DNA from: a bacterium
GTDB taxonomy: Bacteria; RBG-13-66-14
Assembly (NCBI GenBank): GCA_035528375.1
Contig: DATKYS010000036.1
Span: 1-32,879, forward strand
DNA length: 32,879 bases
Reading direction: 5' to 3'
Both the position numbers and the translations under genes were made by a program. The notes beneath the pieces are model-generated. The model saw nothing but the letters and a program-made list of their open reading frames with translations, was not told the origin of the DNA and ran no database searches. Of this stretch, positions 1-32,879 are shown piece by piece. The number at the start of each line of letters is the position of its first letter. Within the stretch, counting starts at the first letter, position 1.

Positions 1-23
1 CTGAATCGTGCAATTGCCGTAGG

Positions 24-51
24 ACGGGGATTCCTATCCCCGCCGTTTTTT
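24..51 (+). terminator. Rho-independent terminator-like hairpin at window start
   Basis: A 7-bp perfect stem (25-31 with 36-42) with a TCCT loop is followed within three bases by a run of six T. It would end a transcript entering from the left, whose gene lies outside the window. The stem is GC-rich and could also be a copy of a dispersed short palindrome, so the terminator role is inferred from the T run. Confidence 0.5.
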
Positions 52-85
52 CAAGGTAGCCCCACCCCTAACCCGACGCCTTCAC

Positions 86-114
86 TTGGCGCGGCGCCGT
101 TTTTGTGCTATTTT
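86..114 (+). promoter_or_regulatory. rnpB promoter
   Basis: TTGGCG (86-91) and TATTTT (109-114) are separated by exactly 17 bases, a sigma70-type arrangement. The predicted start, 7-8 bases downstream, coincides with the 5' strand of the RNase P RNA P1 helix at about 122. Confidence 0.6.
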
Positions 115-121
115 ATCCCCC

Positions 122-595
<474 letters not shown>

Positions 596-601
596 AAAAT
601 A

Positions 602-628
602 AAGACCGCCCCCTAAGGCGGTCTTTTG
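602..628. terminator. Bidirectional terminator between rnpB and the DUF4097 gene
   Basis: A 9-bp stem, AAGACCGCC with GGCGGTCTT, with a short loop is followed by T residues on the plus strand. Read on the minus strand it is followed by TTTATTTT. It can therefore stop rnpB from the left and the converging gene ending at 654 from the right. Confidence 0.75.
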
Positions 629-653
629 GTCTACGCGCGGTCAATCGAAAACC

Positions 654-1628
654 TCACCGCACGTTGATCTCGATGCTCCCCGAGCCAGCGTCCAGGGTTA
701 TCTTCGGCCCCGGGCCCCGGAGCCGAATCTCCCCGCCGCCGTCGCCGTTGAAGGCGTAGGCGTCGGGGTGGTTGGTCGAGGCCACTCCCGAGGAGGTCTC
801 CCCCTCGATGGCCAGCCCCTCGGGGGGAGCGGTCAGGTCGACCGTTATACCCCCCGAGCCGGTGCCGAGGTCGGCGTCGCCGGTGAAGGGGCCGCCGTAG
901 GAGAGGTCAATCCCGCCGCTGCCGGTGTGCAGTTGAACCGTCCCGGCCTGGCCCAGCCCCAAAGCGACCGTTATCCCCCCGCTGCCCGTCTCGGCGCTCA
1001 CCGGTCCGGCGTGGTCGGGACCGAGCTCGATGTCGATACTGCCGCTGGCGGTCTCGGCCTCCACCGCCCCGGCTACCCGTTTTATCTCCAACCCGCCGCT
1101 GGCGGAGCTCACCTTCAACGAACCGCCCACGCCCTCCACCGTTATCCCGCCGCTGGCGGTTTCTATATCCGCGTCACCCGACACGTCGGAGACCTCGATG
1201 CCTCCGCTGCCCAGCTCGACCACCGCCGACGCGGCGCCCGAAATGATCAGCCCGCCGCTGCCGTTGGAAACCTCCACGCCCATCCCGCGGGGGAAGCGCA
1301 CCTCGAGCGCGATGTCGTAGGAAGAGAAGACCCCGGACCGGGCGAACTCCAGCTCGACACTTCCGGTCCCCCGCCGGAAATCGAGCATATCCAGCCACTT
1401 GGCGGGCTCCACCAATCCTCCTAAATTCCGTCCCACGGCGATGACGCGGACCGAGTCGCCGTCGTCGCCGATGAGCTCGAGCCCGCCGCTACTCCAGTCG
1501 ATGGATACCAGGCTCGCGCCGGCGGGGTCGAGCACCACCTCGTGCTGATACCGGGGGTCCACGTCCACTCCCCCGCCGATGAATCCGCAGGCCAGGAAGA
1601 CCGCCGCGAGAAAAGGAAGCAACCTCAT
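654..1628 (-). CDS. DUF4097-like repeat protein, probable secreted or lipoprotein adhesin-like
   Basis: The product is 324 residues. The ATG at 1628 was chosen because it is preceded by a good GAGGAGG ribosome-binding site and begins a signal sequence; an open frame extends further upstream but lacks these. The N-terminus (MRLLPFLAAVFLACG) is a short hydrophobic signal with a possible, non-ideal lipobox FLAC. From about residue 105 to the end there are many short imperfect repeats of the form S/T-x-S-G-G-I/L-x-V, with alternating hydrophobic residues, as in right-handed beta-helical DUF4097/putative auto-transporter adhesin-head proteins. No catalytic motif is evident. It is separated from rnpB by a bidirectional terminator and is probably transcribed alone. 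The family assignment rests on the repeat pattern; the function (cell-surface or envelope) is inferred. Confidence 0.8.
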   Translation of the reverse strand: MRLLPFLAAVFLACGFIGGGVDVDPRYQHEVVLDPAGASLVSIDWSSGGLELIGDDGDSVRVIAVGRNLGGLVEPAKWLDMLDFRRGTGSVELEFARSGVFSSYDIALEVRFPRGMGVEVSNGSGGLIISGAASAVVELGSGGIEVSDVSGDADIETASGGITVEGVGGSLKVSSASGGLEIKRVAGAVEAETASGSIDIELGPDHAGPVSAETGSGGITVALGLGQAGTVQLHTGSGGIDLSYGGPFTGDADLGTGSGGITVDLTAPPEGLAIEGETSSGVASTNHPDAYAFNGDGGGEIRLRGPGPKITLDAGSGSIEINVR

Positions 1629-1761
1629 CGAGCCTCCTCGGCTTCCGCCTGAAAAGGGGTACACCCCCTTTGATACACGGGGGACGGAAGCGGTTTCACG
1701 CGGCGGATCGGCCGTTCGACAGTCAGTATATTCCTGTCTCCACCGAGGCTTACTCTGTATA

Positions 1762-3402
1762 CTACTCCCCGCGCGGGTCGAAGAAGCCCTCGGGCTTCGC
1801 CGGCTCCACCGGCACCGCCCCCCGGGCGATTAAAAGTTCCGCCAGCTCACCCCGGCGGGCGTAGAAGCCCATGTAGAAAGACTCGCCCCCCGGCGGCGTC
1901 CCCTCGATGCGATCGGTGACGTCCACCACCAGCGCCTGATAGTCCGCCATCCGGGGGTCCGAGAGGACGAGCTGCTGGGCGAAGGCAAGCCCGGTCCAGG
2001 TGTAGTCCGTCGTCGCCCGCCGACCTGCGATCCAGTCCTCGATCTGGTCCCAGGTGCCGGGCAGGGGGCGGATGACTATCAGACCCGGTTCCCGGCGGAA
2101 CACCGCCTCCGCGTCGCCCACTTCGTGTCCCGGTCGGAATTCGTCCGTACGCGCTCCGTGCAGGGCGACCTCGGCGGTGCACAGCCCGTAGTAATCAATG
2201 AGCGGCAGATCGGAGAAATAGCCCAGACGTCCCGCGGCCCCACTCGCCACCCAGGTTCCCGGCGGGACGTTGTCGTGCAGCCAGCAGGAGCTGGCCGGCG
2301 TCAGGAGCTCCCGGGGATGCCGGACGTAGGTCGCCGCCGTCAAGGCGAACCAGGCGGCGGTCCAGAGCCCCAGGAAGACGGAGAGCAGAACCGGGAACAG
2401 CTTGCGCGGCGCGAGCGCGTCGAACAGATCGTCCAACCCTCCGACCGCCAGCACGACGAGGAGGAGGTACGCGGGCAAGAGAAAACGGTAGTACCCCATC
2501 ATGTCGCCGCCGACGTACACGGTGAACCCGGTCACCGCCGCCAGGAGAAAAAGGAGCAGACCGGATTCGGGTCGGCCCCAGCGCCGGATCACCATGTAGA
2601 CCGCCAGGAAGGCCAAAAGGATGATCGGCGTCCCCCACATCCAGTTGAAGACGAACTTGAGGCCGCCCAGGATGTGGGCCAACGACCCCCCGGCCTTGAC
2701 GATGGCCGGCAACGGCAGGAGGAGACCGTAGTAGAACAGCCGGAACACGAGCTGCGCCAGCGGCAGGCCCAGCGCGGGTATCAAATCCCGCCAATCCGCC
2801 CCCGTCTCCGTCTTCCGGTGCCGCATCCAGATATGGTGCGCCGCGAAGAAGAGTGTGTAGGCCAGACCCTCGGTGCGCGTGAGCGCCAGAAGGCCGAGCC
2901 AGAGCCCGGTCCAGGGAAAGCGTCCGGGCGGCGCGCGCAGGTAGGAATGGACAGCCGCCAGGAGGAGGGCGCTGAACAAGGCCGTCTCCAGCCCCGACCC
3001 GGAGTGGTAGCTCAGCGGGAAGTACAACGCCGCCAGGATCGCCCCGAGCAGGGGGAGGTGGGGCTTCCGCCGGGTCAAACGGTTCAGGATGGACCAGACG
3101 AGGATTATGACCAGCGCCCCGGCGACGAGACCCAGAATCACCGCCGCCGTCTCCGCCTCCAACCCGAGCGCCATCCCCCCCGCCACCGACAGCACCCACA
3201 GGAGGTTCGTGTACCCCTCGGCCCGCTCTCCGGGGTTGTAAACGAGGCCTTCTCCGCGCACCAGGTTGCGCGAGTAGCGGAACGAGATGTAGGAGTCCTC
3301 GGAGACGTAATGGGCGAGATAGGAGTACGCCAGCCACCCGGCCACGATGAGCCCCAGGGCGACGTACATCCAGTTCTTCTTGAGCCATTCCGTCGCCGAC
3401 AT
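1762..3402 (-). CDS. GT-C type membrane glycosyltransferase
   Basis: The product is 546 residues with a string of about ten hydrophobic helices. Start ATG 3402 is preceded by GGGAGGA at proper distance; an upstream in-frame extension is unlikely. After the first membrane helix comes an acidic loop with EDSYISFRYSRN followed by GEGLVYNPGE (about residues 35-60). This is the arrangement of the first extracytoplasmic loop of lipid-linked-sugar-dependent GT-C enzymes (ArnT/PMT/AftB-like), in which the acidic residue is catalytic. The C-terminal about 150 residues are soluble and probably extracytoplasmic. It would transfer a sugar from a polyprenyl carrier to an envelope glycan or protein; donor and acceptor cannot be told. 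It diverges from selB with overlapping promoters. No other glycan gene is nearby. Confidence 0.8.
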   Translation of the reverse strand: MSATEWLKKNWMYVALGLIVAGWLAYSYLAHYVSEDSYISFRYSRNLVRGEGLVYNPGERAEGYTNLLWVLSVAGGMALGLEAETAAVILGLVAGALVIILVWSILNRLTRRKPHLPLLGAILAALYFPLSYHSGSGLETALFSALLLAAVHSYLRAPPGRFPWTGLWLGLLALTRTEGLAYTLFFAAHHIWMRHRKTETGADWRDLIPALGLPLAQLVFRLFYYGLLLPLPAIVKAGGSLAHILGGLKFVFNWMWGTPIILLAFLAVYMVIRRWGRPESGLLLFLLAAVTGFTVYVGGDMMGYYRFLLPAYLLLVVLAVGGLDDLFDALAPRKLFPVLLSVFLGLWTAAWFALTAATYVRHPRELLTPASSCWLHDNVPPGTWVASGAAGRLGYFSDLPLIDYYGLCTAEVALHGARTDEFRPGHEVGDAEAVFRREPGLIVIRPLPGTWDQIEDWIAGRRATTDYTWTGLAFAQQLVLSDPRMADYQALVVDVTDRIEGTPPGGESFYMGFYARRGELAELLIARGAVPVEPAKPEGFFDPRGE

Positions 3403-3451
3403 CGGTCCTCCCGTCGGTGGACTTGTCCGTGAAGACCCGTACCCGCATGGA

Positions 3452-3457
3452 ATTATA
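3452..3457 (-). promoter_or_regulatory. -10 box for the GT-C gene
   Basis: A perfect TATAAT is read on the minus strand, about 50 bases upstream of the start at 3402. I see no good -35 at 17 bases. The upstream sequence is shared with the divergent selB promoter. Confidence 0.4.
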
Positions 3458-3466
3458 CCGCGTGGA

Positions 3467-3495
3467 TTGTGCCACGGTCCACCGGGTTTTATAAT
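3467..3495 (+). promoter_or_regulatory. selB promoter
   Basis: TTGTGC (3467-3472), a 17-base spacer and a perfect TATAAT (3490-3495) lie 27 bases before the selB start. The leader would be about 20 bases. It overlaps the divergent -10 for the glycosyltransferase gene. Confidence 0.7.
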
Positions 3496-3521
3496 CACCA
3501 CGGAATCTCAGGAAACGGAAA

Positions 3522-5465
3522 ATGGAAAAAATTCAGCCGACCGCCTCCGCCCTTCCGCTCTTCGGCACCGCCGGGCACGTGGACCACGGCAAGAGCGCCC
3601 TGGTAAAGGCGCTCACCGGCACGGACCCCGACCGGCTGCCCGAGGAACGGCAGCGGAAAATCTCCATCCGCCTGGGCTTCGCCTTTCTGGAAACCCCGGC
3701 GGGCGAGCTGGCCTTCGTGGACGTGCCGGGTCACGAGCGGCTGGTGCGGGAGATGGTCGCGGGCGCCGTGGGCTTCGAGGCGGTGCTTCTGGTGGTCGCC
3801 GCCGACGAGGGGATCATGCCCCAGACCACCGAGCACCTGGACGTGGTGGAGCTGCTGGGCGTCCGGCGCGGCGTGGTGGCCCTGACCAAGGTGGACCTGG
3901 TCGAGGACGAGGAGTGGCTGACGCTCCTGGAGGATGATGTCAGGGAAACGCTGTCCCGCACCGGCCTGGCCGGCGCCGGAATCATCCGCACCAGCGCCCG
4001 GACGGGCGTCGGCCTCGAGGAGCTGAAACGGGAGCTCATCCGGCTGGCGGAGGAATCGGAGAGGGCGGACGACTCCGGCCGGCCCTTCCGCCTGGCCGCG
4101 GACCGGTCCTTCAAGATGGAGGGCTTCGGCGCCGTGGTCACCGGGACGGTCGCCACGGGCGTCCTGCGCACGGGGGATTCGGTGGAGATTCAGCCCGGCG
4201 GCGGCTCCGCCCGGATCAGGGGCCTCCAGGTGAACGCCCGGCCCCGGGAGACGGTCACCCCCGGCCTGCGGGCGGCGGTCAACCTCACCGGTCTTCCGAA
4301 ACGGGGCGTGAAGCGCGGCGACGAAATCGTCACCCCCGGCTGCGTCACCCTCTCCAACCGTTTCGACGCCAAAGTAAGGCTCCTCCCCTCGGCAAACGAG
4401 CTGCAGAACCTCGTCCGGTTGAAGCTCCTCAAGGGTACGAGCGAGCTCAACTGCCGGTTGGTCCTTTTGGACCGGGAGAGGCTGAAGCCCGGCGAGGAGT
4501 CCCTGGCCCAGATTGAGCTCGATGGGAGCCACCCCGTTTTCTTCGGCGAGAGGTTCATCCTCCGGGTCCCCTCGCCGCCGTTGACCGTCGCGGGGGGGCG
4601 GGTGCTCGACCCCCTGTCCCAGAAGCACCGCCGCAAGCGGGCCGGCTACCGGGAGGCGCTCGTCGAGCTTGACGGGGTCGGCCCCCGGGAGGCGCTACCC
4701 CTCTGGCTCAAGCACAATCCACTGCCCCGCAAGGACCTTACCACCGCCGAGCTGGCGAAACGGTCGAACCTGCTGCCCCGGGCGGCCGAGGAGGTGCTCC
4801 TGCGGCTGGCCGAATCGGGCGGGATTGTCCGGCTCTCGGCCGACCGTTGGTTGCACCCCCGCTGGCGTCACGGCCTGGTGGAGAGCCTGGGCCAGGCGCT
4901 GGACAAGGTTCTGGAAAAACGGCTCCCCTTCTGCCGGCTGGACCGGGGCCGCCTGTCCTCCCTCGCCGGGCGGAACGTGGAGGACGGCGCGCTGCGCGAC
5001 GCGTTGGCCGGGCTCATCGAGACGGGCAGGCTGCGGCCGGTGGGCTCCTCCTACGCCGTTCTCCCGCACGGGGATCCGACCGCCGAGCAGAAGGCGCGCA
5101 TCGCCGAGGCGAAAAAAGCTCTGGAAGACGCGGAGAACCTCGCTCTCACGGATTTCGTGAACCTCCACCCCGACACCGTGCTGGACCTGGCGCATTATTT
5201 GGAAGCCACAGGTGATGCGGTTTTCGTCGGCGAGACCCACCTCTGGCCGGCGGGGCGCTACGAGGAGCTGCGCCGGACGGCGATTTCCATGCTCAAGGAA
5301 TCGGGGACCCTGCGGGTGGTCGAGTACAAAGAGCGCGCCGGACTCTCGCGCAAGACGGCCACCCTCCTGTTGGACCATTTCCACGAGCGGGGTCTGACCA
5401 AGCGCGAGTCGGGCACCCACGTGCTCCTGGACGAGGGCGCGGCGAAGGCCGCCCCCCTGGTTTGA
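3522..5465 (+). CDS. selB: Selenocysteine-specific elongation factor SelB
   Basis: This 647-residue GTPase delivers selenocysteinyl-tRNA(Sec) to ribosomes at UGA codons marked by a SECIS hairpin. G1 is GHVDHGKS (18-25), G3 is DVPGHE (67-72) and G4 is TKVD (122-125). These are followed by EF-Tu-like beta-barrel domains and a C-terminal half made of winged-helix repeats (from about 390), the last (about 600-640) corresponding to the SECIS-binding module. The switch-I/G2 stretch reads RKISIRLGF rather than the usual RG[MI]TI[DE]LGF. Length fits the family (about 610-650). The start ATG follows GGAAACGGAA, a modest ribosome site. The selC promoter overlaps the stop codon, so factor and tRNA are physically coupled. 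The selA and selD genes, needed to make the charged tRNA, are not in the window. Confidence 0.95.
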   Translation: MEKIQPTASALPLFGTAGHVDHGKSALVKALTGTDPDRLPEERQRKISIRLGFAFLETPAGELAFVDVPGHERLVREMVAGAVGFEAVLLVVAADEGIMPQTTEHLDVVELLGVRRGVVALTKVDLVEDEEWLTLLEDDVRETLSRTGLAGAGIIRTSARTGVGLEELKRELIRLAEESERADDSGRPFRLAADRSFKMEGFGAVVTGTVATGVLRTGDSVEIQPGGGSARIRGLQVNARPRETVTPGLRAAVNLTGLPKRGVKRGDEIVTPGCVTLSNRFDAKVRLLPSANELQNLVRLKLLKGTSELNCRLVLLDRERLKPGEESLAQIELDGSHPVFFGERFILRVPSPPLTVAGGRVLDPLSQKHRRKRAGYREALVELDGVGPREALPLWLKHNPLPRKDLTTAELAKRSNLLPRAAEEVLLRLAESGGIVRLSADRWLHPRWRHGLVESLGQALDKVLEKRLPFCRLDRGRLSSLAGRNVEDGALRDALAGLIETGRLRPVGSSYAVLPHGDPTAEQKARIAEAKKALEDAENLALTDFVNLHPDTVLDLAHYLEATGDAVFVGETHLWPAGRYEELRRTAISMLKESGTLRVVEYKERAGLSRKTATLLLDHFHERGLTKRESGTHVLLDEGAAKAAPLV

Positions 5466-5468
5466 CCC

Positions 5469-5497
5469 TTGGCCCGCGCCGCGGTCGGTGGTAGAAT
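5469..5497 (+). promoter_or_regulatory. selC promoter
   Basis: TTGGCC (5469-5474), a 17-base spacer and TAGAAT (5492-5497) place initiation about 7-12 bases later, at or just before the tRNA 5' end. It starts 4 bases after the selB stop codon. Confidence 0.6.
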
Positions 5498-5508
5498 AGC
5501 GCCGTCGG

Positions 5509-5606
5509 GGAAGCTGGCAGGTATCTGGTGAGCCTCGCGGACTTCAAATCCGTTGTGGGGCCCTAACCCGGTCCCAGGTGGGTTCGATTCCCACCAGCTT
5601 CCCCCA
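5509..5606 (+). tRNA. selC: tRNA-Sec, anticodon UCA
   Basis: About 98 bases including an encoded CCA (5604-5606). It has the 8-bp acceptor stem typical of bacterial tRNA(Sec): GGAAGCTG (5509-5516) pairs with CAGCTTCC (5595-5602). The anticodon loop is CTTCAAA with TCA at 5544-5546, and there is a long variable arm. The T arm is GTGGG-TTCGATT-CCCAC. The GGACTTCAAATCC core and the GGTGAG D-loop segment match the well-known bacterial selC pattern. It directly follows selB and is followed by a strong terminator. Confidence 0.96.
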
Positions 5607-5615
5607 GAAAGTGAA

Positions 5616-5636
5616 AGGGCCGCCGGCCCTTTTTTT
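5616..5636 (+). terminator. selC terminator
   Basis: AGGGCC (5616-5621) and GGCCCT (5625-5630) form a 6-bp stem with a 3-base loop, with seven T at 5630-5636. It is a compact intrinsic terminator 10 bases after the tRNA. Confidence 0.85.
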
Positions 5637-5645
5637 CATCGAAGG

Positions 5646-5674
5646 TTGACGGAAGGCGGGGATTGGGCTACATT
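5646..5674 (+). promoter_or_regulatory. Promoter of the secreted protein gene at 5701
   Basis: TTGACG (5646-5651), a 17-base spacer and TACATT (5669-5674) are close to consensus. They lie 27 bases before the ATG, with an AAGAAGGTGG ribosome site between. Confidence 0.7.
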
Positions 5675-5700
5675 ATATTCGAAGGGAAAGAAGGTGGACG

Positions 5701-6351
5701 ATGAAAAACGTATTGCAGGCAGTGGTGTTGATTCTAATAATTTTAGCTTTTTCAGCATCTTCTGGAGACATCCTTCTAACCACACAAATCCCGTCCCAAC
5801 CTGATTTGGATACACTGTGGGCATACGAATTCCTCTATAGTGAGGATTTGGATGCTGTCGGCTCATGTGAAGACTATCATTCGACGGATGATTTTCAAGT
5901 TGGTGATGCTACGTTAAAAGGATTTGAGTGTTGGTGTGTTTATAGTGTTGGAGGCCCTGTTTACTCATTTTTACTCACGATATATGAAAACAACAACGGA
6001 CATCCCGGAAACACAAACTGGTCAGCTCATGTCACTAATGTGACGTTTACAGATACTGGATATGAAGATCCACACATACCTGGAGCTCCAATTTTTCATT
6101 GTGAAATGCTGCTCGATGAACAAGATTACTTGTATTTACCCGAATATGAAACATACTGGTCAGAAATATACCAGGAGGAGTTGACTTACTTCAATTGGAC
6201 ATGTGACGGGTACTACGATGGAAATCTACACCAGGACACGGGCCACGGTTTTGAAGATACTCATCTCAACTCCTTCTTCGTCGTAAAGGGCAACTGGGGT
6301 TCTTCCGTCGAGGAAACCTCCTGGGGGGAAATAAAGGCCACATACGAGTAG
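5701..6351 (+). CDS. Secreted protein of unknown function, compositionally atypical
   Basis: The product is 216 residues. The first about 20 residues (MKNVLQAVVLILIILAFSASSG) are a clear Sec signal peptide. The mature part is rich in aromatic, Asp and Asn residues and has five cysteines, one pair as CWC. The STDDF, TIYENNNGHPG and FFVVKGNWG segments resemble the beta-sandwich proteins found in large families in some uncultured bacteria; I do not recognise a named domain. The body (5701 to about 6250) is strikingly A/T-rich in codon choice compared with every gene around it, except the cassette at 25161-26404. The last about 30 codons, ending in SWGEIKATYE, return towards host-like composition. 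It has its own promoter and terminator. It is likely exported; function unknown. Confidence 0.85.
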   Translation: MKNVLQAVVLILIILAFSASSGDILLTTQIPSQPDLDTLWAYEFLYSEDLDAVGSCEDYHSTDDFQVGDATLKGFECWCVYSVGGPVYSFLLTIYENNNGHPGNTNWSAHVTNVTFTDTGYEDPHIPGAPIFHCEMLLDEQDYLYLPEYETYWSEIYQEELTYFNWTCDGYYDGNLHQDTGHGFEDTHLNSFFVVKGNWGSSVEETSWGEIKATYE

Positions 6352-6365
6352 CCGTTTAAACCGTG

Positions 6366-6395
6366 ATAAAAGCCTCCCCATTCGAGGAGGCTTTC
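6366..6395. terminator. Bidirectional terminator between 6351 and 6414
   Basis: A 9-bp stem AAAGCCTCC / GGAGGCTTT with a short loop is followed by TTCTTA on the plus strand and TTATC on the minus strand. It separates convergent genes. Confidence 0.7.
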
Positions 6396-6413
6396 TTATA
6401 TTCACCGATAAAT

Positions 6414-8036
6414 TTAAAGCTCGGCCATCCCCCCCGCGTCCAGCCGCAGCCTTCTATCCGCCAGGGCGCCCACCCGCTCACGGTGGCTGATGACCAGCAC
6501 CGCCGCCCCGGGCAGCCTCCGCCGCACCACTTCGATCAACTTCCGCTCCAGCTCCGCGTCCACGTAGCTGGTGGTCTCGTCGAGGATCAAAAGCTCGGGC
6601 CGGTGGTAAAGCGCCCGGGCCAGGGCCAGCCGCCGCCGTTCGCCGCCCGAAAGCTCCGGCGCGCCCGAGGTCAGCTCCCGGTCGAAATCCCCCAGGCCGA
6701 CCTCGCGCAGGAGCCCGCCGATTTCCGCATCGCCGACTTCATCGGGATAGGCCACGGCTTCTTCGAGCGTACCCGGCAAAAACTCCGGCTCCTGGTCCAC
6801 CAGCGCGGTTTTCAGGCGCCAGGGGCCGAGGCCGTAATCGGAGAGCGGCTTACCGTCCAGGAGCAGACGCCCCCCCGTCGGCTCGTACAGGCGGCACAGA
6901 ACCCGCGCCAGGGTGGTCTTCCCCGCCCCCGAGGGTCCGGCGAGGTGGATGAACTCCCCCCGCCGCAGCCCGATGTCCACGCCCTGAAAAACATCGGCCC
7001 CGTCGGGATAGGAGAAGGCCAGACCCCTGGCCTCCAGGACGCGCCACTCCGGCGGCTCCGGCCCGTCAAGAATCTCGTCGGCCGTCCGCCAGAGCTTCAC
7101 CAGGCGGTCCTGCATCGCCAGGGTGCCCTGCGCGCCCCCGGCGGCGTCTATAATCCCCTTGATCGCTCCCAGGAGCCAGACCGTGGCCACCGCCGCCGAG
7201 CCCAGTCCGCCCAGGCTCAACCCCTGCGCGCCGAGGAGGTCCACCCCCAGCCAGAATGCCGCCCCGATGGCGCAGGCCGCGAAAATTTCCCCCAGCGGGC
7301 CGGCGAGGAAGTGGAACTTCGCCTGGCGGAGCATCCCCCGCCGCCGCCGCTCGCCCGAATCGGCGAAAGCGCGAAATTCGGAACCCTGCGCCCCGGTGCC
7401 ACGCACCAGCCGGGGGGCGCGGGTGGCGTCCACCGACCGGCTCCAATATTCCTGGTTCTCGGCGTAGAAGTCGCTGCTCGCCCGCCGCATCCGGCGCAGC
7501 AGGAATTGCAGCGGCAACAGGAAGATTGGGACGGCCGCCGCCACCACCGCCGCCAGCCGCCAGTCCAACACCAGGAGGTAAACCCACAGCCCCGCGGCCT
7601 GGAGGAGGGAGATAATCAGGGTGCCGTAGAGCTCGACCACCCCGTGGGCGTAGAGGTCGCAATCGTAGAAGAGGGAGTTCGCCGCCTCGCCGGCCCCCAC
7701 GGCGTCCAGGAGCGGGATTTTCAGGAGCTTGGCGAAGGTCCGGCGCTCCAGGGCCAGATGGATGCGGGAGCCGAGGCCGAGGGAGAGGTACTGGACGAAG
7801 ACGCCGTACCCCGAGCGGACGAGGAACAGGCCGATTAAAAAGATCGGGATGAGCGCCTGCAACCCGCCGGCCTGGGCCAGGAAGCGGTCCACGCCGTAGC
7901 CCACGGCCCACGCCAGAAAGACGCCCAGCCCCACCTGGGGCAGCCCCAGAAGGTTCAGGCCCGCCAGGCGCAGACGCCAGGGTCGCAGCACCTCCAGCGC
8001 CAATTTCAAACCGCCGCTGTCACGCTTCCGGCTCAT
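6414..8036 (-). CDS. ABC exporter, fused membrane and ATPase domains
   Basis: The product is 540 residues. Start ATG 8036 forms an ATGA overlap with the upstream stop codon. The N-terminal about 300 residues contain six hydrophobic segments (type IV exporter fold) and the C-terminal about 210 form the nucleotide-binding domain. The Walker A is GPSGAGKTT, the Q-loop is DQEPEFLPGT, the signature is LSGGERRRLALARAL, the Walker B is LLILDETT and the switch is ISHRE. All catalytic residues are present (E after Walker B, H in the switch). It would act as a homodimer or heterodimer exporting a lipid, drug or peptide; the substrate cannot be inferred. It is translationally coupled to the lytic transglycosylase gene. 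Confidence 0.9.
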   Translation of the reverse strand: MSRKRDSGGLKLALEVLRPWRLRLAGLNLLGLPQVGLGVFLAWAVGYGVDRFLAQAGGLQALIPIFLIGLFLVRSGYGVFVQYLSLGLGSRIHLALERRTFAKLLKIPLLDAVGAGEAANSLFYDCDLYAHGVVELYGTLIISLLQAAGLWVYLLVLDWRLAAVVAAAVPIFLLPLQFLLRRMRRASSDFYAENQEYWSRSVDATRAPRLVRGTGAQGSEFRAFADSGERRRRGMLRQAKFHFLAGPLGEIFAACAIGAAFWLGVDLLGAQGLSLGGLGSAAVATVWLLGAIKGIIDAAGGAQGTLAMQDRLVKLWRTADEILDGPEPPEWRVLEARGLAFSYPDGADVFQGVDIGLRRGEFIHLAGPSGAGKTTLARVLCRLYEPTGGRLLLDGKPLSDYGLGPWRLKTALVDQEPEFLPGTLEEAVAYPDEVGDAEIGGLLREVGLGDFDRELTSGAPELSGGERRRLALARALYHRPELLILDETTSYVDAELERKLIEVVRRRLPGAAVLVISHRERVGALADRRLRLDAGGMAEL

Positions 8037-10267
8037 CCGTCCCCGTAGAGCTGTCGGTAGCGGTAGTAACTCCCCACCACCCGGATGATGTAGCGCCGCG
8101 TCTCGTCGAAGGGCTTGAGTAATAACCAAACATCGGGGGGCAGCGTCTCGAAAGACGCGACCCAGTGGCGCGCGTTGCCCGGTCCGGCGTTGTATCCGGC
8201 CAGCGCCAGGGCCAGGTTGCCGTGGAAGCGGTCGAGCATCTTCGACAGGTAGGCCGCCCCCAACAGAAGTGAGTCACCCGGGTCGCGCAGGTCGTAATTT
8301 TCCAATTTCAGCTCCGCGGCCAGCATCGCCGCGGTGGCCGGCATCTTCTGCATCAGGCCCACCGCCCCGGCGCCGGAGACGGCCCGCGGATCGAAGCGGC
8401 TCTCCTCGCGGGCCAGGGCCAACAGGAGCAGCGGGTCAACCCCAAAGGCCTCACCCGCCTTTTCGGCGTCCTCGAGGTACGTCAGCGGGTAGGCGAGGGA
8501 GAGGACCCACAGGCCCCCGGGCTCGTTACCGGCCAGGGCGCGGGAGGCGTACTCGATTTCGGGGCGGACGTCGTAATCGCCCACCTCGTAGCCGCGCCGG
8601 GCGCATGCCAGAGCCAGCCACGCGTCGGCCTCGGAATCGTCGCGGCGGTAACGGGCGAGGGCCCCGGCGTAGGCGTTGAAGAGGTCGTCGTCCGCCGCAC
8701 TCGCGAGCGCCATGAGCAGATTCAGCTCCTCGTCTCCGGGTCGGGAGTACAGGAGGTCGGTGAGGTCGCCGCGCGGGGCGAACCCTTCCGGTTCGGGCGC
8801 GAGCCACCACTCGGCGCCGCGGACGGGAAGCTCGTAGAAGGGGTAAGCCCAGTTGTAGGCCGGCGGCACCGAACCGCCTCCGGCCAGCTCCTCCATCCTC
8901 GGCCGCCAGTACTCCACATGGTGGCGGTAGTCGGGGTCGTCTCCGACCTGGGCGAAGGCCTCCGCCGCCGGGGCCCACTCCCCCTCATCCGCGCGGATGA
9001 CGGCCAGCCGCCATGCGGCGCGCGCCCGCTCCTTGCCGGTCAAACCCCCGGCCAGCGCGTCGGCATACAACCGGGCGGCCTCCCCGGGCGCGGTCGTACG
9101 CCGCAGGTTGGCCCGGTAGAAATCGGCCTTGGCCCGGGCGACATCCGCGTCCCGCTCGAGGTAGGTCCCGGCCAGTTCCGGCGGGACCGTCGTCCCGGTC
9201 ACGCGGGACCAGTGCTCCTCCGCCGCCTCGCGTCGGTCCCGCCCGAGCTCGGTCACCCCGGCGTAGAGGCGGGCCAGACCGGCATACGACGGGTCGTCGA
9301 ACAGTTCGGCGTACTGGGCCAGCGCCTGGCGCGGACGGCCGATGGCGTGCTCGTACTCACCCTTGAGGAGATAGACCGCCGGCGAGAGGGTGATCCCGTC
9401 AATCGCCCTCGCCGCGAACCCCGTATTCCCCACCTCCAGCGCCAGGGCCGCCAGGCGGGGCAGTTCTTCGAGGCAACGCTTCAGGTCGCCGAGGAAGGCG
9501 AAGGCCTCCTTCGGGGCGTAGATGGCCAGCTCCCAGGCCGTGTCGCGCGAATCCAGGGGCTGCCTGGCCTGGATGAGCCACACGGTCAGGTCTATCCAGG
9601 GCGGCGAAGCGATCTCCGCCTCGCCCCGCAGGCGCTCAAGCTCGTTGGCGAGCCCCCATCCGCCGCCGGCGTCGCGCACCGCGGCGAGGTATTGCGGTAA
9701 AATCAGTGGACGCAGCGCGGGAGTCGCGAAACGCCAGGCCTTCTCCAGGGCCGACCGGCGCAGTTCGGTCTCGTCGTAGCCGTCGAGCTCCCCGGCGCGC
9801 ACCAGGGCGGCGACGGAACCCAGGGCGCCCTCGCCGACCGATTCCAGCCTCGCCAGCCCCTCATCTGAAAAACCTTCCGCTAAAAGAGCGATGCCGTAGC
9901 CGAGCTCCAGGACGGGGTCCTCCCCCGTCGGGGGGACTCTATCCGGGATGAGGCGCACCTTGCCGGACACGGCCAGGCGGACCCGCTGCAACCGCGCCGG
10001 GGCGTAGTCCAGGCCGGCAAGGAACCCGTCGGCCAGGGACGGGTCCCCATCGAAGAGGGCCAACTGGGCCTCGGCGTACACGCGCTCGGGGGAATTCTCC
10101 GGTAAGTCCGCCACCGATTCACGCGCGCGCTCGGGCGAGCCGGCGGCGAGGTACTCCACCGGCCCCGGCGCCGGAAAAGGCTCGGCCAGACCCCGGAGCC
10201 CCTCGTGCGGGCCACAGGCCAGGCTAAGGGCGAGCGGGACGCCCGTCAAGAATTTTGACCATCTCAT
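8033..10267 (-). CDS. slt: Soluble-type lytic murein transglycosylase (SLT domain with helical repeat superhelix)
   Basis: The product is about 744 residues. It cleaves peptidoglycan glycan strands to 1,6-anhydromuramyl products in the periplasm. The C-terminal catalytic domain (about 590-740) has the LAREESRFD motif with the catalytic Glu, followed by SGAGAVGLMQ, LLLGAAYL and LALAGYNAGPG, all SLT family 1 hallmarks. The N-terminal about 550 residues are Ala/Arg/Leu-rich helices of TPR type, forming the doughnut seen in Slt70. The N-terminus is a signal with a possible lipoprotein cysteine (LALSLACG). The start could be ATG 10267 or GTG 10279. Either lies inside the end of the methyltransferase gene (overlap about 44-56 bases). 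It also overlaps the ABC gene by 4 bases, so the three genes form one operon. Confidence 0.92.
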   Translation of the reverse strand: MRWSKFLTGVPLALSLACGPHEGLRGLAEPFPAPGPVEYLAAGSPERARESVADLPENSPERVYAEAQLALFDGDPSLADGFLAGLDYAPARLQRVRLAVSGKVRLIPDRVPPTGEDPVLELGYGIALLAEGFSDEGLARLESVGEGALGSVAALVRAGELDGYDETELRRSALEKAWRFATPALRPLILPQYLAAVRDAGGGWGLANELERLRGEAEIASPPWIDLTVWLIQARQPLDSRDTAWELAIYAPKEAFAFLGDLKRCLEELPRLAALALEVGNTGFAARAIDGITLSPAVYLLKGEYEHAIGRPRQALAQYAELFDDPSYAGLARLYAGVTELGRDRREAAEEHWSRVTGTTVPPELAGTYLERDADVARAKADFYRANLRRTTAPGEAARLYADALAGGLTGKERARAAWRLAVIRADEGEWAPAAEAFAQVGDDPDYRHHVEYWRPRMEELAGGGSVPPAYNWAYPFYELPVRGAEWWLAPEPEGFAPRGDLTDLLYSRPGDEELNLLMALASAADDDLFNAYAGALARYRRDDSEADAWLALACARRGYEVGDYDVRPEIEYASRALAGNEPGGLWVLSLAYPLTYLEDAEKAGEAFGVDPLLLLALAREESRFDPRAVSGAGAVGLMQKMPATAAMLAAELKLENYDLRDPGDSLLLGAAYLSKMLDRFHGNLALALAGYNAGPGNARHWVASFETLPPDVWLLLKPFDETRRYIIRVVGSYYRYRQLYGDG

Positions 10268-10955
10268 CGGTGTACGCACCGTCGGCCCCGTGGGTGAAAA
10301 GGGGAGGAAGAACCTCGAGCTCGACCCCGCCTCCCTTCGTCGCTTCGAGGAGGACCAGCCGCGCCGGTCGGTCCGGACCGGGGTGGACCAGGCGCATCCG
10401 CTTGGGTTCCAGCAGCCTCGACCGGAGATCCGCCACGAGCTCGGCCAGCCGCCGGGCCGAGTAAATCAGGGTGAGCGTGCCGCCGTCGGCGAGGAGCAGC
10501 CGCGCCGCGTCGAGGAAGTCGCCCAGCCCGCCGAAAACCTCCCGCCTCGCGGCGTCCCGGGTCGCATCCGGGCTCCGTCGGCCGTCGGAGCGGGCGCGGT
10601 AGGGCGGGTTTGCGATGACGCGATCGAAGCGGCCGGGTTCGCCGAGCTCCTCACGGCGGCGCAGGTCGCCGGTTTGAACCGCGAGTGGAAAACCACCCGT
10701 CCGCGCGTTCAGCTCTGCGAGCACGGCCAGGTCGCGCTGGATTTCAATCCCCCAGGCCGCGGGGCATTTTGCCAGGTACAGGGCGGCCAGGGACGCCGCC
10801 CCGTTACCCAGTCCCAGTTCGGCGACAGGTCCGTCGCCGGGGGCGAGGAAATCCGCCAACAGAACGGCGTCCACGCCGGTCCGCGGACCGGCGCTCGGCT
10901 GGATGAGGGTCAGGCCGCCGTGGAAAAGGGTGTATGTCTCGACGGAGTCCGTCAT
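10224..10955 (-). CDS. N6-adenine methyltransferase of the TrmN6/YfiC type
   Basis: The product is 243 residues. It has an N-terminal FHGGLTLIQPSAGPRTGVDAVLLADFL segment typical of the YfiC/TrmN6 family, a SAM-binding region with ELGLGNGAASLAAL, and the amino-methyltransferase motif NPPY (about 116-119) preceded by DRVIA. Known members methylate A37 of tRNA1(Val) in the cytoplasm; related enzymes act on ribosomal protein glutamine, so the substrate is inferred. It is the first gene of a three-gene minus-strand operon with a good promoter at 10992-11020. The ribosome site is weak but the start is fixed by family alignment. Confidence 0.85.
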   Translation of the reverse strand: MTDSVETYTLFHGGLTLIQPSAGPRTGVDAVLLADFLAPGDGPVAELGLGNGAASLAALYLAKCPAAWGIEIQRDLAVLAELNARTGGFPLAVQTGDLRRREELGEPGRFDRVIANPPYRARSDGRRSPDATRDAARREVFGGLGDFLDAARLLLADGGTLTLIYSARRLAELVADLRSRLLEPKRMRLVHPGPDRPARLVLLEATKGGGVELEVLPPLFTHGADGAYTDEMVKILDGRPARP

Positions 10956-10991
10956 CCCCCGGCCCCGAAGCGCAAAACGGTTCCGGGTTGG

Positions 10992-11020
10992 ATTGTAGCA
11001 ACGCGACCCCCGCCCGGCAA
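10992..11020 (-). promoter_or_regulatory. Promoter of the methyltransferase-slt-ABC operon
   Basis: On the minus strand TTGCCG (11015-11020), a 17-base spacer and TACAAT (10992-10997) lie 36 bases upstream of the methyltransferase start. Confidence 0.65.
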
Positions 11021-11034
11021 GGCCGGTGAACCCT

Positions 11035-11064
11035 TTGACGGCGAAGACGCCGCTGTGCTAAGCT
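11035..11064 (+). promoter_or_regulatory. Promoter of the plus-strand run beginning at 11106
   Basis: TTGACG (11035-11040), an 18-base spacer and TAAGCT (11059-11064), with TG shortly before the -10, resemble a moderately good extended promoter. It lies back to back with the promoter of the operon on the other strand. Confidence 0.5.
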
Positions 11065-11105
11065 CACTCCGCTTCGAGTAAACTCATAAAACTCTTCGGA
11101 GGATG

Positions 11106-11675
11106 ATGAGCGACGGAACGATCGAGCTGACGACCCCGCTGACCGAGAAAACGGTCCGCGGCCTGCGGGCCGGTGACCGGGTCCGTCTCTCCGGAATCGT
11201 CTACACCGGCCGGGACGCCGCCCACGCCCGTCTGGTCGAGCTTCTGGAAAAGGGAGGGGAGCTGCCGTTCCCGCCCGAGGGGGCCGTCATCTACTACGTG
11301 GGGCCCGCGCCGGCCAAACCGCCGCGCCCCATCGGCTCCGCCGGCCCGACAACATCCTACAGGATGGATTCCTACACCCCGCCGCTGCTGAAGGTCGGGG
11401 TGCGGGGGATGATCGGCAAGGGGCTGCGCGGGGATAACGTCGTCGAGGCGATGAAGAAGCACGGCGCCGTGTACTTCGCCGCCATCGGCGGGGCCGCCGC
11501 GCTCATCTCCAAGTCCATCCTCTCCGCCGAGGTCATCGCCTACGAAGACCTCGGCCCCGAGGCCATCCGCCGCCTCGAGGTCCGGGACTTCCCCCTGGTC
11601 GTAGCCCAGGACTCCCACGGGCGCAGCGCCTACGAGGACGGTAAACGGGAGTACCGCTCCATCGAGTCGGCCTGA
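11106..11675 (+). CDS. Class I fumarate hydratase / tartrate dehydratase beta-type subunit (C-terminal domain)
   Basis: The product is 189 residues. It contains the family's GDRVRLSGIVYTGRDAAHARL segment near the N-terminus, YYVGPAPA, the GPTTSYRMDSYTP segment, KVGVRGMIGKG, and the FAAIGGAAAL / ESAEV-like end of the domain. In two-subunit class I fumarases this beta chain pairs with an iron-sulfur alpha chain to interconvert fumarate and malate. No alpha-subunit gene is adjacent on either side, so it needs a partner encoded elsewhere. GGAGG at 11098-11102 abuts two ATG codons; I prefer the second (11106), with 11103 as the alternative. It is the first gene of the plus-strand run. Confidence 0.88.
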   Translation: MSDGTIELTTPLTEKTVRGLRAGDRVRLSGIVYTGRDAAHARLVELLEKGGELPFPPEGAVIYYVGPAPAKPPRPIGSAGPTTSYRMDSYTPPLLKVGVRGMIGKGLRGDNVVEAMKKHGAVYFAAIGGAAALISKSILSAEVIAYEDLGPEAIRRLEVRDFPLVVAQDSHGRSAYEDGKREYRSIESA

Positions 11676-11702
11676 GCCCCCGACCCCCGAACGCACCCGA
11701 CC

Positions 11703-11724
11703 CGGGACCCGGCGACGGGTCCCG
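11703..11724 (+). other. Strong hairpin without T run in the 11676-11754 spacer
   Basis: An 8-bp perfect stem CGGGACCC/GGGTCCCG with a 6-base loop lies 20 bases before the ymdB ribosome site. With no T run it is not a standard terminator. It may be an RNA-processing or stability element, or simply a GC-rich palindrome. Confidence 0.35.
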
Positions 11725-11754
11725 CGATCGTACCGCACCCCGCGGAGGAATCCC

Positions 11755-12552
11755 TTGGCCCGCTTCCTGTTCCTCGGCGACGTCATGGGCCGGCCGGGAC
11801 GACGGGCGTTGAGAACGCACCTGCCGGAAATCCTCGCCGAATATGCCCCCGACCTCATCATCGCCAACGTTGAGAACGCCGCCGGCGGGGCCGGCATCAG
11901 CCGAAAACCCCTGAACGAGCTCAAGGGGCTGGGGATAGACGTCTTCACCTCGGGCAACCACATCTGGGACAACCGCGAGGCCTACCCGCTCCTGGAGACC
12001 GAACCGTTCCTCCTGCGACCAGCCAACTACCCGCCGGGGGTGCCGGGGAGGGGCGTCGCGGTGCGCGTGCCGGCGGACGGACGCGCCGGAATCGGCGTCA
12101 TCAACCTCCAGGGGCGCGTGTTCATGCGCGAGATTGACTGCCCCTTCCGCACGGCCGACAGGGAGATCGAAGCCCTGAACGATTCCGGCGTGAACGCCAT
12201 CCTCGTGGACTTCCACGCCGAGGCCACCAGCGAGAAGGAAGCGCTGGGGCGGTATCTCGACGGTCGCGTGACCGCCGTCATCGGCACCCACACCCACGTC
12301 CAGACCGCCGACGGGCGCGTCCTCCCCGGCGGGACCGCCTACCTCTCCGACGCCGGGATGTGCGGCCCCACCGGAGGCGTCATCGGGGTGAAGACCGAGA
12401 GCGTGATGGGCCGTTTTTTGAACGCCCTCCCCTTCCGCGCCGAGCCGGCCGAGGGACCGGTCGCCCTCCGGGGCTGCGTGGTGGATTTCGATGAAAAAAC
12501 CGGGCGCGCCCTCGCCATCGAAACCGTCAACCGCGAGGACGACGATGGGTAG
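11755..12552 (+). CDS. ymdB: YmdB-family metallophosphoesterase (TIGR00282 type)
   Basis: The product is 265 residues, the usual family length. It has metal-binding motifs in order: GDVMGRPGR near residue 8, ANVENAAGG near 38-46, SGNHIWD near 65-71, and GTHTHVQTAD near 180-190. In Bacillus YmdB is a cyclic-nucleotide / 2',3'-cyclic phosphodiesterase that affects multicellular development; here a cytoplasmic phosphodiesterase role is inferred. The start is a TTG codon at 11755, chosen because GGAGGA lies 5 bases upstream and the protein then begins exactly as the family does (MARFLFLGD). The stop overlaps the next gene by 8 bases, implying translational coupling. Confidence 0.92.
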   Translation: MARFLFLGDVMGRPGRRALRTHLPEILAEYAPDLIIANVENAAGGAGISRKPLNELKGLGIDVFTSGNHIWDNREAYPLLETEPFLLRPANYPPGVPGRGVAVRVPADGRAGIGVINLQGRVFMREIDCPFRTADREIEALNDSGVNAILVDFHAEATSEKEALGRYLDGRVTAVIGTHTHVQTADGRVLPGGTAYLSDAGMCGPTGGVIGVKTESVMGRFLNALPFRAEPAEGPVALRGCVVDFDEKTGRALAIETVNREDDDG

Positions 12553-13897
12553 GCGGATTCTGGTCGTGGGGGGGAACGCCGCGGGGCTCTCCGCCGCCGC
12601 CCGGGCCAAGCGCGAGGATCCCCGCGCCGAGGTCACGGTCCTCGAGGCCACCGAAACCCCCAGCGTCTCCAACTGCAACTTTTCCTACGTCCTCTCGGGC
12701 CGGGTCGAAAAACTCACCCGGGTGCTGTCGCATCCGCCAAAATATTTTACCGAGCGCGGGGTTGACCTGCGCACCGGCGTGACCGTAACGGAAATTGACC
12801 CGATCCGGCGCCGGGTGGGAACGGAATCGGCGGGCGGCGCCGGCGAGGAGGCCTACGACAAGCTGGTTTACTGCGCCGGTTCCCGCGCCCGAAGGCTGGA
12901 CGTGCCGGGGAGGACCGGCAAGGGCGTCACGGCGCTCCACTCCTACGCCGACATGGAAAAGCTCGTCGGCGGGCTGGAGGGGAAAAGCGGGGTGGCGGTC
13001 ATCGGCGGCGGTTTTGGCGGAATGTCGGTGGCCGCGGCCCTGGCGGAGAAGAGAAATGTCGCCCTGATTTTCGTCGAGGATTCACCCGTCCCGGGCCTGA
13101 ACGGGGAGCTGTCGGAGGTCGTCAGGACCCACCTGGAGGGCCGGGGCGTCCGTCTGCTGCCCGGGAATCGGGTTCAGGGGTATCTGCGCGACGGCGCCGG
13201 AAGGCTGGCCGGGGTGGAGACCGACGGGGAAATCGTCAACTGTGAGTACGCCGTCGAGCTCCTGGGCGTAATTCCCAACGTGGAGCCGCTCGGCGGGAGG
13301 CTGGAGCTCGACGCGGCCGGTGGAGCGGTGAAGGTGGACGGCCGACAGTGCACCTCCGATGACGGCGTCTTCGCCGCGGGGGACTGCGCCACGGTGCGCC
13401 ACGCCCTCCTGCCGGGGCACCGCTACATCCCCAACGGCGCGCTGGCCAACCGGTGCGGCCGGACGGCCGGGTGCAACGCCGCGGGCGGTTTTTCGAAAAG
13501 CGCCCCCGCCCTGGGCACCCGCGCCACCGAGCTCTACGGCCTGGAGCTGGCCCAGACGGGGCTGTCACTTGCCGAGGCGAGGGACGCGGGTTACCACGCC
13601 GTCGAGACCGTCGTCCAGACGCCGCTCCACGCCACCTTCCACCTCCCCCGGGCCCTTATAGCCTGCTCCGCCGTGGCCGAGCGGGGAACGGGACGGATTC
13701 TCGGCGTGCGCCTGGCCGGCCCTTACGGGGCGAATTTACGGATAAACGCCGCCGCCACCGTCATCGCCGCCGGGATGGACGCCGAGAACGCCTGCGGTCT
13801 GGACTACGCCTACCACCCCCACTCGTCGCCGGTCTGGGATCCGCTCCTGGTGCTCTTCCGCCAGACGGTCAAGACGCTGAGCGGCCGTGAGGAGTAG
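12545..13897 (+). CDS. FAD-dependent CoA-disulfide reductase / NADH oxidase-like oxidoreductase
   Basis: The product is 450 residues. It has an N-terminal FAD-binding stretch ILVVGGNAAGLSAAARAKR, then SNCNFSYVLSG with the single redox cysteine C44 in the position used by CoA-disulfide reductase, NADH oxidase and NADH peroxidase. A second dinucleotide-binding motif GVAVIGGGFGGMSVA (about 150-165) and the FAD-contacting GVFAAGDCA (about 277-285) follow, then the C-terminal dimerisation domain. The usual proline-rich CALPYY segment after the cysteine is different here, so specificity (CoA disulfide, polysulfide or O2) is not clear. ATG 12545 starts inside the end of ymdB. It lies 1 base before the next gene's start and is co-transcribed with it. 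Confidence 0.88.
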   Translation: MGRRILVVGGNAAGLSAAARAKREDPRAEVTVLEATETPSVSNCNFSYVLSGRVEKLTRVLSHPPKYFTERGVDLRTGVTVTEIDPIRRRVGTESAGGAGEEAYDKLVYCAGSRARRLDVPGRTGKGVTALHSYADMEKLVGGLEGKSGVAVIGGGFGGMSVAAALAEKRNVALIFVEDSPVPGLNGELSEVVRTHLEGRGVRLLPGNRVQGYLRDGAGRLAGVETDGEIVNCEYAVELLGVIPNVEPLGGRLELDAAGGAVKVDGRQCTSDDGVFAAGDCATVRHALLPGHRYIPNGALANRCGRTAGCNAAGGFSKSAPALGTRATELYGLELAQTGLSLAEARDAGYHAVETVVQTPLHATFHLPRALIACSAVAERGTGRILGVRLAGPYGANLRINAAATVIAAGMDAENACGLDYAYHPHSSPVWDPLLVLFRQTVKTLSGREE

Positions 13898-13898
13898 C

Positions 13899-14792
13899 AT
13901 GAAGCGTCACGTCGAGTTCATCTTCCCGACCCTCCTCGCCGTCCTCGCCGGTTGTGAACGGGGCGGGCCCGAACCCGCTCCGGAAAGCGGAATCACCGTC
14001 ACCGACGACGCCGGGCGGATCGTGTCCCTGGAACGGATTCCCGAGCGCGTGGTGTCCACCGCCCCCGACGCCTCGGAGACCGTTTTCGCCCTCGCCCCGC
14101 AAAAACAAGTCGGCCGCAGCGCCTACTGCGACTTCCCCCCGGAAATCGCCGGGCTGCCCGTCGTCGGCGACTTCTCCAACCCCGACGCCGAGCGCATCGC
14201 CGCCCTGGCGCCCGACCTGGTGCTGGTGACCGGCATGGAGCAGGCCCCGCTCCTGGCGAAGCTCGAGTTTCTCGGGATACCGGCCTACGTTTACTTCCCC
14301 GGCTCGGTGGAGGGGCTCGAGCGCGATTTTTCCGAATTGGGCCGGCTCCTGGGCAATACGGCGGGGGGTGAGAGGCTGGCCGCGGAGCTGCGGGAAGCCG
14401 TCGCGGAAATTTCCCATAAGTCCGCCGGCCAGGACCGGCCGAGGGTGTACATCGAGATAAACGACGACCCGCCCATGGCCGCCTGTGCCGGGAGCCTCGT
14501 CGGCGACCTGGTGGAAACCGCCGGGGGGGTGAACGTTTTCGGCTACCTGCCCCGCCCCTTCCACAACGTGACGCCGGAGCAGGTTCTCGAGGCCGACCCC
14601 GACGTGGTGTTCCTCTGCGACGGCCTGACCGCGCCGGAGACGGCCGCCAGCCGAACCGGTTGGGCACACCTGGGCGCGGTGGCCTCGGGCCGGGTCCACG
14701 CCCTCGACCCCGGCCTCGTCACCCGGGCCGGGCCCCGGACCGTCCAGGCCCTGAAGCTCATCGCCGACCTCCTCCACCCGGGGGGCGGGTGA
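13899..14792 (+). CDS. Periplasmic binding lipoprotein of the BtuF/FhuD (cobalamin or Fe-chelate) family
   Basis: The product is 297 residues. The start ATG 13899 has GTGAGGAG just upstream. A signal peptide ends in the classic lipobox LAGC (residue 20 region), so the protein should be anchored to the membrane. The mature part shows ITVTDDAGRIVSLERIPERVVSTAPDASETVFAL, followed by AALAPDLVLV, the long backbone helix, and C-terminal PDVVFLCDG, typical of class III binding proteins for cobalamin, haem or siderophores. No permease or ATPase gene adjoins it, so the rest of the transporter must be elsewhere. It is placed between the CoA-disulfide-reductase-like gene and comF with near-zero spacing. 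Confidence 0.88.
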   Translation: MKRHVEFIFPTLLAVLAGCERGGPEPAPESGITVTDDAGRIVSLERIPERVVSTAPDASETVFALAPQKQVGRSAYCDFPPEIAGLPVVGDFSNPDAERIAALAPDLVLVTGMEQAPLLAKLEFLGIPAYVYFPGSVEGLERDFSELGRLLGNTAGGERLAAELREAVAEISHKSAGQDRPRVYIEINDDPPMAACAGSLVGDLVETAGGVNVFGYLPRPFHNVTPEQVLEADPDVVFLCDGLTAPETAASRTGWAHLGAVASGRVHALDPGLVTRAGPRTVQALKLIADLLHPGGG

Positions 14793-15541
14793 TGCTCACC
14801 CGGGCGCTCGAGCTGGGCCGCAGAACGGTGGACGGGCTGCTCCGCCTCCTCTACCCGCCGGGCTGCCACGTCTGCGGCGAACGGCTGCCCGAGGAGCTGA
14901 AAATCGGGCTCTGCCCGGCCTGCTGGCGCAGCGTGGAGCTGATAAAGCACCCCTGGTGCGGCGCCTGCGGGCGACCGATAACGCAAAGGGAAATCAGCGA
15001 CCCCCGTGGGGAGAACCTGTGCCTCGACTGCCGCGTCGCCCCCTTCCCGGTGACCCTGCGCGGAACGGCCCTGTACACCGAACCGCTGATCCAACTGCTG
15101 TACGAGTTCAAGTACGATTTCTGGCCCTCGCTGGCCGACCAGCTCGGTGATCTCTTCGTCGAGCGGGCGGGCGCCCTCTTCGGCCCCTGGCGACCCGAGC
15201 TGGTCGTCCCGGTGCCGCTCCACGTGAAAAGACTGCGCTGGCGCGGATTCAACCAGAGCCGCCTCCTGGCGAAACGTGTCGCCGACCATTGGGACGTTCC
15301 CCTGTCGGAGCCCCTAGCCAGGGTGCGCAACACGATACCCCAGGTCGAGCTTCCCGCGGAGGCGAGGATGACCAACGTCGCCGGGGCCTTCGCCGTGAGG
15401 GATGCCGGGATAGTGGATGGTAAGCGAATCTGCCTGGTGGACGACGTCTCCACCACCGGCAGCACCATACTGGAGTGCGGGAAGGTGCTGCGCGAGGCCG
15501 GCGCGACCGAGGTCCGCGCCTACGTCCTGGCGCGTCCATAG
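14792..15541 (+). CDS. comF: ComF-family phosphoribosyltransferase-like protein
   Basis: The product is 249 residues. The start ATG overlaps the previous stop by one base (TGATG). The N-terminus carries four CxxC pairs (CHVC, CPAC, CGAC, CLDC within residues 25-85), forming zinc-binding sites. The phosphoribosyltransferase-like domain has VPVPLHVKRLRWRGFNQS, the family hallmark, and ends with the PRPP loop VDDVSTTGST near residue 216-225. ComF is needed for the inner-membrane step of DNA uptake in competent bacteria and links to PriA; in organisms without competence it is still widespread, so the role here is inferred from family only. No other com genes are visible. Confidence 0.93.
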   Translation: MLTRALELGRRTVDGLLRLLYPPGCHVCGERLPEELKIGLCPACWRSVELIKHPWCGACGRPITQREISDPRGENLCLDCRVAPFPVTLRGTALYTEPLIQLLYEFKYDFWPSLADQLGDLFVERAGALFGPWRPELVVPVPLHVKRLRWRGFNQSRLLAKRVADHWDVPLSEPLARVRNTIPQVELPAEARMTNVAGAFAVRDAGIVDGKRICLVDDVSTTGSTILECGKVLREAGATEVRAYVLARP

Positions 15542-15570
15542 GTCGGAGTATCTGCGGCCGAAGGCAAAAC

Positions 15571-16659
15571 ATGGCGGTACCGGACCTGCCCCTCAAGACC
15601 GCGGACTGGCTTTTGAAAGGCCCGGCGTTCGTCCGCCACCGCACGCTCATGGACCTGCTCAAGGGCGTCGTGGAAGTGGACGACGAGGACAGTCTTCGGC
15701 GGGATACGCTGGCCGACCCGCTGGTCGCGCGCCTGGTCGCGGAGGTCAACGACTGGGAGAACCAGCCGCCGCTCAAGCGGCACAACGACGCCGCCCATCC
15801 GCTGCACAAGCTGGTCTTCCTCGCCGGGTTGGGAGTCGGACGCGAGGCGCTGGCCCCGGCGGTGAAGTCCATCCTGGCCCACCAGTCCCCCGAGGGCCCG
15901 TTTCAGATAAAGACCGTCCTGTCGAAGGCCTACGGCGGAGACGACGCGGAACACTGGACCTGGTTCGGCTGCGACGCCCCGCTCACCAGCTACGCCCTGG
16001 TCGAGCTGGGGTTGGGCGACGACGAGCGGGTCAGACGCTCCATCGGGTACATCAATGGTAAAATCGAGGAACACGGCGTCCCCTGCCACGCCGACGCGAC
16101 CTTCAACCCGAAGTTCCGTGGTCCGGGCCGCAGGGACGACCCCTGCCCCTACGTCGGCCTGGTCACCCTCCGGCTGTTTTCGGAAATTCCCGAGCTCGCC
16201 GAGAGCGCCGGGGCCGACCGCCTGGTCGAGATGCTCCTCGGACACTGGGCCGAGCGGAAGACCGGCAGGAAATACTACCTCTTCGGCATCGGCACCGACT
16301 TCACCAAACTCAAGGCCCCGCGCATCTGGTACGACATCCTGCACTACGCCGACATCCTGAGCCGCTTCTCCCGGGCCCGCTACGACGAGCGGTTCGGCGA
16401 GGTCATCGAAATACTGCGGTCCAAGGCCGACGCCCTGGGGCGCTTCACCCCGGAATCGGTCTGGCTCAACTGGAACCCCGACGGCAAAACTTCCAAGCCG
16501 CCGAAGGAGGGCGAGGTGTTCTTCGCGGGGCACCCGGTGGGCGACGATTTCCCCAACTGGTCGGGCTGGGAATTCTGCCAGAAGCGGGAACCCTCTCGCT
16601 GGCTGACCTGCCTGGCCTGGAGTATCATGGGGAGGGCGCACCTCCCGATCAACCGCTGA
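15571..16659 (+). CDS. Alpha-toroid (prenyltransferase/squalene-cyclase-like) protein of unknown function
   Basis: The product is 362 residues starting at MAVPDLPLK (ATG 15571; ribosome site weak; an open frame reaches back into comF). It consists of helices with recurring short motifs such as SPEGPFQ, DAPLTSYALVELGL and DPCPYVGLVTLRLF, a pattern seen in (alpha/alpha)6 toroid proteins related to squalene cyclase and prenyltransferase repeats. The C-terminus WSGWEFCQKREPSRWLTCLAW recurs in bacterial proteins of this kind, usually annotated as hypothetical. The catalytic DCTA or DXDD motifs of true terpene cyclases are not apparent. It is not a membrane protein. It sits between comF and mrfA with 25-29 base gaps. 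Confidence 0.75.
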   Translation: MAVPDLPLKTADWLLKGPAFVRHRTLMDLLKGVVEVDDEDSLRRDTLADPLVARLVAEVNDWENQPPLKRHNDAAHPLHKLVFLAGLGVGREALAPAVKSILAHQSPEGPFQIKTVLSKAYGGDDAEHWTWFGCDAPLTSYALVELGLGDDERVRRSIGYINGKIEEHGVPCHADATFNPKFRGPGRRDDPCPYVGLVTLRLFSEIPELAESAGADRLVEMLLGHWAERKTGRKYYLFGIGTDFTKLKAPRIWYDILHYADILSRFSRARYDERFGEVIEILRSKADALGRFTPESVWLNWNPDGKTSKPPKEGEVFFAGHPVGDDFPNWSGWEFCQKREPSRWLTCLAWSIMGRAHLPINR

Positions 16660-16684
16660 CCTATTTTTCCCGAACGGGACGACG

Positions 16685-19120
16685 ATGGCCAAGGGCGTGG
16701 AAAAGGTCCTGGAGTCCTTGAAGAAGGCACCGTACAAAAACAATATAACCTACTCGCGGGTTATAGAAGCATCGCCGGCCCGGTTCGCCGATTTCCCCGA
16801 CTGGCTCCACGAAGACCTGAAGGACGCCCTCGCCAGGCGCGGCATCCAGCGGCTCTACACCCACCAGCGCGAGGCGGTGGACCACGTCCACGCCGGGAGG
16901 CACGTGGTCGTCGGCACCCCGACCGCCAGCGGCAAGACCCTGTGCTACAACCTGCCGGTGCTGGACGCCGTCCTGCGGGAGCCGAGCACCCGCGCCCTGT
17001 ACCTCTTCCCCACCAAGGCCCTCTCCATGGACCAGCTCGTGGAGCTGACCCGGCTGGCCGAGCTCCTGGACCCCGGCATCGTCGCCAACACCTACGACGG
17101 GGACACGCCGGCCGACGTACGCCGGAAGATACGCCGCGGCGGCAACGTCGTCATCACCAACCCCGACATGCTCCACACCGGCATCCTGCCCCACCACACC
17201 AAGTGGCTCTCCCTATTTGAGAATCTGCGCTACGTCGTCGTGGATGAGCTGCACACCTACCGCGGGGTCTTCGGCAGCCACATGGCCAACGTCATACGCC
17301 GACTGAAGCGCATCGCGAATTTTTACGGCTCGAAGCCCACCTTCATCCTCTCCTCGGCCACCATCGCCAACCCCAAAGAATTAGCGGAACGGCTAATCGA
17401 GGAGAAAGTCGAGCTGGTGGAGGATTCCGGCGCGCCCACCGCGGACAAGCACTTCATCCTCTACAACCCGCCGCTGGTCCAGGCCAACACCGGCGTCCGC
17501 GAAAGCTACGTCATGCACGTCCGGCGGCTGGCGGCCAAATTCATCGAGGCCGGCGTCCAGTCCATCGTCTTCGCCACCGCCCGCATCACCACCGAGGTTC
17601 TGGTCAAGTACCTCAAGGACGCCGTCGAGACCTCGCCCGACCGGAAGGGCTGGATAAGAGGTTATCGGGGCGGATACCTGCCGAAGCTCCGGCGGGAGAT
17701 AGAGAAGGGGCTGCGGGACCGGACCATCCGCGGCGTGGTATCCACCAACGCCCTGGAGCTGGGGATAGACATCGGGGCGCTGGAGTGCGCGGTCATATCC
17801 GGCTATCCGGGCTCCATCGCCAGCACCTGGCAGCAGGCGGGCCGCGCCGGGCGGCGCAGCGGGACATCCGTGGCGATATTCGTGGCCCGCAACCTCCCCC
17901 TCGACCAGTACGTTGTCTTCCACCCCGAATTTCTCGCGCAGTCGCCGGAGCACGCCCGCATCAACCCGGACAACCTTCTCATACTCCTGGAGCACGTCAA
18001 GTGCGCCTGCTTCGAACTGCCCTTCGGCGAGGACGAGGTGTTCGGCGGCGAGAATCTCGGCGAGATGCTGGACTTCCTCGTCGAGGGCGGCTTGGTCCAC
18101 CGCACCGGCGACAAGACGTACTGGATGGCCGACGCCTATCCGGCCCAGGAGGTCTCTCTGCGGAGCCCGACCCGGGACAACTTCGTGATCGTGGAAATCG
18201 GCGGCCGGCCCGCCGAGGGCGCCGAGGGCCTGGGGGACGAGAAATTCGAGGAGCGCCTGGAGCGAGCCGGGGACAACCGACCCCGCGTCATCGGCGAGGT
18301 GGATTATTCCGGCGCCTTCTACCACATCTTTCCGAAGGCCGTGTACGTCCATGACGGCGTGAGTTACCAGGTGGAAGAGCTGGATTTCGCCAACCGCAAG
18401 GCTTTCGTCCGCCGGGTGGACTGCGACTACTACACCGACGCCGAGGAGAAGACCGCCGTCCGCATCCTCGACGTCTTCGAGGAGGGGAAGCCCGCGATCG
18501 CGCGGCCCTTCCACGGCGAGGTTCACGTTTCCACCAAGGTGGTCGGATTCAAGAAAATCCGCTACTACACCCAGGAGAACGTGGGCTACGGCGAGGTGAA
18601 CCTGCCCGAACGGGAGATGAGCACCACCGCCTACTGGTCGAGGATTTCGGGAAAAATGCTGGCCGAGCTGCCATTCTCCCGGAACGAGTGGGTGGCCGGG
18701 GTCTACGGCGTCAAGTACGCCCTCCACTCCCTGGCGGCCTTCGTTCTTATGTGCGAGTTGCGGGACCTGGGGTCGGCCATCGGCGCCGCGCGGGGGGACG
18801 ATTTCTCCGAGGTCGGTCCCGCCGCGGCGCTCTACGCCGGGGAGGACCTGGACCTCGCCGGGGACCTGGAGCCGCTGGTTTTCATCTACGACAACTACCC
18901 GGGGGGCATCGGCTTCTCGGAAAAGCTCTTCGCCCTGCACCGCGATTTGTGGACCGGGGCGCTGGCGCGCATCGAGGACTGCCCATGCACCTACGGCTGC
19001 CCGTCGTGCATCGGGCCGTCGCTGGAGATGCGGGGACCGGAGGGCACGGTGATTCAGGTCCCCCGGCGCAAGGAGGCCGCGCGGGTGATTCTCCGGCAAT
19101 CGCTGGCCCCCCGCGACTGA
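16685..19120 (+). CDS. mrfA: MrfA/YprA-type DEAD/DEAH helicase with C-terminal DUF1998
   Basis: The product is 811 residues. Motif I is TPTASGKT (78-85), motif II DELH (187-190), motif III SSAT (223-226), motif VI QQAGRAGR (383-390), with NALELGIDIG just before it. The C-terminal DUF1998 region has the four-cysteine site CPC-TYG-CPSC (766, 768, 772, 775). Architecture and length match the MrfA/YprA helicases, which act with the exonuclease MrfB in repair of mitomycin-C lesions in Bacillus, independent of UvrABC. This biochemical role is known for the family and inferred here. The matching mrfB gene is at 23733-25106 on the other strand, not adjacent as in Bacillus. It follows the alpha-toroid gene by 25 bases. 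Confidence 0.93.
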   Translation: MAKGVEKVLESLKKAPYKNNITYSRVIEASPARFADFPDWLHEDLKDALARRGIQRLYTHQREAVDHVHAGRHVVVGTPTASGKTLCYNLPVLDAVLREPSTRALYLFPTKALSMDQLVELTRLAELLDPGIVANTYDGDTPADVRRKIRRGGNVVITNPDMLHTGILPHHTKWLSLFENLRYVVVDELHTYRGVFGSHMANVIRRLKRIANFYGSKPTFILSSATIANPKELAERLIEEKVELVEDSGAPTADKHFILYNPPLVQANTGVRESYVMHVRRLAAKFIEAGVQSIVFATARITTEVLVKYLKDAVETSPDRKGWIRGYRGGYLPKLRREIEKGLRDRTIRGVVSTNALELGIDIGALECAVISGYPGSIASTWQQAGRAGRRSGTSVAIFVARNLPLDQYVVFHPEFLAQSPEHARINPDNLLILLEHVKCACFELPFGEDEVFGGENLGEMLDFLVEGGLVHRTGDKTYWMADAYPAQEVSLRSPTRDNFVIVEIGGRPAEGAEGLGDEKFEERLERAGDNRPRVIGEVDYSGAFYHIFPKAVYVHDGVSYQVEELDFANRKAFVRRVDCDYYTDAEEKTAVRILDVFEEGKPAIARPFHGEVHVSTKVVGFKKIRYYTQENVGYGEVNLPEREMSTTAYWSRISGKMLAELPFSRNEWVAGVYGVKYALHSLAAFVLMCELRDLGSAIGAARGDDFSEVGPAAALYAGEDLDLAGDLEPLVFIYDNYPGGIGFSEKLFALHRDLWTGALARIEDCPCTYGCPSCIGPSLEMRGPEGTVIQVPRRKEAARVILRQSLAPRD

Positions 19121-19202
19121 CGCTTCACCCCCGCGGGATACGAGAGGAACGGCGATCCGCCCGAGGGCGTAAATTTATAATCTCCCGGTACACCGGAACG
19201 GC

Positions 19203-19814
19203 ATGATCCGACGCTTTTTATTAGTCCTCCTCGCAGGAGCCACTATAACGACGGCCGATCCGGGCCTCATCGCCGATTACTTCCCCGAGCGGATGGCGCC
19301 GGCGCACTACGACTGCCTCTACACGCCCCGGGACGCCGAGCCTTACTCCTACGAGCTGAACCGCTGGTACCTCGCGACCCCCGCGGGGCCCGACGACGTC
19401 CACTGGGTGGACGTGAACATGGCCTGCCGCATCGAGGGCGACGCCGTCCAGTTTTACGACTACTCGGACGGCCGGCTCATCGTCCTGCCCCACCGGCTCG
19501 AGTTCCCCCTGGAGCCGGGGAAAACCTGGACTTACACCGCGCCGGACGGGCGCTCGGCCCTGGCAGTGGTGGATTATATTGACGGCGTGACCGTCCCCTA
19601 CGGCACCTTCGATGGCTGCTACCGGGTCGCCTTCACCGAGCAGGGCGTCGGGGAGTGGACCGTCGTCCTGGCGCCGGGTCGCGGGGTGATCGAGGAGTGG
19701 GGCGAAATTTTCGGCCTCTGCGGCTGGGAGTGCGGGCTCGTGTACTACGGCGACGGAACTTCCTGCGCCTCCCCCAACAAACAATACGGGGGGTGCCCCC
19801 CCCTGCAACCGTGA
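19203..19814 (+). CDS. Secreted protein of unknown function
   Basis: The product is 203 residues. A signal peptide is visible (MIRRFLLVLLAGATITTADPG). The remainder is beta-rich with recurring Y/W-x-D motifs, PLEPGKTWTYTAPDG in the middle and six cysteines, four in the C-terminal third (CGWEC, CASP, GGCPP), suggesting disulfides outside the cytoplasm. The PGKTWTY element also occurs in many hypothetical bacterial envelope proteins. A perfect TATAAT at 19176-19181 lies 21 bases before the ATG, but I see no matching -35. The gene may also be read with mrfA. It precedes the NfeD gene by 26 bases. Confidence 0.8.
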   Translation: MIRRFLLVLLAGATITTADPGLIADYFPERMAPAHYDCLYTPRDAEPYSYELNRWYLATPAGPDDVHWVDVNMACRIEGDAVQFYDYSDGRLIVLPHRLEFPLEPGKTWTYTAPDGRSALAVVDYIDGVTVPYGTFDGCYRVAFTEQGVGEWTVVLAPGRGVIEEWGEIFGLCGWECGLVYYGDGTSCASPNKQYGGCPPLQP

Positions 19815-19840
19815 ATCCGTTGGGTTGCAACGGTAAAAAA

Positions 19841-21133
19841 ATGCGAATCCTCCTCGTGGTCACCGCGCTTTTAGTTCTGACGACCGCCGCGGCACAGGCA
19901 TCGGAGACCGTCCCCGTCATCGAGTGGGACGGCCGGGTGGACTACGCCACCCTGGGCTACCTGGAGAAGAGGCTGGACGAGGCGGTGGATGCCGGGGCGC
20001 CGATTCTCATCTGGCGTCTCGACTCCCCCGGCGGCGAGCTGGACGCCGTGCGTGGGATTATCGAGCTTCTGCGGTCGAGCCCCCTGCCGGTGGTTATCTG
20101 GGTCGGTCCGGGGGGTGCGGTGCTCGGCGACGAGGCGCTGCCCGTGGGCTTCGCCGCGGCGGGACTCTTCGGCAGCGAGAGCGCGGTCTTCGGCACCGGC
20201 CGCCCTCTCACCGTGACCGGGGGACAGCTTTCCGAGCTGGAGCCGCGCAACCGGGCCTATCTGGACGAGCTGGGCGCCCTCGCCGCCGCGGAGGCGGAGA
20301 GGTCCTCCTACAACGAGGGGTGGGCCGTCCTGTTGGCCCGGGGGCTGGTCTCGCTCACGGTCTGGGAGCTGGAAACCTACGACGTGGGCGACGGGTCGGC
20401 GGACAACCCCGGCGAGCTGGTCAAGCTTCTCGACGGCCGTCCGCTCAACTATCCCGGCCACCCCAGCTTCAACACGCAGACCTGGGTTTTGCGCGAGATA
20501 AAAACCGACATCCTGTGGGAAGTGCTCTCCTTCATCGTCAACCCCAACGTGGCCTTCGCCCTCTTCCTCTTCGCCATGTTCGCCTTCGCCTTCACCGCCA
20601 CCAACCCCGGCGGGTTCTTCACCCCGGTCATGGGGAGCGTCCTTTTACTGGTGTCCCTGTTGGCCTTCGACTACCTGCCGCTCGGCTGGCTGGGCCTCCT
20701 GTTCGTCGTGGCCTCGATGGTCCTCTTCACCCTGGAAGTGCTCCTGGGCACGAGGGGCATCCTGGCGATTTTCGCCCTGGGGGCGCTCTTCGCCGGCGGG
20801 TTGACATTCTACAGTCCCGGCACGACGAGTGTGTCCCTGGTGGTACTGGTGCCCTCCCTGGCGGTCACGGGGGTTTTCTTTTTGATAGCCGTGAGCGGCG
20901 GGCTGGTGGCCAAGCTACGGGCAAAGTCCATCGGCTCGGGGGAGCTCGTCGGCGAGTTGGGCGTTACCACCACCAACTTCGGGAAGAGGCGCCGCGGAAA
21001 GGTGAAGCTGAAGGGCGACCTCTGGCCCGCCACGGCCCTGGCGCCCCTCGAGCGGGGGACCCACATCCGCGTCCGGGGAATCGAGGGGGTGCACCTGTTG
21101 GTCGAGCCCTACACCGAGCAGGACCAGACCTGA
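19841..21133 (+). CDS. NfeD-family membrane protein with ClpP-like domain lacking the expected serine
   Basis: The product is 430 residues starting MRILLVVTALLV (signal peptide). Residues 25-225 form a ClpP/crotonase-like fold with WRLDSPGGELDA (58-69). Residues 225-360 contain about five transmembrane helices, and the C-terminal 70 residues an OB-fold NfeD domain. In active long NfeD proteases the GARAASAG segment holds the serine nucleophile. The aligned stretch here is GAVLGDEA (92-99), giving Asp in its place, so it may be catalytically inactive or have drifted. NfeD proteins work with stomatin/SPFH proteins, whose gene is not adjacent. The ribosome site is weak (AACGGTAAAA); the start is supported by the signal peptide. 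Confidence 0.87.
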   Translation: MRILLVVTALLVLTTAAAQASETVPVIEWDGRVDYATLGYLEKRLDEAVDAGAPILIWRLDSPGGELDAVRGIIELLRSSPLPVVIWVGPGGAVLGDEALPVGFAAAGLFGSESAVFGTGRPLTVTGGQLSELEPRNRAYLDELGALAAAEAERSSYNEGWAVLLARGLVSLTVWELETYDVGDGSADNPGELVKLLDGRPLNYPGHPSFNTQTWVLREIKTDILWEVLSFIVNPNVAFALFLFAMFAFAFTATNPGGFFTPVMGSVLLLVSLLAFDYLPLGWLGLLFVVASMVLFTLEVLLGTRGILAIFALGALFAGGLTFYSPGTTSVSLVVLVPSLAVTGVFFLIAVSGGLVAKLRAKSIGSGELVGELGVTTTNFGKRRRGKVKLKGDLWPATALAPLERGTHIRVRGIEGVHLLVEPYTEQDQT

Positions 21134-21151
21134 ACCATCGCCGGATATGGA

Positions 21152-21173
21152 ACAAGGGGTTTAAACCCCTTGT
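21152..21173. repeat. Perfect 22-bp palindrome, terminator-like, shared with rnpB P12
   Basis: ACAAGGGGTTTAAACCCCTTGT is a perfect inverted repeat between the convergent NfeD gene (+) and the gene ending at 21216 (-). A T-rich stretch lies about 20 bases further right. It can fold as a hairpin and likely separates transcripts. Nearly the same core, CAAGGGATTTAAACCCCTTG, occurs at 306-325 inside rnpB. A dispersed palindromic element is suspected. Confidence 0.6.
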
Positions 21174-21215
21174 CTTATTCCCGGGTCCCTCTTTTTTTTT
21201 ACATGAAAAACAGTC

Positions 21216-21917
21216 TTAGGCTGCCTGGTCTTTTTTCTCCCCCTCGAAGAAGGCGACGAACATCCCCACCAGCGGCGCCAGGGCCATGAGCATCAGGGTC
21301 ACCGCCACGTTGAGCTTCGCCCCCCCGGCCAGGGAAAAGAGGAAGAGGGCCACGCCCGACGCAATCGGGACGAGGAAGAGCCAGCGGACCAGCTTCACCT
21401 CCACAGGGCGCCGGAGCAGGACGAGCATCCCCAGCGCGATCAACCCTCCCCCGACCAGGACGAGGTCCGTCCACAGCAGCCAGAGAGCCCCCGCCCGACC
21501 GAGCTCGACCGTGTAGATGAAACCGGACGCCTGGCACAGGCCGGCGAAGAGGGCCAGGAAGCCGACGGCGACGGTCGTGGAGGAAGATCGGTCTTCCCCG
21601 GAAATCCCGTGGCGCCTGACGAGGAGGTCCTGCTGCCGGTGACCGAAGCGCAGCATCCGCTTGCGGGTGCCCACTAGGGCGCCCAGTAAACCCAGCCCCA
21701 GGCCGATATAGGTGAAGACCGTGTCGTAGGCGCCCAGGAAGGTGTCGTCAGCCATCTCCCCCAGGATGTACCCCACGAAGACGGCGAAGCCGAAGTTGAA
21801 GGCCAGGGAGAAGGTGAGCTTGACGTAACGCCAGACGTCACCCCAGGGGCCCTGATCGGTGAAGACTTCGTCGTCGGGCTGCTCGCCCTTCTTTTTCCTC
21901 TGCGGATTGCGGGTCAA
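21216..21917 (-). CDS. Membrane protein with AtpZ/AtpI-like N-terminal part
   Basis: The product is 233 residues with about six hydrophobic helices and a charged, lysine-rich N-terminus (QRKKKGEQPDDE). Residues 35-90 (SLAFNFGFAVFVGYILGEMADD followed by GLGLGLLGA) resemble the AtpZ/AtpI small membrane proteins, which have a GxxxG-x-LD pattern in two helices. The remainder adds further membrane helices of unknown relation. No ATP synthase genes are nearby, so a function in ATP synthase assembly is not supported by context. The start ATG 21917 lies 20 bases downstream of the mutL stop on the same strand and may be co-transcribed with it. Confidence 0.7.
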   Translation of the reverse strand: MTRNPQRKKKGEQPDDEVFTDQGPWGDVWRYVKLTFSLAFNFGFAVFVGYILGEMADDTFLGAYDTVFTYIGLGLGLLGALVGTRKRMLRFGHRQQDLLVRRHGISGEDRSSSTTVAVGFLALFAGLCQASGFIYTVELGRAGALWLLWTDLVLVGGGLIALGMLVLLRRPVEVKLVRWLFLVPIASGVALFLFSLAGGAKLNVAVTLMLMALAPLVGMFVAFFEGEKKDQAA

Positions 21918-21937
21918 GGGTGCTCCTCGGATTCTGG

Positions 21938-23740
21938 TCAGGAACGGCGGAACCAGCGTCTGACCTGGGATTCGGACAACTCGGCGGTGGTCGGTCGCCC
22001 GTGGGGGCAGGTGGACTTGTTGGGCGAGGCCAGAAGGCGGCGCACGAGGCTGAGCATGTCCTCCCGCGTCAGCCTCTCCCCGGCCTTGATGGCGGCCTTG
22101 CAGGCGATGGCGCTCCGGGTGAGGTGCCTCCGTTGGGCCAGGGGAGCGTCGTCCCCGATCCGGCCCAGCTCGGACATCACCTCGACCGCGACTCTCTCCT
22201 CCTCCCCGGCCTCGACGAACTCGGGCACTGCCATGACCCGGAAGGCGGACGCGCCCGCAGTCTCCACGCGAAAGCCGTATTTTAACAAAAGCTCGAGATG
22301 TTCGGAGACGCGACCCGCATCCGCCGCCGAGAGCTCGACGCGGGGCGGCAGGAGCAGCTCCTGGCTGGGGACGGAACCGCCCCCGTCGTACCGGGCGAGC
22401 TCCTCGTAGATGACCCTCTCGTGGGCCGCGTGCTGGTCGATGACCAAGAGGCGGTCGGCGTACTCCACCAGGATGAAGGTTTCCGCGAACTGCCCCCGGA
22501 CCTCCCAGGGCGCGTCCTCGTACAGGGGGAGCGCGGCCTCGGTGGAGAAGCTCATCTGCCCCTCGGGGAGCGTGGAGCGAGGGAGGGGCTCCATCGGCTC
22601 GTGGACGGACGACCCGGGGCCCTCGCCGAAGGGCACGTCGTCGGGCTCGTACGCGTCCCGACGACCGGTGGAGGGGTAGGGCCGGCGATCGAGCGGTCTG
22701 CCCGGCTCCCCAGTGGCCAGCGGCATCGCGGCGGTGAGGTCCACCCCGGCCTCGGATAACGCCCGCGCCACCCCGGCCTTGACCAGACGCCGGACGGCGC
22801 CCTCGTCGGCGTACTTGACCAAAAACTTCGACGGGTGCACGTTGACGTCCACCCGGGGCCCGGGAAGGTCGAGGAAGATGACCGCCTGGGGGAACCGCTG
22901 GATCGGCGTAATCCCGCGGCAGGCGCCCGTCACCGAGTCCACCACCAGTCGGTCGTCCACCGGGCGGCCGTTCACGTACACCAGTATCCCGCGGCGGTTC
23001 GGCCGGTGCAGCACGTTGGGGTGCCAGATGACCCCGCGGACCGCGCCCACGCCCGGGCTCTCGTATTCGATGCTCTCCCCGCCCCGGGTGGATTTCCCAA
23101 AATAGTCCAGCACCCGCCGGTGCCCGTCGGCCGGGGGGAGGACCAGCACGGTCTTCCCGTCGGCGAGGAGGTGAAATGCGGTTTCGGGCCGGGCCAGGGC
23201 CATGCGGGCGACGATGTCCACACAGGCCGCGCGCTCGCCGGTGTCCGTCTTCAGGAATTTGCGCCGGGCGGGTACGTTGTAGAAGAGGTCGCGGACGACG
23301 ACGTCGGTCCCCACCGGAGCCCCGGCCTCGCCGTGGCGCAGCATCCGGCCGCCCTCGTACACCACCTCCGTCCCCCGGTCCCGGTCGCGGAAGCGCGTCA
23401 GGAGGCGCACGCGCGAGACGGCGCCGATGCTGGGCAGGGCCTCGCCGCGGAAGCCATAGGTCCGGATCAACTCCAGGTCCTCGAAGCGGTCTATCTTGCT
23501 GGTGGCGTGGCGCTTGAAGCAGGTCAGGGCATCCTCGGGGGTCATCCCGATGCCGTCGTCGGTCACGCGGACGAGGGATTTGCCGCCCGCCTCGATCTCC
23601 ACCTCGATGCGCCCGGCCCGGGCGTCCAGGGCGTTCTCCACGAGCTCCTTGACCACGGAGGCCGGTCGCTCGACCACCTCGCCGGCGGCGATGCGCTCCG
23701 CCACGAAGGACGGCAGGATCTTGATCATTCCGTCAGGCAT
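21938..23740 (-). CDS. mutL: DNA mismatch repair protein MutL
   Basis: The product is 600 residues. The N-terminal GHKL ATPase motifs are VVKELVENALDA (with catalytic Glu and Mg-binding Asn), DDGIGM and GFRGEALPSIGAVS. The C-terminal endonuclease signature is DQHAAHERVIYE (435-446), ACK (546-548) and CPHGRP (578-583), so this is an endonuclease-active MutL of the MutH-less type. QELLLP (460-465) matches the known sliding-clamp-contact segment in such proteins. The start ATG 23740 overlaps the mrfB stop by 8 bases, indicating translational coupling; an in-frame ATG at 23728 is an alternative. No mutS is seen. Confidence 0.97.
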   Translation of the reverse strand: MPDGMIKILPSFVAERIAAGEVVERPASVVKELVENALDARAGRIEVEIEAGGKSLVRVTDDGIGMTPEDALTCFKRHATSKIDRFEDLELIRTYGFRGEALPSIGAVSRVRLLTRFRDRDRGTEVVYEGGRMLRHGEAGAPVGTDVVVRDLFYNVPARRKFLKTDTGERAACVDIVARMALARPETAFHLLADGKTVLVLPPADGHRRVLDYFGKSTRGGESIEYESPGVGAVRGVIWHPNVLHRPNRRGILVYVNGRPVDDRLVVDSVTGACRGITPIQRFPQAVIFLDLPGPRVDVNVHPSKFLVKYADEGAVRRLVKAGVARALSEAGVDLTAAMPLATGEPGRPLDRRPYPSTGRRDAYEPDDVPFGEGPGSSVHEPMEPLPRSTLPEGQMSFSTEAALPLYEDAPWEVRGQFAETFILVEYADRLLVIDQHAAHERVIYEELARYDGGGSVPSQELLLPPRVELSAADAGRVSEHLELLLKYGFRVETAGASAFRVMAVPEFVEAGEEERVAVEVMSELGRIGDDAPLAQRRHLTRSAIACKAAIKAGERLTREDMLSLVRRLLASPNKSTCPHGRPTTAELSESQVRRWFRRS

Positions 23741-25106
23741 GGTCGCCGCCCGGATCGTACACCTCGTCGTCCTCCACCGTCTGGCCGGCCAGCTTCCTCT
23801 CCAGGCGCTTCAGGCGGTACATGAGCGCCCCCCGCTGCCGGGCCCGGGCGTAGGGGTCGCTCACCACGCGGCCGCACCGCTGGATCGCCTCCTCGACCAG
23901 CCCCTTGGCGGCGGTCAGGTTCCGGAGGCGGTGCTCCAGAAACTTGGCCTCCTCCTCGTAGGGGCGGAGGTCGTAGGGGCCCCGGCGCAGGTGGTCCCAC
24001 AGCGTCCGAGCCTCGCAAAGCTCCCCGCGACGCTTGTGGTGGATGGAGAGCTCCCAGCGGGCCCGCCGTTCCATTTCCTCCGGCAGACCCACCGCGATGG
24101 CGGCGGACAGGAGCTCCCCCCGCCGGTCGCCCATCCGGGGCAGGTGGCAGCAGGCGTAGAGCTCCGCCGGGTCCTCGTAGCGCTCGAGGGGGTTTTCCGC
24201 CAGATGGAGGGCGCGGGCCGCGAGAACGGCCAGGGATTTGACATCGGTCTCGTTGTGGTAAAAAACCCGCGCCATGCGCTCAGCCACCGGTGCGCCCCGG
24301 AGGTAGGCGAAGTAGAGGGCGGGAATCTCCGCGCCGGGGACGTCATCGTCACGCTCCAGGCCCATCACCCCGCGCTCCACATCGGCCAGGGAGCAGCTCC
24401 CCAGGCGCGGCTTCCACAGGCGGCGGGCCCAGGAAAGAAGGTCCACGTGGGGCGGCTCGAGGTCCAGGAATTCCGGTCTGATACGGTTCAAGAGAAATCG
24501 CGTCTTGACCAGGGGCCAATCGAAGGCCTTACCGTTGTAGGTGACCAGGCCCGACGCGCCCCCGAGCGCGTCCGCCAGGATGTTCAAGAGGCCGCGCTCC
24601 GCCCCCGGGTCGTCCAGGAAGAACTGCCGCAGGACGTACTCGTCGCCCTCGAAGCCGCCCAGGCCGACCAGGAAGGGTAAGGTGCCGGTGCCGCCGGCGA
24701 GCCCCGTGGTCTCGGTGTCCAGAAAAACCGCGCCGGAGAAATCGAAGCCCGCGGGCGGCTCCCCCTCCACCAGGGCCAGGTTTTCCGGTGGATGGGCCAG
24801 AACGGCGTCGAGGGGGGTTCCGCCGTGGTGCTCGGCGGCGGGAAGGCGGCGCTCGACGATGAATACCCTGCCGAAAGGCGTATTCTCCCAGGCGCCGTCC
24901 ACCAGCTCCTCGATGGGTGCGTGGGAGGACCGCCGTACGGGCTCGGCGGGCAGCAGGTCCTCGGGCGGCACGGGGCGCCCCTTCGAGACCAGGAGCCGTC
25001 GGAGGCGCTCCCTGACCGATTCGGCGTCCCGGGTCACCTCGACCTCGGGGGGGGCCTCCGGTTTTCCGGTCAGGTCGGACAGGCGCTCGCGGAGGTTTTT
25101 CGGCAT
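23733..25106 (-). CDS. mrfB: MrfB/YprB-type exonuclease, RNase-H-like fold
   Basis: The product is 457 residues. The DEDD-type motif I is FLDTETTGL with D130 and E132, motif II YNGKAFDWPL with D196, and motif III YHNETDVKSLAV with D288, followed by about 160 residues of TPR-like helices with several Cys/His. The arrangement and the GTLPFLVGL sequence are typical of YprB. In Bacillus, YprB (MrfB) is an exonuclease that partners with the MrfA helicase in repair of mitomycin lesions. The gene overlaps mutL and is 54 bases downstream of the A/T-rich cassette on the same strand. Neither the ribosome site nor a promoter is clear in the spacer 25107-25160. Confidence 0.92.
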   Translation of the reverse strand: MPKNLRERLSDLTGKPEAPPEVEVTRDAESVRERLRRLLVSKGRPVPPEDLLPAEPVRRSSHAPIEELVDGAWENTPFGRVFIVERRLPAAEHHGGTPLDAVLAHPPENLALVEGEPPAGFDFSGAVFLDTETTGLAGGTGTLPFLVGLGGFEGDEYVLRQFFLDDPGAERGLLNILADALGGASGLVTYNGKAFDWPLVKTRFLLNRIRPEFLDLEPPHVDLLSWARRLWKPRLGSCSLADVERGVMGLERDDDVPGAEIPALYFAYLRGAPVAERMARVFYHNETDVKSLAVLAARALHLAENPLERYEDPAELYACCHLPRMGDRRGELLSAAIAVGLPEEMERRARWELSIHHKRRGELCEARTLWDHLRRGPYDLRPYEEEAKFLEHRLRNLTAAKGLVEEAIQRCGRVVSDPYARARQRGALMYRLKRLERKLAGQTVEDDEVYDPGGDHA

Positions 25107-25160
25107 GGCGGCGGTCGGGCGGTGGGCCGGCCTCCGGGGCCGCCCCGCCGGTGTGGGTAA

Positions 25161-25937
25161 TTAGGCGTTAAAAAGGGTTGGTTGCTGCTGTTTAGGAGGA
25201 GAAAAAACACCTAATACAATCCAATTCTGTGGATGTCTGATTGTAGTACCGAGGTAGAAATATGTATCTCTCTTAGGGGAGCAAAGATCACCTAGGAACT
25301 TTTGTTTGATTAAACGTACCGTATCCTCTTCTGAAAAATTGGCCTTTACCTTGAGGTAAAGAGCTCCCAATTCCCAATCCGTAATCAATACTTCATGACC
25401 CTTGCAATCTTTATCTATGCAAGTGAATTTGTACCGAAATTCATATGGGATTTTTTCTATTTTCTTTATTTCTTCCCCAAGGAATTGCTGTCGCATAATT
25501 TCACGTTGCTTTGGATTCCAGTCAATGTCTCCTTTTTTGCATGTAATATCGTCAATCGTTGACGGTTTGAATGTACATAACGATATGCCTGTTTGCTTCC
25601 TTGCCATTTGTAATTCATCCATACTTTTATAAACAATTGTACTTAATACTATTTTACATTTATCATCCCAGTCTGCAACATCGCTGATAATTTTCAAGGT
25701 ATCAAGCCTAGGCGTGAAACTTTCCTTTCGGTGATCAGTCGCCCGCTTGGTGGTTACACTAATCCACTGATATTTCTTGTATTTTTTATAATTATCTAGA
25801 TAACGAAAAGGAATAGGAAACAGGCGTATCCATTCTCCATTACGATCAATACCTGCAGTGCAAACGACCTCTTTAACCTGTGGTTGTGGGTGGGGATAGG
25901 TTTTAACGGTTATCAATATCTCCTTTTCTTCCCACAT
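25161..25937 (-). CDS. Dual-OB-like hypothetical protein paired with DUF488, with C-terminal QPTLF
   Basis: The product is 258 residues. Start ATG 25937 follows GAGAGGTG; an open frame reaches further back but overlaps the DUF488 gene. The N-terminus EILITVKTYPHPQPQVKEVVCTAGI then GEWIRLFPIPFRYL resembles proteins I recall as dual-OB-domain family members encoded next to DUF488. The middle carries C-x4-C-x2-H (CIDKDCKGHEVLITDWELG), a possible zinc site. The last residues KQQQPTLFNA contain QPTLF, which fits the bacterial beta-clamp-binding pattern QxxLF. It is strongly A/T-rich, unlike its GC-rich neighbours. It lies 11 bases after the DUF488 stop, so the two are one transcription unit. Function unknown; nucleic-acid-related role inferred. 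Confidence 0.8.
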   Translation of the reverse strand: MWEEKEILITVKTYPHPQPQVKEVVCTAGIDRNGEWIRLFPIPFRYLDNYKKYKKYQWISVTTKRATDHRKESFTPRLDTLKIISDVADWDDKCKIVLSTIVYKSMDELQMARKQTGISLCTFKPSTIDDITCKKGDIDWNPKQREIMRQQFLGEEIKKIEKIPYEFRYKFTCIDKDCKGHEVLITDWELGALYLKVKANFSEEDTVRLIKQKFLGDLCSPKRDTYFYLGTTIRHPQNWIVLGVFSPPKQQQPTLFNA

Positions 25938-25948
25938 AGCCACACCTC

Positions 25949-26404
25949 TCAAATGTGTATTACCTCGCAGTTGTATTCTGATTCTAAGACCTGCGCGATT
26001 ACAAAACGATGACATAAATGAAAGTCCTGCTCGAAGCACATCAGCGCGGATTTTTTATTCAGGGATGTTTCAAGGACCAGTCTCAACGCATCTACGTTGG
26101 CTGGTATTACGCTGTCTAAATACCACCGAAAAAGATCTTCCAAAGACCATCTTTTTGAAAAATTCCGTTGCTCGCGTTCGATACCAAGGGATCGAAGTCC
26201 AATATAGGTGATGCAATGCTGTTCTAAACATTCACGGAGTGCTGTTTTTGAAAAGCCTTTCTTCCGTGAAATGGGATTCTTACGCACATCAATTACACAC
26301 TCAATCCGATGCTTAGTAAGTTTTTTGATAAATGCGTTAATGTCATCGGCTTCATAACCGATTGTAAAAAGCCGTGCTTCCGTGGATTGGTTATTGCTAA
26401 TCAC
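25949..26404 (-). CDS. DUF488-family protein
   Basis: The product is 151 residues with GTG start at 26404; the ribosome site is weak, so another start could be used. Family features visible: LFTIGYE (12-18), DVRKNPISRKKGFSK (39-53), LRSLGI (70-75), and the C-terminal cluster CFEQDFHLCHR (123-133), with conserved Cys, Glu, Cys, His and Arg. DUF488 has no firmly assigned biochemical role that I can cite. The gene is compositionally foreign (A/T-rich) and precedes the dual-OB-like gene by 11 bases. A weak promoter (TTCAAC-17-TAATCT on the minus strand, upstream of 26404) cannot be relied on. Confidence 0.87.
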   Translation of the reverse strand: MISNNQSTEARLFTIGYEADDINAFIKKLTKHRIECVIDVRKNPISRKKGFSKTALRECLEQHCITYIGLRSLGIEREQRNFSKRWSLEDLFRWYLDSVIPANVDALRLVLETSLNKKSALMCFEQDFHLCHRFVIAQVLESEYNCEVIHI

Positions 26405-26427
26405 CTGATATCGCTTTCTTGGATAGA

Positions 26428-27468
26428 TTACGGTTGAGGCGGCTCCGGTTGAACCGGCTCGGCCGGTTCCCAGACCTCCAGATCGAAAACCTCGACGGTG
26501 TGGGAGCCGGTGTTGGCCAGGTACAGCCGCCGGTTGTCGTAATCCAGCGCGATGCCCTCCGGGGACAAAAGCGGCGTGCCGTCGTCGGCGGTCACGCGGG
26601 TCTCGTAGAGGAGCGTCCCGTTCTCGTGGTACAGGCGGAAGCCGTCGTTCCAGCCGTCGGCGATGGCGACCACACCCCCGTCGCAGTCCAGGGCGAAGGG
26701 CGGGCGGAGACCGGTGGAAAAGCTGGAAAGCACCCGCCCCCGGTAGTCCACGTGAAGCACCAGGCCGTCCTGGGTCAAGACCCAGAGCGAGCGGTCATAA
26801 TCCATGGACATGTCCGCAATCTCGGTGTGACCGCCCAGGTCATCGCCCAGGGGAGTGTACACCTGGGTCAGGTTGCCGCGTCCGTCGAACTCGTAGAGCT
26901 CCTCCCCGGCGGCGATCCAGAGTTCACCGGCCCAGTTGGCCGCCAGCGCCCCCGGCACACTGGGGGCGTCGCTGATGCCGGAGAGCGTGCTGTCGTCGCG
27001 CAACAGGCGGCCGGTGCCCGCCGTGGCGGGGTAGCTCTCCGTGACGACGAAGGCCGTGGAGACGTCGGTGAACTTGAACACCGTCCCCGCGGAGGGGTCG
27101 GCCAGGTAGACGTCGTCCTGGTGGCTCACGGCGAGGTCGGTGGGGCGGAAGGCCCGCTCGCCGCCGCCGAAGTCGTAGTCGTACTGCTGGATGACCCGCC
27201 CGGCGGGGTCGAACACCTGCACCCGCAGGTTGCCGGCGTCCAGCACCATCAGGTCGCCGAAGTAGTCCAGGGCGAGGTCGGTGGGGTTGATGAGCTCGCC
27301 CAGGCGGGTCCCGTTGAAGCCCCAGGTGGTGTAGTGGTACACCCCCACGGCGCCACCGGGGTTCAGGCGTTCGTCCTCCTTGCCGGTAAGCCCACCCCCG
27401 CCTTCCATAGTTAGCTGGCAGGCGGTGAGGAGGAGCAGCGACAGGGCGACCAGGCTCGTTGTTCTCAT
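26428..27468 (-). CDS. NHL-repeat beta-propeller lipoprotein
   Basis: The product is 346 residues. A signal peptide ends in lipobox LLTAC (residues 13-17), so it is predicted to be a lipoprotein outside the cytoplasm. The mature part consists of repeats with INPTDLALDYFGDLMVLDAGNLRVQVFD, FRPTDLAVSHQDDVYLADPSAG and SPEGIALDYDNRRLYLANTG, the NHL propeller pattern of about 40-50 residue blades; I count about six. No enzyme motif is seen, so a binding or scaffold function is assumed. It is downstream of mtnP by 48 bases on the same strand. The stop at 26428 abuts the A/T-rich cassette. Confidence 0.85.
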   Translation of the reverse strand: MRTTSLVALSLLLLTACQLTMEGGGGLTGKEDERLNPGGAVGVYHYTTWGFNGTRLGELINPTDLALDYFGDLMVLDAGNLRVQVFDPAGRVIQQYDYDFGGGERAFRPTDLAVSHQDDVYLADPSAGTVFKFTDVSTAFVVTESYPATAGTGRLLRDDSTLSGISDAPSVPGALAANWAGELWIAAGEELYEFDGRGNLTQVYTPLGDDLGGHTEIADMSMDYDRSLWVLTQDGLVLHVDYRGRVLSSFSTGLRPPFALDCDGGVVAIADGWNDGFRLYHENGTLLYETRVTADDGTPLLSPEGIALDYDNRRLYLANTGSHTVEVFDLEVWEPAEPVQPEPPQP

Positions 27469-27516
27469 CGTGTTTCCGACGCGGGGAGGGATTTAAACTA
27501 CGCGGTCCCGGTGGAA

Positions 27517-28383
27517 TCAGTTCGCTAAATACCTGCCGGCGATGGGCTTCAGCCGGTGCACCACCGCCGGCGGCACGTTCTCGCGGTCGGTGACGATGGA
27601 GTTCGCCAGGGCCGTGTGGCAGGAGCACTCGACGTCCATGGGGACGGCGGGGACGATGCGCTCGATCAGCTTCTTCGCGTTCTCGACGTTTTTCAAGAGG
27701 TTGGCCACGACCATCTCGGCGGTGACGGTCTCTTCGCCCTTGCGCCAGCAGTCGTAATCCGTGGAGAAGGCGAGGGTGGCGTAGGCAATTTCGGCCTCGC
27801 GGGCCAGGCGCGCCTCGGTGAGATTGGTCATCCCGATGACCGAGACGCCCCAGGAGCGGTAGAGTTCGCTTTCGGCGCGGGTGGAGAACTGGGGTCCCTC
27901 CATGCACAGGTACGTCCCGCCGTCGTGGGTGGAAAGTCCCAGCTCGCGGCACTTGGAGACGAGGATTTTCCGAAGCTCGGCGCAGAAGGGATCGGCCAGG
28001 CCCACGTGGGCCACCACGCCGTCGGTGAAGAAGGTGTCCTGTCGGTGGCGGGTACGGTCTATGAACTGGTCGGGAACCACCACGTCCAGGGGCCGTATCT
28101 CCTCCTTCATGGAGCCCACCGCCGAGACGGAGATTATCCAGCGGACGCCCAGCATCTTCAGGGCGCAGATGTTGGCCCGGTAGTTGACCTCGGATGGAGA
28201 GCGGACGTGGCCCCGTCCGTGCCGGGGGAGAAAGGCCACCTCGCGCCCGGCCAGCTTCCCGACGACGGCCGCATCCGAGGGCTCGCCGAAGGGCGTGCTG
28301 ATCCACTCCTCACGGGCCTCGGTGAGACTCTCGATCCGGTACAGACCGGACCCGCCGATGACGCCAATAATCCTCTCCGCCAT
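27517..28383 (-). CDS. mtnP: S-methyl-5'-thioadenosine phosphorylase
   Basis: The product is 288 residues. It phosphorolyses 5'-methylthioadenosine to adenine and methylthioribose-1-phosphate in methionine salvage. The start ATG 28383 follows GAGGAGCG; the open frame continues further back without a good site. Motifs: IGVIGGSGLY (4-13), PRHGRGH with phosphate-binding residues, ISVSAVGSM, GGTYLCMEGPQFSTRAES, IGMTNLTEARLAREAE and FSTDYDCW. The last contains the Asp of the 6-amino-purine pocket. The family also includes inosine phosphorylases; the motifs favour MTA. Promoter at 28427-28455. Confidence 0.94.
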   Translation of the reverse strand: MAERIIGVIGGSGLYRIESLTEAREEWISTPFGEPSDAAVVGKLAGREVAFLPRHGRGHVRSPSEVNYRANICALKMLGVRWIISVSAVGSMKEEIRPLDVVVPDQFIDRTRHRQDTFFTDGVVAHVGLADPFCAELRKILVSKCRELGLSTHDGGTYLCMEGPQFSTRAESELYRSWGVSVIGMTNLTEARLAREAEIAYATLAFSTDYDCWRKGEETVTAEMVVANLLKNVENAKKLIERIVPAVPMDVECSCHTALANSIVTDRENVPPAVVHRLKPIAGRYLAN

Positions 28384-28426
28384 GAACGCTCCTCGGGGTG
28401 GAAACGGTTGTCCTCTCTTGAGAGCT

Positions 28427-28455
28427 AGCTTACCACAGTCGGCGGGTCGGTACAA
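28427..28455 (-). promoter_or_regulatory. mtnP promoter
   Basis: On the minus strand TTGTAC (28450-28455), a 17-base spacer and TAAGCT (28427-28432), with TG close before the -10, lie about 44 bases upstream of the start codon. Confidence 0.55.
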
Positions 28456-28520
28456 CTCGGACGCGACGGCTGGACGCGAAAAACCCGACGCGGTGACGGG
28501 ACACGGGAGGCCCGTCCCGC

Positions 28521-28548
28521 TTGACTTTTGACCCCCGTCAAACATAAA
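28521..28548 (+). promoter_or_regulatory. Promoter of the gene at 28584
   Basis: TTGACT (28521-28526), a 16-base spacer and CATAAA (28543-28548) face right. A second TTGACC at 28528-28533 overlaps the same area. It would give a leader of about 30 bases if the ATG at 28584 is used. Confidence 0.5.
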
Positions 28549-28583
28549 CTGTGTCGGTTTGTACCTCCCAATGGATCGCCTCC

Positions 28584-28994
28584 ATGCCGAGGGAAAAGAC
28601 CGGCGACGCCCCGCTCAAGGGCAGCCTGCGGCACGCCTTCTCCGTCAAGGTCAGAAGCGATTTGCCCCCGGAGAAGGCCGACGAGCTCATCGAACGCATC
28701 TGCCAAAAGCTTTTCGAGAAGAACCTCCTCGAGCCGGCGGTCTTGTTCGTTCAGAGCTCGTACCCCATGGCCTACTACGGCAGTCAGGCCATGCTGGTGC
28801 TGGAGCCGTTCATCGCCGGGTTCCTGGAGCTGTTCTGGCCCGCCTTCCTCGAGGTGGCCCCCTACGACCGGCTCCAGAGGCTCTTCGAGAACCGGGAGTA
28901 CGTCCAGCGCTTCCTCGCCCGCATGGACGACTACCTCGACGAGAAGAGGCAGACCAAACGCACGCGAAAACGCAAACGCTGGCACTGGCGCTAG
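28584..28994 (+). CDS. Small protein of unknown function with basic C-terminal tail
   Basis: The product is 136 residues from ATG 28584 (GTG 28551 in the same frame is an alternative; no strong ribosome site precedes either). The central part is a compact helical/hydrophobic region with VLFVQSSYPMAYYGSQAMLVLEPFIAGFLELFWPAFLEVAPYD, perhaps amphipathic. The last 16 residues are almost entirely Lys/Arg with Trp and His (KRTRKRKRWHWR), as in nucleic-acid-binding or membrane-associating tails. I do not recognise a family. Codon use is host-like, so I take it as a real gene. It lies between divergent mtnP and the mscL remnant. Confidence 0.75.
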   Translation: MPREKTGDAPLKGSLRHAFSVKVRSDLPPEKADELIERICQKLFEKNLLEPAVLFVQSSYPMAYYGSQAMLVLEPFIAGFLELFWPAFLEVAPYDRLQRLFENREYVQRFLARMDDYLDEKRQTKRTRKRKRWHWR

Positions 28995-29003
28995 GGGCCG
29001 GCG

Positions 29004-29029
29004 ATAAACCGCCGCCTCCTTGCGGTTAT
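29004..29029 (+). other. Inverted repeat upstream of the mscL remnant
   Basis: ATAAACCGC and GCGGTTAT pair around a short loop in the spacer between 28994 and 29121. There is no T run. It may be a weak terminator or a chance palindrome. Confidence 0.3.
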
Positions 29030-29120
29030 AGGAGAATAAGGGCGACCGGGCAGCTCCACCGGCGCAAGAGGCCGGACGAGTCAACGGCCGGAGAGTGGCT
29101 TGTAATCGGGGGGAGGAGTA

Positions 29121-29327
29121 ATGTTTAAGGCGTTCCGCGAGTTCATCAGCCGGGGCAACGTCGTCGAGCTGGCGGTGGGCATCATCATCGGAGCCGCCTT
29201 CGGCGCCATCGTCACCTCGCTGGTCTCCGACGTGGTCATGCCGCCCCTGGGGCTGGTGCTGGGCGGGATGGTGCCGCTTAACGCCACTCGTTGCGCCCAC
29301 TGCACCTCGGAGCTGACCCCGGCTTGA
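29121..29327 (+). pseudogene. mscL: mscL with a large in-frame internal deletion
   Basis: The 68-residue frame begins with a textbook MscL N-terminus: [45 protein letters not shown], the first transmembrane helix and its flanks. It then jumps directly to [18 protein letters not shown], which matches the extreme C-terminal zinc-ribbon tail of long MscL proteins. The extracellular loop, second helix and cytoplasmic region (about 80-90 residues) are missing. GGAGGAG precedes the ATG, so initiation looks intact. MscL is the large mechanosensitive channel that releases solutes on hypo-osmotic shock; this product cannot form it. Whether the deletion is real or an assembly collapse cannot be told from here. 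Confidence 0.85.
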
Positions 29328-29346
29328 GCGGCGACCGACGTCGGGC

Positions 29347-29375
29347 TTGTCCGGGGGGCGTCTCCCCGGTATAAT
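29347..29375 (+). promoter_or_regulatory. Promoter of the GlmL-like operon
   Basis: TTGTCC (29347-29352), a 17-base spacer and a perfect TATAAT (29370-29375) lie 68 bases before the start codon, giving a leader of roughly 60 bases. Confidence 0.7.
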
Positions 29376-29443
29376 CGCCTTTTGAGCACATCACCCGAAG
29401 ACTTCTTGGCAGATCAACGTCTCCAGATGAAAGCACACTATTT

Positions 29444-31297
29444 ATGAAGACTATCCTGGCGACGGACTGCGGCTCCACCACCACCAAGGCCATCTTTATC
29501 CAGCAACAGCCCGACGGGGTGTACCGTCTGGTCGTCCGGGGCGAAGCGCCCACCACCGTGGAGAAACCGGCCGAGGACGTGACCCGGGGCGTCATCAACG
29601 CCGTGAGCGAGGTGGAGGAGCTTTCGGGGCGTAAGTTCATCGCCGCCGACAACACGATAATGGTCAAGAAGGACGACAAAGAGGGCTGCGACATTTACCT
29701 CTCCACCAGCTCCGCCGGGGGCGGCCTGCAGATGATGGTCGCCGGCGTGGTGAAGCAGATGACTGGTGAGTCGGCGCAGCGCGCCGCCCTGGGCGCCGGG
29801 GCAATCGTCATGGACGTCCTGGCCACCAACGACCGTCGGCCGAATCACGTCAAGATCGAAGCCATCCGCCGCCTGCGGCCGGACATCATCCTTCTGTCCG
29901 GGGGGGTGGACGGCGGGACGATCAAGCACGTGGCCGCGCTGGCCGAGATAATCGGCGCCGCCGACCCCAAGCCCCGCTTCGGCGTCGGGTACAACCTGCC
30001 GGTCATATACGCCGGGAACATCGCCGCCCGGGAGGTCGTCGAGAAGGAGCTGGGCAAGAAGACGGCGCTCCAGATGGTGGACAACATCCGGCCGGTGCTG
30101 GAGCGGGAAAATTTAGGTCCGGCGCGAAACGCCATCCACGACCTCTTCATGGAGCACGTCATGGCCCAGGCGCCGGGCTACTCCAAGCTCATGACCTGGG
30201 CCCGGGACACCACCGGGGAGAACATCCCCATCATGCCCACCCCCGGGGCCGTCGGCGAGATTATCCAGACCATCGCCCGCCGGGAGGGCATCACGGTCAT
30301 CGGCGTGGACATCGGCGGCGCCACCACCGACGTCTTCAGCGTCTTCAAGGGCGAGAAGTACGAGGAGACCCGCGAGATCGTCTTCAACCGCACCGTCTCG
30401 GCCAATCTCGGCATGAGCTACTCCATCTCCAACGTCATGGCCGAGACCGGCTTCGACAACGTCATGCGCTGGGTGCCCTTCCACATTGATGAGAAGGAGC
30501 TCCGGAACCGGATCCGCAACAAGATGATCCGGCCCACCACCATCCCGCAGGCCCTGGATGACCTGATAGTGGAGCAGGCCATCGCCCGGGAGGCGCTCCG
30601 GCTGGCCTTCATCCAGCACAAGCTCCTCGCCGTCGGGTTGAAAGGTATCCAGCGGATGCGGACCATCTCCGAGACCTTCTCCCAATCCGGGTCGGGCGAG
30701 ACGCTGGTGGACATGCTGGACCTGGACATCCTGGTCGGCTCCGGCGGCGTCCTGTCGCACGCCCCGAGGCGGTCCCAGGCCGCCATGATGCTCATAGACG
30801 CCTTCCTGCCCGAGGGCATCACGGCGCTCGCGGTGGACTCCATCTTCATGATGCCCCAGCTCGGGGTGCTGTCCAAGGTGAACGAGAAGGCGGCCACCGA
30901 CGTCTTCGTCCGCGACTGCCTGATACACCTGGGCACCTGCGTGGCCCCCGTGGTCCAGGCCAAGCCGGACGAAAAGGTGGCCGACATCGAGCTCGCCTTC
31001 GACGACGGGCGCACCGAGACCTTCGAGATGAACTTCGGCACCCTGACGGTCGTCCCCCTGCCCTGGACGGATAAGCCCAGCGCCACCCTGCGGGCCAACC
31101 CGCAGGGGAAGGCCGACTTCGGGGCCGGACCCGGGAAACCCGTCGAGCGGAAGATTACCGGGGGACTTTCCGGCGTCATCCTCGACGCCCGCGGACGACA
31201 GCCCTTCCAACTGCCCGAGGACGACACCCTCCGGGTCAAAAAGCTCCAGGAGTGGCAGAAGGCCCTCGACTGTTACCCGGCTTACGAAACCAAGTAA
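29444..31297 (+). CDS. glmL: GlmL/MutL-like ASKHA ATPase (glutamate mutase-associated family)
   Basis: The product is 617 residues. It carries a phosphate-1 motif at the N-terminus, ATDCGSTTTKAIF (about 6-18), SSAGGGLQMMVAGVV (about 86-100), a LSGGVDGGT motif (about 150), and a second nucleotide-fold motif GVDIGGATTDVFSV (about 285-300). These match the protein family encoded with coenzyme-B12-dependent glutamate mutase (called GlmL/MutL; not the mismatch-repair protein), thought to reactivate or assemble the mutase. No mutase subunit gene (glmS/glmE) or other B12 enzyme is in the window, so its client is unknown. It shares a transcription unit with the next gene, 25 bases away. Start ATG 29444 lacks a strong ribosome site. 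Confidence 0.85.
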   Translation: MKTILATDCGSTTTKAIFIQQQPDGVYRLVVRGEAPTTVEKPAEDVTRGVINAVSEVEELSGRKFIAADNTIMVKKDDKEGCDIYLSTSSAGGGLQMMVAGVVKQMTGESAQRAALGAGAIVMDVLATNDRRPNHVKIEAIRRLRPDIILLSGGVDGGTIKHVAALAEIIGAADPKPRFGVGYNLPVIYAGNIAAREVVEKELGKKTALQMVDNIRPVLERENLGPARNAIHDLFMEHVMAQAPGYSKLMTWARDTTGENIPIMPTPGAVGEIIQTIARREGITVIGVDIGGATTDVFSVFKGEKYEETREIVFNRTVSANLGMSYSISNVMAETGFDNVMRWVPFHIDEKELRNRIRNKMIRPTTIPQALDDLIVEQAIAREALRLAFIQHKLLAVGLKGIQRMRTISETFSQSGSGETLVDMLDLDILVGSGGVLSHAPRRSQAAMMLIDAFLPEGITALAVDSIFMMPQLGVLSKVNEKAATDVFVRDCLIHLGTCVAPVVQAKPDEKVADIELAFDDGRTETFEMNFGTLTVVPLPWTDKPSATLRANPQGKADFGAGPGKPVERKITGGLSGVILDARGRQPFQLPEDDTLRVKKLQEWQKALDCYPAYETK

Positions 31298-31322
31298 AAA
31301 GCTCCGACTCCGGAGGACCAAC

Positions 31323-32444
31323 GTGGGACACGCCTACACACCGGGACTGAAGGTCACCGACAACACGACCGTCGTCAAGGAGCGCAAGCTGCCCCTGAAG
31401 GGTGAAATTCTGGTCGAGAAGGGCAGCCGCGTGACCGCCCTGGACGTCGTGGCGCGGACCTTCCTCCCGGGTAACGTCGAGAGCATCAACGTCGCCAACA
31501 AGTTCTCCCTCCCCGCCTCGGACCTCGACGACGTCCTTCTGGTCAAGGTGGGCGACAAGGTCGAGAAGGACCAGGTCATCGCCAAAAACAAGGGCCTCTT
31601 CGGTCTTTTCAAGAACGAGCTCCACGCTCCGGTGGCGGGCACCGTGGAGACCATCTCCAACATCACGGGACAGCTCCTTTTGCGCGAACCGCCGCACCCG
31701 GTCCAGATCAACGCCTACATAGACGGCATCGTCAAGGAGGTCATCCCCGAGGAGGGGGTGCTGGTCGAGACCCGGGGCGTCTTCATCCAGGGGATATTCG
31801 GCGTCGGCGGGGAGGCCCACGGCGAGATACACATGGTCGTGGACTCGGCCGACGAGAGCCTGACGCCGGAGGCCATCGGCCCGGAGTGCAAGGGGAAGAT
31901 AGTGGTCGGTGGCGACTTCGTCTCCAACGCCGCCCTGGCCAAGGCGATAAAGGTCGGCGCCGTGGGCGTGGTCGCCGGGGGATTCGACGACTCGGACCTG
32001 AAGGATTTCCTGGGCTACGACCTCGGCGTGGCCATCACCGGCCACGAGGACAAGGGCATCACTTTAATCATCACCGAGGGGTTCGGCAAGATACGCATGG
32101 CCCAGGGGACCTTCGATCTCTTGAAGAGCGTGGAGGGCCGGATAGCCCATATCAACGGCGCCACCCAAATCCGCGCCGGCGTCATCCGCCCCGAAATCAT
32201 CGTCCCCCACGCCGAGGGCGGCGCACCGGAGAAGAAGACGGAGGAAGAGGGGGAGCTCAAGAAGGGGACGCCGGTCCGCTGCATCCGCGAGCCCTACTTC
32301 GGCCTCTTGGGCAAGGTCACGGAACTTCCCGTGGAACTGACGGAGCTCGCCTCGGAGACCAAGGTTCGTATACTCAAAGCGAAGTTGGAGGACGGCCGCG
32401 AGGTGACCGTCCCCCGCGCCAACGTGGAGCTCATCGAGAGCTGA
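31323..32444 (+). CDS. Barrel-sandwich / KOW-like protein paired with the GlmL-like ATPase
   Basis: The product is 373 residues with GTG start at 31323; GGAGG at 31312-31316 fixes it. An N-terminal region (about 60-140) contains VKVGDKVEKDQVIAKN and HAPVAGTVETISNITGQLLL, the beta-sandwich pattern of biotinyl/lipoyl or RnfC-like domains, but without the lysine motif MKM that is modified. The middle (about 150-300) has mixed alpha/beta motifs such as GVVAGGFDDSD and FGKIRMAQGTFDLL. The last 60 residues have a KOW-like stretch (GTPVRCIREPYFGLLGKVTELPVEL). I do not recognise a named family. Co-transcription with the GlmL-like ATPase suggests a joint role. Confidence 0.78.
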   Translation: MGHAYTPGLKVTDNTTVVKERKLPLKGEILVEKGSRVTALDVVARTFLPGNVESINVANKFSLPASDLDDVLLVKVGDKVEKDQVIAKNKGLFGLFKNELHAPVAGTVETISNITGQLLLREPPHPVQINAYIDGIVKEVIPEEGVLVETRGVFIQGIFGVGGEAHGEIHMVVDSADESLTPEAIGPECKGKIVVGGDFVSNAALAKAIKVGAVGVVAGGFDDSDLKDFLGYDLGVAITGHEDKGITLIITEGFGKIRMAQGTFDLLKSVEGRIAHINGATQIRAGVIRPEIIVPHAEGGAPEKKTEEEGELKKGTPVRCIREPYFGLLGKVTELPVELTELASETKVRILKAKLEDGREVTVPRANVELIES

Positions 32445-32471
32445 TTGCGCGCCACAATCCGGCAACTAACG

Positions 32472-32494
32472 GGAGCCGCCGGCTCCTGTTTTTT
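32472..32494 (+). terminator. Terminator of the GlmL-like operon
   Basis: GGAGCC (32472-32477) pairs with GGCTCC (32481-32486) with a 3-base loop, followed by TGTTTTTT. It is an intrinsic terminator 28 bases after the stop codon. Confidence 0.85.
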
Positions 32495-32496
32495 AC

Positions 32497-32523
32497 TTGA
32501 CGGAGTGCGATATAAGGTACACT
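32497..32523 (+). promoter_or_regulatory. Candidate promoter of the decayed locus at 32549
   Basis: TTGACG (32497-32502) immediately follows the terminator. TACACT (32518-32523) lies 15 bases further on, a slightly short spacing. It is followed by a GGGAAGGA ribosome-like site. Confidence 0.35.
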
Positions 32524-32544
32524 ATTAAGTAGTTGGGAAGGACT

Positions 32545-32776
32545 ATAAAAAGCATCATATATTTACGACACATACCCACCCGGCTGGTCCGATTACTGGC
32601 CCGGCGACCCCACCGACCATTGCCACTGGGACTGGCTCAAGCGCAGCCTCTGGCCGCAGGAACTGCACGAGGCCGTGTGCGCCGACATGCTCCTGGAGAT
32701 GCTCATAGACGACTGGGGCACATTGGGAGAGCTATATGAGGAGGACATCCTGACCATCCCGCGCTGGGTGCTTTAG
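32545..32776 (+). pseudogene. Decayed secreted-protein gene
   Basis: From 32549 to TAG 32774-32776 a frame reads naturally (YDTYPPGWSDYWPGDPTDHC, then WLKRSLWPQELHEAV, ending DDWGTLGELYEEDILTIPRWVL) with host-like codons but no usable start: a TAA stop precedes it at 32546-32548. At 32545, in another frame, ATAAAAAGCATCATAT resembles the start of the next gene (ATGAAAACCGTCATAT) with the ATG changed to ATA. This looks like the signal-peptide start of a paralogue that lost its initiator and part of its body or shifted frame. An assembly error is possible. Confidence 0.6.
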
Positions 32777-32791
32777 TGAAACGGAGGAGTC

Positions 32792-32879
32792 ATGAAAACC
32801 GTCATATTGATGCTCGTGCTGCCGCTGGTCGCTCTCGCCGGCCTGGACGCCGTGTTCTTGGTGGGGGATTTTTACCAAT
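32792..32879 (+). CDS. Start of a secreted protein gene, cut by window end
   Basis: Twenty-nine codons are seen before the window ends. CGGAGGAG at 32782-32789 is a strong ribosome site. The peptide MKTVILMLVLPLVALAGLDAVFLVGDFYQ is a signal peptide with likely cleavage after LALAG. The rest and the function are outside the window. It starts 15 bases after the stop of the decayed frame and may share its promoter. Confidence 0.75.
   Translation, partial: MKTVILMLVLPLVALAGLDAVFLVGDFYQ

Follow-up and report, generated by a model that had tools for sequence, protein, structure and literature searches.

Two-gene units that couple a DUF488 protein (M19A) with an OB-fold protein (M19B) are catalogued in PADLOC as PDC-M19, one of many candidate phage-defence systems and one for which no mechanism is given. 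The DUF488 family is widespread, but its activity is not settled; work on the rhodanese-phosphatase superfamily by Burroughs and Aravind (NAR Genom Bioinform 2023) reportedly predicted that enzymes of the DUF488 clade process DNA ends in conflict systems. An archaeal DUF488-HTH ParB fusion binds CTP (PMC12704722). PDC entries derive from a guilt-by-embedding approach and are mostly unvalidated (PMC12988326), and no published account of PDC-M19 was found in our literature search. The replication clamp, for its part, is the target of the SocAB toxin-antitoxin system: the toxin, SocB, acts on the hydrophobic pocket of the clamp and is neutralised by the Panacea antitoxin SocA (PMC8832971, PMC12795458). 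The literature search found no publication that combines a clamp-binding motif with anti-phage defense. Clamp-related toxicity in phage Adephagia was considered as a parallel and discarded as irrelevant, since the putative clamp involved is that of the phage itself.

The window analysed here (the whole stretch of 32,879 nucleotides) is an entire contig (G000:C36) within a 144-contig bacterial assembly, and it contains a 1.24-kb A/T-rich cassette with this two-gene architecture (Table 1). The DUF488 protein matches PDC-M19A (PDLC04505) with an E-value of 8.2e-40 over profile positions 143–293, and the OB protein matches PDC-M19B (PDLC04508) with an E-value of 5.3e-70 over positions 3–269. The two genes are adjacent, as in the PDC-M19 architecture, which places the pair within this catalogued candidate kind. 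A preliminary description of the DNA had proposed a DNA-maintenance or defence-type module and a candidate undescribed system; 'undescribed' falls away because the pair is already catalogued, and 'defence-type' applies insofar as a PADLOC candidate is matched by both genes. What is new is the probable link to the replication clamp, of which we found no description for this pair. Our best reading, to which we assign a probability of about one half, is a two-gene mobile module for conflict, in which docking on the replication clamp brings a DUF488 enzyme to replicating DNA.

Table 1. Features of the cassette and its downstream junction (window coordinates).
Feature	Position	Strand	Basis
A/T-rich inserted cassette, DUF488 gene then dual-OB gene	25161..26404	-	GC 0.39 vs 0.67; empty and filled sites
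DUF488-family CDS, 151 aa, short form without N-terminal extension (PDC-M19A)	26404..25949	-	GTG start; PF04343
Dual-OB (DuOB-like) CDS, 258 aa (PDC-M19B; PHROG 25907)	25937..25161	-	ATG start
DUF488 D39-V-R41 motif, D and R invariant	26282..26290	-	Alignment; 83/83 partners
DUF488 C123-F-E125 ... C131-H-R133 motif, presumed active site	26006..26038	-	Alignment of partners
Degenerate internal motif QQFLG, OB protein residues 150-154	25476..25490	-	Most homologues QxxLF here; loop pLDDT about 71
C-x4-C-x2-H (C173, C178, H181), possible non-universal metal site	25395..25421	-	16/50 homologues
C-terminal clamp-binding-like motif QPTLF, OB protein residues 252-256	25170..25184	-	Conservation and shuffles; tail pLDDT 66
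Downstream junction with mrfB 5' region	25107..25160	-	Alignment of G000, G001, G002 and G003

Carriers and gene orders of the pair

Searches from the window protein yielded 90 loci in whole genomes, genome contigs, IMG/VR viral contigs (36), plasmid records (23) and Gordonia phages. The pair was found on chromosomes, plasmids, phages and archaeal plasmids, in both bacterial and archaeal hosts, and its distribution was patchy, with 18 positives among the 386 genomes of one sample and 14 among the 379 of another. The DUF488 gene adjoins the OB gene in 82 of the 90 loci, with the DUF488 gene first in 48, a convergent order in 31 and the OB gene first in 3; unpaired loci are mostly fragments or short loci. 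Persistence of the pairing across three gene orders suggests joint function rather than mere co-transcription. Among archaea, the Haloquadratum DUF488 partner lies about 0.8 kb from the OB gene, and no DUF488 partner was present within the 5-kb flanks of the Natronococcus OB gene. A viral scan with the Sulfolobus OB protein as query returned no relative. In Gordonia phage Nymphadora, the pair sits between the immunity repressor and the integrase; gene 42 (L011:5825-6277), annotated as a HipA toxin, matches the DUF488 profile and has gene 43 as its partner.

The neighbours of the pair were diverse, including many housekeeping or unrelated genes, some restriction-modification genes and, in viral contigs, phage genes. 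The survey revealed no constant third gene, and defence-gene enrichment near the pair was modest. Carriage on plasmids, phages and viral contigs, together with the PDC-M19 matches, is what leads us to read the pair as a conflict module, and a function in conflict between mobile elements is probable.

A predicted DUF488 enzyme with variable N-terminal modules

The window DUF488 protein matches PF04343 with an E-value of 3.4e-24 (86.2 bits, gathering cut-off 22.2), and its AF2 model has a pLDDT of 93. The model weakly matches the protein phosphatase TpbA and tetrapyrrole-type methylases, which is in line with a Rossmann-like rhodanese/phosphatase relation; the fold search gave no PDB match below E 0.01, and a PDB sequence search with the DUF488 and OB proteins found no relative of either. 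The C-x-E..C-H-R motif is strict in 80 of the 83 DUF488 partners, the remaining three being archaeal with a longer insert. These alignments lead us to predict that DUF488 is an enzyme of Rossmann-like type whose D-x-R / C-x-E..C-H-R site is conserved. That it acts on DNA or nucleotides seems the somewhat likelier case, held with slightly less assurance than a role in conflict.

The window copy consists of DUF488 only, without a Panacea domain, and in the tree this short form groups with relatives whose DUF488 partner has a Panacea-like domain. With a profile of its own, an N-terminal domain was detected on 31 of the 48 partners in DUF488-then-OB order and on none in the other orders. Among the N-terminal domains of long partners, 15 of 29 match Pfam SocA_Panacea (PF13274), each weakly (best E 1.6e-4), and one whole partner scored 19.9 bits against the same family (cut-off 25.7). 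The best PDB match to a profile of this domain was DarG (7yk3_B, E 0.0065), around a YGPYS motif. The domain is a candidate new Panacea subfamily, and its fusions to DUF488 occur at loci L091, L096, L098, L100-L102, L008-L010, L033, L034, L037 and others. Two Streptomyces partners begin, by inspection, with an XRE-like HTH, and the plasmid partners from Sulfolobus and Haloquadratum have a fused ParB_N-HTH_ParB-DUF488 architecture. Archaeal plasmid fusions of the ParB_N-HTH-DUF488 type that adjoin the OB gene are annotated as partition proteins (L012:3927-4973, L116:4930-5976 and L121:6088-7167).

The Panacea-like, HTH and ParB domains on DUF488, together with the SocA/SocB precedent of a Panacea antitoxin and a clamp-pocket toxin (PMC8832971, PMC12795458), are the reason that a clamp-directed toxin-antitoxin deserves weight as an alternative. 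The OB protein would then be the toxin, occupying the clamp pocket, and DUF488 the antitoxin, the two stabilising mobile elements and possibly aborting infection; a mobile two-gene unit whose genes often overlap would suit such a role. We nevertheless consider it unlikely, given that both the convergent order (31 loci) and the forms with DUF488 alone differ from what is typical of toxin-antitoxin operons, and that the Panacea matches are weak per sequence. All DUF488 partners, moreover, retain an intact enzyme-type site, which is beyond the needs of a binder, and strict C26, R38, D68, R70, E72 and W188 in the OB protein are beyond those of a simple clamp blocker.

A protein with two OB folds

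The AF2 model of the second product (pLDDT 91.4, pTM 0.87) has two OB folds. Its Foldseek matches include telomere end-binding protein, RPA, Teb1, LEF-3, POT1/CST and HIN DNA sensors, all of them multi-OB proteins, with E-values down to 3e-5 and low TM-scores. The protein matches PHROG 25907 (E 1e-48) and gave no match in Pfam or NCBIfam, Pfam DuOB (PF22557) included, while 7 of 49 alignment members match DuOB (best 9e-8). The resemblance of the model to multi-OB single-stranded DNA-binding proteins and the DuOB matches of these relatives bear out the dual-OB-like reading made earlier.

Residues strictly conserved in 50 of 50 OB proteins include C26, R38, P41, D68, R70, E72, W188 and G230, and conservation to this degree exceeds what a plain single-stranded DNA-binding surface would need. 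The possible zinc site noted in the preliminary description is present in the window protein (CIDKDCKGH), but such a motif occurs in only 16 of 50 homologues, and a zinc finger was therefore rejected as a feature of the family.

The OB fold resembles those of end-binding single-stranded DNA proteins, and clamp motifs are typical of repair proteins; with purifying selection on both genes and insertion beside mrfB-mutL in the window, these features would also suit an accessory of DNA repair or maintenance, in which a clamp-recruited end-cleaning pair serves the host or the element and has no role in conflict. We regard this as improbable in light of the patchy presence of the pair, its horizontal spread and its carriage on phages and plasmids, and because the mrfB-mutL neighbourhood is not a shared one.

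Clamp-type motifs in the OB protein

We counted clamp-type motifs in 47 bacterial OB homologues with less than 60% identity and compared them with shuffled tails and loops. The pattern Q..[LMI][FLWIM] was present within the last 12 residues of 30 homologues (shuffled tails: mean 1.8, maximum 7), or 32 with the hexameric form included, and Q..[LMI][FL] was present in one internal loop of 36. Both motifs together occurred in 24 of the 47 (shuffles: mean 0.13, maximum 2), and 44 had at least one, with almost none elsewhere in the proteins. The QxxLF peptide to which the preliminary description drew attention, naming its absence from homologues as grounds for refutation, is therefore conserved far above chance. 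Position 3 is usually S in the tail motif and D in the loop motif, followed by L and F at positions 4 and 5; these preferences match the published clamp-binding consensus QL(S/D)LF, which also has a looser form (PMC11139829), and we count them in favour of a clamp-type motif. The window protein itself deviates, with a proline at position 2 of the tail motif and an internal motif that lacks the final F, and a few homologues have no recognisable tail motif.

The replication clamp of archaea is PCNA, and three of the four archaeal OB homologues compared end in PCNA-box-like peptides, namely GIDKWLQ and GIDRWL in two Sulfolobus-type plasmid homologues and QPGLDSF in Natronococcus; the fourth, from Haloquadratum, has no PIP-like tail. 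The Sulfolobus-type tails are close to the C-terminal tail of Dpo4, AIGLDKFFDT, which we take to be a PCNA box. The Dpo4 tail was checked in PDB entry 1jx4. A peptide type that switches with the clamp type of the host, as seen among these four proteins, would be hard to explain without clamp binding.

Both motif sites fall in flexible, low-confidence parts of the OB model, where confidence is lowest at the tail. The internal motif comes after a predicted helix and Q150 is nearly invariant (45 of 50 homologues), as might be expected if the QxxLF peptides were structural or chance features. This explanation is very unlikely, however, considering that the tail motif is retained behind linkers of differing length, that so many homologues have a motif with almost none elsewhere in the proteins, and that the archaeal homologues switch to PIP-like tails. 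Judged from the conservation of these peptides, the OB protein very probably binds the clamp physically.

Horizontal acquisition and insertion of the cassette

The GC content of the cassette is 0.392, compared with 0.669 for the remaining window, and GC3 is 0.41 and 0.35 for the two genes. The flanking genes on either side (encoding an NHL protein; mrfB and mutL) are ordinary and GC-rich. Our coordinates agree with the position, strand and A/T-rich codons originally reported for the cassette, with the 11-base gap between its genes, and with the NHL stop at 26428 and the mrfB start at 25106. The OB gene has a GAGGTG ribosome site and its product ends in QPTLFNA. Another A/T-rich stretch, at 5700-6360 of the window (GC about 0.42), holds a single ORF (5701..6351, + strand, 216 aa) with a signal-peptide-like start, flanked by a SelB-like gene and an ABC-transporter-like gene; by inspection it is unrelated to the cassette.

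In another genome of the same genus (G001), the cassette occupies the identical site, whereas in two further genomes of the genus (G002 and G003) the NHL-mrfB gap is only about 100 bases and no copy of the cassette was found; the cassette is therefore an insertion. Alignment of the four genomes showed that the inserted stretch took the place of the NHL gene's final bases and ends just short of the mrfB upstream region, and in G001 the NHL stop (TGA) and the DUF488 GTG start overlap. At the downstream junction, 19 bases with a TATAAT-like element are present in G001 (contig C113) and absent from the window, with a possible effect on mrfB expression.

The tree of OB proteins does not group proteins of the same host family or phylum, except for those of G000 and G001 and, on a long branch, G004. 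Together, the contrast in composition, the empty site in two genomes of the same genus and a phylogeny that does not track the hosts support the view that the cassette, a recent insertion, was horizontally acquired, as had been proposed. Both genes are under purifying selection, with a dN/dS of about 0.2 for each between G000 and G001. Between the same genomes, dS is 0.07 for the OB gene and 0.25-0.27 for mutL, mrfB, NHL and MTAP, which suggests a more recent exchange of the OB gene, perhaps of this gene alone.

The preliminary suggestion that the pair works with MrfB and MutL, with which it shares orientation and adjacency in G000 and G001, can be dismissed as accidental neighbourhood, since NHL and mrfB are adjacent without the pair in G002 and G003, other family members carry the pair on different contigs, and elsewhere it lies beside unrelated genes.

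How a clamp-docked conflict module might act

A two-gene conflict module carried on mobile elements and directed to the clamp might act as follows. The OB protein would use the QxxLF tail at its C-terminus to dock on the bacterial beta clamp (DnaN), most relatives adding the second QxxLF loop as a contact, and its two OB folds would grip single-stranded or end-containing DNA, thereby keeping the DUF488 partner at replicating DNA. There the pair would most likely modify or process the DNA ends or nucleotides of an incoming phage or plasmid, or else, once triggered, block the fork. The modules at the N-terminus of DUF488 (Panacea-like, XRE-HTH, ParB with HTH, or none) may serve as a self-restraint, regulator or DNA-targeting part, with antitoxin-like control. 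Against this reading we count the modest defence enrichment, the Haloquadratum protein without a PIP-like tail and the lack of a PDB fold match below E 0.01 for DUF488.

More tentatively, and at slightly less than even odds, the bacterial and archaeal pairs may form one clamp-guided family for immunity or competition, in which the beta-clamp peptide is exchanged for a PCNA box and DUF488 is delivered to replicating DNA. No described defence system operating by such clamp-guided delivery of an enzyme is known to us. For a family such as DUF488 and a candidate such as PDC-M19, the conserved clamp-docking peptide, often doubled and PCNA-like in archaea, provides a testable claim, in which the replication fork is the place of action of the pair. 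Were this true, mobile elements would be exploiting the clamp, which marks DNA under replication, either to direct an enzyme against rivals or to halt replication.

Comparison with known systems

Compared with the longer M19A profile of PDC-M19, the short DUF488 copy of the window has no counterpart to the initial ~140 positions. With respect to the Pfam families DuOB (PF22557), DUF488 (PF04343) and DUF488-N3a (PF22751), DUF488 is recovered above cut-off, whereas the window OB protein is missed by DuOB. The clamp is likewise the target of SocAB (Caulobacter) and of RipA (Rosmer, Streptococcus pneumoniae) (PMC12795458, PMC8832971), and the Panacea domain of SocA apparently also occurs on many DUF488 partners. 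However, no SocB homology was detected in the OB protein, SocA has no DUF488 enzyme-like domain, and the convergent order is common in the present family. The likeness to DarTG lies in the DarG domain, the best PDB match of the long-partner N-terminal domain, and in the fusion of an enzyme with a Panacea-like domain in one protein, although neither a macrodomain nor a DarT-like toxin was detected here. Finally, while the bacterial partners have no ParB, the Sulfolobus and Haloquadratum partners share the architecture of the archaeal ParB-CTPase fold-HTH-DUF488 proteins.
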